Of a stretch of DNA of 64,000 nt, positions 1 through 64,000 are shown piece after piece. The stretch lies in NCBI GenBank assembly GCA_947650285.1, contig CANTFL010000570.1:62001-126000 (forward strand), given 5' to 3'. A program made the position numbers and the translations under genes. The notes under the pieces are model-generated. The model was not told the DNA's origin. It ran no database searches and saw only the letters and a list, made by a program, of their open reading frames with translations. Every line of letters starts with the position of its first letter. Within the stretch, counting starts at the first letter, position 1. The DNA is from Hyaloperonospora brassicae (Eukaryota; Oomycota; Peronosporomycetes; Peronosporales; Peronosporaceae).

Positions 1-1631
1 TTCGAGAACACGATGGACATGTTGAGATCGAGCATTGGTCGTTGATGTAGCGTAAGCATCAGGCCAAGATATCCTTCGTCTCGTGGTGCGCCTGGGCACA
101 TCTGTACTAGATTGTGCAATGGGATCGGCCCGAAGAGCAAAGCGAGTCGACCACCACGGAAGCAGCCAGGGGTTACGTCCAGATAGCACGCGTGGGCTTC
201 CTAAGTGGAACAGGCCTTCTAGCTATGCGTCCTCTGTTCTCTTGAGCAGATAGAAGTTTGAAGTATAGTTACGTCATCAACAACGACCCGTCTTCGAGAA
301 ACTCCGCAGACTTGCGTGTAAAACCTAAGGAGCAATGTTCATCACGTCACGTATCGGATCTGCCGCGCCGTTCGCTCGCACTTCTTACGGCTGCGCGTTG
401 GGCTTGATTGTGCATGTCTACCACGCTATCGTTGCGACTAGACGAGCAATGGTAGCCCGTCTCTCCGAAACACATCATTGAAGGCGTCGCCTGTTACCCG
501 ATCTCACCCACAGCATGCTTTCAAGAAAACCTGATGACGCCACGTGCCCAGGCAAAATGCGACGATGCCAGCTCCTGGTTCGATTCCCGTCTGCTTCGCA
601 CACCGGTTACTCACGGCAATTCTTCTGCCGAGCATGTATTGCTTGCTGCACATGTCTCGCAGTAGGAAAAGCGAGTCGTGAGAGCGGCACAAAGCAAGTC
701 CAAGTCGAGCGAGCTTCTACTCGAGAAGGCCGCCGCGCCTGTAGTCGCAGTGTACGCCTTCCAGATACATTCTGTCAGACGCTACGAGTGTTTGGTCTGC
801 TGTTCCCGCGAAGACCGTCAACGGCAATGTAGATCAACCTGCGGCTTCGCACGTTCACTTATGCAAGAGGCAACAAGACGGCTTCCGTGTTGCGATTCCC
901 GCAAAGAGAGGGCCGTGTGAACGTGCGTTCGACTGAAACTGAACATCGTAAGCGCAGGCCTTTACATGGGTCCGAGCGAGGTGGCTATCCTCGAACCCTT
1001 CGTGGTCACACGCGCGCTCTATCGCGGGGGGCAAAAGCCGCGTCTGCTCGAATTATAGCACGGACAATTTGCATGCACAATGCCGAGCAAGTTAGGAGCA
1101 GGTGGCAGAGCACGTGCTGTGGCCGCCATCCGCTCATCACGTCGTCAAGACAACCCCTCGATATGTTCCATCTGTCTCTACTCCGAACGGGGTAGACACG
1201 AACGGCCTTCGGGAGACTTTACGAACTCGACTTCAAAAGGAGGTAACTCGACGCATCGATTGTCCATTGATCACTGTTGTCGTAGCGAGACTGACGCCAG
1301 CACAATCCCTCGCAATGTACAGCAGCGACAAAGTGTGTACAGGAAACGTCGCTCCAGCTCGCTGAAGTCCCAAGTCGCACTTGGTGGTCGTCCACAGAGT
1401 TCAGAAGACTGACGAACTGCTAGCGAAGGACGTCTCCAGCCGTCTGCTTTGCAAGAAACGCACGACGCGACGACATGCGATGCGTTTACGCCGGACGCAC
1501 CGGTCGACGACATGACGACCCCATCCTTCGAGTTGTCGAGCTAACAACACCTCATAGCTGTGCACGGCCAACACCCTAAAATTTGTTGAGCCACCACGTT
1601 CTCGACGCTGTTGGCAGTAGTGTATCACAAG
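1..1631. other. No supported gene
   Basis: Only short overlapping open frames on both strands, none with a recognisable domain, signal peptide or consistent splice chain. It probably contains the upstream region of the GH12 gene, whose core promoter starts at 1632. Confidence 0.5.
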
Positions 1632-1648
1632 TCATTCAGCAATTTGCC
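1632..1648 (+). promoter_or_regulatory. Oomycete Inr + FPR core promoter of the GH12 gene
   Basis: The sequence reads TCATTC, two bases, then CAATTTGCC. This matches the oomycete initiator (TCAYTYY) followed directly by the flanking promoter region (CAWTTTNYY). It lies about 70-85 nt before the ATG at 1716, a normal distance for oomycete genes, and places transcription start near 1634. It also argues that the in-frame sequence upstream of 1716 is 5' UTR. Confidence 0.75.
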
Positions 1649-1715
1649 ACGCTCTGACCAACTAGTTTGGCGTGACGCTCCCATCCCGAACAACAACAAC
1701 AACAACAACAAGATC

Positions 1716-2798
1716 ATGAAGGTGCTGCTGAGTGTCGCGGTGATTGCAGCGACCTTGTCGGCTGCTTCTGCTGCCAAAACTTGTGACCAGTGGGGCCAGA
1801 CAAAGTCGGGCGACTACATTATCTACAACAACCTGTGGGGATCCAGCGCGGCTACGGAAGGCGGGAAGCAGTGTACCGGCCTTGATAGCGCTTCTGGTGA
1901 CACCGTCGCGTGGCAAACGACGTGGACGTGGAATGGCGGAAACACGAGCGTCAAGTCTTACGCGAATGCCGCGCTGACTTTTGATGCCGTCCCTCTAACT
2001 GAGGTGACGTCCGTTCCGTCGTTGATTGAGTTCGAGGTCAAGTACAGCGGGACAGTCGTAGCCAATGTCGCCTACGACTTGTTTACCAGCTCGAAACCCG
2101 ATGGCGAGAAGGAATTCGAGATCATGATTTGGCTGGCTGCCATTGGCGGTGCTGGCCCCATTTCGAGCACGGGCAAGCCGATCGATGAGGGGGTTGCGAT
2201 CGAAGGCACGGACTGGAACGTCTTTAGTGGACCGAACGGAGAAATGATGGTGTACTCGTTCGTTGCGTCGACGCCGGGCAAGGGCTTTGATGGCGACCTC
2301 TTGGCGTTCTTTACGTACCTGGAAAAGAGTCAGAAGTTCGACATGAGCCAGTACCTGATCAAGGTGGAGTGTGGTACGGAGCCGTTCGTCGGCACAGACG
2401 TGACGCTGAAGGTGTCGAAGTACTCGGCTGCTGTTGAGACGGGCAAAGGCGGCTCGTCCGCACCTGCTGCTGCTGGGTCAAGCCTTGGCGACTCACCAGT
2501 GTCGCAGGAGGAGGAGACTGGGGCTAGCTCTGAGAAGGAAGTGGAGGAGGGTACGCCGGTGCCGGATGACAACGCCACGAAAGGGTCCCCGGAGGAAGAG
2601 GTGACTGGGCCCGGGCCGGAGGAAGAGGAAGAGACACCGGACTTGGGTGGCGGGTCGACTACAGGTGAAGAGGAACCGGCTGAGACACCGGACCCAGCGC
2701 TATCCCCGGCGGTTGAGACCCCTCCTGCGTCGAGCGAAGATCCCTCGTTGCCCGACACCCCGATCCTGAAAACCAAGTGCATCGTCCGCCGCGACTAA
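1716..2798 (+). CDS. Secreted GH12 xyloglucan endoglucanase (XEG1 type) with acidic tail
   Basis: Predicted 360-residue secreted glycoside hydrolase family 12 enzyme, cleaving beta-1,4-glucan/xyloglucan in the plant apoplast. Residues 1-19 are a signal peptide (MKVLLSVAVIAATLSAASA). The GH12 domain covers about 22-235: W-rich N-terminal strands, the nucleophile motif FEIMIWL (E135) and the acid/base motif GTEPF (E222). Both catalytic glutamates fall at the positions typical of Phytophthora XEG1, so this is not the truncated inactive XLP1 type. Residues 240-360 are an unusual Ser/Glu/Pro/Gly-rich acidic extension that most GH12 proteins lack. The ATG at 1716 was chosen because it begins the signal peptide and follows the Inr at 1632. 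GH12 proteins of this group are also recognised as apoplastic patterns by plants (established for XEG1; inferred here). No intron. Confidence 0.92.
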   Translation: MKVLLSVAVIAATLSAASAAKTCDQWGQTKSGDYIIYNNLWGSSAATEGGKQCTGLDSASGDTVAWQTTWTWNGGNTSVKSYANAALTFDAVPLTEVTSVPSLIEFEVKYSGTVVANVAYDLFTSSKPDGEKEFEIMIWLAAIGGAGPISSTGKPIDEGVAIEGTDWNVFSGPNGEMMVYSFVASTPGKGFDGDLLAFFTYLEKSQKFDMSQYLIKVECGTEPFVGTDVTLKVSKYSAAVETGKGGSSAPAAAGSSLGDSPVSQEEETGASSEKEVEEGTPVPDDNATKGSPEEEVTGPGPEEEEETPDLGGGSTTGEEEPAETPDPALSPAVETPPASSEDPSLPDTPILKTKCIVRRD

Positions 2799-4666
2799 AC
2801 GCAGCTCTTTCGTTCGAGTACGAACGACAGTCAATGGGCCCTTGCGGTCGCCCAGCGCTTTGTATCGTGCGCTTTTCATCACCAGTGGACGGACCCTCGT
2901 TTCGATGGCTGTTCAGTCACGACCGTAGAGTAGATGCAGAGGTCATTTACATGTAAAAGCTTTCCAATGTCCAGTGAGTGTCGTTCCACGCAGACCCTTT
3001 TCGACACTTACGTGCGTCATGCTCTACTTTCACACGGCAAAGACACGCACTGTAACGGCAGCTGCAGTTCTTTGCAAGGTGCAAAAGCTGCCTTCTAGTC
3101 GTAGCTGCTGCTGCTGCAGTGTAGATCCCTAAACACGCTCCTCCTCCTCTTCCTCTACTCAGCCTACGTGCTGCATCGAGCACAGCACAAACCGCGCAAC
3201 GTCGAGCCTTTCATGCAGCACATGTCGATCTCGACGTGTTGCATAGATGTTCCCGCACCGTACGAAAGGAGCAAGCAGCGATCGCTGTGAAGGAAGCAAT
3301 CAGCTGCGACATCTGACATCGGGTCGATGTCCTACACGTCTATCTACACACGACGCGGACGTCGGAATAGCCGCGTGAAGATCACTTGGCTTCGGTGGCA
3401 AACAGTCCAACGCTCAGCTTCTTCCTCCAAAGCTGCATCCAGTGACTTTCTGCATCAGATCGGCACCCGCTCTATCGGTGAAGCGCAAGTTCCGGATGAT
3501 GCGCGACCAGGACGCGGCCGTGGGAGGTCTGACACATACATACATACATTCATTCATACATACATACATACATACATACATACATACATACATACATACA
3601 TACATACATACATACATACATACATACATACATACATACATACACACTGACTTCATCTCGTCGCCGTTTCCCCTGCCTCCTCCATAGCCTTCTGCGCTGG
3701 AATTCTCTCTGACCTGCTGTTTTGCACCATGACGAGGCTTTCGGTGGCATTCGTGGTACGTGACCCTTTGTTGCAACTCGGTTAAATGAACACGCGAGGG
3801 AGTTCCAGCGTGTTGAAACAAAGCGTTTGTGCGCTGCGTTGTTTTTTCGTATCGCTTGCTTCTTTTCGTCGGCCTCGATAGAAACCGCTTCTATTGCCAA
3901 CACACGAGGCTTTGCCATTCCATGTGCGCGGCACGACGCAGAAAGCCCTCGAAATGATACACTCGTGAAGGACGAGTCAGTCAGTCGTGTAGGGAGAAAA
4001 ACCACCCGATATGCGTATTCTTTGTTCGTCTTTTCCCCCGTGTCGTCGAAAGGAAACCGGTTTCCACTGCGTGTATTTATTTTCGCATCTTTTCGTTGAG
4101 CTTTCGCCTCCAAAAGTGTGTGTTTCTACTGAATAGTATTCGCCAGACCGTTGTTTACGAGACAGAGAGAGAGAGAGAAATAGAGAGAGAGAAAAACGTC
4201 CGGTACTCGCGCGTGCGACTTGGATTTGTATAGGAAAGGCTGGGCGCTTGTGATTGTGCTTGGAACGCGCCTTTTTACCTGCTGGAGCTCAGTGCTTCCT
4301 ATTGACAAAACAAGGAGTGGTGACGCGGGTGGCTCTCTCTCTCTCTCTCTCTCTCTTCTAGACAAGTGAGCGAGGGACGGCGTGACCGACGCGCGCACAT
4401 ACCACAACGCAAGCGCTCGACAGTTAGTTGTGCACCGCCTCGACGACGTTTTACCGAAGGACGCAATTAACCACTTTGGTCCTTGTATTCCAGAGGGCGC
4501 TCTATTCTGAGCATTTCTAAAGCCGCTTCCCCGTTTGTAGTCGTCCTCGTCATTGTCCTCGCTGAAGTGGGATTAGTATTATTTTTGTTTCCTCTTGGGA
4601 GAGTGGCCGCCACTTGGCATCTGAGCAAATATCCGGATATTCGGCACACACGTTGGTGCGCCCACG
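2799..4666. other. Intergenic, simple repeats
   Basis: No supported gene. It contains a CATA tetranucleotide tract at 3535-3644 and purine/pyrimidine dinucleotide tracts near 4160-4195 (GA) and 4331-4357 (TC). The last part should hold the promoter and 5' UTR of the WW-cyclin gene, but no good Inr/FPR match was seen there. Confidence 0.5.
3535..3644. repeat. CATA tetranucleotide microsatellite
   Basis: Nearly perfect tandem CATA units over about 110 bp with one CATT interruption near the left end. The tract is open in several frames on both strands only because the repeat lacks stop codons. Confidence 0.97.
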
Positions 4667-7270
4667 ATGAACAGTGTGGTTTCGCCGCTGCGGATGAGTC
4701 TGACGCCGCGTCACGCGCCGACGGCCGCCACAGGACCGTCCAGTCACCACCAGCCGCGTCGCCAGCAGCCGCAGCAGCGCGGGCGGAGCTCTCGCGCTTC
4801 GGCGTCAAGTCAGGACGACGTGAAGACGTACCATTCGCTTGGGCCACGACCGGTGCTGCGGGGGTACGCGGGAGGGTACGCTGTGCCGCAGGAGGGTACA
4901 CGTACCACACCGCTGCTGCAGACTGCGTCGCCTGCGTTTTCGCGGGACCGGAGCCACGAGGCGCACGGCAGGCGTCGGTCGGAGCTCAGGGCGAGGGAAG
5001 AGGAGCAGGCAGGACGGCCGGCGATGATCGCAGTGAGTCAGGACGATCTCCCAGCGGGTTACTTCACGCAGGAACGACGTCGTGGCGACAGGTCGGCAGA
5101 CAGGTCAGCAGACAGATCGGCAGACAGATCGGCAGATAGATCGGCAAATAGGTCGCTGTCAAGAGACGTGCAGGTGCGTGGACACGGCAAGACGGCAGTT
5201 GTGTCGCATGGAAATTGCCGAGGCAGTCGAGCAGCTAGTGGAAGCACAGCGGGTGTACAGAGTCGCAGCAGCAGTGGCAGCAGTGCAAGTCGGGGTCGTG
5301 TTTCGAGCTCGAGCAGCTATCACGATGCGGGCGTGGATCGTCACGTGGACAATGCACGATGTGAGCCATCATTTGCACGTGCTGGAGCCCCTGCTGCTTA
5401 CCGGCAGGTCGCTCCTGTTTACACGTCTGTACCGGTCCGGCCTGTAGTGAAGACGGTTGCCCGGACTGAAAAGCCGATAGCGTGGCGTGTGGCGATGGAC
5501 CCCAAGTCAAAGAGGCCGTACTATTATCACCCGATTACCCGTGAGACGACGTGGAAGAAACCGGCTGAATTGGTTGCCGCTGAAACGCGTGAGAAGCGTC
5601 AGTTCTTTTCGGTCATGGAGAACAACATTCGGCTGAAGCTACGGGACGGCTACTATACGCGTGACAGTGAGGCATCCAACTCGAGCCACAGCACTCCGGA
5701 CGCGGTTCACAAGCCACACGAGGTGTCCCCACACACCTCGTGCCGTTCGTCTGCAAGTACTTCAAGTACACGCAGCAGCTCGAGCTCATACACTGGTGGA
5801 TCTGGTAGGTCGTTGCCTGGGTCCGCGCGGCAGCTTATTCTGAGTTCGACCAGGTCGCTGCCCGCGACTCCAGAAGGCATGGGTGTGCCATGTTTGGGCT
5901 CGGTCGAGACGCAGCCGCAACAAGAACCCGAGTCTGTAGCGCGGGACTCGGAAGATAGCCGCGACAGCATGAAACGCCCGTCCCTATTCAGAACGCTGTC
6001 GTCCTATGAGACGCCCGTCATGACGTCGTCTCGCAAAGGTGGCGATGTCGTGGACCTGGAAGAAGTCGGTCGCAATGCTTCCACATCTCTTGTTGCACCG
6101 TTGCCAATTGAGGAGCGTATGTGTCTAGCCACTCTGATGTCGCGGGCGTCAGATCTGGAGTCTTATGCCTGTGCTACTGGAGCGGTCAATGGATATGGCA
6201 GACCGTCACTGTCGGCTATATCCGGACGAGGCAGTTCGGCTTCAGTGCTGGTCAAAGCCCAGGCTTCTGGGGGCAAGGGTGCGTTTGCAAACAAGCTACG
6301 CGCTGTACGACGTCGTTCGAACAGCACGAACTCCATTTACTTGCGTATGGGTACAATGGACGCGCCTGATCAAGACGCCACGATTCAGTGCGTAGCAACT
6401 GTCTTGCGAGCGCACATGGTGGAAGCGCTGGAAGATCCGATTCGGCCGGACTCGCGTTTCGACGTGTTTGTCACGGCGCGCGACCGCCACCGCGTGTTGT
6501 CTCTTGCGGACGAATTGAGTACCGAAGCATCTTTATTTGTGGAAGCAGAGGAGGGTACTGCTAGGCCAGACGTTGTCCCTGCGCTGTCGGAGATCGCAAC
6601 CTTTGTGAAGCACGTGTTTTCGCGTGCTCAGATGGAGTCAGAGTGCATTATAATGAGTCTTGTGTATGTCGAGCGTCTATTGAAGGCCACGAGTGGTTCG
6701 CTGCAGCTGCGCGGCAAGAATTGGCGACGGTTGGTGTTTTGCTCCATGGTCATGGCTTCGAAGGTCTGGGACGACTTGAGCATGACGAACGCTGACTTCT
6801 CCAAGATTTGGCCCGAGCTCTCGCTGAAGCTGATCAATGAGCTGGAGCTTGTGTACTTGAGTGCGGTGGAGTACAATGTTCGCGTGTCGGCTGCGTCTTA
6901 CGCAAAGTATTATTTCCATTTGCGGTCCTTGTGTGCCACGATGGGTTTGCTGGAAGCCTTTGATGAGAGCGCGCCACTGAACTTGGACGGTGCCCGCAAG
7001 ATGCAGGTGCTGTCGGAAGAATACCAGGAGCGGTCGAAGCTGATGCCGGTTCCACGCCGCCGTAGTGTGACCATCACGAGCACGTCAGCATCCGAAAGCA
7101 GGCAGACCGGTGGCAATGCGGGACGCGCTGATGTCGGTGGTGCATCGGCCAAGTCGACGAAAGCTTCGCCTGCCGCTAGCCTTGAGCAGCTCGTGCGCAT
7201 GCAGTTACGCGTTGCTGGTGGCAGCTCGCTTCGGTCGTCAATGCACCGGTTGTCGACAGCGAAGCAGTGA
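4667..7270 (+). CDS. WW domain-cyclin fusion protein
   Basis: 867-residue intronless frame. The N-terminal third is low complexity (Ser/Arg/Gln-rich) with an array of RSAD tetrapeptides encoded at about 5089-5157. A WW domain lies at about residues 268-302: first Trp in AWRV, then RPYYYHPITRETTW and the closing KKP, so both signature Trp residues, the Tyr block and Pro are present. A cyclin N-terminal box lies at about residues 635-758, with helices around MESECIIMSLVYVERLL, the KNWRRLVFCSMVMASKVWDD core and ELVYLSAVEYNVRV. This most resembles the cyclin Y/PHO80 kind that binds PCTAIRE/PHO85-like kinases. The role is inferred: a CDK regulator tethered by WW to Pro-rich partners. Start at the first ATG; its upstream frame has no better candidate. 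The Ser/Arg-rich regions are likely phosphorylated. Confidence 0.85.
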   Translation: MNSVVSPLRMSLTPRHAPTAATGPSSHHQPRRQQPQQRGRSSRASASSQDDVKTYHSLGPRPVLRGYAGGYAVPQEGTRTTPLLQTASPAFSRDRSHEAHGRRRSELRAREEEQAGRPAMIAVSQDDLPAGYFTQERRRGDRSADRSADRSADRSADRSANRSLSRDVQVRGHGKTAVVSHGNCRGSRAASGSTAGVQSRSSSGSSASRGRVSSSSSYHDAGVDRHVDNARCEPSFARAGAPAAYRQVAPVYTSVPVRPVVKTVARTEKPIAWRVAMDPKSKRPYYYHPITRETTWKKPAELVAAETREKRQFFSVMENNIRLKLRDGYYTRDSEASNSSHSTPDAVHKPHEVSPHTSCRSSASTSSTRSSSSSYTGGSGRSLPGSARQLILSSTRSLPATPEGMGVPCLGSVETQPQQEPESVARDSEDSRDSMKRPSLFRTLSSYETPVMTSSRKGGDVVDLEEVGRNASTSLVAPLPIEERMCLATLMSRASDLESYACATGAVNGYGRPSLSAISGRGSSASVLVKAQASGGKGAFANKLRAVRRRSNSTNSIYLRMGTMDAPDQDATIQCVATVLRAHMVEALEDPIRPDSRFDVFVTARDRHRVLSLADELSTEASLFVEAEEGTARPDVVPALSEIATFVKHVFSRAQMESECIIMSLVYVERLLKATSGSLQLRGKNWRRLVFCSMVMASKVWDDLSMTNADFSKIWPELSLKLINELELVYLSAVEYNVRVSAASYAKYYFHLRSLCATMGLLEAFDESAPLNLDGARKMQVLSEEYQERSKLMPVPRRRSVTITSTSASESRQTGGNAGRADVGGASAKSTKASPAASLEQLVRMQLRVAGGSSLRSSMHRLSTAKQ

Positions 7271-8873
7271 GTGAAATGAGTGAACACTCCGAGCCACCAG
7301 CGTGCGATCGTGGAAGGCGGAGGCAAAGGAGCGTGGCGATGGAGGGAGTGTTGATGATGTGTTTTGTATGATTGAGTGAGTGTAGTGATTCGTGCAGTGC
7401 CTCGTAGCTGTTGAAGAACTTCTTGGAGAAGGCTTTGCATCGTCCAGCGACGACAACTCTGCGTGAGCTGGCATGCAGATGATAGAAACGAAGCAGGCGG
7501 CCTTAGATGGACAGAGAGAGAGAGGGAGAAAGAGAGAGAGAGAGCGATGTGAATGAGTGACGAAAGCTGGACGACGTTGTAAGTACCAGAATAAAAGTAC
7601 GTGTGGAAATGCTATGGCATAGTGCGTCACGTAGCTTCGGTATCGTAGCTTTTTGCTCGTGTTTTGTTTGTTGCACGAACAAGATGATGTGGAAGCGTTG
7701 CTCCGACTTCGTGTTGTTGGGCCTTTCACTTCATTATGGCTTTTGCATTGATGATGATGATGATGAGTGTCACCGGTGTCGTTTGTGCACTTCGCAGGTA
7801 CCGCCATAATCACATTGGACCATGAACTAGCAAACAGGTTCGTTCACACACTCAGTAATGTTTGCATGCGTTGCAGGTTTACCCACAACTGCAACGCTCG
7901 AAAAGTTGACTCTTGTTAGGCTTTCAGCAATGTTGATTCTGCTTGGACTTTCACGTGCAAGCACTGACCGATCGAGTCGACATCCTGCACAGGACATTCG
8001 ACTGGCTGACATCGACAGTATCCGTACACGGTACGTGAGAAGAAGCAGCCTCGAGCACAACGCATCCGATGTTCAATCTCTCTGCTCTCGTATTGTGGCG
8101 CTCACACACATCGAGACTTGCAGATGTGGAGTCGTCGGAACAATCATGGGGAAAAATCGCTGGACTTGCTCACGGCCGTGTGGCGAGTCGATCAGGTTTT
8201 GCTCGTGAGGTCGGTACTGCCTTGCAACATCTTCTACAGCGAAAACGCGAGGCGGCCATCGTCATGGGCTTGCGTCGTTCGTGCTGGCATCGATGATATC
8301 TCGACAGAAGTGACGGCAAAAACAATGAGGCCAGTGACGCGATCATCGATGACTTTAGAGACTTGGTCGTGCATACAGCGTGCGAAGCGGCACAGGTCGA
8401 CGTTGGCGGTGAAAAGAGAGAACAACAATTGCCCAACTGCTTGGAATCGCCGCCTTGTTGATCTTGGAACGAGAGAGGACAGAAGAAGTCGCACGCAGCT
8501 TATACGAGCTCAACTCCGGTGACGATGACTTGTATGGACTGAGCCAAGACTTTTCACCTGCAAACAGCGCAACACATTGCAAGTTACGACGCTCGAGTCA
8601 ACGGCTCAACTTGAGTGGGGGAAACAATCATCCATCATAAATCACAAACAAACGTCAGCAACGGATCCACCACGTGCAAAAATGCTACCAGCTAGACAGA
8701 AGATAGTCACGTCGACAACCAGAGTGAAAGCTAGTTGCCGTTGCATTGACTTTCTTCCGAGCTTTCTCTACATCGAGATCATCGTCTTGTATTCGGACTT
8801 GACGCTGCCAGTATGAGAGCTACGGAAACTGGCATCCTGAGACCATCCGATGTAGTGTCGCTCAGTGCTTTTC
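7271..8873. other. Intergenic, with an unresolved exon-like segment
   Basis: GA-rich tracts at about 7513-7546 and a GAT trinucleotide run near 7750-7768. No gene is firmly supported; the right half contains the exon-like frames described separately at 7858-8640. Confidence 0.45.
7858..8640 (+). other. Unresolved chain of exon-like frames
   Basis: Three short frames have protein-like composition: one at about 8120-8290 (AREVGTALQHLLQRKREA), one after a good acceptor at about 8303-8455 (ASDAIIDDFRDLVVHTACEA) and one ending at 8640 (LLILERERTEEVARSLYEL). The frames change between them and I found no set of donors that joins all three without a stop. It could be a small helical protein gene with introns, a pseudogene, or chance. 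No family recognised. Confidence 0.25.
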
Positions 8874-10693
8874 TCACGAATACAGCGGCCTCTGCTCATG
8901 TTTCTGCTGATATTGAGGACTGTAACTTCCATTGCTAGCTTGCTGTGTATGTCCAGCAGCAATTCCGTTGGCGTTTCGAATCAGCAATGACGGGCCTCGC
9001 TTCCACGTTGCACGCATCGAGACACCATCAATTACTGGATACCGTTCTGCAAATGATGGTGTGCGCGGCGTCTTCAGTAGTGTTTGCAAGACTGCATCCC
9101 GCTGACCTGGACTCTCATGTAAGTAACGAAACTTCTTGAACACTTTCATGGCGTAACGAGCGTCAATGACTGGGTCATGATCCGCCTCTTGGATTTCGTG
9201 TCCAAGCAAGTACTTGGCTACATGTCGTAGGGAAAAGTAGCGATAGCGCACTACGCCATTTGTCATTTGCATCGGCAATCGAAACAGATCTGCGACATCG
9301 AATTCGCCCTTGTAGTCCTCAGGCTTCTGCAACATGAGCCATTCCAGATCCTTCTTGATCGACTGGCCCACGATGATACTTTCTACCGGCAAGATTGTCT
9401 TCAGCCGGGCAAGCGCCTCTTCCAAGTCAGGAGCATCTGCCAAGTTGCTGCCATTCACACCAGAAAACAACCGACAGCGTCAACCATGTCCATACACACG
9501 TGTGATCGATTTCGCAAAGTAGTTGACCCACCTCTCGGTGATACCCGTAAGCTGCGTGAGGTAGCTTACAATCGGCTTTGTAGGCTTGACATACTGGTCA
9601 AACACCACCTGTTCATCCTCGTCCACCACAGCAATTCGCGCAACATCTCGGTCGCTGTTTGCCAGCGTCAAGATATGACATTCAGCGTCGATACGAAAAC
9701 AAGATACTGTCAACATCCATGCCCATCAAGTTCATGCAATGACCTGAACGCGTCAACTCACTCGTTGCCACTGCCAGTGGCCACACACTCGACGTCAATC
9801 GCAAAGAACTGCCCGACACCCAACCAAAAGCACCACCGCCACCACCACAACAACAGCACAGGAAGAGAGAAACAACCAACCAAACAAAAAAACAACACCG
9901 TCAGCCCACAACAACAACAACAGCAATAGCAATAGCAACTACAGCAATAGCTACAGCAATAGCTTTGCACAGCAAACAATAGCCAGCACAGTGTGCGTCT
10001 CGGGTACATGTCCACGCCAACCCGTACCGGTCCTTGAATGTCCCTCGTCAGCACTGGGAGAATCTCGCACCGCGACTCGCTGGTCGTTGCCTCGTCTCGT
10101 CGCTGGTGTCCCATCTGCTGTCCATACCTCGAGCCCCTCGTACCACAAGAGCTCAATGGCTCGTCGCCCGTCGCCGTCTCCAGGAGCTCCACGTGCTGAA
10201 ACTGCTCGTACTGCGGGTGACGGCGCGGCGGACGGTCGTAACAGACGGTCCGTCCACCTGCGCCCGCGTCAAAAACCACAGGTCCGTATCCCGGAGGCAG
10301 CGGCGGCTGCTGCACGCGCTCGTGCGCGACGGACGGCCTTTCGTCACGACTCAATGGAGCGCCAGCGACCGCCACAGCGCTGTGCGCGAACGGACACGCG
10401 ACGCCGTTGCGACAGCCAATGGCCGACGCAAAGAAGCGACAGGTGCGCGCGTCGAGCGGAGACGAGACGCGCTCGTGGGCGGCACTGCTGTCGGTAGTAG
10501 GAGGAGCAGTTGTTGTAGTAGTTGTTGGATTAAAAGTGGTACTGTGGTGGCAACTGCTGCGGGCGGCGCGCGCGTCGGGCGCTGCGGCAATGGGACAGTT
10601 GGGGTCGTGACGGAACGCGCACGAAGCGCCGCGGAAACAGCCGCGCGACGACTGGAAGAAGCGACAGGTGGCGCTGGGGCTGTGCTGCTGCAT
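8874..10693 (-). CDS. CCCH zinc finger-DEDDh exonuclease (REXO-like)
   Basis: Four exons, joined on phase and homology: 10693-10028, 9808-9762, 9654-9532, 9447-8874; 469 residues. Two CCCH zinc fingers of the C-x8-C-x5-C-x3-H form sit near the N terminus (CRFFQSSRGC... and CRFFASAIGC...). The C-terminal half is a DEDDh 3'-5' exonuclease of the RNase T/REXO fold: Exo I FFAIDVEC (Asp, Glu), the YVKPTKPIVSYLTQLTGIT segment, Exo II around QSIKKDLEW (Asp), and Exo III HDPVIDAR (His, Asp). All four acidic residues and the His are present, so it should be active. Likely role: trimming or degrading RNA bound by the zinc fingers. The donor of exon 1 (GTACGG at 10027) is the least certain join. Upstream in-frame ATGs exist; 10693 was chosen because it directly precedes the first finger. 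Confidence 0.85.
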
Positions 10694-10822
10694 GGCGGCA
10701 GGCCGCGTCCGGAATGACGCGAGCGAGGAATAGCGCGAGGAATAGAGCGGGGAATAGAGCGGGGAATAGGGACGAGGATAGGGCGTCGCCGTGATCAAGA
10801 GGTGGATGGGGCAGACCGGAGT

Positions 10823-10841
10823 GGGCGGGTGGGTGGGTGGG
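10823..10841 (+). promoter_or_regulatory. G-quadruplex motif upstream of the exonuclease gene
   Basis: Five GGG tracts separated by single bases (GGGCGGGTGGGTGGGTGGG), a canonical G4 motif. It lies about 130 nt upstream of the ATG at 10693 and on the strand opposite to that gene's coding strand. Function is inferred. Confidence 0.6.
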
Positions 10842-11687
10842 TGGAATGGGTGATAGGGAGGAATACGGTGCGCTCTATTTCGCGTCGAGACGTGTGGGAC
10901 GAGAAGGGACCACGACGCCGCCACGAACGACAGGAAAAAGGAAAAGAACAAATAGATACATTCCCTTTCTTACGAGTTGCGGCTTTCTCTATTGCGCGAG
11001 AGGATCTGCAGACAAAGTGGAGCCAGTTAGTTGCTGGAAAAAGCGGACAAAAAGTCGTTCGGACGCTCATCCCCTTTGTTGCACGGGATCAATTATGGAC
11101 CGACCGCTAGACCACCGGCCGGTCAGTCTGTCGAGTCCAGTGAGACCGAAAGAGCTCTTTGGGTCACGCCACAGCTCAACACTTACTGCGCTTCGGCGAC
11201 GCGGTCGGCAGTCAAAAGCCTCGCGGGTGCAACAGCCACTGTCACGTCAAGTTTATTCGACTACATGTACGTCGTGCACGAACAAATCGCTGAAACTCCG
11301 ACGCGCGTGTTTTTTCGCGTGCGGAGCTATTGCGAACGTGTGGATCGGCACCGATCAGCAGCTGATGGCACGCGCTCGACCGCCACCGGTTGTGTCGGTC
11401 TGTGGGCATATGTGTTGTTGGTGTTGCAACACTTGTGGCTCTGCGCACACGTCTGCACTCAGTTGTCTCTGTGTGTCTCTCTCTCTCTCTCTCTCACTCT
11501 CGTCCGCGACGTCTCGCTCCATTGCGTCAAGTCCGGCGCTGTCGGTCGATCCAACACACTCTGTCATTCTAAAGTTCCATCTCCGCTGCAAAGCCTCGTG
11601 ATGCACTCCCGTCCTCATCATCATCTCCTCCTCTTCACCTCATCATCATCACCAGGTCCTCTCGACTCGGCACGTCATTCCATTGCG
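10842..11687. other. Intergenic between two minus-strand genes
   Basis: Holds open frames on the plus strand up to about 790 nt but with biased, low-complexity composition (CT and CTG repeats near 11470-11500 and 11720-11760) and no domain. Probably the 3' region of the CCT gene and upstream region of the exonuclease gene. Confidence 0.45.
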
Positions 11688-13274
11688 TCACACACTTGCA
11701 ATCATCCGCGCGAACGGCAGAGCTGCTGCTGCTGCTGTTGTTGCTACTGCTGCTGCACTTGTTACTGGTGCTGCGACGGACGCCGACTTGGCCACGGAAG
11801 CCGAAGCCTGCTTTGCTGCTGATGCCAGTGACGACAGACTCGAGGGCGTCACGTGGGACTTGATGGTGTGTGCAGGAGGCATCGCTGGTGAAGCCATTGC
11901 GTCGACAGCAGAGGTCGAAAACGGATACTCGATCGAAGCTGAAGCCGTCGACGATGGCACCACGTCGGCCTTTGTGTCGCTGCTGGTCTCGAGCCCCACG
12001 CGCACGAACCGGCCCTTGATACGCGGACGGTCGTCTGCCAGTTTCTTCCTACAGTCGTACTTGATGCTCTTCTTCCACGTGCGGTTCTTGCGCTTCTCGT
12101 GGAACTTTTGCAGCCGTAGCTTCCGTGCTGCTGGACTATACGCGCCAATCTTCTTTCCCAACGCACTTGACGATGGCGCAGTCGTCTCGATGTTCAACAC
12201 GCTGAGTACCGGGTCCACGGACGAACTGACCGATAGCGAGGAGGTGCAGCTACTTGCAGCAGACCCTTGCACCTGCTGCGTCTGAGGCTCCTCCGATTTT
12301 GCAGGGGTCGACTTGGCTGTCTGAGAGCAAGAAGCAGCAGCAGCTTTAGTGTCCACGGCTGTCGACGTACGTCTGGTCAACGTATCTTCCTGCACATTCT
12401 CTGCTTCCTTCTCGACGACAAAGAGACCCACACGCTTCCTGCTTGAAGCGCTCGTTGGCGACGGGATCGTAAAGTTCATCGTGTCAAAGCTCATGAGGAG
12501 CTTCTCGGCGTCCTTGGCGTTCGTGCTCGACTCCAAGCGGATGTAGACGGGATCAACTACACGTGCAATCAATCAAGCAAGCAAGCAGCAAGCACATCCA
12601 ACACGTGGCAAGGCACGAATGTGAGCACGCGTTCAGTAGAGCTCTCTCGCCAACCGATCAACTGTCCACTGCGCTACTGCCAACTTGCTCCCTCGCAAGC
12701 AGTAGACAGCAGACAGTCGTCAGCCGTTCGACTGCGTCAACTACAACAAGAGCGAGCAAACACGAGCAAGCAAACACGAACCAAAGGTCGACGCCATCTC
12801 GGCCGAATCTTCGAATTCCAAGCCACTGCCCCGCAAGAAGGACGGGTGGAAGCCAAAGTCCGTGCCGTCGTGGTGGTGGGGGTCCTCCTGAGCCAGCGCG
12901 TCCATGCTGAGCGTCAGGTCCATCTCGTTGTGGTCCACCCAGTCAATGTCCTGGTTCAAACTGTCGTCAAAGTCCATCGCGCGCGCGTAATAGTCGTCAC
13001 TGGCACTCACTGCCACCGCTATATCTGCTCCCATGCCATCTCTTGTGCCATGCAGAGCAACGACGTCTCGGTCCTGCTGTACCTTGTAGCTGCCCTCCTC
13101 GTGGCGCACCTTCTGCTGCTTTGTCTTCTTCGTGTGTACGTCTCGATCGTCGCCACCTATTGCCGACGACTTGGACGGCTGCGACCGCTTATGACGGACA
13201 GTACTGAGCTTCTCGTGCGGCGACAGGCACAGGACGGACTTACCCTCTTCACTGGTCCTCGGCGACTTGATCAT
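11688..13274 (-). CDS. CCT-motif (CONSTANS-like) nuclear regulator
   Basis: Two exons, 13274-12782 and 12556-11688, with a 225-nt intron; 453 residues. The second exon carries a CCT motif (RKLRLQKFHEKRKNRTW, then KYDCRKKLADDRPRIKGRF), the Arg/Lys-rich DNA/NF-Y-binding module of plant CONSTANS/TOC1-type proteins. Downstream is an Ala/Ser-rich C terminus including poly-Ala from CAG-type repeats. The first exon encodes a basic stretch and an acidic segment (DFDDSLNQDIDWVDHNEMDL) that looks like an activation domain. CCT proteins are common in plants and also occur in stramenopiles. The join (TTTG/GTTCGT...TAG/TTGAT) restores frame. ATG 13274 (MIKSPRTSEE) is the most plausible start; earlier in-frame ATGs lie in Arg-rich, unlikely sequence. 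A TGACGT array and a G4 motif lie just upstream. Confidence 0.8.
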
Positions 13275-13364
13275 GTGCGCCAAAAGGTGTCTCTGTACTG
13301 GAGAAACAGAGCGACGGGATAGTGGAACAAAACGGCGGACTTGACGGACGGAACGGACGCGTCG

Positions 13365-13390
13365 TGACGTGACGCGTCGTGACGTGACGT
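13365..13390. promoter_or_regulatory. Tandem TGACGT (bZIP/CRE-like) sites
   Basis: Three TGACGT cores at 13365-13370, 13380-13385 and 13385-13390, within a 15-bp tandem repeat, about 90-115 nt upstream of the CCT gene's ATG. TGACGT is the half-site/CRE core bound by bZIP factors in many eukaryotes. Use here is inferred. Confidence 0.5.
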
Positions 13391-13442
13391 TGTTATTACT
13401 GTGATGGGTGTCAAAGATATGGACTGGTCGGTCGTGCGTGGC

Positions 13443-13457
13443 GGGCGGGCGGGCGGG
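13443..13457 (+). promoter_or_regulatory. G-quadruplex motif upstream of the CCT gene
   Basis: Four GGG tracts with single C loops, about 170 nt upstream of the ATG at 13274 and on the opposite strand from the gene's coding strand. Confidence 0.55.
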
Positions 13458-16400
13458 CGCGTGCGACGGTGTGTCACCCCCCTCGCTCCTTGTCGCGTTT
13501 GCAGAGGATTGCAAAATGGCAGGCAAACGGAGCTGCTCAGGGGCACGACGACGAAAAAAGCACATCGAAGGGAAGATAAATAAAACGGATATAAAAAGCA
13601 GGGACATGCCACGGGGTGTCGCGATTGGTGCATTCTCGGGCGTGAACAGCCTCGAGTACTTGATTGTTGGGCGCCTAAATGCGAGACGTCCGCGCGCGAG
13701 CCAATGAGCGGCCGGACACGGAAAAAGAGCGGGCGGCTGCAGACGGCCCTTATCCGTAATCCCCTTGCCGCTGCTGGGCACAAAAGGAGGTTCGCTACGA
13801 TAAGGTCGGGCCCGCCGGGATCGAAAAGTATCTGGAGAGACAGACGACTACGCTTGCACGCTTTCTTAGCAGTGAGTGTTCAGGAAAACGCACGCGAGCC
13901 ATCTGCGGTGGTCAAACCATCACAACGGAATTGGATGACGCCGTGTATTGCTATCTCCCTGTCCTCCGATGCGCTGGTTCACTGGGGCGAAATGTCCCGC
14001 TGACTATAACCAAAACAACAACAACAATTGCAGGACTTGCACGACTTGCACGACTTGCTGTACGTGTGCACCATATCAATGGACTGGATAATGGCCGGTG
14101 CCTGCCAGATCCTGACTGATCTGCAATGTTGAGCTCGTCGGTCAGGTCTTTGCGGGAAAGGTCCGGTCACGTGAAGAAAAGAGCCTTTGGTTGTCCAGCG
14201 CCCTGGCTTTCGCTGGCAGTCGAAGTCTGTTCGCACTGAATGTCAGTACGGGGAAGGCCTGAGGTGGCCGGTCTCGAGCTTGAGCTTGAGCTTGAGCAAA
14301 AGCGTTTCGAGCGGTGCACACAGCGCATTCTCTCTGTTCACCACTCGTCCTATCGTCGTGCTACCACGACGCCCTTGTGGAGGGAGACTGACTGACTAGT
14401 AACGCAATGGATCGTGGTGATGGCCGACGTCGATGCGGCCCTTTTGTTCCCGATGTTGGGGGGGCGTTCAATGCACAACTGTGCGAGTGGCCTTTCAACG
14501 CGTCTCACTTGCACTGCTCCAAAGGCAAGAAACAACGCGCCAAAGCCAATGCGCTCCACGGGCTTTTTCAACGTCTTGCGGTCACACTGTGTAGGGAAAG
14601 GCATGAAGAGGCAGCGTGTTTTCTCGAGCATACCACCTGACATTGCATCGCAGGCGATGACAAAGCCGCAGCCGCCGGCTGACTGAACTGGCTTTCACTT
14701 TGGCTGACGTCCACGGCCACAGTGCGCTGAAAAGCACACAGTTGATGGTCGACAGGAAGTGTGAGCCCATCAGACGACTCGCTGACGTAGCAACAGGTCG
14801 GCCGTGACATGGCCCTGTCAACAATGGCACTTGTTCGAGCGCAAACTTCCGTAAGCAGTTTTCGCAGTAGTGGCAGGCAGCGCATTCGCTGGCCATACAT
14901 ACCTAACGTCTGACGCTTCTGTCGTTGCACATCAGGCAGTCGGAGCTCGAATCAGACCACGCAGTCGGTGGTCGATCGAACGGGAGAGTTGTCTTGTCCA
15001 GCGACCTTCAGCACAAGTCTGCAGATTGAGCTGCAACAAGAGAGACGCGGCCACGAAGTCTCGGGATCCGTTCGATGGAAAGAGTACCGTCGTTCAGGTC
15101 GTGGAAGTTGTCGATCCCAGGAAAGGCGACAGCACGATAGGTATCCGCATAAGAGAGACTCTAGAGGTATCGAAATGTGCTCTCTGACAGCAAACTTCCG
15201 CGTGTTGCATCAATGAACGACTGAGTACTACTGCCTGCCCGCCATCGGCCGTTTCTTGCCGACTATGCCACCTCAGGGATAGACGCAGTGTGCGGCTGAT
15301 GAGTGGCCCCATGCGAAAGCCTCACTACCTTCATGCGCGTAAGGGAATGTGGATGTCCACAGTTGTCGTTCACGACTGTGGGAAATGGACAGAGGAGAGA
15401 AAGCACAATCCCAATGACATCGACTCAGTTGCAAGTCGGGTCAGCATCAGCTATGCGCTGCATCGTCTCTCCTGCGATTCGATCACACGTCTCCAGGCAG
15501 CCAAGACACGCACATCTCACTCGTAGTCGGATGTCCTTATAGCTCGAGCTCGAGTGTACGCTCATGCAAAGTCTGCTCCGACGTGGTCGACAGCTGCTTG
15601 CGGCTTCGGTCCAAGGAGGTCACATGTATTCGAAACCAACACTTGACGGCTATTCGTATCGGGCAGTATCGATTTCGTTTCGACGTGGCGGTCGCACGCT
15701 GAATCAACTACATCAACCGTAGCTGATTCTCAACAACTCGTTCATTGATGTCACTCAGTAAGCCGGTGATCAAGTAGCAAGCCGTCCCTGCCGTCAGAAG
15801 CTGAAGTGAGTGATCGTCTGAGGAAGCAGCTACGGATACTAAGCGCCATGTCCTCGACATACAAAGAAACTGGAGTTTGTACTCCTACTTTCTCCAGACG
15901 CGGCATCGAACAAGTGCATTGCAGTCGATGCCACGCAGATCGTTGCGGTCTGGTTTCTTCTCTCAGCTATTCAGCACGAATGTGCCGTTCCTGTTTCGTG
16001 TCTAGCCGAAGAAGCGCAGTCAGTGAAGTGAACGAACGCAACTCGCAAAGGTAGGCTTCGATTGCTCAATTCCAGGACTTTGATCAAGCAGTTCAAATGT
16101 CACGTACACGTCGGCATACTCAATGACATCCCGTCGGTCCAACCAGTCACAGACAGAGAGACTCAGTAGCGCAGATTAGTAGCACTCACGCGAAACAAAC
16201 GTCTCGTCGAAATCGCCACGACTGAGCACGCCAGGAGAAGAGGAAGAAATCTACAGCGTTATCTTGTCAAGTTATAGTGGCCGAAGACCAGTCGATGCAT
16301 GTGTCAATGGAGCAAGCAAGTTGGGCATATGCCAGGACGTTGTGTTTGGCCTCGGCAACTTGGTCAAGCTGGCGCCCCTCCTCTCAAAACATTGCCGGCA

Positions 16401-17234
16401 ACCTACAAGAGGATAACACATTCAGCACCGGGCTTCGACACGCGTGTTGACAGCTCGCGCACCATATACTATGCGACCGCCGTATCTGAAAACGAGTAGT
16501 GCTGCAATCCAGTGCACTTGGAGCTGGTGAGTGAGCGCGTGCCATGTCCTCGATGTACAGAGCATCACGGACGTGCGCCTTCCAACACAATATACCTATA
16601 CTGCACTTATCTTGGCTGTGTCCTCGGATCAGGCGATGGCCACGCATTGACACCGAGTCCCACTCGAGGGCGATGGATTGTGCGGGAGGTATTCAAATGA
16701 CTACGGTGCCGCGCACACAAAGACTGACATCAGGAAGAAGTCGCACATTTTGTCAGGATCCTAAACGCGATGGACTGACTTTGCAGACATCAACAATGAC
16801 TTGAGGTCTACACCGTTCCGTATGAGCGCCAAGCTACTGCCGTCTACTACGATGTCAGTTGCGCGTTTTCTCGTCACGAGGACTGGCACGACGTGTCAGG
16901 TGATTCAATGCCAACATCGTCCGGTACGGTCGTACAATATGCGAGACATGCTGTTCCGAAATTGGGATGTCAAAAACCAATATCGAGAGATCGAATGGAG
17001 TCCAAGGAAACAAACAACGCACAACAACACATGTCAAGCGCAACTTTATGTAATGACGAAGGAATTTCCACCGAAGAGTATCTACCGTCGAGCTTGGGAA
17101 GAAATGAACAACTAGTCACCGCGTTTCCACGCTGCTTACTGCTGAGCTTCGCTTGTTGTAGAGATGAAAGACCGCCAACGCGATGCTCGCTCAGTTCTCG
17201 ACCAGTTTGCATGGACACGACAGCGCATTCACAT
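13458..17234. other. Long stretch without a supported gene
   Basis: Many short frames on both strands; none over about 140 codons and none with a clear domain. Divergent CCAAT boxes (13624-13628 as ATTGG, 13701-13705) suggest a promoter area near 13.65 kb. Cys-rich exon-like frames occur on the minus strand at 14.6-15.2 kb (separate entry). Frames at 16.80-17.30 kb (plus) are moderately protein-like but conflict with one another. Composition is not obviously transposon-derived. Confidence 0.4.
14580..15170 (-). other. Unresolved Cys-rich exon-like frames
   Basis: On the minus strand one frame at about 15043-15150 reads AFPGIDNFHDLNDG and continues SIERIPRLRG, after a plausible acceptor. A second has CLMCND at 14927-14938, and a third at about 14854-14892 has SECAACHYCENCLRKF. 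Paired Cys/His spacing suggests a zinc-binding domain (RING- or FYVE-like), but no continuous model could be built without stops. May be a multi-exon gene or a pseudogene. Confidence 0.22.
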
Positions 17235-18488
17235 CTAAGCACGGAGACGACGGCGGCACGCGGAATGAGTCGGAGGCTTAAAGTCCTCGCCGCCTTCCTC
17301 CTCTGACGTTGGTGGCCCCGAAGTCATGCCTCCCAAGTCGTCTTTCAAACCTCCTCCCAAGCCTCCTCCCAAGCCGCCCAAGTCTGGCGTCGGGGTGGGC
17401 TCCAGACCAAGTCCTTCGTCCGGTCCACCACCCTCATATTCACTCGGCTTGCTGCCCTCCATCTCACTTAGTCCGCCGCCAAGTCCTTTCCCGCCAAGTC
17501 CACCTAGTCCGCTTCCAGCTGGATCACCACCCTCGAGTTCACTTGGATCACCTCCCTCGAGTTCACTTGGCTTGCTGCCCTCCATCTCACTTGGTCCGCC
17601 GCCAAGTCCAAGTCCGCCAAGTCCACCTAGTCCGCTTCCAGCTGATTCACCACCCTCGAGTTCACTTGGATCACCACCCTCGAGTTCACTTGGATCTCCA
17701 CCCTCGAGTTCACTTGGCTTGCTGCCCTCCATCTCACTTAGTCCGCCGCCAAGTCCTTTTCCGCCAAGTCCACCTAGTCCGCTTCCAGCTGGATCACCAC
17801 CCTCGAGTTCACTTGGATCACCTCCCTCGAGTTCACTTGGCTTGCTGCCCTCCATCTCACTTGTTTCGCCGCCAAGTCCAAGTCCGCCAAGTCCACCTAG
17901 TCCGCTTCCAGCTGGATCACCACCCTCGAGTTCACTTGGATCACCTCCCTCGAGTTCACTTGGCTTGCTGCCCTCCATCTCACTTGTTTCGCCGCCAAGT
18001 CCAAGTCCGCCAAGTCCACCTAGTCCGCTTCCAGCTGGATCACCACCCTCGAGTTCACTTGGATCACCTCCCTCGAGTTCACTTGGCTTGCTGCCCTCCA
18101 TCTCACTTGTTTCGCCGCCAAGTCCAAGTCCGCCAAGTCCACCTAGTCCGCTTCCAGCTGGTTCACCACCCTCGGGTACACTTGGATCACCACCCCCGAG
18201 CCCACTTAGATCACCACCACCCCCGCCTCCACTTGGTAATCCAGAACCGCCTTCCACCTCTTCTTCCTCTTCCTCCTCTTCTTTCTCAGTTGCGGACCCC
18301 TCTTTACCCAGGTCGGGTAACCCAGTGATGGAGCTCAACGATGCATCCTTGTTGCTGCCCATCGACTCAAACAACGGAACAACACCCGTCTTTGACGGAC
18401 CGGATAGGCTGTCTGGATTGCCCATTGACTTGGCAGAAGCTGCAGCCGCAGCAGCGATGATCAACGCAGCTGTAAGAAACACTTTCAT
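17235..18488 (-). CDS. Secreted Gly/Glu/Ser-rich repeat protein
   Basis: 417 residues. Residues 1-19 are a clear signal peptide (MKVFLTAALIIAAAAAASA), which fixes the start at 18488 although the frame is open further upstream. A Glu run follows, then about six tandem 41-residue units of the type GLGGLGGLGLGGETSEMEG, then SKPSELEGGDPSELEGGDPAG. In one unit an extra 8-residue GGDPSELE block is inserted. The C terminus is basic (CRRRLRA) and has a single Cys. There is no catalytic domain. Composition (Gly, Glu, Ser, Pro; almost no hydrophobic core) suggests an extended extracellular or cell-wall protein; the function is unknown. The acidic, low-complexity style is shared with the GH12 tail at 2440-2798. 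Confidence 0.8.
   Translation of the reverse strand: MKVFLTAALIIAAAAAASAKSMGNPDSLSGPSKTGVVPLFESMGSNKDASLSSITGLPDLGKEGSATEKEEEEEEEEVEGGSGLPSGGGGGGDLSGLGGGDPSVPEGGEPAGSGLGGLGGLGLGGETSEMEGSKPSELEGGDPSELEGGDPAGSGLGGLGGLGLGGETSEMEGSKPSELEGGDPSELEGGDPAGSGLGGLGGLGLGGETSEMEGSKPSELEGGDPSELEGGDPAGSGLGGLGGKGLGGGLSEMEGSKPSELEGGDPSELEGGDPSELEGGESAGSGLGGLGGLGLGGGPSEMEGSKPSELEGGDPSELEGGDPAGSGLGGLGGKGLGGGLSEMEGSKPSEYEGGGPDEGLGLEPTPTPDLGGLGGGLGGGLKDDLGGMTSGPPTSEEEGGEDFKPPTHSACRRRLRA
17511..18160. repeat. 123-bp coding minisatellite
   Basis: A landmark string (gcttccagct) recurs at 17511, 17634, 17781, 17904, 18027 and 18150. The spacings are 123, 147, 123, 123 and 123 bp; the 147 interval carries a 24-bp internal duplication. 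Copies are nearly identical at DNA level, pointing to recent expansion or homogenisation. The period is a multiple of three and preserves the secreted protein's frame. Confidence 0.95.
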
Positions 18489-18554
18489 GTCTGTGTACGC
18501 ACTGAAAGTCCAGAAGAGCGCGCGTCGGTGCGTGTCAGTGGGTGTGTATTTGAA

Positions 18555-18563
18555 GACAAATTG
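18555..18563 (-). promoter_or_regulatory. FPR-like core promoter element
   Basis: On the minus strand it reads CAATTTGTC, a match to the oomycete FPR consensus CAWTTTNYY, 67-75 nt upstream of the ATG at 18488. A second partial match (CCATTTTAC) directly precedes it. The Inr part is weak. Confidence 0.5.
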
Positions 18564-21008
18564 TAAAATGGCAAAGGCAGTGTCCGAGGCGTTCCAGCAC
18601 TTCAACCTATCGGTAGGAGCTCTTCCTCGACTGCTACTCGCCAGTGAGACTCGGCCGTCGTTCTCCAGCAACAGCTGATGTAATGGTCACGCGTCGTAGA
18701 GTCGGTACCGGACATTGAGAGACGACGTCACAACACCATCCAAAACGCATTCGTTGATCTCGTGGCTGGTTGGTACTTTGTGGTTGACGAGTTGTTGGAC
18801 ATGTGCACAAGTACCGACTTCTGGCCCACCTCACAGCACATCAAACCGCTGTCTGAATGTCCGGCAGTATACACATACATCTGAACATCAGAGGGTCGTG
18901 GCACTCCTCAATCGTGGACCATGTGCCCTCCTGCGTGGCTGCGTCTAAATTGAGAGGGGCAACTCGACAGTGCTGAAATTTCGCTGCTCGTGTCGGTTCC
19001 CAAGTCCGCCGTGTCGTTTTCCAAAGTTACAGATGTGCCGTTCTCGTCCGTCGTCGCCTATCCAGCCAAAGATGTTGGGCTGAGCTTTGCGCGACGAGCA
19101 CACGCTCGTTTCTTCGTGCTCAAGCGACCTGCCGTCCACACACAATCGTGTGGCTCGGCCAAAATTCCGTCCATCGCATGATCTCTCGACATCGTCTCAT
19201 TGCGTGCACACTCCCGTACAGATGTGCGGCTGAGAGGACAGTTGACGATACCTCTTTTGTTTTTCAGGGATACTGTTGTCCATTTGTTGCTATCCTTTGG
19301 AAACAACGGCGTCTCGATGTGGTCTTTTCGACTTCAGTTGCGCGCGCTGTGCGAACTGTATGGACATTGCCCCGAGACGTGTGGCTGAGTCGTATGTCGT
19401 TGCAGGCCCGGGACCAGTTTCGCGTCAGTCGTCGCGTCTCGCAATCGGACCGCATGTTCCTTAGATGGTCGAACAAAAAAGATGTATGGCGAACGTCGTC
19501 GAGGCGGTCGTTGCCTCCTTGCGACAGTCTCAATGGTTCAGCGTAAACGCCTCACAACGGCACTGTCAGCGAGAGCCACACAGAAGGAACGCAAATTGTT
19601 GCAAGTTGTGGCGCAGGCGCTCGACGTCTTTTTCTCATCGCTGCGTCGACGGGTTACTCACGACTACATCGAGACGACGGTCGAATTGAGGAGCACGTTC
19701 GTAGACGAACGATCGATGGCATGCGTGGGAACCACGAGCTGTAGCTGTTTGTAGCTGCTGTTCCATTCGCTCTCGTGTTTGACGGTAGTGATCGCAATTG
19801 GGCCACGACGATGGACACACGTGTGTGTGTGTGGGAGCTCTCGATCCGTTTGATCGGTTGTTGACCAGAAGTCGTAGCACGTACCTGTTTCGCCGACTGG
19901 CTGACTACCTGCCTCGTTCGTTCGTTCGTCAGAGTCGCTGGTCATTAGGCCCTTTACTTGTAGTGGACATGCGTTGCTCTGACGCCATCCTGCGGTGTAG
20001 TTGTGGGGACGCGCTGAAGAGCAGCCAAATGTACACACTCAGCGATCTCGCAAGATAAGACCTGCTACGGTATGTCTACTCTGCAGAGTTCCACAGACCC
20101 ACTACGCGGACAGCTGCAGTTGACAAAGGTGAGTACAGATGTGGGCAAATCAGCTCCAGAGCGACCGGTCGGGTGACTGCAGTGTGTTCTGGCGTTATGC
20201 ATCTAGTGGCGGTTATGGCAGCTACAGCGATAGGCTCCGCGACATCGACGACGATGAGTTCAGGAGACTAATCGGTCTCAGCTGATGATAGTGGCGATAG
20301 CACAGTCGATCTTACCGAAAAGTTGAGTCGAAGGGTAGCACAGAGTTGTTTCTGACCGTTGTCATGCCGTAGAAACTGCGTGGGTTCGCACGGGTAGATC
20401 AATGTCCCCTTCTTTCGGTGCTCGAACACATGTGTGTCGTCAAACTAGCGCTTGTGTGCGGTGATTCGTAAGGCATGGACCAAAGACGTGCACGTGTTGT
20501 ATCACCAACACAGCATACTGGTTGTCGGCGATGCATGAGAATGGCGAGCGAAGACTGTCGAGTTACCACTATGTGTGTGTATTGCGATGTTGCGACATCA
20601 GTGACGTCGTTGGGGTTGCGGAGGAACTTCTTTTTGCCGCTACAGTACATCAACCACGTTATGCTGCACTGTTCGCATGCTTTTTGTCCTTCTCCTCTAT
20701 CGACCAGCACGAGCTGCTACACGCTGAGGGATGAAAACGCTCGAGCCATCGACAGAGTGTACAGTATCGTAGTCCACATCGTTGAGACACGATCCACTCT
20801 GACAACGCTTTATGCGACATCCAGCACGAAGACGTCTCCAAGACACCGACGTGAACACGAAAGCATTCCATCATCACAACGTGCGAATGGACACACTACC
20901 ATGTCAACAAGATCGTTTTGGTACATGGGCTTCGGCTTGTTTGCAAAGACGTTGTTCCTCTTTCCTGACCAGTTTGACGTCCACTTCTTTTTTCCTCGAA
21001 ACGTATCC
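18564..21008. other. Intergenic without a firm gene
   Basis: Short frames only, apart from the exon-like chain at 19260-19754. Regions 18.7-19.2 and 20.0-21.0 kb show nothing recognisable. Confidence 0.4.
19260..19754 (+). other. Possible multi-exon gene fragment
   Basis: After a pyrimidine-rich acceptor (ctcttttgtttttcag, ending at about 19267) a frame reads VVHLLLSFGNNG and then VSMWSFRLQLRALCEL. A GTATGG donor and a cag acceptor about 55 nt later would join it to a second open frame of about 290 nt (LTTALSARATQKERKLLQVV, then AQALDVFFSSLRRR) with a possible end at 19754. Intron length and phase fit the other genes of the window. No family recognised and the start is not located. Confidence 0.3.
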
Positions 21009-23207
21009 TCAGCCTGCTTTCGTGTCCATCTTTTGCGGACGTAGTGCGTTGATGTACGCTTGATTGGCCTCGTTTCCCTCGCACAGGTTGCGCAAAGCTA
21101 CCAACGACCATTCTCGGATCATCGGGTTTGCTTCGTCGACGTTGCAATGGCTGAGAAACAGAGGCAAGTAGCCATTCTCCCGCACGAGATCTTGGTGCAC
21201 AGTGTGACGAAAGCAGAGATTGCCAATGAGTCGAATCAAGCTGGACCTGTACCCGAGCGGCTCTCCCTGTGTTCGTGCTTGTGGCGTCGAGCCAGCAGCA
21301 GGATCAGACCTTGATGGTGGGTTCTGACGTCCAAGCTCCCAGACACGTTGTAGCTCTTGCAGCAGAGACATCAACAGTTTCTGAGAACTTGCAGCATCTA
21401 GCGCCGCCTGATTGATCGTTAGCTCTCCAAGCACATCGAGCAGCAGCGATTTTGCTTGGTTTTCCAGTTCAGCCCACACTTGCGTTCTCGTTTCGTCGGC
21501 TTCATCCGGCCAGTCGTCGTTGGTGGTGTCGATGACACCCATCCATGTACTTCCGACAAACTCAAACGTGTCTGCAGGAAGTCTGTGAGCACGCTTTTCG
21601 TCATGCTCGTGCATTGTCTCAGCAGCAATTGGCTTGGACTTCTGAGCAGCCCACATCGCGAACATTTGCAGCAGGATCAACTGCTCTGGGGTCACCCGAG
21701 ACCACAGCTTGCTCAGCATGTGCGGTCCCACGGCGTTGTACAGATCCTTGACACGTCCGTCGTGGAAAAGCACGCCAAACAGCATACAGATCCACTCGAA
21801 TGCTGGATCCTGGTCATCCATGTGCCGACCACTTGACAATAAAGCATCTGACTCTGCAGGCTTGACGATACAGCGATGCACAATCGTAGTCAACACGTTC
21901 CGGGCGCACACCTGTGTAAATCGAGGCACAACGTTAGCCATACGGTCTTAGCAACAAACTAGCCTGCTGTCGCTACTGCATCTACCAGATCGACGCGACG
22001 AGCAGCAACTTCCTCGACTTCAGGCGCAGTAGTGCAGTCAGAGTTGACACAGTTGAGGATCAGCGCAACCGCAAACGCTACAACTTTGCGATGCTCATGA
22101 CACTCCACTAGTACTTTCTGTGCAATGGCAAAAGATACGTGAGTACAACGCAAAACCACGTGCTTTAGCTACTCGACATCAACACACCTGAAACACGTGC
22201 GGAAAGAACAGCTCCCATGCTTCTGCCTGGTTTCTTCTGCTCCCCGTGACACTGTTCACACAAAACTGGAGTGTGACCTGAAACAAAAGGACAGCGCAAC
22301 TGCATGAAGAGCACACACATGCACATAATGTCAGTATCCATACAATCACTAGACTCGTCCGTTTCCACAACACTGCACACCCACTCCTTGCACTTCTCGT
22401 CTTCCACATCGATCCAGCAACAACACTGCAGCACCACGTCCCGTGCCTACATCACTCCATGCCATAGCACAACAAACACAATGGTGACTGTACAGCCCCG
22501 TATGCAACACACACACACAGACATCAACCAGGGAGCAGAACTACTTCATCCTACCAACCGAATCAGCCCCGCATCGTGGCAAGCACTCTGGTTGTCCCGA
22601 CATGCAGCACAGGCGTTCCGCAAAAAGCGGAAAACTGCCGTCATCGAGTCGAGTTGACTCGCTACTCGGTCCACATCGTCCGCTTGAACCTTCAATATCA
22701 CAACAGCTTTCTGCAAAGCATCTTCCGCTACTGCTGCTGCCCCTGCTGCGGTCGGATCGTGGCACGGGACGCGAAATGTATAACTCAGTCCATCATCATC
22801 GCCATCACCACCATCATCATCATCGTTGGCGTGAGTCATGGCTACATCTCGTCCCTCGATGCCGCTGTTCTCGTCTCGGCCTGCAGCCACAATGTCGGTC
22901 TGTAGCTGCTTCCTGTACCCATTGACGGCCTCGGCAGCTTGTACCCATAAGCTCGACGCAGTGATGGACTGGCTAGACAGGAACGCAACACGCAGTGGGA
23001 ACAAGATACCACACGCACATACAAACGTCAAGACAAAACACACATTCTCAGGACGGACGAGCAACACGACGCGGCCCAGTTGCAGCAGGTCTCTTGTCGA
23101 GTCTCTGGACCACGTCAATAGAAAGCGCAGTACAGGGCATTGCGTGCAGCTACGTACCGGTAGACGGCGTCGTGGTGACAAGCGGCTGCCAGTGCGCGAA
23201 AGTCCAT
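21009..23207 (-). CDS. ATXN10: Ataxin-10 domain protein
   Basis: Six exons with consistent GT-AG sites and phase: 23207-23158, 23104-23042, 22972-22555, 22277-22188, 22117-21986, 21911-21009; 551 residues. Armadillo-like helical protein. The N-terminal repeat includes VFRFLRNACAACRDNQ, and exon 4 has FCVNSVTGSRRNQAEAW, both conserved ataxin-10 repeat motifs. The C-terminal ataxin-10 domain reads LIRLIGNLCFRHTVHQDLV, then GYLPLFLSHCNVDEANP and WSLVALRNLCEGNEANQ, a very close family match. Ataxin-10 proteins are cytoplasmic scaffolds linked to cytokinesis and ciliary/basal-body biology. An acidic Asp/Gly run sits in exon 3. The weakest join is exon 2/3 (GTGTTT donor). The ATG at 21941 lies inside the last intron and is not the start. 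Confidence 0.88.
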
Positions 23208-23502
23208 GTTGCGCGACTTTTTGTGTACGGTACGTAAGCAAGAGCGTGACGCGCGGGGGAAGAGTGATGGTCGCTCGCGTGAATCCACGCCACCGGTCAC
23301 GTTCTGTCTACGGTGCGCCTATAGAAACGCGCCAGCGGGTTTCTATGCGTTTACGGACGCAAAGTACCGGTTTTTTTTCCTCGCCACAGCACACAAAATT
23401 CGAGCAGGTGAGTTGTCTTTTCCGATGCCTGTTTTCGTCAGGGGTAGGTCTGCGATGTGATTGGTGGATCGCGCGCGGCGGCCTGTAACGACGCCGTGGG
23501 CG

Positions 23503-23853
23503 ATGCATAGTTTAAGCAAGACAATGACGACGCCTCCTTCGTCGACTTTCAAGCGACCTTGCTCGGGCCCCGCGTGGCAGCCGGTTGTGCATACAAAGCC
23601 CAAGACGATTGGCATGCAAACCTTCTCGAGCGACGAGGAGCCAGCGCAGCCAGCGAGTGGTCCAGAGGTGGGGGAAAAGCGCGACGGGGGGCGAGCGAAA
23701 CAGCTTGGTTTCGATATGGTCACGGACGACGTCGCCCTGCCGTCTCGGAATTCTCCCCGAGCCGGGGAGATACAAACGGCAAGTGCGTTGGCAGAGCTGT
23801 ACGTGCGCGTGGCAAACGTCATCTCTCCTGGTTGCATACAGGTGATCTTTTAA
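23503..23853 (+). CDS. Hypothetical small protein
   Basis: 116-codon frame starting at ATG 23503 (MHSLSKTMTTPPSS), between the divergent ataxin-10 and H3 genes. It is hydrophilic with an acidic Ser/Glu patch (TFSSDEEPAQPASG) and a more ordered end (ASALAELYVRVANVIS). A donor-like GTGATC directly after codon Q near 23840 means the frame could be a first exon. It is not recognised as any family and may be chance, but codon composition resembles the neighbouring genes. Confidence 0.35.
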   Translation: MHSLSKTMTTPPSSTFKRPCSGPAWQPVVHTKPKTIGMQTFSSDEEPAQPASGPEVGEKRDGGRAKQLGFDMVTDDVALPSRNSPRAGEIQTASALAELYVRVANVISPGCIQVIF

Positions 23854-24531
<678 letters not shown>

Positions 24532-25559
24532 TTCCGCGAACGGTCGCGGCGGCGGGCGTCCCGTCTGTGTGCAGCTGCGACGACGCGTGCGCGTCCCACT
24601 GCCCTTTGGTACACGGCCTCTTTTCGACGGATTTGGGCTCTTTGGGGCCGTCAGTGTGGGCGCTTTTTGGTGCCTTTTTAGCTGACGAGGGGGAAAAGAG
24701 CGGGCGAAAGAGAGGGGACGGGGGGGGGGTAGGTGAGCCGAGGGATGCGCGTGGACGGGTGTATGAGAGGAGGACGAGACGACGCCGTGTCGCGTCGGTC
24801 AGTAATTTAGCCTTAATGTTGCAGTACGAATACCGGTAACCGAGTTAAGGAAGATGGACACTTTTTGGTCGGCGCGCGTGTTTTTCTGTCGGTGCTGAGT
24901 GTGTGTGTGGTTGTCCTGGCCACGCCCGTGTTCCGTCTTGTGTCACAACTATCGCCCTTCTGACGATTGTCGCCGTCGCTGCAATGTGACGCTCTGTAAC
25001 GCCCGGTCGTTCGCGCTGCAAAGCTTTTGAACGAGTCGTCGTCCGTTACTGCCCGTTACCGAGCAGACTCGCGCGACCTCCAACAGCCGCAGAGCCATTG
25101 CAGAGGCAATCGAGACGCGGCACCTGTGTCAGCGGTTGGGTGTGCATTCAATACAGCGGTGTTCCGTCTCGGTGTCCTTTTCTCCTTTTCTCGTCGAGTA
25201 GCTGCGTGAAGCATCTGCTCCTGACACCGATCCCGATCTGCTTCCTCAGCACGCGAGTCGGTCGTTTAGACCCACCTACGAACGCCATCTCGTCCGCCAC
25301 ACGCCACTGCGGCCCATGCCGACTTCTACTCGCCACTACTGTTGAATGGACACAGCCAAGTTGCCCCATTTCAATCGATCTGGCAATGTATTGATCGACG
25401 TATATCGGTCAAGTCGGGTGTATTCGAGATGGCTACAGCGTGCTGTCGCACCGGCTCTCGACCGCACATGGGTACGACACGACCTGATCGGAAAAGACCC
25501 AAAAAAAAACCCTTCACAGAGGGACCCGCCCCGAAAAGCCCATAATTGATATCCCACGA
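24532..25559. other. Intergenic H3-PEX4
   Basis: 3' region of H3 with a G-run at about 24720-24729, then DNA without a supported gene. No clear Inr/FPR before PEX4 was found. Confidence 0.5.
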
Positions 25560-26336
25560 ATGAACACGAACGTCAAACGTCTGCGCAAAGAGCTCCAGGA
25601 GCTCCGGAAGCACCCGGAGGAGGACATGGTGCTGTACCCGGAAGAAGAGACGATCATGCGGTGGAAGGCGTTCATCCGCGGGCCCAAAGACACGCCGTTC
25701 GAAGACCGGTGCTACGAACTGGCGATCCACACCACGTCGCTGTACCCCATGGAACCGCCCAAGATGAAGTTTCTCACGCGAGTTTTTCACCCCAATGTGC
25801 ATTTCAAGGTACGGCCAGTCAAGTGCATTGGCTGCATAGCTGTGGGGGACTTGCTACCTGCCTGTCAGTCGCCAGTGCACCGGTTGCTGCTCACGACGTC
25901 GTTGTGGGTCTGTGTGTGTTTTTGGTCCAGGACGGCAGCATCTGCCTCGATATCCTCAAGCGCGAGTGGTCCCCCGCGTGGACGTTGCGGGTGCGCTGGT
26001 GCTTTGTTGTATGGATGATGAAGACGACGGGGTGTGGAGGTGTGGAGGTGTGGGGGTTCTGACTGGTTGGGGGTACCTTTGTCTTCCAGGCGGCGTGCTT
26101 GGCCGTGATCTCGTTGTTGTCGGACCCTGCAGCCGACTCGCCGCTGAACTGCGACGCCGGTGCGGATCTCAAGTGGATCACTTGCATGACCTTCGATTGA
26201 TGACTTGAGATGGATGTGTGTTGATGGCCGTGCAGGAAACATGATTCGTGCGGGCGATATGCTGGCGTACAACACGATGGCCGAGATGTACAAGAAAGAG
26301 TTTGGTCTGCTGGAGCTCCCGGCGGACCCGTACTAG
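25560..26336 (+). CDS. PEX4: Peroxisomal ubiquitin-conjugating enzyme E2 (PEX4)
   Basis: Four exons: 25560-25808, 25931-25990, 26090-26159, 26236-26336; 159 residues, all joins in phase. UBC fold: N-terminal helix (KRLRKELQELRK), then YPMEPPKMKFLTRVFHPNV, the catalytic stretch HFKDGSICLDILKREWSPAW with the active-site Cys after SI, then CLAVISLLSDPAADSPLN. FHPNV-HFK and the C-x-x-x-L-K-x-x-W-S-P-A-W signature match the PEX4/UBC21 group that mono-ubiquitinates PEX5 at the peroxisome with PEX22 and the RING peroxins. The enzyme is soluble, without its own membrane segment, as in the family. Its stop lies 101 bp from the stop of the convergent TGS1 gene. UBC13/other E2s are less likely given the motif set. 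Confidence 0.88.
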
Positions 26337-26437
26337 AGCGAAGTAGTCTGTAGAGTAAAGTTTTGCATGAACCACTTGTAGTTGGGCGGCAGCACATGGA
26401 AAAGTCACGAACGGGAGGTTTTGTGCCATTTGCTTTG

Positions 26438-28121
26438 TTACGCGTCAACAGTCTCTTCGTTCTGTACGCGATCCTCCTCAGCTGGTACGTCTGGTACGTC
26501 CCGAGCTACCAAGTCGCCGTAGTAAGCTGTCACGACCTTCCGCTGCTGGTTCAGGAATATGTTTTCACACTCGACGGGCTCACCGGGTGTCAACGCCTCC
26601 AGGACTGCCATCGGTGTACCCCGCGGGAGGTAATAGGCGATATTCTTCGACACTTTCCGTACCTTGGCAAAGAGGTCCAGCCCAGATACGCCCTTCACGA
26701 GCATATCGTTCAAGCTGAAACACGTCCGACTGTAGTCCACGCCACCCCAAGGAGGAGACAAGAAGACGACGTCGGCTCGAAGACTGGGCAAAAGATCGAT
26801 CGAGTTGCCCACAATCCACTCGATCTTATCTGCCACGCCGTAGATAGCAGCATTGTGCTTCGCCATGCGGATCTTCACCGGGTCAATATCGATTGCAATA
26901 ACCTGCTTGCAAGTCATCGCTAGCTGAATCACGTTTCCGCCGCAGCCAGCAAAGGGGTCAAGCACGACGTCGCAGCTCAGACGCATTGCAATGTGCTCAG
27001 CAATGGCTTGAGGGGTGACCTACAGAAACATGCGTGAGCCCCAATACCTTATCGCTTGGCAGCACGCCAAACACGCACCGAAAACCAGCTTTCATGGTCA
27101 AGCTGAATGCCGTCCTCAAACTTTTCGAAGAGAGTGTGTCTTCGCATGTAAAACTTCAAGACGTCTTTCGCAACTACATACAGCACAGCCACACGAGAAA
27201 TCTCGCAGAGTCAGCGAAGTTACGCCTGTCACTCGACTCTCGATTCTGCACACGTACCAGGATATTTTTTCTTCTTTTTCGACACACGTTTCTTTTTGTG
27301 CGCGACATCAGAAACACTCGACCCGTCCTTCCTCGCTTGTGCCTCAGCAACCACCTCGACTTGATCGACAACCTGCTCGACAACTTCTCCATCTGAACCG
27401 TACACGACGCGCACTTTGTCCGCAACTGCCGTCCCTGTTCTCATCGTTTTTCCGCCACCAAGTGCTTGTACCTCGTCTTCCTCTACAGCAGCAACCACAG
27501 TATCTTCAACAGCAGCAGTAGCAGTAGCAGCAGCAGTAGCAGTAGCAGCAGTAGCAGTAGCAGTAGCAGCAGTAGCAGTAGCAGTAGCAGCAGCAGTAGC
27601 AGTAGCAGCAGCAGTAGCAGCAGTAGTAGCATTCACCTGTCCCTTGCTCTCTTCCATGCTCTCATCGCACTCACCACCCATCTCCTCCTCTTCGGCTTCC
27701 ATCTCACCCACTGCTACCTTATCGACCACATCTTCTGCCTCCTTTGTGTCCAACAATCTCTTGCGCTTTCTCGACGTCGCACTCCTCGACCCACTGCCAA
27801 AAGTCATGGGCAGACTTCCTTCCAGTCCAGCTGCTTTCATCTCCTGCTCCAGCTGAGACTTTGCAGCTTCGTAGAGCTCCTCACACTCGTCTCGTACATT
27901 CTCCTTGTTCTTGCAAAGTGCCACGTCCTGTGTCACACGTCGGCATCTGTTTTTCTTGCCTTGTGCAGACTACAAACGACGCACGAGAAGCATAAAAATA
28001 CCGTCATCAGTTAGCTGTGTATTCATAGATGCAGTTGAGATACGTTGCGCGTCGCTGTCGAGCTTCCTACCCTGTTAACTCCGTGGCTTTGTAGCTGCAC
28101 TTCCGTCGTCACGAGCGCCAT
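26438..28121 (-). CDS. TGS1: Trimethylguanosine synthase
   Basis: Four exons: 28121-28071, 27969-27258, 27173-27079, 27019-26438; 479 residues. The C-terminal methyltransferase has the TGS1 entry segment (KFYMRRHTLFEKFEDGI then WFSVTPQAIAEHIA), SAM-binding motif I (VVLDPFAGCGGNVIQLA), motif II (AIDIDPVKI) and the catalytic SPPWGG loop. TGS1 converts the m7G cap of snRNA/snoRNA to 2,2,7-trimethylguanosine in the nucleus. The N-terminal half is low complexity: an acidic stretch, an Ala/Thr array encoded by a CAGTAG-type microsatellite at about 27509-27630, and a Lys-rich patch (KKKRVSKKKKK) that may be a nuclear signal. The first exon (17 codons) starts at ATG 28121 and is followed by a GTAGG donor; it is the least certain exon. 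Confidence 0.88.
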
Positions 28122-28159
28122 GCGTTTGGTTGTGCACGTGGAAACTCGTCGGTATTTTG

Positions 28160-28191
28160 ATTGGACCATAATCGCAGTGTTATTGTCCAAT
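28160..28191. promoter_or_regulatory. Paired CCAAT boxes of TGS1
   Basis: ATTGG at 28160-28164 and CCAAT at 28187-28191 on the plus strand, i.e. two inverted CCAAT boxes 27 bp apart, about 40-70 nt before the TGS1 ATG. NF-Y-type binding is inferred. Confidence 0.45.
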
Positions 28192-28299
28192 CCGATTGCT
28201 CAATTCAAGTTGAAGTGCGTGCAGGCGCGCGATCAAAGCGTTGGCGTAGCGAAAAAAAGCGATTCGATCGGACGCTTTTTTTCGAATACAGATAAGCAT

Positions 28300-29290
28300 A
28301 GCAGCAAAACGCTGTAACTTTTTTCGGTATAGTCGTCTTCCAGCATTACAGCACGTCACGATCGTGCAGAATGCACATGTGCGCGTTGCAACGCCTCTCT
28401 TGTACTTGGGATGGATTTGAAGCGCATCCTGGAAAACAGACATGCGGCACATGAACACGTCTTTGTCGAGTCCGATCTTCGTGACGCTTCGCTCCATTTC
28501 CGGTGTAAATTAGAGCATAGAGTTCATATAGCACGAAACAACTTCTCGCTTGCAGCTGGAAAGATAGCAATGTAAACGCGAAGCTTTTGCTGGCAACTGT
28601 GCAACAAGATGCAGCTGCATGTCTTGGCTCATTTCTGAACGCGGCGAATCGACTCATGTGCGACGCCGGAGCGTATGTGCCAATGCCCAACTGATTTGTA
28701 AACAGCTAACTGCAATATGTACAAAGCCACTTTCACAATGACATTAGACGAAGACGGTACCTTGCAGAATATGCAGCGACGAGGTTCTTGTCCATAGCTT
28801 GCGAGCACATCTGCCAAAAAAGGACACACTTGTAACAGCGGTCGAATTTCTGGCGGTGAGATTCTTTGTCGATCGATGTACGTTTGAGCTGTGTGATTCT
28901 ACTACAGCGTATACTTACCAAAGGTTTGTGATACTCTTGCCGTAAACATCGCTCTGAATATAGGAACTTGCGAAAGGAGAGGATACTGTTTGTACAGGAC
29001 AAGGCCACATCATTAACGAAAATGCGGAAAAGATGCAGAATAGAGTCTACTATTGCACGGTGTAGCTTTGGCTGTAGCTTGCACGAATCTTGAAAGGACT
29101 CGAACCAGAGCTTTCCGCATTGTTGTTGTTCGTCTTGGCATGCCGCGGAAGTACAAACAAGTAAGAACTTGTATTCAGTGCTGAATACTCCGATAGCACG
29201 GACTCTATACAATCGGTGCTGTCAGCTGTGTGTGGGAAGAGAAGCCGTGGCTGCTGATACGGTCGACACGAAAAGTTTGTCATAAATCGC
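28300..29290 (-). other. Probable multi-exon gene, function unknown
   Basis: A minus-strand frame at about 28910-29212 reads LWFESFQDSCKLQPKLH, then RAIVDSILHLFRIFVNDVAL and FRKFLYSERCLRQEYHKPL. It ends at a GTAAGT donor; a pyrimidine-rich acceptor about 115 nt later opens MCSQAMDKNLVAAYSA, which ends at a GTACCG donor. Further frames at 28.3-28.6 kb (MERSVTKIGLDKDVFMCRM, then SVFQDALQIHPKYKRG) look like later exons. Together this resembles a helical-repeat protein, but start, end and some joins are missing and no family was recognised. It could also be a decayed gene. Confidence 0.4.
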
Positions 29291-30011
29291 GTGCATCACC
29301 TTGTGTCTTGCGGCAGTAAAAAGCGCTTGAGCAGGCAACGTCGCGTCGGAAATATGGTCACTATGGGTATCACATGTACAAACGTTGAGACTGTTTTCCA
29401 TAAGTCATCACACCCACACGCGCAGGTGCCCTTTATCACGAAGTTGGACGATCTCAATCGACCAGCAGCCAGTAAGTCTCCTCGTACGATCAGCCGTTTT
29501 TGCCGCAACAAAGTAGCGTGAGCACCGAATGCTTGTATTCGTTTCTTGCAACTCGTGAGCATTGGAGATAGATAATCACTTGCGCGGGTAAGCAACATCC
29601 TTCCTACAGCCGTGATGATGCTGTCGGCGCTGATGCGAAAGCTCCAATGTTGGTCGCGGGTGTGGTATAGATCAGTGTCATGGCAAACCTACAACAAGCG
29701 GGACGGTAGGATAGCCGCGTGTCTGAGCTTCCAGTAGATGCAGCTTATCCAGCTAGCGATACTATCCACCATATCCACCGGGATCCAAAAATATCGGCTG
29801 AATGCTCCGTGTCACGAGTCCTTAGGTCTGACTGGTTTCCACGGACTGGTACAAATTCACTTCACCACAGACTCGCGACAACGTCGGACGAGCTCTGTCA
29901 ACACATCAGATGTGATCATCGCCACAGCGCCTACCACCCTAATTACAACAAACAGAGTTGACACTTTCGTAGTGTCTTGCAACAGCCATCGGAATGAGGT
30001 GCGAACCACCC
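29291..30011. other. Intergenic downstream of WDR24
   Basis: Short frames only; nothing recognised. It could contain 5' exons of the unresolved minus-strand gene at 28.3-29.3 kb. Confidence 0.4.
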
Positions 30012-33000
30012 TTACGTCGTCCCAGCTTGAATAAGGTTCAGCGAACAGCGATGAGAACAGCCAGTTGGGCACACCGTCTCGAGTGCAAACCATTCGGTCA
30101 GATGGGCCAAGTGACCACCATGTGCACACACTGGACACCATACATAGAGACCTCGGACGGGTAGTTGACTATTGAAACAAAAGAGATGCGTTAGACGATA
30201 TACACCACCTGCGCCAAATATTCAGGCACAACAAACGTACCAGATCGAGCACAACGTAGCAGCATTACTGCAGCCTGAACACAAGGCAGCTGGCACACCT
30301 CGTTCGCTCGGACCGGTTGACTCGAGAGGTTTCGAGCATCTGGCGCAATTGAAGTACACGCTTGTGGATTTCTACAGATGCAAACACAGGTACACTTGTC
30401 AACATCCACGCAGCATTCTTCAGCCAGCGGCGGAGAATCATCCAACGTCACCCTCTGTCAACATACCATGTTCATTTGCCGAATTGATTGGTCCGAGCAA
30501 TTCGCAACTAACTCGTTCGCTGTCGTGTAGATCTGTAGTTGGTGCAGGAGATCAATGTAGTGCATGTAAACATGCTGCAACCACGACTTCCCCATCACCT
30601 TCTCGACATTTGTCACTTGCCCCACAACAACGATAACAGCAACGCATGTCTGCAGGTCACCGATCTCCGTGTAGTACTCGAGCAGTTCTTTCAGTACGCC
30701 ATCACGTAGATGACCCAAGTCACCCATCACAGCGCTCCCGTTCATTATCGTCGACGAGTTGCCACGCACGTTTGCTATTCCCGGTGCACCGTTACGATCG
30801 CCTCCCTCACGCCCACTTTCGTTACCAATTCTCCCTCGAGGGTCATACGGATACGGATCGAATCCTTCCATAGCTTGCGGGTTGACGTGGTCAAGTTGCT
30901 CGAGCAGCATGGTTGTCTCGCTTGGGTTGTTGCGGTTATAATTTGCGTGGGCGTACGCCTCATCTTCGGATTCGTCCGTTGGTCCACCTTCTTGCCGCAC
31001 AAACTGATCCATCCGGTCATCGTCATCGCTGGTACTTGACGACAGGTCCTGTTTGTCTTCGTTAAGCATTGACATGCCTACTTGATCCCGGTGACTGAAA
31101 TCGTCAAGGTAGGGTTTACTGCTGTCTAGTTTTCCATTGCATCTTGCCTTCTTTCTCACGTCGGCTTCCTCGTTTGTGTAAAGGACCTCGAGAATACGCC
31201 ACATCTGGCACAAGTGTGCATTTCCTGTGACAAAGGCCGCCAAAGCATTATGCGCGCACATTTCCGCAAAGCTTGCACCGGTCTTTGCTGCTACCACTTG
31301 ATCTCCGACACTCCCGATTCCATCTGAGCCATTGTAAACGTCCATGCCGGTACTTCCTCGTTCAGAGAAGAGTAGGTAGTGTTTGGCTAGAAAGCGGAAC
31401 ACGTGCTCATCAAATCCAAACGACTCTTTCAGGTGCTGCCCTTGTTCAAACTGAGCGCGCATTGCTTCCACTTCTTTACCAGCTTGCACGTACTCACTTT
31501 CATCGCCAAGAAATATACTCTCAAGCTGACTGGCGTTGTTGACATTTTGCATCGTCACAAGAGCGACGAGAGCTCGAGGTACAGTTGAGCTAGACATCAT
31601 AGGAGTGACGGGTGATGCGGACGCCAACGAAACTGACGCGCTCGAAACAGGTACGAAATTCCCTTCTGGTAAAGTGCTTGATCCAACCTCACCAGTGTTG
31701 TTGCCCTGTGCACTCAGCGTACTTGACTGAGAGGTAAAGCCTGTGTTCCTTGCAATGCCAGCAGAACCCACTCCACTTGCCATATTGAGGCTACTACTCC
31801 CCCCGGCACACTTGAGACTACCTGTCGATAAAGGCGCGGTAGATAACACACCTAGGTTTGTGCAGCTCCCGCCGGATCGGTTCAACACTTTCGGTGGTAA
31901 AGGCGGTTGCTGCGAACCTGCTCCAAATGACCATGAGGTCGTGCGTCCAGACGACTGGTCCTGCATTGCAACTGCGCCAGTATCTTCTGGACTGGTCGAG
32001 CTGCCTTGGAAAGGACTGAGCGACATTGTCAATGGACCGGTACCTAGTTTCCGATCCTCGCTTCGAGGACAAAGGGGTGGAGAGGCAGACGACACCCCTG
32101 CAACCGTAAAGAGTGAGCTGCCAAGACCGGAATGACGGTGAATCTTCAGCGATGCACACGACCGGTCTGTAGGGAGCAAGACACACACACAACAAGTAAT
32201 AGTGAGCTCCAAGAAACACGCATAGTCTGAAGTAGCAAATACGACAGTCACGTACCAATATAGTCATGCGAAAACGCAACTTGGCCTTTCGAGTTAAGGG
32301 CTAATGCCGTCGTCGGCAGCGATTGGTGCAGCTTGAACGAGTCCGCAAGAGAATGGAGCTTCAGTGTACCGTCTTTGGAACATGCTAGCATGTGCTGCCA
32401 GTAGTCATGGCCTTCCCAGTCTCCTGGAATTTCAGGCTGACTAAAATTTGACGACACAGGTGTGTCCATCCATGAGATACCCGACGCAATGTCCGAGTGG
32501 CCTTTCATAGACGCCACAGGAATAAACGGTCTCTTCGTGTCCCACACATGAATGCTGTTGTCCATGAGCGAAGCACTAGTGGCGATATGCATCACGCCGG
32601 CTGGTCGCCAAGCTACACGGCCGACGCTAGCAATTGTCTGGATCGTTTGCTTCGGCTGTCGAACATCCGCCAGCTCCCAGATCTTTACATAGCGGTCACG
32701 TCCACCGGAGGCTAGTACGTTCGCATTGGTCGGATGCCAGTCGACGGTCAATACTAAGCCCTTGTGAGCCGTAAACTTGAGCTCGGGCTGTGCGTTCTTG
32801 CGCATATCCCAGACCTGCACGATGCCATTTTCAAACGCAGCAGCGAACTTGTTGGGGTGAAACGGGCTCGCACGTACGTCACGGACGCTTTCGGACTTTG
32901 GCTGGTACGTCGACACGACTTTGCCTCCTCGTTTGTCCTGCACAAGTCCACAACAGTGCAAATCCACTACGTCAACAGGGCTCTACAAAAAAACGATACC

Positions 33001-33814
33001 TGCAACATGCACAAGCAAATCCGTACCCAAAGCTTCACAGTGCCGTCTTGTGAACCACTGATAAGCACATTCCAGTCCGTCGTGTGCCAGCAAATGCGGT
33101 TCACTGCACGTCGATGTCCGTTCAACACACGCTCTATTCATCAAAAGCAACAACATCACCGCCACGCCAAGCATCCCCCATCAACTTTTGTCAGCTCGTT
33201 TCTACACGTTCCATGCCTTCCGTCCCTCCCTCACACCACCCACCTTGAACGTGCTTGTACCCATCTCGCTCCAAGTTCCAGATCCCAACAGCACCGTTCG
33301 TTGCGGCAGTGGCCAATAAATAGGCCGAATCTAGTCACACATGACAGCCCAACATTAGTCATTTACATGTCCGTACAACAGAATGAGCGACAAATGCACC
33401 CGAAACGTGTTCCATTTGCCAGCGGTAGAACAGAAAGTATCGATCGTTTTCGTACGTGGATGCCAGCGAATGTCGTTGGTGCTAAAATTGAGACTTGGCT
33501 TGCCCACGACACGCAGATTGCGCTTCTCCGTAAAGCCCGAAGCTTCAAGAGCCACAATTTTGAGCACTATGGGAGCACACACACAAAAACGCAGCCAGTA
33601 TGTAAGTAGCAGAAAAGAAGAAGTAGCAGCAGCAGCAGCAGTTGCGGCACAGACCGAGCGATCAGCCAAACAACAGACAGATAGACACACAAACAAACAA
33701 ACTGACGGACTGACCATCTCGACCACCCACAGCAATCAGACGGTTGTTTGGCGACGTGGACAGGGCGTTCAAAGGCCCGTTGAAGTCCATCGAAGCGCGC
33801 ACGCTTGACGCCAT
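30012..33814 (-). CDS. WDR24: WDR24, GATOR2 subunit
   Basis: Eight exons in phase: 33814-33715, 33566-33456, 33330-33244, 33133-33027, 32937-32256, 32166-30467, 30371-30241, 30168-30012; 1024 residues. The N-terminal WD40 propeller has NNRLIAVGGRD, LLATAATNGAVGIWN, GHRRAVNRICWH, ISGSQDGTVKLW, FTAHKGLVLTVDWHP and IASVGRVAWRPA, which follow WDR24/SEA2 blade by blade. A Ser-rich linker of about 150-200 residues comes next, then an alpha-solenoid (ELLEYYTEIGDLQTCVAV) and a C-terminal zinc domain with paired Cys (FNCARCSKPL, ALCSGCSNAATLCS, VWCPVCAHGGHLAHL, CPTGCSHRC), as in the family. GATOR2 acts at the lysosome/vacuole, relieving GATOR1 inhibition of Rag-TORC1 when amino acids are present; the WDR24 RING-like domain is a core part. 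Unlike many neighbours, introns are concentrated in the propeller. Confidence 0.93.
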
Positions 33815-33853
33815 GCCTGCGGATACTTTGTGAGTCGCGTGTTGCGTGTTTTG

Positions 33854-33892
33854 ACCAATCCGAGCGCAGGAGATCAATCTCGATGCCGATTG
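33854..33892. promoter_or_regulatory. Paired CCAAT boxes of WDR24
   Basis: CCAAT at 33854-33858 and ATTGG at 33888-33892 (plus strand), 34 bp apart and in opposite orientation, 40-78 nt upstream of the ATG at 33814. Confidence 0.45.
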
Positions 33893-34607
33893 GTGCAAAT
33901 TTCATGGTCGCGCGAGGTGGCGCGGGCCATGCGTGAGTAATTCGTGTTTACTGAACAGAGACGGAACGAAAACGGCTTACTTCAGAGCGGCAGCTGCGGC
34001 GGCGACTGCTACCACTTTTGACGACCAACTGACTCACTGACTGACCAACTGACTGGATCCGCGCGTCCGGCTGGTGAACCCATCTGTGTCCATTACTGTC
34101 CATAGCTTCTTCCAAAAGAGATGGAAGAGCCTTTATAGCCAGCGACGAACCGCTCTACTGACGATGTGGCTGCGGCACCACACTCGCCTGGAGGAACAGT
34201 GATCCAGAGCAACTGCAAGCACCAGAGCACTCGCTGCAACAGAACCAAACGCTACGAAAACAGCGGCGAATAAATATATTGACGCGCCGCTACTCGACCG
34301 ACCACCCCCACCCTCCACAACATCCGCCATCAAAAAACAAAGACGAGCTTTGTGACTCGGACGCCGATTCTCGTCGGAACCACATACTTTCTGCCATCGA
34401 AAGGCAGCTCCTCTTTCCACTCTCTCTTCTCATCATCATCATCATCATCATCATCGTCTCGTCCTCGTCCTCGTCATCGTCTCGTGCGCTCCATCTCTGT
34501 CCACCCGCCCACCCATCCACCGCTATTCATGTCGATACGTCTATCCCCACAACCACACAACACACGCACACGCACATCCGCTCGCCACAACATGGCTACC
34601 TACGCGC
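33893..34607. other. Intergenic WDR24-coiled-coil gene
   Basis: Includes an ATC trinucleotide run (about 34431-34456) and CAC/ACAC-rich DNA. No gene supported. Confidence 0.5.
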
Positions 34608-36242
34608 TCACGCCGAGACAGAACGCGCAAGCACCGCCATCTGCTCCTGCAGTCTCGACTCCATCTGCGCGTGGGCGCGTTCAGCTGCCTCCTTGTCCTT
34701 GTTGAGCTTTGTCTGCCACTTTTCAATGCTCTCGAGCTTCTGGATCACGAGCCGCTGCATCAAAATCAGCACATTCTCCGCCGCGTGTAGATTGCGCATC
34801 CCTTCGATCGAGAGCGCACTATGGGGGTCGTAATGGGTCCGTGTACGCCGAGCAAAGTCAGACACCGGCTGGGGGAATTTAGGCGGTCGCACGTGCGTCA
34901 GCTCGGACGCAAACGACTCGTACTTGCGACGAGCTTCTGGCTGCACCGTGTTACACGCTTGTTCAATCAACTGGCCCGCTTCGACAGCCAATGGGTACGA
35001 GCTGACGGCAAACTCGCGGATACCGCCAGAGTAATTCGGCGACACTACCGCAGCAAGCGCTACACGCAGTAGATGCAGCGCTTTGCGGTACATGGCTTCG
35101 ATGTGATCAGCCTGTTTCTTGACACTTGTCACTGCCTTAATCTCGCTCGAGAAACTCGCAATGCGCGCGTGTAGGTCCAATACAGCCGGCATGTCGACGG
35201 CCTGAAACAGATTGTTCAGGATGTCCTCTTTTTCTCGCTCCAGCATGAGCAGCTCTTCCTGTGCGTCTTCCCATCCAGAACTCAGCAACAGAGTCGGCAC
35301 GGGGCCACTGCTCTCGCTGCCGCTGACATCCCGCATGTCGTCCAAGAGACTGCGTCCCGTGGCGCTCACCCTCGAGATGTTGCTGTTCGTATTGACAAAG
35401 TGGCTGGCCGACGCCGCAAACAAGTTGCTGCCCGTGCCGTGCACGTTGCTCACGTTCACAACCGCTTTGCCATTCTGCGTGATCGTGCCGAGCGTCGTCG
35501 CCGACAGGGCCGTGCTCTGCCGCTCGAGGCGCTGCAGTTCTTCGTCCACGAGCACCGACTCGCTCAGCTTGGCGCACAGCTTCGACTTGAGCTTGGCCAT
35601 CTTGGCTGCTTTGTTGATCGTAAACACGCGGCGAAAGCCGCCGCGTTCTTGCCGCTCCATCTTGTCCAGCAGCTCCTTCTGCGCGTGGATCATCTGCGCC
35701 GAGCTCTTTTTCACCTGGCGCAGCTCTTGTTTGACCTGGTGCGCGCTCACGGCGTCCGAGGCCGCAGCCACTTCATTGTCCATCTGCGACGCGCGCACAA
35801 TGCGCTCGATCGCGTGGTTCACCTGCTCGTACTTCTGCAGCAAGCGGCGGTCGAGCACGACAGCGCTCGAGAGCGTGGGCGGCAGCGACGACCGCAAGTG
35901 GGTCGGGTCGGTCGTGCCCGCGCGTCGCCGGCCGCCCACGCGCTCACTCGCGACGCGGCCCGCGCCGGCCGACGCACACTGCGCCCGGTTGGCGGGCGAG
36001 GGGTGACACTGCATAACGCCCACTGTCGTGCGCCGGTCCGTCGCACTGCGCGGCAGGCCGTCGACGAGGCCGCGGGCGCTCCGGCTCTTGACGGCCGGCG
36101 ACGCGTGTAGCGCGCGACTGCTGTTGCTGCGGTGGCTCGACAGCGACGCGGCAGCGGCAGCGCTCGCGGCGTCCTTGTCCGGGGTCATGACGCGCGCTTG
36201 GTCGTCCCTCTCGCCGTCGTCGGTCGCGGGCCGCGTGCCCAT
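34608..36242 (-). CDS. Conserved-looking coiled-coil protein
   Basis: 544 residues, intronless. The first 120 residues are Ala/Ser/Arg-rich and disordered. From about residue 130 the protein is mostly helical with heptad-like stretches: KQELRQVKKSSAQMIHAQ, KELLDKMERQERGGF, LEREKEDILNNLFQAVDM, IASFSSEIKAVTSVKKQ, and a C-terminal IQKLESIEKWQTKLNKDK run. A Pro-containing central part (THVRPPKFPQPVSDF) interrupts the coils. No catalytic motif, signal peptide or membrane segment. I do not recognise the family. It is probably a cytoplasmic scaffold or cytoskeleton-associated protein. The ATG at 36242 directly follows a GA-rich upstream tract, and a G4 motif lies about 410 nt upstream. Confidence 0.72.
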   Translation of the reverse strand: MGTRPATDDGERDDQARVMTPDKDAASAAAAASLSSHRSNSSRALHASPAVKSRSARGLVDGLPRSATDRRTTVGVMQCHPSPANRAQCASAGAGRVASERVGGRRRAGTTDPTHLRSSLPPTLSSAVVLDRRLLQKYEQVNHAIERIVRASQMDNEVAAASDAVSAHQVKQELRQVKKSSAQMIHAQKELLDKMERQERGGFRRVFTINKAAKMAKLKSKLCAKLSESVLVDEELQRLERQSTALSATTLGTITQNGKAVVNVSNVHGTGSNLFAASASHFVNTNSNISRVSATGRSLLDDMRDVSGSESSGPVPTLLLSSGWEDAQEELLMLEREKEDILNNLFQAVDMPAVLDLHARIASFSSEIKAVTSVKKQADHIEAMYRKALHLLRVALAAVVSPNYSGGIREFAVSSYPLAVEAGQLIEQACNTVQPEARRKYESFASELTHVRPPKFPQPVSDFARRTRTHYDPHSALSIEGMRNLHAAENVLILMQRLVIQKLESIEKWQTKLNKDKEAAERAHAQMESRLQEQMAVLARSVSA

Positions 36243-36255
36243 CGCTGCGGCACAC

Positions 36256-36292
<37 letters not shown>

Positions 36293-38015
36293 CGAGAGTG
36301 AGGGAGGGAGGGAGGGAGCAAGTAGGGAGAGAGAGAGAGAGAGAGAGGGGGCGCGCACGAGCGCGACTGCGACTGCTGCTGCTTCGGGCCGACGGTGGCG
36401 TACCTCGAAGAAACAGAAACTGGGACTGTGTGTGCGCTACGTAATCGCGTGGGCGAGTGGGTGACTCGCTCTTTGGGCTTCGTGTTTGTTTTGTATGGAG
36501 GTTTGTATCGAGGGGGCGGGGAGAACAGACGGACGGACGGACGGACGGACGGTCTGACTTTTTGTGTGTTTTGTGTCTTTTGTGTGTCTGTCAGTGGCTG
36601 TCTGTGTCTGTCTGTCTGTCTGTTTGTTTGGGGAAAGGTCGATAAGGGATGTGGGTGGGTGGGTGGGTCGTGCGATGGTAGTGGATGAGTGTGCGTGTTA
36701 GTGTTTATAGAGGGGGAGACGGGTGTGTGTGTTTGTGCGTTTGTGTGTTTGTGTGTTTGTGTGACTTTTTGTTGCGTGTGTGGCTTTCGACGACAGGTCC
36801 GTGCGCCTCTTTGATCAGGGCTAGGGCATGCGCGCACACACACACACACAGTCGCTCGCCCGCCCGCCCCCTCTCCTGTCGGCGCGTTGGACGACAAGAG
36901 CGGAAACAGTTTCGACGAGACGGTCGCAGAAGTAGCAGTAACTGCACAGTTGGCGCCACAGTGGTGACGACAGTGACGACTGCTGCGGCAGTAGCGTCGA
37001 CGCCGCCCTTTGCGATGCCATTCCGTTTGCCTTTTGAGCGAGTGATTGCGGTTTGGGACGAACACTGAGGGGACATTACGACTGCGACTGCGACTGCTAC
37101 TGCTATTGCTACTGCTATTGTTGTTGTTGTCGTTGTGTGTTTGTGTCGGTTGGTTGTTGTGTCGGTAGTTTGTTTGGTGCACAGTGAGTGGCTCGCAGTG
37201 CGTCGCGTAAGATATCGACGCCGCCGTCCCCCCCCTCCTCCCCCGACAGTGCCGTCTGCTTTGCTTCGTGTGCTTCGCTGCCCGTAGCTGACAATCGCAC
37301 GAGCTCGTCACGGCAAGAGGAGGGCGGACGGCCGGCCAGCCGGAACCTGCACGGCGACGGTCGCTTTCGATCATGTGTCAACCAGTCAACCGACCGCCCG
37401 ACTGACTGACTGTCTGACTCTGTGCGAGGAGTTCAGACCACACGCCGCTGCTCGGTGGGACAATCTCCGAGGAACGCGTCGGTTCGATATGTGACACTGC
37501 GCGACGCCAGGGCCGGGACGCCTTTTCTCGTGCGCACACCTACTACCGACTGACGCATATCATAAACAGGCGCTGGCGTTAAACATACACTTGGCATCCG
37601 GCCACGTGGTGTCCCAAAAGGATCGGTGCAGAGGCTTTTTCCCACAGAAAGGGCTGTCGACGGCGATAAAAAAAGAGGCAGCAGTAGCAGTAGCAGCAGC
37701 GACCGACCGACCGACCGATCGACCGATCGACCGACCGACCGACCGATCGACCGACCGACCGACCGACGCCCTAGCGAGTCAGCGCGTAATCACTGCCATC
37801 TGATCCGCGACCCCTACCCCTCGCGTCTGACCCTGCGCGTGATCGTCGTCCCCGCTTGCAATCTCGAGCCTTGCGCGCGACGGCCGCCTGTCTCTTGTCC
37901 AGTGCGTTTCTATCAGTCCCTTGCGCGTTTCTATCGGTCCCTTGCGCATTTCTATCGCGCGCCACCACCGCACCGCTCGTCGACCGTCGGGGCCGTCGCG
38001 CGCGGTCGACCTCGG
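36243..38015. repeat. Repeat-rich intergenic region
   Basis: Dense simple repeats: (GA)n at 36258-36291 and about 36325-36348, GGAC units at about 36527-36551, CTGT units at about 36605-36630, GTTTGTGT-type units at about 36724-36765, ACAC at 36835-36851, GTTGTT at about 37112-37135, GACC/GATC units at about 37701-37767, and a short tttctatcg direct repeat near 37907-37957. Long frames here on both strands are repeat artefacts. No gene supported. Confidence 0.75.
36653..36667 (+). promoter_or_regulatory. G-quadruplex motif upstream of the coiled-coil gene
   Basis: Four GGG tracts with single T loops, about 410 nt upstream of the ATG at 36242 and on the strand opposite the gene's coding strand. 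Confidence 0.5.
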
Positions 38016-38053
38016 CCAATCACAACGCCGTGCGGCGGGGCTTTTCAGCCAAT
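38016..38053 (+). promoter_or_regulatory. Paired CCAAT boxes of the Aat gene
   Basis: CCAAT at 38016-38020 and again at 38049-38053, same orientation, 33 bp apart, 22-59 nt before the ATG at 38075. Proximity to the ATG implies a very short 5' UTR. Confidence 0.45.
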
Positions 38054-38074
38054 CCCCGGCCGCACCGCCACCCC

Positions 38075-39148
38075 ATGCCGCCGCACCGCACGCCGCGCGC
38101 GCCCGCCGACTACGTCCCCGCGCACCTGCGGCGCTTTGTCTTCCACTCGCAAGACGACTTCTACGTCTCGCGCCACTTCGACCCCGTGCTCCTGAGCCAC
38201 CTCATGTACGCAGGTTTCCTGCCCATCGCCTCGGACGTCCACGAGACGTGCTATCTCCTGCCCAAGCTCCACCAACAGCGCTGTGTGCTGTGTTTCCAGC
38301 CACAGACGCCACAGCACGTGCCCAAGAGCGTGTTGAAGCGCGCCAAGCGGTACACATTCGTACTTAACCGAGACTTCCACGCCGTAGTGGCCGGGTGCCA
38401 CGAGCAGCACGGGGTCCCGTGGCTCTATCCGCCTCTGGTCGAGAGCTTTGAGGCGCTGTTTAAGGCGCGAGAGACCGGTGTGGCGCTCGGTTCGGGCCCA
38501 CGTGTCCAGCTGTGCACTGTCGAGCTCTATGAAGTGGCTACGGACACGCTCGTGGCTGGTGAGCTTGGGTACACGGTGGGCCGTGTCTACACGAGCTTGA
38601 CAGGCTTTAGTCGAGCCAGTGGGGCAGGCACTGTGCAGCTGCATGCCCTGAGCAGGTTTCTGTACTTGGCTGGGTTCAAGATGTGGGATCTCGGCATGTC
38701 GATGGACTACAAGATGAGTTTGGGAGCGACGAACGTGGAGCGCGATGCCTTTCTGGATGGGCTGTACAAGTGGCGGGACCAGCAAGTGCAGCTGACATTG
38801 GGCAGTGAGAGCAGCGAGGAGAGCGACGTGCGGGTGGGTGTGGCAGTGAAGACGCTGTTCGACATGTCGCGACCTCAGCGGGCAGAGATGGGGGACGAGC
38901 AAAGCGAGAAAAGAGTGCGGGAAGTGCAGGATGAGAACGTGGTGGAGACAGTAGCGAGTGGAGACAAGGAGAAGGATGGTGGAAAAGCAGGTGGAGGCGA
39001 GGAGGCGAAGGACGACGCAAGGCACGCGAAACGGGGAGCCCACAGTGAGAAACGAAAAGCAGCGTCGGGTGACGAGCAGCGGGACGAAGCGAAGAGAGGC
39101 AGGGCGAAAGCCGACTTCCGGTCAATGTTGAGACCCGACGTGGATTAA
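38075..39148 (+). CDS. Aat-type aminoacyl-tRNA-protein transferase
   Basis: 357 residues, intronless. Residues about 25-245 match the leucyl/phenylalanyl-tRNA-protein transferase (Aat) family, GNAT-like fold. Motifs: VLKRAKRYTFVLNRDFHAVV (bacterial L-R-R-x-F-x-V...F segment), PWLYPPLVESFEALF (T-W-I-x-x-x-M-x-x-A-Y counterpart), then ELYEVATDTLVAGELGYTVG, SLTGFSRASGAGTVQLHALS (the MFSR...AS-K-AL core) and GFKMWDLGMSMDYKMSLGA (I-D-C-Q...H-L-x-S-L-G-A). The family transfers an amino acid from tRNA to protein N-termini to create N-degrons. In Plasmodium an Aat-like enzyme, ATEL1, is known to have arginyl specificity, so the amino acid here is open. The C-terminal 80 residues are Lys/Glu/Gly-rich with KR clusters, possibly a nuclear signal. 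The ATG at 38075 is the only ATG start in the open frame. Paired CCAAT boxes precede it. Confidence 0.85.
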   Translation: MPPHRTPRAPADYVPAHLRRFVFHSQDDFYVSRHFDPVLLSHLMYAGFLPIASDVHETCYLLPKLHQQRCVLCFQPQTPQHVPKSVLKRAKRYTFVLNRDFHAVVAGCHEQHGVPWLYPPLVESFEALFKARETGVALGSGPRVQLCTVELYEVATDTLVAGELGYTVGRVYTSLTGFSRASGAGTVQLHALSRFLYLAGFKMWDLGMSMDYKMSLGATNVERDAFLDGLYKWRDQQVQLTLGSESSEESDVRVGVAVKTLFDMSRPQRAEMGDEQSEKRVREVQDENVVETVASGDKEKDGGKAGGGEEAKDDARHAKRGAHSEKRKAASGDEQRDEAKRGRAKADFRSMLRPDVD

Positions 39149-39467
39149 ACGACGACTCAATGACTCGCCCTCGTCACGAACGGCGACTGTGCCGTTTTCG
39201 CGAAGACGTGACGGAGTTTACGACAAACTGTTGCTTTGTCATTGTGTGGGACTGGCTGACGGGGACTGGCTGACGGGGACTGGCTCCATTCGCTGCCGCT
39301 CTGAACAAAGTGTTGTACAATACGGGGAGCATATTCGACTCGAGTGGTAGCCGCGATGACAGCGCGGACATCAGGTGTCCTGGATCGGACGTCTCACCGT
39401 TCTTCCGCTCGCCATTGTTGACGATAGCGAGTGCGGAGCTAGCTAGCCTTCTTGGACGACACGTCGG

Positions 39468-42400
39468 TCACAGGAATCCTGCTTCCGATAAACTGTTTAC
39501 AAATAAAATACTCTCCTGCGTATTGGCATTGCGCGCGAGCTGATACAACACAGAGCTGTCTTTCCGAATGCTGTGCAGCGTCGAACAAGTGACACGACGA
39601 GATTAATTCGACTTGCAAAGTCACCCAAGCAAAAGCCGCATAGAGAAACAACGTACGTGTCAATCCGGTGGCGAATGTGGACCTGCGTCCTTCTATCATG
39701 CCGCAAACTGCCGCGTCCTTTCCTGGACACGCCATTTGCGTTCGTTCCATTACCACCACCAGCACTCGAGCTAGCAGGCACGTAGTCGAAATTCTGACGG
39801 TCCAGGGACTCACTGATGATACGGTAGATCTTGCGGAACTTTTGCCAATTCACGAGCCCACCTTCCACAGACTTCATAGCTTCTTCGTACGTGAACAAAT
39901 CCTTCACCAAGATAAACCAACAAGCGAGTCGTGGCTGACCTTCGGCCAAGGCAAACGCTTGACGATAGCTGCGGTAGTTGTCATCGGGCGAGCACACCTG
40001 CTGCAGGCACTGATACTTTTCCTGCGTAGCCGCAGTAACGAGGCTCCACGTGGTGTTGAGCTGCCGAGTACATGGCGCCGACAAGCCAGTGGTGATTTCA
40101 AACAGCGTGTTAAAATTGTTCATCTGGTAGCAGTTGTCCGCCGCATCGATGAAAAGCGTAATCACCTTGGCACGTTCGACGGCCTGCAATTGCGGGTGCA
40201 GAATCTCGCTCGAAACCCACTCAGCCGTTGCATCAAAGAGCTCGATCAAAGCCATCACGTGAGGAGCTTCGCAATGCTTCGTTTCACGTGTCCAGGCCTT
40301 ATTCGTCAGCTCCCGTGGGTTCAGTTTCGAAAAGTACTGATCTGCCTCCATCAGCGTGAGCTGATCGGCCAGTTCTTGGGCAGAGATGCCCGACAGCGGC
40401 TCCAAGTTATCGTAGCCTATACGCGCACTTTTACGCGATGTCGCCGTTGCTCTCGCGCGTTGCAACGTATCCTGAATGATCTCGTCGAAGAAGTCATCCG
40501 TGCCATTGCTACTGGTGCTCGCTTTGACAGCGGCATCAGCGCTGCCGGTAGTAACACCTCGCGCAATCTTCGGCGCCTTTGCAATGGCATTAGATACCAA
40601 ACTCTGTTGCTGAGCTCCTTCGCGCAGCATTCGATCGCTTGCAGCCGCCACGACTGCCGTCCGGTCATCTGCTACAACGGGTATGGGCCGACTCCTCAGC
40701 TGAAATATATCGCCACTGGAAATCTTGGTACGGAGTTTTACCATAGATCGCTCACGCTTGGGGTCCGACGAAGATCGCGGCAGGGCCGGTTTGGTCGTGG
40801 CTTGTGACCGCGTTCGAGAATGCGAAACTCCGCGATCGCCAAGCTGATGCGCCAGCGCTAGCGCCACTACGCTTCGGGAATCCTGACCAGCGTCGCCTCC
40901 TGGACTCAAGACCTGTTTATCAGCCAGCGACGACACCGAAGCTGAAGTCACGAGGGTCGGCGGTGGCAGCGGCTTTGAGTTCACGCGCTGAGATTGGGCT
41001 TTCGCATGGGCTTGCGCTTGGGCCTGGCTGAGAAATTGCGCTTTGGCCTGGGCTTGCGCTTGCGCTTGAGCCTGGACATGAGCTTGCTGCTTCTGTAACG
41101 ACAATAGTTGAGCAACCGTTAGTAGCAGGTTTTCAGCGTGCCGTCGAATGGATGGAATGGGCGACGTGTTCCGAATCTCGCGGAGAAAATTCATCAGCTT
41201 CCGCTGAGCTTTGCGGTCGTTGGCGAGGTCCTGATCAATGAACCCGCTTTCCTTGATCCAGAATTTCAAGACACTCAGCAGGCGCATGATGGACACGTTT
41301 GCCTCCATTCCAGTAGCAATATCTGATCGTGCCGTCGAAACGGACGTCACATTCGACTCTCGCTGCTCACTTTCCTCTTCGAGCGTAATTTGGTCCAGCA
41401 ATAACTGCGTTTCTCTCACAACCTCGGCGTCGAGGCCCCCGCAAAGCGACAGCACAGCTGTATATCGCTTCAGAAGCTTCTTGATAAAGTCGTACGGCGA
41501 GCAGAACGAACGATACGTCAGCAAAAACACGTCGCGAAATTCCGTGTCATACTGGTGAGCGTCTGTAAGACGAGCGATCAGTTTGCCAAGCGATGCATGC
41601 GAGATTTCCCGTTTGCCACCCATGCCGCGATCTGGAGTTTCGTAGCGAATGCGAACTGGCCGAGGCTTTGGCGCAGCATCGCAATCACCTGCTGCATCGT
41701 CACCAGAGTGTGGAACTTTGCGTGCCGCTGCCCGGGGTGTGGCAGAGTCTTGCACGTCAGAAGATAGCGACAAAGGAGGCGGTGGCGGGGGTAGCCCTCC
41801 GCTGCCTCCTGGCGATGCTGGCTGTGTCGAGCCACGCGCCGAACTACGAGCTCGTGTTCTAGCCTGGTCCAGTAGGGGCGAGTCGCTTCCGCGCCTCCTC
41901 CGACTTGTTGCCGCTACTTGGCCAGGTGGTGGTGGGCTCTCCATGAGCTGCCGGCTATGACGACTGCTGTACAGCCGCTGCGAGGATAACGGATCGCGAC
42001 CGTGGCGTTCCTCGTCCGTACTGCTCGAGTTGCCAGAGATCGACCGCTTCAGTCGAAGATGCCACTTCTCCAAGCTGCTGATCGACCCGTCAGCAGATCC
42101 GACCCGTGGACTGCTCGACACAACCTGCAAAGTGCTGCTCGTTACCTCCGTCTCATTGACATTGCCAAGTGACGGCTGCACATGCGCTGATCGCGCCGAC
42201 GGCCGATGGGCCTCACTATTGCTGCACGACGGCACTGTCGCTCGTCGTTTTACCACCATCCGCGATGGTTTCATCATCACAGCAGCAGTTTGTTGCTGCT
42301 GCTGCTGCTGCTGACGGTGTCCCCGGTGTCCTGATCGCCGCTTTGGCCTCTCGTCCCTGTCACTTCCATGCTCACCACCTGAAGACGACGACACATAAGT

Positions 42401-43285
42401 TGCTGGCGATGTCGGCGGCGACTCTAGCATTGGCTTGACCTTGTTTCCTGCCTGTGATGATCCAGTGCCCACCTGATCACAGCCAGCAGCAGTAGCAGCA
42501 GCAGCAGTACTGCGCGCAGCCTTTTGGACACCTCCTGTCTCTGAATCAACACCGTGTGGTGCTGCGGCTACAGCCGCCTTATCCTCAGCTGCAGCTCCTT
42601 CCACGAAACGATCTCTCGACCGATGACGCCTCGGCGGACTGGGCCGGCACGAAAACGCCACTGGCCGTCGTCGCAACGGCTCCATGTCCTTGTCCAGCAC
42701 CTGACCCGCGCCCGTCTCGTGTCCACAAACACGTCCAAGCGCTTCCCCGGCAGACGGTCCGGTCGTCGACGACGCAGTAGAGACCGTCGACGACGACGTT
42801 GGGGTAGCGGTCGCCACGCGATCGTCCCGCACGTCCTTCTGCTCGCGCACTCGTCGATTGCTACTGTTGTTGTTGTTGCTGCTGCTGCTGCTGCTGTTGC
42901 TCCTCGCGGCTCTGCGTCCGTCTCGTTTCGCGGGAGAGGCCGTGTGCACTGCGCTACTTACGGTACTCGTGTTGTGGCTATGGCGGCTTTTGCTGCGGCT
43001 ACTTGGACGAGTGGTGCGACTGCTGCTATTGGTACCACTGCTACTGCTGCTCGTGGCAGTGCTATCGACAGCGCCGGACGAGAGCAGACGACGGGCGACG
43101 GGCGGCGACGTACCGGTACGAGACGGTGCGCCTGTCGGTGTGCGGTCCTGAGCCATAGCGACGCAGACGCCGTCGGGGCGGGCGGGCGACAAGCGGAGAG
43201 GAAGAGGAGCACAGCGGTATGTGGTCGACGGCAATTTGACCAATGGCAGAAGAGCTGCGTCGAACGCGTGAGAGCGCTCTGACAT
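39468..43285 (-). CDS. Ras guanine-nucleotide exchange factor (CDC25-type RasGEF)
   Basis: Two exons, 43285-39657 and 39570-39468, intron 86 nt; 1243 residues from ATG 43285 (an alternative start is 43156). The N-terminal ~540 residues are Ser/Arg-rich and disordered, with a Gln run (encoded near 42285-42312). The RasGEF N-terminal (REM) domain lies at about 555-690: ISHASLGKLIARLTD, then FRDVFLLTYRSFCSPYDFIK. A QA/KA-repeat linker follows (QAQAQAQAKAQFLSQ). The catalytic CDC25 domain is at about 965-1200: ISAQELADQLTLMEADQYF, AWTRETKHCEAPHVMALI, then HCLxNFN-like QMNNFNTLFEITTGLSAP, and DNYRSYRQAF. The second exon restores a normal end (LYQLARNANTQESILFVNSL). It loads GTP on a Ras-like GTPase at the membrane. 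No PH or kinase domain was seen in this protein. Confidence 0.9.
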
Positions 43286-44074
43286 GCGGTCGGAAGTAGT
43301 CGGAGAGAGAGCGAGACACATTGTGAGTGGGCGACTGAACCGGTAGGCGGTGGAAAAGAGGACACTTGAGTGCGGACAGCGTGCGCGACGATAGTGTGTT
43401 CGTTGCGTCTTCGGCTTTGTACGACTGTTGCACACGCGATCGAACAACACGGGGCGGGGGTTGGAGCGAGACGAGGTACAGTGCGTGCGTGACGAGGCGG
43501 TCGATCATTTTGCGGCACTCGATCGTCTCCGTTGGCGCTGAGTGAGTAGTTGGCGGCACGTGTTGAACATAATATGTGCCCAACATCGCAGCATCGTCAG
43601 TGTGGAATGGCGACGACTGGGGGTAAACATATATCTCCATCGAGAAACCCGTCTGCTCTATCGACATGTCGTCGTCAGTGATATAGACCCACAAATGTGG
43701 TGAGAAGATGTGAGATAGTGCACCACGTGATCACGAAAAAATGCACTGCCAGATAGGCCGCCGAGCAGAAAAAGCACTAACTAACAAAGAAGAGAATCAA
43801 TTGCAATTCTCAAAAGTTAGCGATGCGCATGCGATGATACTACACAAAAACATTTACGCAATGTAGCTGGAGCTTCCTCTCGATAGAGTCCATTGCCTTC
43901 TGGTGCATTGGGTAAGCCACAAGTGTTCGAGTCCAGCGACTACCTGTACGAAACCTTCTTGACCAAAGCAGGTTCAACTACAACTATATCTGATACAAAC
44001 TGCTCAGTATTTAAACTCCGGTTTTGGTACTGAGCTTGCGGCCTCTCGGCAGGAGTAACCCTATCAAAAAATTG

Positions 44075-44207
44075 CACCTCCCTGTCAAAGTATTACACCT
44101 CCCTGTCAAAGCATTACACCTCCCTGTCAAAGCATTACACCTCCCTGTCAAAGCATTACACCTCCCTGTCAAAGCATTACGCCTCCCTATCAAAGCATTA
44201 CGCCTCC
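44075..44207. repeat. 21-bp minisatellite
   Basis: Just over six tandem copies of a unit like cacctccctgtcaaagcat plus two bases, nearly perfect in the centre and degenerate at both ends. It is open in one frame as a seven-residue repeat (LHLPVKA), but there is no start context, so translation is unlikely. Confidence 0.93.
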
Positions 44208-45080
44208 GAAGGTGCATGATCTCTACTGCGGAGGGCTTGTTAGCGTGAGGGTAAAGAGCCTGGTGTGTATGGCTTACAAAATCGAGTGATGGTCATCCGT
44301 CGCCCGGTACGATATATACCCACGCACCAGCTTGCACGCACCCAACTTTAGTCAGCCCACGGCCAGGGAAGTGTAGGTCTTAGCTGAAGAGGAGGGTAGC
44401 TGATCGTCGCAACATATGTTGAGTAAGTCTACCGGACCTACCGAAGAATACATGCTTGATAGTACATGTTAACGGTAGATCTACTTGTTACAATACAACC
44501 AAAGGTCAAAGCGATCTACAAGATACTGAGCATTCACGAAGGTCGAGTGAAGTTGGTCCAATGTATTGTATACAAACCAATTATCGTCGTACCGGTGAAG
44601 CATACGGAAGGTACGCCGGGTCGGTCGCACCACTCGCTGAGAGTGTCAGGCAATCAAACAAATAAAAAGTTGCGCGATCACTCGTTAAGTGGCTAGCACG
44701 AATTCTGTTGACTTTGTTCAAACACGAGGTCGAAAAGACTGAGTACAACATATTTGCCACTTCCTCTTCATCCATTAAACTCGCAGCATAAACCCCACTC
44801 ATTTGTACCCATTTACCACGTATTTGAAACCATCTGCGTTGATGGCATGCAAGTATTTTGCTCTATGACACGTAGCTTATCGATGTCATATTTCTACTTT
44901 TTTGCAGGTACACCGACAATGATAAGAATGCAGTGTATTTTTGGATTCAGTATATTGTGCTACATGCTAGATATCGACTTCTTAGTCGATATCTACACTA
45001 CACACAGCGATACTGTGCCAATCTTCACAGCTGCCGTACATCGAAATGGAGATCAACATCAACACCACCATAAGCACCTT

Positions 45081-45085
45081 GTTCT
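45081..45085. repeat. Target-site duplication of copia element 1 (left)
   Basis: GTTCT directly outside the left LTR; the same five bases follow the right LTR at 50301-50305. Confidence 0.85.
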
Positions 45086-45445
45086 TGTAAGATTGTAGTG
45101 GTGCACTTTGTGCAAAGTAGGTGAAAGTAAAAGTGAATATATTGTGTGTTAAGAACTTGCTTCCTACAACACTACGATATGTACGACCAAAGACGGAAAC
45201 TACAATTATACCATGTCAAGTCTCATGTGGTGACCGTCTCTCCTTGTCCCATGAGACATCCCGTAACATGAAGTCCGTCTTTCCTTGGTCCATGTGACAT
45301 CCTGTCATATGGCGCCCGTCTCTCCCGTCCCATCTATCATTCTGCCACATCATCAGCCAATCAGGTGAGGTCGCACTTACTTGTACCAGGTCTTGCACTT
45401 GACCTTCACAACCTCTTGACTTGTCAGAAAGAGTATATCCTAACA
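45086..45445 (-). repeat. 3' LTR of copia element 1
   Basis: 360 bp, TGTTAG...CTTACA on the element's strand. Contains about 2.4 copies of a 41-bp tandem repeat (45234-45340) in the U3-like part. Confidence 0.92.
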
Positions 45446-45718
45446 TTCCTCCTCGACGTCTGCCTGAATGGCCTTCAACTTGAACATCTTGAGTAAGTGC
45501 ACAATCCGCGGCGCTGGCAATGCCTTCGTCAATAGGTCTGCAATCATGTCTCCAGACTTGACATAACTCGGCTTGACTATCTTGACTTGAGCGTGGTGGC
45601 AGGTAAACTTAATTCGAATGTCAACGTGCTTAGCGCTTGACGTACTCTTCTCGCTGTCTAGCTGCTTGATCGCGGCTTGGTTATCCATCCACATCGGCAT
45701 CGGCTCAACAACCTTCAT
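45440..45718 (-). pseudogene. Copia 1 RNase H remnant
   Basis: C-terminal RNase H of pol: MWMDNQAAIKQLDSE and SAKHVDIRIKFTCHH, ending SGDMIADLLTKALP, all typical copia motifs. The frame is lost upstream of this segment. Confidence 0.8.
45446..45456 (-). other. Polypurine tract of copia element 1
   Basis: Reads GAGGAGGAA on the element's strand directly before the 3' LTR; expected plus-strand primer site. Confidence 0.7.
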
Positions 45719-46107
45719 GTTCAGCTCACCGAATTGTCACTTCAGCCCTTATAGTCACGTCCTGCCTGCGACGCCGCGATTAACTCAGAGTCCATGGTGC
45801 TCAGGGAGACGCCATTTTACTTCTTGCACGCCCATGACACCACTGCTCCATCCATCGTCAACACGCATCCTGAGACCGACTTGCGGTACGACTTGTCTAC
45901 TGCAAAGTCCGCGTCTCTCCAGCTCTCAATCCTGATCGGGTCCATTGACTTGCCTGAATTGTTAACAAAAAACTTCAACTCTTTGTTCCCTTCAGATATC
46001 TTTCAATGCGTTTGTCCATCTTCTAAATCATTCAAGCTTGGGTTGTGTGTCTGCCTTGTCGCACGATGTACCGCAAAGCTGATGTCCGGTCGCGTACAGC
46101 GTGCAAT

Positions 46108-46929
46108 TCAAAGCAGGCTTCCGAACAGCGACTGGAACGCCTTGATGCTCGCATGCCGAGACCCAGCTGACGTAACTAATGTGTCTGTAGCTTCAGGGTC
46201 TACTTCGTTGCAGTCTTCATCAATAGGAGCTCGAACATCATTTTCCGACTTCAGTCCATGGTCCTTTAGCAACACGTCTAGCAATACATCTTGGTCCAGC
46301 GTGTAACCACACTTGTCATCTAACAGAATTTTTAACCCCAGAAACTTGTTGACGACTCCTCGATCCTTGATCTCGAGGCACACCATGCTCTTAAAAACTG
46401 CTCCACAGCTTTACTTGAAGTTCCTGTGACCAAAAGGTCGTCGACGTTTACCCCTACGATAGAAACGGCCTCGTCAAATCTTCTTGAGGTATAGGCACAT
46501 GTTCGTCGTAAACTGGCTGAAACGGAGTTCAACTAACTTCGAGTGCAACACTTGACTCCACAAACGTTCAGCTTTCTTCAGCCCTTATAGATACTTCTTT
46601 AAAAGCAAGGCAAGGTGTTGTGGGTGCTTGACACCGTGTTCGCCAAATATGCCTTTAGTCACTTGCATGCCGCTAGCCACCTTCATGTAAATGTCGAGAT
46701 CCTTTTCCTTCTCTGCCTTGACGTAGGCGTTTAAGACGTAACCGTGGCGCGCTGGTACGTTGCATCGACTCGACAGTACCAAGATGACCTTTGCGGTGCC
46801 AAGCTCCATGACTGCAGCAAAAGTCAGTGTGTATTCGATTCCGAACATCTGTTCATTTCCGCATACTACCAGTATAGCGTTGTACCGCTCCACAATTCCA
46901 TCGGCGGCGGGTTCGTTTTGAACACCCAA
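46108..46929 (-). pseudogene. Copia 1 reverse transcriptase remnant
   Basis: Three frames together cover most of the RT: VPARHGYVLNAYVKAEKEKD and IYMKVASGMQ (46585-46929), the catalytic VNVDDLLVTGT (Y/V-x-D-D motif, about 46430-46470) and FLGLKILLDDKCGYTLDQ (46108-46386). Frame changes and stops separate them. Confidence 0.8.
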
Positions 46930-47258
46930 TTGTTATGTAGAACGTGTGAATTTTCGGGCGGTACCACCACCGTCCACACTCCATTTGATTCTAGAGCAGT
47001 CAGTTCTTCAGTCATCGCTAGGCGCCACTTGTCTTATGATGGACTTCGCATAGCCTCACCGTAGTTCCTTGGGTCTGACTTGGTCACGATGCTGACGATA
47101 TCTTGATCTTCTTAGTCTTTAATTTCATCATTCGACTCATCCAATTTCTTGCCAATGGATCTTGTCACGTGTCGGTCACACGTCCATCCGGATGAACGAG
47201 TCGTTGCTGGACGTCCGTTGTGATTATCTTGTGACTCCTTCTTACCTTCAGCATCATC

Positions 47259-48342
47259 TTAAGCTTCTAGTGCTTTGCCATCTTGTATGGTGTTCAGGGT
47301 CCCAATGTTCCTCATATGTTGAGTGACCACGACAACGCGCTCCTTTGGCAGATAGACACAGTATCCCTTTGTATCATCGCTCTTTATGATGATGATTTCC
47401 GCATTTCCACGCGCACCCAGAGATTTGTTGTCCGTGTGAAAGTGAACTGTGCACGTCGATCTAAACGCCACGATGTCGCTGAGGTTCGGCTTCTTCATGG
47501 TGAGTAGCTCAATCGGTGAGACCCCACCCTCGTTCGCCTTAGTAGGTCTTCGGTTAAGTATATAAGCTGCATACTCAGCAGCATCACCCCAAAAATTCAA
47601 AGGTAGTCCGCTTGAAAACACCATGGTGCGCACTAGTTCATAATCGTGCAGTGCATCCTTTCGGCTTTGCCATTTCTGTCCTGTTATCACGCTCGCTAAT
47701 TTGGCGAGCGACACCAGTGTCTTTGCAGAACATATTTAGAGACTTGTATTCGCCTCCACCATCCGTGCGTAAGACGTGGATCCGGCCATTGATACGTCGC
47801 TCGAAATCCGACAGGAAATGATTGAAATTCATCGCGGCAACGTCTTTAGTTATCGCCAGCAATAATTCGGCAATAGTTGGATCGATGATCGACAAAGTTG
47901 ATCAGGTATCTGTTTCTGAGCCGATCGAGAGGAGTCATGACACCTTTAAGATCAGAGCAAATGACTCCTCCTATCATGTCAATTGGCGAATTGGTACCAC
48001 TTTCTCTGCGAGATTGTTGGCTCTTCGTCTGCTTGCCTTGTGCACAGGCCAAGCAATTAACACGCTTAGTATATGTAAGCATTATACCAGGGCAGGGTCA
48101 CGGGCCATCTTGACGATTGTGTCGTAGCATAGGTGACCCAAACGTCGATGGAACTGTGGCAATCTCCCATGTTGATCGTTCGTCTTATTTCCATCACCAT
48201 TTACAATCGCCATGGCCGCCCTCAGTGGTGAGCCACAAACACGAGAAGCGTTCGTTGAAATGTCGTCGTAAACCGTCACAATCAACACATTGTTGATGCG
48301 ATCGACATCCATGATGGGTGAACCACCGGGATGAGAAACCAC
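47259..48342 (-). pseudogene. Copia 1 integrase region remnant
   Basis: Pre-integrase HxRLGH motif (FHRRLGHLCYD, near 48127-48160), the zinc-binding Cys pair (NCLACAQGKQTK), catalytic core (VLRTDGGGEYKSL near 47750) and the C-terminal NRRPTKANEGGVSPIE / YCVYLPKERVV part. At least three frameshifts or stops. Confidence 0.82.
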
Positions 48343-48409
48343 AGTACACCTTCATTCACGATATTCAAGCACGCATACCTTCTTCTCAAACTTTCCGAAG
48401 GATATTCAT

Positions 48410-49051
48410 TTAACGCCCCAAGTTGGAGGCGTATTGAGCATCGAGAAGTCGGATGGTCTTAATGAAACCGAGTGGTTTGACCCGGATCATAGCATTGCCT
48501 TGTTTCGTGGTCCGAAGAGGTCCTCCGTCAGACGCTGCGGTTAAACATTCGTGATTGCAGTCAACCACTTCCTCCAGCAGGCTCAAGTCATTGACCAAAT
48601 GACGCCTCGAATCACTCTCCAGCACCCAGTTGACGATTCTTTGGGTCTGATCTCCGTCCGCATCATGGAATGCGGGGACGAAATCCGCACCGTGTTTTTT
48701 CTTTGGTCTTCTTGTACATAATGCCCTGAGGTGTCCCGTGTTTCCACAGCGGTAACATCTTTTTTGGCCTTGATCCTCAAGACGTTTCTTTACTGGATCA
48801 ACTTTTGTGACCTCCTTTGTCGTCTCCACAACGTTCACAACATCACGGCCGAATTGCTTGACACGGACGTCGATCTCCGTCGATTGTGCGAACTGTGCTA
48901 GTTCTTCAGCTTGTCGCAAGTAGCCGACCCTGTGCAAATAAAAGCGCGAAAGCATCGTCGTGCGCATCTTCGGGTCTGTGTAGTGAAAGATGTTTTCTAA
49001 AACAAGGTTGTCCGCGCCTCCGCAGGCAATGCTCACAGCATTGAGATACAA
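48410..49051 (-). pseudogene. Copia 1 gag C-terminus and altered protease
   Basis: Gag helical part (LVLENIFHYTDPKMRTTML), CCHC zinc knuckle CYRCGNTGHLRALC, then the protease site. The expected W-V-x-D-S-G-A-S-R-H is here WVLESDSRRH: the catalytic Asp is Glu and the DSG triad is lost, so the protease should be dead. Confidence 0.82.
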
Positions 49052-49346
49052 GAAACGTTCCGTCCAATTTCAATGCGACGACTTGGCTGCAATAAACAGC
49101 TTCATGCTCTGATCAGGTGTTATCTTGGTGTTGAAGGTCTGGAGCAACCTTTGCATTGCATGCTCCAAGGTTTGACTCTGAGACTGTTAAGTCTCCACCT
49201 GTCGGCGGTAATACTTATGTGCCGTTCCATCAAATGTTGACCAAGTACATCGGCCTTGATGTCTTCAGACCATACGAAGCCATACGCGCGATTGGAGAAG
49301 CCAATGTCGGCGCACGAACTCCTTGCCTTATTCGATAAAAACCACT

Positions 49347-49940
49347 TTAAAGGCCACGATAGAGTTCCTTTCGATCAAATGGCTGCAACGCCAATTTGCG
49401 CTGACGACCGTCCAGCACACCCATGGGTTCCTGACCTTGGTGTAAAAACATCGAACCTGGTGCACTCACACCTGGATACGGTGCCGTTGGTGCTCCCTGC
49501 ACTCCGGGTGCTGGTCCTGCATTCCTCACATAGTCGCCACGGTCCTGAACCGGTGGATCGACTATGTTTCCAGCAAAAGATGGTCGTCGGGCACCAAAGT
49601 AGGTGGTCGGCGAGATTTTCGGTGACCGCTTGGGAGAAGGAGCACGCTCCAAATTCTGAAGGGTAACACCCTGTCCTGGTCCCAAGGCCGAACCAAAGCC
49701 TATCGACTCCAGAGATTCCTTCCGTTACCGATCGACTTGTTCGAAGTGTGAGGATTCCATCCTGCACATTCGCTCCGACAATCACCCAGCATGACGAGCA
49801 TCTTTTCCGGTGCCGCGGCCGCAGGTACTTCCGACTTTTCACCCAGCTGATTATCAATGGTCTTCGTTTGACCATCGACCACCACAGCGGGTGTGGCTCC
49901 ACGAGCCGCGCCGCCAACACGTCCTGTTGGGCTCATAACC
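49347..49940 (-). pseudogene. Copia 1 gag N-terminus
   Basis: Gag begins MSPTGRVGG at an ATG at 49936, inside the primer-binding site, and continues open to about 49700. The 49347-49685 frame carries Pro-rich gag sequence ending in LQPFDRKELYRGL, close to the usual gag entry motif. A frameshift separates the two parts. Confidence 0.6.
49929..49940 (-). other. Primer-binding site of copia element 1 (initiator tRNA-Met anticodon arm)
   Basis: Reads GGTTATGAGCCC on the element's strand, immediately after the 5' LTR. It is complementary to the anticodon stem-loop of eukaryotic initiator tRNA-Met (GGGCUCAUAACC), as in Drosophila copia, rather than to a tRNA 3' end. It contains the ATG that opens the gag frame. 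Confidence 0.85.
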
Positions 49941-50300
49941 TGTAAGATTGTAGTGGTGCACTCGGTGCAAAGTAGGTGGAAGTAAAAGTGAATATATTGT
50001 GTGTTAAGAACTTGCTTCCTACAACACTACGATGTGTATGACCAAAGACGGAAACTACAATTTTACCATGTCAAGTCTCATGTGGTGACCGTCTTTCTCT
50101 GTCCCATGTGACATCCTGTCACATGAAGTCCGTCTCTCCTTGGTCCATGTGACATCCTGTCATATGGCGCCCGTCTCTCCCGTCCCATCTGTCATTCTGT
50201 CACATCATCAGCCAATCAGGTGAGGTCGCACTTACTTGTACCAGGTCTTGCACTTGACCTTCACAACCTCTTGACTTGTCAGAAAGAGTATATACTAGCA
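49941..50300 (-). repeat. 5' LTR of copia element 1
   Basis: 360 bp, alignable end to end without gaps with 45086-45445 (offset 4855). Followed by the GTTCT duplication at 50301-50305. Confidence 0.92.
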
Positions 50301-52090
50301 GTTCTGTCACGACCGTGACACTTCATTGACATCGTGTTGCTACATCATCCTGCGTTCCTATTTCCGCGTCCGCGGGAAAATATGATCGGTCCAAGCTGTT
50401 TTACATCACCGCAGTCGTAGTTGCGGCATTATAAATCGTGCATTCATAATGATGCCCGTGGCAGTCACGGCTAATTGGTTTTTTATACGGTTCGTCGTTT
50501 CTTCTAAATAAATCAAGTGTAGCAACAACGCGTACACGCAATGTCGAATGCAGCGTGTACTCTGGTGTGTCAAAAGATAGCACGAAAAAGTGATTGAAAC
50601 CAGCCAGTCATTAACACACTTTGTCAAAGTGGTGGTCGATGTCTGCCGTCATGCCCTTTCAATGTTGTGGTCGAGCGCTCGCAGCCATCTTCGATTTGTT
50701 TGCCACCAGCGACTAGAAGTTGTTAGTCCAATCGATTTTCACTGTACTCCTGCGCATACTTTTCGAATGCTACACGTCCACGGAGATGATCTTACCGGTA
50801 AAAGTCTTCACAGCATCTTTGTAGCGAAGCTACACAGCTCCTTAAGTCAGAAGAAGAATTAAGCTAAACGAGAAACTTTAGTTCTACGAACCCTACTCAG
50901 AGATTCAAAAAGCTTGAGAGATCACCGTCCCTGTTCCAGGGGGACCAAACGATCTAATAGAATCGACGCACAGAGTGCTGGAGAGCAGCTACCTTACAGG
51001 CGTTGCTAGCTCTTCCGATCAAGAAGTCTCGTAAGGCATGTGTCTTACGTTATAAAAATGGGAACTAAATTTTATTTCTTCTTTTAACCTGAAAGAATAC
51101 CTTAGAACAAAGTAATTAACCTGATCGCTGTATCCTAAATAAAACCTCTCAGAAGATCTCGTAATCAACGGTTGACAGACATCAGTCTTCAACGATTAAT
51201 ACCGTGTTAGAATATCACTATAAAGGGGTCCTCATCCCTTGTGTGCACCACGCCTATTGTCGACTACCAGCCGACGTGTAACCCCGTTACAATGCGTTAC
51301 AATCTTCATGACACCCTACAATATCATCGACAAATTTTGACGGAACTCCTGTATATATTACCCTCTTACTGTAACGGGTGAGCACGTTACATTTCACTGA
51401 CACAATTATGAAAATGTTAGTATTATTTTTGGAGAATCATGTGTTACAATAATTTACCTTTGTAATTGCATATTGGGGAGATTTTATCTTTTAATATAAT
51501 GCTCGGTATTGCTTCACTATCAAATTATTAAGGTCGTGACGTCAACCGAATCAACTATATCTACTAGACGCACGCAATGGGTGATGAGTAGACGTCATCA
51601 TACGTTTATGTTTATATAATTAAGTCAGGACAAATCAGACAAAAAGATATATTGGACGTAATATAATCAAATAACAGTTTCACATTTACTACGACCACAG
51701 TCCTTGTCTTATTCGTTTACACTTTCTCTGTATAAGAGGTGGCAGGGCAGTGACCTTCACTGTTGTCAGTGAGAGTTGACTCTGTAATGGTGGTCCAGTA
51801 CGTAGCTATAGGTGCCCCGTTACAGCTATAGCCAAGATACTTCGAATAAACTTGTTTGCGAAACGAAAAAAGGTAGCCTTCATTTACCAGCAAGGCTGTT
51901 TGCAGAACGGGCAGTAAAGAGAAACGGGCGCTCAACGGACCAGACTGTTGAGACAACAGCATTAATTTGCTGCTATGGACTCGAAGATTGATATCTCCAA
52001 TCACAGAAAAGTCGATAGAGACTCCCTATTTATGTGATTCGTTGAGTCAGACGACGCCATAAGGGCTCGCGCATCGTCGATGGCCAAATG
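50301..52090. other. AT-rich gene-free region
   Basis: Starts with the GTTCT duplication. No gene supported. A stretch at about 51283-51400 contains short inverted motifs (gtaac/gttac repeated) of the kind found in gypsy LTR termini, but no second copy was found. A 95-codon minus frame at 51717-52004 is unrecognised. Confidence 0.5.
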
Positions 52091-52410
52091 CATGTTAAAT
52101 TTGCCCTGTCCAACTTGGCTGAACAAGTCAAGGCTTGGGCCTTTGGGCTGAAGCTCCAACAACCCATACGTTTTTATGAGTCGTCCGAGGTCTTCAAGAA
52201 TCGTTTAAGACAAACTTTTGAGCTACACGAGCCGATTTTGGGTCGTAAGCTGAGTTTCTAATAGTAAGAAATGGTAATAAACTCGAGATTATGCTTACGC
52301 CCAGCACATTTGATACCTATCAATTTGCATTACGGCCAACACGATTTATAAACACACAAATACCGCTATCTTTATCCAGGGTGTTACGGATGATCCCGTC
52401 AAGACCCACC
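52091..52410 (+). pseudogene. Gypsy gag remnant
   Basis: Reads HVKFALSNLAEQVKAWAFGL, then ESSEVFKNRLRQTFELHEP, the typical A-x-x-x-L-x-G-x-A-x-x-W ... F-x-x-x-L-x-x-x-F gag pattern, ending at a stop at 52259-52261. A later frame has GVTDDPVKTHHF. Confidence 0.6.
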
Positions 52411-53205
52411 ACTTCCTCATTGGCTACAATCACTAGAATACGATATTTTATTACAGGATAAGAGAGCCTTAACATTAATAAGACTCAAGCTAGGATTTTC
52501 ACCTATGGTCCATCGAGACAACATGAAACATGAAGTTTGAAACAATGAACCTTTGTTATGTAAAGATCGAGCATATTCGATTTACAGGATACAAACGATC
52601 GCATTCATGCAATCATTATCGAAAGAAATAGCGCAACACTAATGAATGTAGTGCCCCGAACCCAGCGCCACATACATTCGTAAGAATTGACCTCCCGGTA
52701 GCCAAAAGAGACCGAGACGTAGGTAAGAAGTATTTGCAAAGATTTAACAGCGATGTCGACTATATAAAAAATGGACTGGGTTAGCAAAGAAGGAGCGCGC
52801 TACTGATCCAGCAACATGTATAAATTTTCAGGATCTTGATGAAGGTTGCTAGCAAAACACAGTCGCTATGTGCTACTGTCCCATGTGATGGGGTTTCCTC
52901 CTCAACTTAAAGATCAAAGTGACCAAAGACATGCCAATTTTGCGCTCTACTTGATTATGATGCGTCAAACAATCTTATCGACTCTATTCGCTAGAGGACC
53001 GTGGGCTCAGATAAGGTCTTTTATAGGCATAGCAAAAACTCGATGCGCAAACGACCTGTATACCCTCTTCGGTGCTAGACGGCCTATAACAAACCGGTGG
53101 TGGCTGACGTCGTGCACAACAAGTTTTGTATATCAACCGCACATTCTGGGTGCCAGCCAGTCCGGATAGCCCCCACATTCATTTGTAGGGGTCATGCTTA
53201 TTCGA

Positions 53206-53297
53206 GAGACCTGACTCGCCGGACCCGGGGTCCCAGGGTGAAAACTTCTGAGAGAACTGACTCGCCGGAGCCGGGGTTCCCGGGTGGTTACATCTTA
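53206..53297. repeat. Imperfect 46-bp tandem duplication, GC-rich
   Basis: Two copies starting gagacctgactcgccgg and gagaactgactcgccgg, each followed by a ccggggt-type core. It stands out as GC-rich in AT-rich surroundings. Not recognised. Confidence 0.7.
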
Positions 53298-54439
53298 GTC
53301 ACATATTGTTTAGTGTACCTCGGTTTGGTCGTACGAATATATAAACCCGCGCTGATTATCTGGGACGGCCGATACTTACCCAAGGCACCAGTGGGTGACC
53401 CCTCAGGGACGTAAAGCGCGACATTCCTTGCACTATGATAAATGTAACGTCTCGCAATAGCGGTTTTGTAAGAGTGAAGATGCGTGTTATGAAAATATAT
53501 TGCACGTTTAAAGAAGTCCATGAAGAAGCTGATTCCAATTGTACTGATATTTATCAAATGACAGAATCAAGTCAATTTTGACTCATATGGCTCAAAAGGT
53601 ACTAGCCATGCATCATCTATCAGCATCGATCCGTGAAGATGCATGTCACTTATTCATCAAAAAGCTTTGGGTAGAACGTCTGAATCGGCCAAAGAAAAGT
53701 GGGTGAAATAATATTGACTGTGATGGCTTTGCTCGTGGTTCGGTTGAATGCTTAAATACCCAGGGCACTTTAAACACCACGTTGTGGAGGAAGCTGCCGA
53801 CGGCTGTGTTGAAACACAGTCAGTGCCAAAGGTTTGTCAATCGAAAAAGTCGAGAGACGGAACATGAATGCTTACTTTATGGTCATTTATAGTGATTAAC
53901 ATAGGTGTAGTATTGATGCGGCGAAGGATTGAAACATGGAAGCCTGGAACTGTGACCCTGATAGGAACGTATGTTGAGAAAATAATTACCCAGCAGTCCA
54001 GTAGTCTGAGGTACTAATGAAATTCCACGAATACACTGAATACTCTATTTGATGACCAATCAAGTGTAGGCGCTTGTACACATGATATGATAGTACATCT
54101 GGAGTTATAATTGAAGATAAAGCAATAGCCGACGCTTAAGCCTATACTTACCGTGAGAATTTGCGTAGTGGCAAGGTCAAGCAGATCTGCGAAGTCGTTC
54201 TTTGCAACGAGTTTTTCTTACCGATACAGGATTACCGTGTGTTTTCATCAGAACGAACTGGTTCTTAAAAGTTCATCGATGGACGAAAGTGTGCTTGATG
54301 ATACATTCGTATTAAACGATTCATGTCGTTAGAATGGAAGTCGCTTAGGACAAATTCTCCATACAAGAATTTGATCGAATTTTGAGGACCGGTTTGCTAA
54401 CTTTGTTAATCTCTCTGGCCAAAAGATAAAGGCACTCGT

Positions 54440-55740
54440 CACGATATCGATCTGGAAACCGGTTCGAAGCACTGTGTCGTGAATCAGTGGCCACTACCTC
54501 GTGAACAAGTGCTAGCGATCGAAAAAACTTGACGATAGTTTAGCCGCGAGTCATGGGAGGGGGTCGACCTAACCACATAATTTTCCGATCTTCTGTGTGC
54601 AAAAAGTCACAGCCTGATTGCGAATAGTGTATGCATTCAATAAGCTGAATGCTGGAACGCTGCAGTTTCAGACGCCGACGCCGAAGAAAGACTGTCATTA
54701 ATGAAATGTCAAAAACACCCGTATCGTTTGTAGATCAAATGGATGACTTATATCAAACATCTATGCGTGAAAGGGATAGACACTTTTGGCAGTGAGCACG
54801 AACAGCGATATCTTTGTTCGTGGATAGCTATACAGCAAGGTCCAATGTACACCCCTGCCACGTTCAAATTGACGGGTAACGAATCTGATGTGATCAGTGC
54901 AAAAGTTCGCACTAAGTTACTTTCACGATGCGCTAACTGGGCTACGGGTGGAAAATTGGACGTGGAGGCCCACTGAATTCACGTCCGACAGGTTTATATA
55001 CTTATACGTGAGCATAATATGTACTTTAATTATAAAAAGTGTATAGTCGCAGCTAGCAAAATATCCCTTCTTGGGCGTATTGTCGGCAAAAACGACGAAT
55101 ACCATGATCGATATACATTCTCGGCGACCCCGACTGGACCGTAGCAGTAAATGATAAGGAACGTTGAAAATCTCCTTGACCTAGCGGCATACTTGCACAA
55201 GAACTCGCGAAAGTTTGCCGATATGACATTTCTTCTTTCTCGTTTGTTATATATAAGCGAGAAGTGGTCTGAGAGTGCTGAGTGTCAGCACGCTTATGTG
55301 GTAATGAGAGGAGATTGATACACTTACCAGCTCTGGCGTTTCTAATAGGGACAGACGATTAATATGGGCTGTGGCCTGAGACACTAGTGATTATGCGATT
55401 AGGTGTTCTTCAATGCAATATGATACAAACGGTGCGTAGCGCGTCTTTTCCAGTGCCAGTCACGTCAGCTGCAATCTCTTGAGCGCACAATTCAGTGCAT
55501 GACAGGTAACTCCTTGCCGTGAAGTTTGCAATGGATAAGGTAGCGTAAATCTCCTAGGATATAGACCGTCCATATGATATACGCACCCTACGTCATTATG
55601 CACGGCCGCAGACAGTCCACACCTCTCGCTATATATGGAAAGGTGGCAAACAATCTTTGAGAAGTATAATCCCTTCGTGGAGTACGAACAGAAAAACGAG
55701 CGTCGTCGCTGACGCTTTGTCACGTCGGCCTGATCTAGTG
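54440..55740 (+). pseudogene. Gypsy RT-RNase H remnant
   Basis: RT entry HDIDLETGSKHCVVNQWPLP near 54440, GPMYTPATFKL near 54842-54875 (counterpart of FGLxNAPATFQ), KKCIVAASKISLLGRIVGK near 55035-55090, LAAYLHKNSRKFADM near 55178-55225, and RNase H end MERWQTIFEKYNPFVEY followed by DALSRRPD near 55711-55737. Multiple stops. Confidence 0.78.
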
Positions 55741-55999
55741 CCGCCTGTTTCATCCAGCAGCTATATTAATTCACCTGTTGCAATGCTGGTATTATCAACT
55801 TACCGTCTTCAAGCAGAATCGACGACCTGAAGAAGGCGTGCGCAAAGCATACGTGATTCGTGCTTTGCATGATTTTCTTCTCAACCCATCAAGGCAAGCT
55901 AAAACTCGCCAGCGGCTTATCATTATTCAGCGACACGGTACACCACCCGCAATGTGCTGCTCCATGACACAGCAATTGTAGTCGACACTCCATGTGTCG

Positions 56000-56880
56000 T
56001 CCTTCCCACGTATTTTTTCGACCTTTTGCATCATGTATGAGTGTCACGATGCGTCATCAAGTGGAACCCGTGTCCGTCATATATAACTTTCCTCACGAAT
56101 AGTCTCGCCTTTGACTGTCCCCGCCAGTATCATTTGTCTGCAGATACCATATAGATTGCGAGTTTCGCAAAAGGTTCAAGCCTGTAATTTCATCCTGTGC
56201 AGCAATACAGACTTTGAAGATTCTTGCAGAGTGTCGAGAGAGTTAGTTTCATTGTTCTTAGTCTTTGTATTGACCAAAGACGAGCGCAAGAATACAAGAG
56301 TTCTGTTTTCGTTGATCGATTCAGCAAGAAAATTTATCTTGTTGCGTTATGAACGCGTCAATCACAGCCAAAAGATGTGCTCGTCTATTATCGAAAGGCT
56401 TTTTGACTGCATCGTTTACTTCGTAAACTCGTCTCGGACAGGGACCTTCGGTCCATGGCGGAAATTTATCAAACCGTGTTCCGTTTTCTTTAGGCCCGAC
56501 TGGAGATGTCCACTTCCGATCATATTTAAACATATGGTAAGACGGAATGTGTCAGTCATGGAGTCAAAAATACTTTGGGGATGAGTTCACTCTGATCGAG
56601 TAAAAGAAAGTTCTTGCCGGTGGGTGAACGCGCCATCGACAACTCGTTGCGTGAGTCAATCACGCATACACCGTTCTTCGTCAATAGATGCGCCATCCAC
56701 GTTACCCATCCTGTCAGAGTGTGGATCTGTATTAAAGGAGAGGAATCTCTCGGGCAATGAAAAACTAACTCATGCTCGTCACGCGTCGAGGTAATTCTCG
56801 ATGAGAAATATGCCGACGTCTATCGCGTCGACTTTATAAAGAAGACAAAATCAGCAATCTCTTTGACGCTATTGTTGGCT
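56000..56880 (+). pseudogene. Gypsy integrase remnant
   Basis: FVDRFSKKIYLVAL at about 56309-56350, LVSDRDLRSMAEIYQTVF at about 56430-56485, ARLEMSTSDH, then FAINNS-like AIDNSLRESITHTPF region at about 56630-56680. These are the conserved core and downstream blocks of gypsy integrase with in-frame stops between them. Confidence 0.75.
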
Positions 56881-57450
56881 TAGGTCATGATGAATATGCT
56901 GGGTTTTAGCGCCGACAATGACAATTGCTGCAAGTCAGAAGACACCCTTGCTGACGAATGTAAATGCAGCAATTTCTCGAAAGCGCGCAGAAGGCCTACT
57001 GAACAAGACATAGTGGAGTAAGCGTGTAATATTCTACTGGATCGAAAAACATTGATCCGTTTTGTTCAGGGTTCCATCGCCAACGCTGTGGATCGAACGA
57101 TACGGAGCGCTGGAAAAAACTTAACACTCGTTCCGTCAATATAGAAGGTTTTGTCCGACCCTCCACTCTAATATCAACAAGACACGTAGTGAATAATGTG
57201 GGCAGAAATGAAAGTGCTGTGCAAGTAATTTGACTTTTTCCTTGTATTGCGCCGACAATGCAACGCACACACGATTAGGCTACCACGTAATATGAGCACG
57301 CATTCAACTTTCTGCATGGGGCACTATAAGTACGAGTCCTCTCTCGACAATGAAGATAGCCTTATGTTCAAAACAATCTATCATAAGCTTTCGCTCGGTC
57401 TTTACGCGTTTGCCTGGTCGGTCATAGAAGAGCAATTTACACGCAACAGG

Positions 57451-58516
57451 TAAATTATTTTACAAGGTGCAACCAGCTCGTCAAGAAATCAAAGAATGTC
57501 CCGACGGTTCTGCAAGTTCGTGAAAGCTAAAACAGCACATTTCTCGCACGATGTAATCCGTAATCGTCGCAGTATTTTAATACGCTATAGGTCATAAAAT
57601 TACGACTATTCTGCCAGTACTCCACATTCTCGCAAAATCAAGGATTACGTGACCCATCTCGCGGAAGTTGACCTTGTCAAACGAATGGCTTAGTTTTGGT
57701 CTTTCCGCACCTCCCTAAACATTCATGAAATTTGCGCGATATTAATCGCATTCTAGTGACGCTTACCATAAATTGCCGCGATGAGTAGGGCCACCGGACG
57801 AGATACCTCTTTCGGTGGCGTGTGTATCCGCCATCTTGGACAGCTGGGAGAGAGGGTATCAGCTGATAATTGACAATCTCGCCTCTTGGAATAGTATAAC
57901 GAGATCTACTCTCTGGCGCGGTAAAGAAATTTGAGAACAAACACCCGAAGTGCTTGCGAAGGGCTTGCAAAGTTTACTATCCCTTCTAAAATTAGGGAAG
58001 AGATGTGCGCCATCCAGTAAGGCTTAATAGGGAGGCAGACCTTCCTAGGGACGCGAGCTAGATTGTCATTAAAGCCCATTCAATTGTTTTCCTACGAAAG
58101 GCAGTGCAAGACTGCCTATCCTAAAACCGGTGCAGCTTATACCGAGCATCCGCTGGTGAATTCTTGTAGATCTTACTATGAGCGGCAGTATTTTTGTCAA
58201 TGCAGGCCTCATGGAAATCAGTTTCCCCGTTTATGTAAGGTATTATAGACCTGCACAGCGATCTTTCATCTCGACAAATGACTGACGTGGAACCATCGAT
58301 GAATCAAAATAAAATGATGTATATGCATGCTTCGTGCGATAGTGTTTAGCACTGACCATGCAGCCTGAGGGGTTTAGGACTGAGATAATGACCCCCATAG
58401 CGGTCATGTCATTGTTCGCTTCTCTGATCCACATCGTTTAGGCATTTCTGGCTTTTTATCAGGTGCTACACGCAAATGTCGCGGTATCCCTCCTGTGTGA
58501 TGTCAGAAGAAACTCA
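57451..58516. other. AT-rich region between elements
   Basis: A minus-strand frame at 57677-57970 contains KRYLVRWPYSSRQF, reminiscent of the chromodomain at gypsy integrase ends (R-Y-L-V-R-W-x-G-Y), perhaps a fragment of another element in the opposite direction. Otherwise nothing recognised. Confidence 0.35.
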
Positions 58517-58762
58517 TGTTGGAAGTCGCATTACATTATGTGTTGAAGTTGTGTGGTGCGTCTTATCAGAAGAGGCACACGCAATGAACCGTTTCGCGGA
58601 CAGGAAGTACTGATGGGATAAATGCGAAGATCTATAAGATACAAGGACGACTCTTCAGAAACCATGGAAAGATATTCAAGCAGCATGTGTCAACCGGACT
58701 AACAACGCTATTATATATTCACTTTTTCATTTCCTCTCTGCGTTGCAGGTCTCTTTCCCACC
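58517..58762 (+). repeat. 5' LTR of copia element 2
   Basis: 246 bp, matching 62758-63003 over its length; the most divergent part is the first 60 bp. Confidence 0.9.
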
Positions 58763-58775
58763 TTTTATGAGCCCA
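58763..58775 (+). other. Primer-binding site of copia element 2 (degenerate)
   Basis: TTTTATGAGCCCA directly after the 5' LTR, a two-base variant of the GGTTATGAGCCC site of element 1. It again contains an ATG that opens MSPTSAN, matching the MSPT start of element 1; here a stop follows after about ten codons. Confidence 0.7.
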
Positions 58776-59643
58776 ACTTCTGCAAATTTGTCGGCAGTAT
58801 AACAAACGTACACCGCTACGGCTTATTTCGCTCTCATGAAAGGAAAGCGATGGAAACGAATCAGCCAAACCTTAAGCCGTAGAAGGGCGAAGACGTTACT
58901 GTTTTGCGCTGCCTTAAAGATGAGCGCAATCTCGACGGATTGGAGCGCCAGGTTTCGCCAAGGCTAGTCATGAGCTCAAGCGATGATCAAGCTCCCTTTC
59001 AAATGGTTCTTGACCCACCATCCCATCGTCCAAGTGCCAGCGGGATTCGAGAAGTCGCCCAGCAAGGGGGCTTGCTCGGAGAGTCTCGCTTGACGCTACA
59101 AGGTATGCACAAAGGCAACGTGCATCTGCTGGTGTGCATAATTTTGCTCACGACATCTTACACGCACAAGCAGCCAGACATCACGTCCCGCAGCCGCCTC
59201 ATTCAAATTTAGGGTCGATGACGAAAGTGCATACCGTGGTGTAGCACAATTTGGTGCTGCCTGGATTGCTGTTCCGAACACAAAGACGTCGAAGATAATG
59301 ATCCAAATATTTACTGGCAAAGAGCTGTACGTCGTACTGGGGTAGCGGTTTTCGTAAATGGGCATTAGTGTTTCTGGAAGCGCTGGAGATGGAGGAGATG
59401 GCCACTGGGTATTGATGGGCGGAGCGTGTCGAGGTAAACAATTCGGGAGAGTACTTGGAAAAAGACTCGACTGCTTCAGACTATTTCCGTAAAGATACGG
59501 CAACTTGGTGGTCTATTGCACCACATTTGGAGTTCATACTCGAAGAAACGTACAAGATATTTAAAGTGACAATGATTCATGAGTAAGCATCAGCCCTTTT
59601 CATGGAGCAAAAGGACCCGTCTCGGACGTGGCCTTAACACCTC

Positions 59644-60303
59644 TTGTACCTAGTACATCTTGCTCGGGTCAGTGACTCGAGCGAGCGCAGAATTATTGAC
59701 AACATTGTCAAGCACTCAGACCCTAAAAACAAGCACATGATGTTGAATAGGCTGGACCCAGATCGCCACGACGATGTCGCACACGCACAAGAATTATTTG
59801 CGTGGGCCCAAGAGCTTGATGATGACCAGAAGAAGACAAAGTATCTGGGTCTCGATGTCGTTGCAGCAGTTGGTGAGTCACGAACGACCAAACCGCGTGG
59901 CGCGACTGAACACATTAAGCGAGACAACTCATACCAGCTCACACACGGAGGTAATCGGACAACTTCGACAAAGCAAAAGCAATTTGCCCTGGACATGGTC
60001 AATTTCAATAAAGATGAACAGGCATGCGCGTACATTGGCTCCGATAGCCAGAGCAGCTGGGTCATGGACTCTGGTGCTAGTCGACACCTCGTTGGAGATG
60101 AAGCGCTGATTCAAGATGTTGTCGAATACAATTATCAAGATGAACTTACACTGTCAAATGATGAAAACTACACGTGCCTAGATTTGACAAAGCCACATTT
60201 GAGACAGTTGTCGGTGATGAAGTTCACGAGGTCACTCTATCCGACTTCTACTACGCAAGTTCTCTTTCTAAGGATCTACGTCTTACCTCATATGGTCGTC
60301 TGA
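59644..60303 (+). pseudogene. Copia 2 gag-protease
   Basis: Gag helices (IIDNIVKHSDPKNKHMMLN, AHAQELFAWAQELDDD) followed by an intact protease site SWVMDSGASRHLVGD (catalytic DSG present). No CCHC knuckle is visible between them; where element 1 has it, this copy reads directly on. The frame shifts near 60200. Confidence 0.8.
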
Positions 60304-61560
60304 ACAAAATTGGTTGCCAATTTGTCGACTGTGCTACTAATGGTGGCAGAATTGAGAATGGCGGTCAAGTTGTGTTTGAATTTCGGAGGGTTATAGGCGT
60401 TTGTATGGTCAATACTTTACGGCGCGACCGGAAGCCCATGACTAAAGAACTTAATCATGAGATGGTACTTACTGCCATTGAGGAAAGTGGAGGAGCTTCT
60501 CAACCACACATGGGAACGCTGACGAGATTTCACGCGCGTCTAGGCCATCTTGCTTTCGACTCCATCGAGCGTATGGCTAATGAACTAGATCCGGGTTATA
60601 AGATCACCTGACACAAGCGTTACAAATGCGTCACCTATTCTCAAGGGAAAGGCAAGCGTACCTCTCAGCCGAAGCAAGAATCTGGACAACACTTTCCGAT
60701 TGACAGAATCAAAGGAGTTAACTTCAGTGATCTCAAGGGCCCCATCACGCCACCAGATAAACATTAGATTATATACTTAGTTACGTTTATTGACTACAAG
60801 TCCAAGTCCGTTAGATTTTTGAAGCGACACACAATAAATCGAGCGGTAGCCAAGTTTCCAGACTTTGTTGCATGGTTTGAAGCCGAGTTTGACTGTCGCT
60901 TGCGTCTTTTGAACACTGATGGCACTGGTGAGTACGATACTGTGTCGGCGGATCTCTTCTACAAGCAATCTGGGTTCAAACGGTAGACAACTAAAGCCGG
61001 TACTCCTCAATCCAATGGTAAGGAGGAAATAACAAATCACACAATTTTTATTTTAGTCCGGTGCATGCTCTTTGGGTCCAATGTACCACTTACACATTGG
61101 AGCAACGCTGCCGAGTATGCTGCCTTCATTTAGAATTGAAGTCCCACGCGTGCCAACGCTAAGAGAGCTTCCCCGCTGAAAGTTCTTACTGGCAGAGATC
61201 CCAGCCTACAAGAAATTGTTGTGTTTGGATCACCTTGCAAGATTTGGCGCGACCTTCTTAAAGATTCTTAAAACCCCACACAGTCATCGGATGTATTCTG
61301 TCTGGGCAAGGACAAAGGGACCAAGGGCTACAAGGTGAAACTATGTGGTGACCGCCATATTGTCACGACACGTCATGTCACACACATAGAGACGATTGAT
61401 GATTCTACCAACGAGCTCATCGCCGATGCACTTCTATGCGAGGACGACGCTGAACTAAAAGCGATTGCGACGTCTCGTTCAACTAATGCTAAACACCAAC
61501 ATGACGCGACACGGAAGAAGATCACACAAGCGAACAAGGTGGGTCAAAACAAGGTCAAGT
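60174..61560 (+). pseudogene. Copia 2 integrase region
   Basis: Pre-integrase FHARLGHLAFDSIERMA at about 60528-60580, then FIDYKSKSVRFLKRHTINRA, LRLLNTDGTGEYDT (catalytic core, about 60906-60945), SNAAEYAAFI, and KGYKVKLCGDRHIVTTRHV at 61320-61380. Several in-frame stops. Confidence 0.8.
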
Positions 61561-61586
61561 AAAAACATCAAAAAGTACTAAAAGGC

Positions 61587-62755
61587 GTGCGCAGGTCGAT
61601 AAGAGCGAAAAAGAAGTCTCAGAGGCAGCCAGAAGCTGACGGTGAATATGGTTTTGACGCACAAAAGACCCCGCAGCCATCAAACATTAATTCGTCGATA
61701 ATTTCCTCTCCATCACTTGGCCGAGAAACACTTTCTCGATTGGCATTCGCGGTATTGCCTACACCGACCAAGAACAAGCGTCCGGTCGATGAGCCTGAAT
61801 CGCTAGATTATGGCCAAGCACGACGCATCGCGAACAGTGACTGGTAGAAGGCCGCCGAGCAGGAAGAGCTGCACTTGCTGGCAACGAACAAGAATTGGAA
61901 CATTGTCGTACGTCCTCGAAGCACCAGACCAGTACCAACCAATTGGGTTTACAAGACAAAACGAATTGGAAATGGTGAAATCTACAACTTGAAGACACGA
62001 CTTGTGGGTCGCGGTGATTTACGGATTAAGGGCAAAAGTTACATGTTAACGTACTCGGCTGTTATACCAATGGTCATTATTTTTATCATCGTCATATCCT
62101 CGATTATGTGGCGCGTACCAGCAAGACATGGCGTAGTCCCTAGTGCTTATGTCAAGGCATCACTCAAAGAAGACTATAAGATTCTGCTGGCGAAGCGCGT
62201 TGCCCGGTACGTCAGTGGCACGCGCATGACATTTCTGCGTATGAAGCATGACGACGGTCCGACATTTCCTCTTCGACTTGTGTCATATACTGACGCAGAC
62301 TTTTCGGGAGATGTGGACGACCGTAAATCTATTAGCGCTGGCATCCAGTTTGTTGAGATTTTTAATTGCTGGGTAGCACTGCCGCAAACAGACTGCAGTG
62401 GATTTATCGACTGCAGAAGCCGAGTTTGCGTCTGCTGCGGCTAGAGGCGTGAAGATATTGTGGGTCAAGGAACTAGTGCTAGAAATAGGCATGCAAGTCA
62501 AGACACCTGTCGTCCTGCGCATCGACAACAAAGCAGCAACTTGATAAATTGACAACGAGGCAGCGTCTGCAAACGGGAGACGTGATGACATCAAGCTTAA
62601 TTTTTGCGCGACTTCGCTGCAAAAGGAAAGCTGAAGACGGAGTTTGCAGAAACAAAAGCTATTATTGCGATTCGCTGAAGAAGTCGCTTCCAGCACCTTG
62701 GCTTCAAGAGATGTGCGACGCGATCGGTTTAGTGATAATCCTCTGAGACGAGAGG
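61587..62755 (+). pseudogene. Copia 2 RT with palm deletion, and RNase H
   Basis: RT start: ANSDW then EEQEELHLLATNKNWNIV-like sequence and NWVYKTKRIGNGEIYNLKTR (61850-62010), VPARHGVVPSAYVKASLKED (about 62115-62175), then directly KRVARYVSGTRMTFLRM and SYTDADFSGDVDDRKS (62190-62335), which belong to RNase H. The fingers/palm including the Asp-Asp motif are absent. Confidence 0.82.
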
Positions 62756-62757
62756 AG

Positions 62758-63003
62758 TGTTGGAAGCCACATGACATTTTGTGTTGAAGTTGTATGGTGC
62801 GTCTCAGTGGAAGAGGCACACGCAATGAACCGTTTCGCGGACAGGAAGTACTGATGGGATAAATGCGAAGATCTATAAGATACAAGGACGCCTCTTCAGA
62901 AACCATGGAAAGATATTCAAGCAGCATGTGTCGACCGGACTAACAACGCTAATATATATTCACTTTTTCATTTCCTCTCTGCGTTGCGGGTCTCTTTCCC
63001 ACA
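62758..63003 (+). repeat. 3' LTR of copia element 2
   Basis: 246 bp, preceded by a purine tract (gagacgagaggag, 62745-62757) that fits a polypurine tract. Confidence 0.9.
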
Positions 63004-64000
63004 GTTCCAACACCACGTATGCTATCATCATGTCAATAAGCTTGTTCTGATGGCTTGAAGTGGGGTCAACGAAAATACCACGGTGACCAGAAACCATCGT
63101 GTGACACAATCGGCTTTAGCTTAGGCGAGGGTCTTCGACTTGATCCCTGCGACGAGTCGTCCGGTTTGTCAGACGCCCCAACATTTCGCGACGCAAATCC
63201 ATTACGACCTGACTGCCCGGACTAGACTTTAACGTCATCGTCTTCGCATACCGCGTCTCATTAGAGGACTGGGCAGGTGATTTTAGTTCGGATAGAGTAT
63301 CCGACTCGACCAAGTATTTTAAATTATATCGATTGTTCTTTTGACGTGGGTCACCCACCCGCGGCAGGGTATGCGGATGTACTATCTACACGTAATTCAT
63401 TGTCACGTCCATCTGCAACGATTGACGATGTGGACTGCTCAGTAGCATCAGCAGGCGAACTTGTTGACAGATGCGTAGTGTCCAGTAGGTGGTTATTCGA
63501 TACGGCTTCTTGTTGAAAGTTATAACATGCATCTGTCTCTAGTTGCTTTGCCTACCAATCATGTCCGATGTCTTGCTCACCAATCGATCTACATGCAGCA
63601 TCACCATCCAACCATGCACGCTTCCATATCCTGCCCGAAACCTACAGGTAATTACGTAGGGTAAGCAAATGAATGTGAGTTTGCGATAGCATACGTCCTC
63701 TTCAACCTGTTATCTTCAACAGAACTAACGACTGCTGCTAATTATATACTTGCCCTTTGGGCATCTTCACGCATTCGCGCAGCCGCATTCATAGCAGCAT
63801 TTGCCGCACTTCTCAGGCACTTGGAAGCCTTGCGCGTGAAGGTCAAAATGCTTTGCATTGACCAACAAGTACTCCCTTGCATAGAGACTAATCCAACGGT
63901 GGTCATGCTGTCACCAAACTCTCGTCAACCAGTCACTAAAGTGACTTATACGTAATGAAGATAGTGCAGCGGACGGAGCCTGTTACACGTTATTGGCACG
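63004..64000. other. Unassigned right end
   Basis: Two short frames (63116-63358 minus, 63277-63516 plus) overlap and are not recognised. They may be further transposon debris. Nothing else seen. Confidence 0.4.

What the first reader, a model, noticed from the sequence alone, without database searches (positions are those of the whole stretch)
49929..49940. Copia primer-binding site appears to supply the gag start codon
The site GGTTATGAGCCC pairs with the anticodon stem-loop of initiator tRNA-Met. The CAU anticodon therefore corresponds to an ATG in the element, and that ATG opens the gag frame (MSPT...). The second, only distantly similar copia (58763-58775) has the same arrangement and the same MSPT start. 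If real, priming and translation initiation compete for, or are coupled through, one tRNA-derived sequence, and gag would be almost leaderless after R-U5. Use of the anticodon arm as primer is known from Drosophila copia; the overlap with the gag AUG is what I infer.
Basis: partly seen in the sequence, partly recalled or inferred. Interest (0 to 1): 0.75.

Follow-up and report, generated by a model that had tools for sequence, protein, structure and literature searches.

The report
Primer site doubles as gag start
In several families of copia-type retrotransposons of an oomycete genome, the site where an initiator tRNA fragment appears to prime DNA copying also contains the start codon of the first protein, so one short sequence appears to serve both copying and translation.

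Summary
The site is real: GGTTATGAGCCC (minus strand, 49929-49940) abuts the 5' LTR of a copia element and is complementary to this genome's own initiator tRNA-Met anticodon arm (16 nt in this copy). Both window copies are decayed: element 1 reads MSPT... for 78 codons; element 2 has two PBS mismatches and a stop at codon 12. Genome relatives carry the claim. The 14-mer occurs 363 times (reversed control 0). Among 87 sites in 25 sampled families, the PBS ATG opens at least 100 codons in 10 families, six of them with copia domains above cut-off; one recent copy with identical LTRs has a 1433-codon frame starting there. Leaders before the next Met change length mostly by whole codons, and 40 of 162 homologues, from several oomycete genera, begin exactly MSP. 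Initiator-like motifs (17 of 51 LTR ends) predict 40-100 nt leaders in which the PBS AUG comes first. It is not universal: two recent families (F0, F9) turn the PBS AUG into a 5- or 8-codon uORF and start gag 42 or 66 nt later. Known kind (half-tRNA-primed copia), new variant. Competition between priming and translation is inferred, not shown.

The parts
49929..49940 (-). primer-binding site GGTTATGAGCCC, complement of the initiator tRNA-Met anticodon arm (tRNA 29-40); the match extends to 16 nt (49925-49940)
49934..49936 (-). ATG inside the PBS, opposite the CAU anticodon; ancestral gag start of this family (F1), inferred
49703..49936 (-). open frame from the PBS ATG (MSPTGRVGG..., 78 codons), decayed gag N-terminus; 52% identical over 73 positions to residues 1-71 of relative L035, whose frame is 785 codons; no Pfam hit of its own
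48410..49069 (-). gag body fragment of the same element, 62% identical to residues 292-505 of the L035 frame
49941..50300 (-). 5' LTR of element 1; ends ...CTTACA directly against the PBS
45086..45445 (-). 3' LTR of element 1 (95.3% identical; flanking 5-bp duplication AGAAC)
49985..49991 (-). oomycete INR-like motif TCACTTT, A at -49 from the PBS; predicted transcription start; no ATG between it and the PBS
58763..58774 (+). PBS-like site of element 2, TTTTATGAGCCC (2 mismatches)
58767..58802 (+). MSPTSANLSAV* : frame from the ATG stops at codon 12
58517..58761 (+). 5' LTR of element 2, with INR-like TCACTTT (A at 58721)
62758..63002 (+). 3' LTR of element 2 (about 95% identical)

Best explanation
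These are Ty1/copia LTR retrotransposons whose PBS pairs with the anticodon arm of initiator tRNA-Met (half-tRNA, Hemivirus-type priming). Because the PBS is the complement of the CAU anticodon loop, it must contain an AUG, and because it lies at or next to the LTR end, that AUG is probably the first one that ribosomes scanning a short AUG-poor R-U5 leader would meet. In several families the element uses it as the gag (or gag-pol) start codon, so the protein begins with the tRNA-dictated tripeptide MSP. Other families neutralise it as a 5- or 8-codon uORF and start gag at the next in-frame AUG. Shown by sequence: the site, its complementarity, the open frames, the mostly frame-preserving leaders, the MSP homologues and the two uORF families. 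Inferred: the transcription start, that ribosomes initiate at this AUG, that the half-tRNA is the primer, and that annealed primer and initiating ribosome exclude each other on one RNA.
For: (a) 363 exact 14-mers in 100.56 Mb, reversed control 0; 261 sites read ACA + PBS. (b) Host tRNA-Met gene L051 carries TTGGGCTCATAACCC; 86 of 87 sites match its complement for 14-16 nt, 14 nt being the search criterion. Of 22 long stretches, 16 show an LTR pair, and in 12 of those the LTR ends exactly at the PBS. (c) 25 families in 87 sites; the PBS-ATG frame reaches 100 codons or more in at least one copy of 10 of 25. L091 (F6) has LTRs 100% identical over 310 nt and one 1433-codon frame from the PBS ATG with RVT_2, Pol_BBD, SH3 and gag_pre-integrs hits (no gag_2 or rve hit at E 0.01). 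Others: L035 785 codons, LTRs 98.9%; L047 717 codons (no LTR pair found in its stretch); L009, L010, L011, L015 and L028 open to the end of the 3-kb locus. (d) Pfam on 10 representatives: 6 with copia gag/pol hits above curated cut-off in the PBS frame, 2 with weak hits, 2 with none. In F4 (L044, LTRs 99.8%) a DUF4219 match (E 7e-5, below its cut-off) covers residues 14-39 and the next Met is residue 26, so a later start would lose the FDGSNYGLW segment. (e) Leader indels between PBS ATG and next Met: gap runs in multiples of 3 in 27/27 (F1), 15/15 (F2) and 44/53 (F3) over all pairs used; F4 had no gaps. In 13 disjoint pairs picked by hand, 7 of 8 gap runs, and differences by codon position 94/91/133, p=0.006. 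(f) 40 of 162 homologues begin exactly MSP (18 of 88; 22 of 74), including Phytophthora, Peronospora and Aphanomyces entries; of 50 that carry a capsid-start motif near the N-terminus with at least 5 residues before it, 28 begin MSP. (g) 17 of 51 distinct LTR ends hold TCAYTYY 40-100 nt before the PBS (shuffle mean 1.9, max 7), and 0 of those 17 have an ATG between motif and PBS (mononucleotide shuffle mean 7.2, min 2).
Against: F0 and F9 are recent families in which the PBS ATG does not open gag. Six of the 25 families never exceed 40 codons from the PBS ATG (F0, F9, F13, F18, F22, F24). ORF length alone is only moderate evidence: control frames also reach 100 codons (+2 frame 4 of 25; antisense 7, 3 and 6 of 25). 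122 of 162 homologues do not start MSP; many begin at a later Met or are truncated models. In F4 the stronger Pfam domain, Retrotran_gag_2, starts at residue 26, exactly the next Met, so a start there would keep it whole, and some F4 gene models begin there (MKMYL...). Nine of 53 F3 gap runs are not multiples of three. ATG scarcity in the leader is partly composition: dinucleotide shuffles of the 17 segments give a mean of 3.1 and reach 0; in the last 60 nt of all 51 ends 11 have an ATG against a dinucleotide-shuffle mean of 18.0, min 10, and GAT is almost as scarce (13 against 11). 34 of 51 ends show no such motif at that distance. In 8 of 87 copies an in-frame ATG lies further up the LTR, among them the F6 copies L017 and L019 (same element as L091) and L035; a lower bound, since the 801-nt loci hold only about 140 nt upstream. 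So a Ty1-like start inside the LTR is not formally excluded there. No RNA or protein data were available.
Confidence: 0.85

Rival explanations
1. The PBS AUG is only a by-product of anticodon-arm priming. Ribosomes leak past it or terminate at once, and gag starts at a later Met (for example MDA... in F2, MKM... in F4, or the Met of MSPM in F3).
For: True for F0 and F9. Many public gene models of F2 and F4 relatives begin at the later Met. Retrotran_gag_2 in F4 starts exactly at the later Met. Most F3 copies have a second ATG at codon 4 (6 of 10 with M at position 4, plus L059).
Against: Leader indels mostly keep frame. In F4, of 22 homologues with the FDGxN motif, 16 begin exactly MSP, 12 of them with the motif exactly 13 residues in (counted from the list). 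Leader peptides are alike across genera (F2: AQDLDHAFAMD in L013; AQDPDYAFAMD in Phytophthora ramorum P0002). F3 copies L007 and L009 have no other Met for 68 and 82 codons.
Confidence: 0.12
2. Gag starts further upstream inside the 5' LTR, as in yeast Ty1, and the PBS is simply internal to the gag frame.
For: 8 of 87 copies have an in-frame upstream ATG without a stop, including the F6 copies (frame open to -221; L091 shows the same extension) and L035 (-74).
Against: No such ATG was seen in the other 79 of 87, though only about 140 nt upstream were held for the 801-nt loci. 25 of 87 sites follow TAACA, which puts TAA in frame 3 codons before the ATG. In L035 the ATG at -74 is upstream of the INR-like motif at -58.
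Confidence: 0.03
3. The 14-mer and open frames are chance or misassembly, not a PBS.
For: In the window alone the second, mismatched site is within chance.
Against: 363 against 0 for the reversed control; exact abutment on an LTR in 12 of the 16 long stretches with an LTR pair, with 5-bp duplications in several; match to the host tRNA-iMet.
Confidence: 0.005

Closest known systems
Drosophila copia and yeast Ty5 (Hemivirus, half-tRNA-iMet priming)
   Same: Priming from the anticodon arm of a host tRNA, cDNA starting at nucleotide 40 (passages of PMC1181622; passages of PMC10886601)
   Different: No passage that I read says the PBS AUG opens gag. From recall only, Drosophila copia's gag starts downstream of its PBS. 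Ty5 was not checked: its primary paper is not held.
Yeast Ty1
   Same: Short (53-nt) 5' UTR; PBS for tRNA-iMet lies inside the translated region (nt 95-104 of the RNA; passages of PMC5454406)
   Different: Ty1 uses the 3' end of the tRNA, and its AUG lies upstream of the PBS, not inside it
Plant Osser, Bryco and Gymco-II lineages (half-tRNA-Met primers)
   Same: Half-tRNA-Met PBS in Ty1/copia (PMC6317226, section 13 and passages)
   Different: No statement about a start codon in the PBS ('start codon' has 0 occurrences in the main text)

Membership tests
Pseudoviridae (Ty1/copia) | Integrase before reverse transcriptase in one polyprotein, RVT_2-type RT (order recalled as the copia mark) | tested here: met
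   Met in relatives L050 and L043: rve before RVT_2 in one frame; both belong to the uORF families. L091 has RVT_2 but no rve hit. The window copies are fragments and were not tested.
Pseudoviridae (Ty1/copia) | LTRs with short target duplication | tested here: met
   Element 1 LTRs 95.3% identical with AGAAC duplication; 5-bp duplications also in L035 and L038; LTR pair found in 16 of 22 long stretches
Hemivirus-type (half-tRNA iMet primer) | PBS complementary to the anticodon arm of initiator tRNA-Met | tested here: met
   tRNA gene L051 and match lengths of 14-16 nt in 86 of 87 sites
Hemivirus-type (half-tRNA iMet primer) | cDNA actually primed from the cut tRNA | not testable with these tools
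   Needs strong-stop cDNA mapping
Hemivirus-type (half-tRNA iMet primer) | RT phylogeny placing the elements with copia/Ty5 | not tested
   No tree was built
Ty1-like gag start inside the LTR | In-frame AUG upstream of the PBS used for gag | tested here: inconclusive
   In-frame upstream ATG in at least 8 of 87 copies; use unknown

The most novel reading that the evidence does not exclude
The same tRNA species acts twice on one AUG: initiator tRNA-Met decodes it to start Gag, and a cut half of that tRNA anneals across the same AUG to prime cDNA. Annealing would shut off translation of that RNA, and the tRNA delivered in the initiation complex could even be handed over as primer, giving a built-in translation-to-replication switch that uORF families (F0, F9) have uncoupled.
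Probability: 0.2. Interest if true: 0.85.

Novelty: new variant of a known kind. Interest (0 to 1): 0.62.

Why it matters
Any element primed by the CAU anticodon loop must carry an AUG right after its LTR. The elements here show two evolutionary answers to that constraint: adopt it as the gag start, or bury it in a micro-uORF. This makes a testable prediction for every half-tRNA-iMet-primed retroelement, offers a compact model of how a retroelement RNA could choose between being translated and being copied, and gives annotators a simple rule (look for MSP at the PBS) for finding likely gag starts in oomycete genomes.

Tried and rejected
Tried without result: two variable-gap tRNA patterns (no match). 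The initiator gene was then found from GGGCTCATAACCC places and ARAGORN on L051; of the five stretches tested (L051-L055) only L051 gave a tRNA, and the other four look by eye like the PBS read from the other strand. Literature: searches for an overlap of start codon and PBS, for a gag AUG with a half tRNA and for Phytophthora copia with a PBS listed no paper whose title or shown abstract reports it; most listed papers were not opened, and the library holds open-licence papers only.

Rejected or weakened: ORF length alone as proof (control frames are also open); ATG depletion as strong proof (partly composition); public gene models as proof of the start (models often choose a later Met); the F4 domain argument as decisive (DUF4219 is below its cut-off and Retrotran_gag_2 starts at the next Met).

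Dropped rows: of the 100 listed places, 85 were read; 15 were not fetched (C87, C146, seven on C150, C167, C175, four on C177). 363 sites exist in all, so the 25 families are a contig-order sample. WIN2, a mismatched site, was added to the sample and is in its counts. In one search only pairs with 3-40% difference were used; the 13 pairs were picked by hand.

Full report
What is there. The reported 12-mer lies on the minus strand at 49929-49940. It abuts the LTR of a copia element that runs right to left: 5' LTR 49941-50300, 3' LTR 45086-45445, 95.3% identical over 360 nt, with the 5-bp duplication AGAAC. The ATG inside it opens MSPTGRVGGAARGATPAVVVDGQ... for 78 codons; further gag lies at 48410-49069. 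Element 2 (LTRs 58517-58761 and 62758-63002) has TTTTATGAGCCC with two mismatches, and its MSPT frame stops at codon 12. Both window copies are decayed, so the claim has to be tested on relatives.

Primer. The window is part of a 100.56-Mb assembly. The best named matches to its retroelement proteins are Phytophthora and Peronospora, so it is an oomycete, probably close to downy mildews (inference). ARAGORN finds a tRNA-Met in L051, one of 22 matches to GGGCTCATAACCC spaced 574 bp apart on contig C874 (only the first was read). Its A1-U72 pair, GGG/CCC anticodon stem and A54 T-loop are initiator marks (marks recalled; letters). Its anticodon arm TTGGGCTCATAACCC is the exact complement of the PBS. 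Of 87 sites read, 86 match for 14-16 nt (14 being the search criterion; the exception is element 2) and element 1 matches for 16. In 7 of 87 the match extends one base upstream (GGGTTATG...), suggesting a primer ending at tRNA position 41 instead of 40.

Genome test. The 14-mer GGTTATGAGCCCAA occurs 363 times, the reversed control 0; ACA plus the PBS occurs 261 times. I read 85 of the first 100 listed places plus the two window sites (the first of which is also one of the 363) and grouped the 87 into 25 families. Of 22 long stretches 16 showed an LTR pair, and in 12 of those the LTR ended exactly at the PBS. The PBS-ATG frame reaches at least 100 codons in the best copy of 10 of 25 families, against 4 of 25 for the +2 frame and 7, 3 and 6 of 25 for antisense frames, so length alone is modest evidence; six families never exceed 40 codons. 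Domain content is stronger. Of 10 representatives scanned, 6 carry copia gag/pol domains above curated cut-offs in the PBS frame, 2 have weak hits (L009, L006) and 2 have none (L068, L033). In the window's own family (F1), L035 reads 785 codons from the PBS ATG with LTRs 98.9% identical, and the window frame aligns to its residues 1-71 at 52% identity over 73 positions. In F6, L091 has LTRs 100% identical over 310 nt and a single 1433-codon frame from the PBS ATG that includes reverse transcriptase, Pol_BBD and gag_pre-integrs but no gag_2 or rve hit at E 0.01; its stop codon begins 21 nt before the 3' LTR. In F4 (L044, LTRs 99.8%) a DUF4219 match (E 7e-5, below its cut-off) spans residues 14-39 and the next Met is residue 26, so a later start would lose the FDGSNYGLW segment; against this, Retrotran_gag_2 starts exactly at residue 26.

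Is the stretch between the PBS ATG and the next Met translated? Over the pairs used (3-40% different), gap runs were multiples of three in 27 of 27 (F1), 15 of 15 (F2) and 44 of 53 (F3), with no gaps in F4; these pairs are not independent. In 13 disjoint pairs picked by hand, 7 of 8 gap runs were multiples of three, and differences by codon position were 94, 91 and 133 (p=0.006). Leader peptides are alike across genera: L013 (F2) reads ...AQDLDHAFAMD..., Phytophthora ramorum P0002 ...AQDPDYAFAMD....

Other species. 40 of 162 homologous proteins begin exactly with MSP (18 of 88, 22 of 74), among them Phytophthora, Peronospora and Aphanomyces entries (one is labelled Colletotrichum by its source). 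Of 50 with a capsid-start motif near the N-terminus and at least 5 residues before it, 28 begin MSP. Among the F4 hits, 22 show the FDGxN motif; 16 of these begin MSP, 12 with the motif exactly 13 residues in (counted from the list). The other 122 of 162 do not begin MSP; many are fragments or models starting at a later Met. That MSP stays while the following residues vary fits a constraint set by the tRNA, not by the protein (inference).

Leader. 17 of 51 distinct LTR ends hold the oomycete initiator motif TCAYTYY 40-100 nt before the PBS, against a shuffle mean of 1.9 and maximum of 7; 34 do not. The INR and FPR motifs are described in PMC3599244 (passages); the IUPAC form TCAYTYY is from recall, the paper giving TCATTCT as the most frequent form. 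None of the 17 has an ATG between motif and PBS: mononucleotide shuffles give a mean of 7.2 (min 2), dinucleotide shuffles 3.1 (min 0). In the last 60 nt, 11 of 51 ends have an ATG, against shuffle means of 25.5 (mono) and 18.0 (dinucleotide, min 10). 25 of 87 sites follow TAACA, which places TAA in frame just before the ATG. So the PBS AUG is probably the first AUG, after a leader of roughly 40-100 nt, not leaderless. At least 8 of 87 copies have an in-frame ATG further up the LTR (loci of 801 nt hold only about 140 nt upstream); in L035 it is upstream of the predicted start.

Exceptions. F0 (16 of 87 sites; LTRs 99.2-99.6% identical in the four copies measured) reads MSPRA* or MSPKA*, with gag starting 42 nt after the PBS ATG. 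F9 (2 of 87; L050 LTRs 100%) reads MSPRTTCY*, with a 1700-codon frame starting 66 nt after it. Both downstream starts are in the same frame as the PBS ATG, which hints (weakly; 1 in 9 by chance) that they derive from PBS-start ancestors. The arrangement is therefore common but not universal.

Mechanism. Shown: sequence overlap, complementarity, open frames, mostly conserved frame. Inferred: initiation at this AUG (about 0.85), priming by the half tRNA, and mutual exclusion of primer and ribosome. The logic is simple: priming from a CAU loop forces an AUG at the start of the internal region, and scanning ribosomes will meet it.

Known context. Half-tRNA priming in copia and Ty5 is described (PMC1181622 passages; [quoted passage not shown] Ty1 has its tRNA site inside the translated region but downstream of the AUG (PMC5454406 passages). 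Searches for a PBS that contains the gag start listed no paper whose title or shown abstract reports it in the open-licence library; most of the listed papers were not opened. Ty5's start was not checked because its primary paper is not held.

Noticed in passing
L051 (G000:C874:112547-124613): GGGCTCATAACCC, the tRNA-Met anticodon arm, recurs 22 times at 574-bp spacing, which looks like a tandem array of initiator tRNA genes; only the first copy was read.
   Followed up: partly
L012, L043 and 14 other F0 loci: Near-identical family in which the PBS AUG forms a five-codon uORF (MSPRA* or MSPKA*) 42 nt before the gag start.
   Followed up: partly
L003, L004, L006, L050, L062, L067, L081: Sites preceded by an extra G (GGGTTATGAGCCC), suggesting a primer ending at tRNA position 41 instead of 40.
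   Followed up: partly
G000:C150:363-26248 and G000:C177:11235-12903: Dense clusters of PBS sites hundreds of bases to several kilobases apart, perhaps tandem or nested short elements.
   Followed up: no
window 44038-44205: 21-bp tandem repeat just below element 1.
   Followed up: no
L062, L067, L081 (F8): In the best copy the +2 frame after the PBS is also open for the whole 217 codons examined, alongside the gag frame.
   Followed up: no
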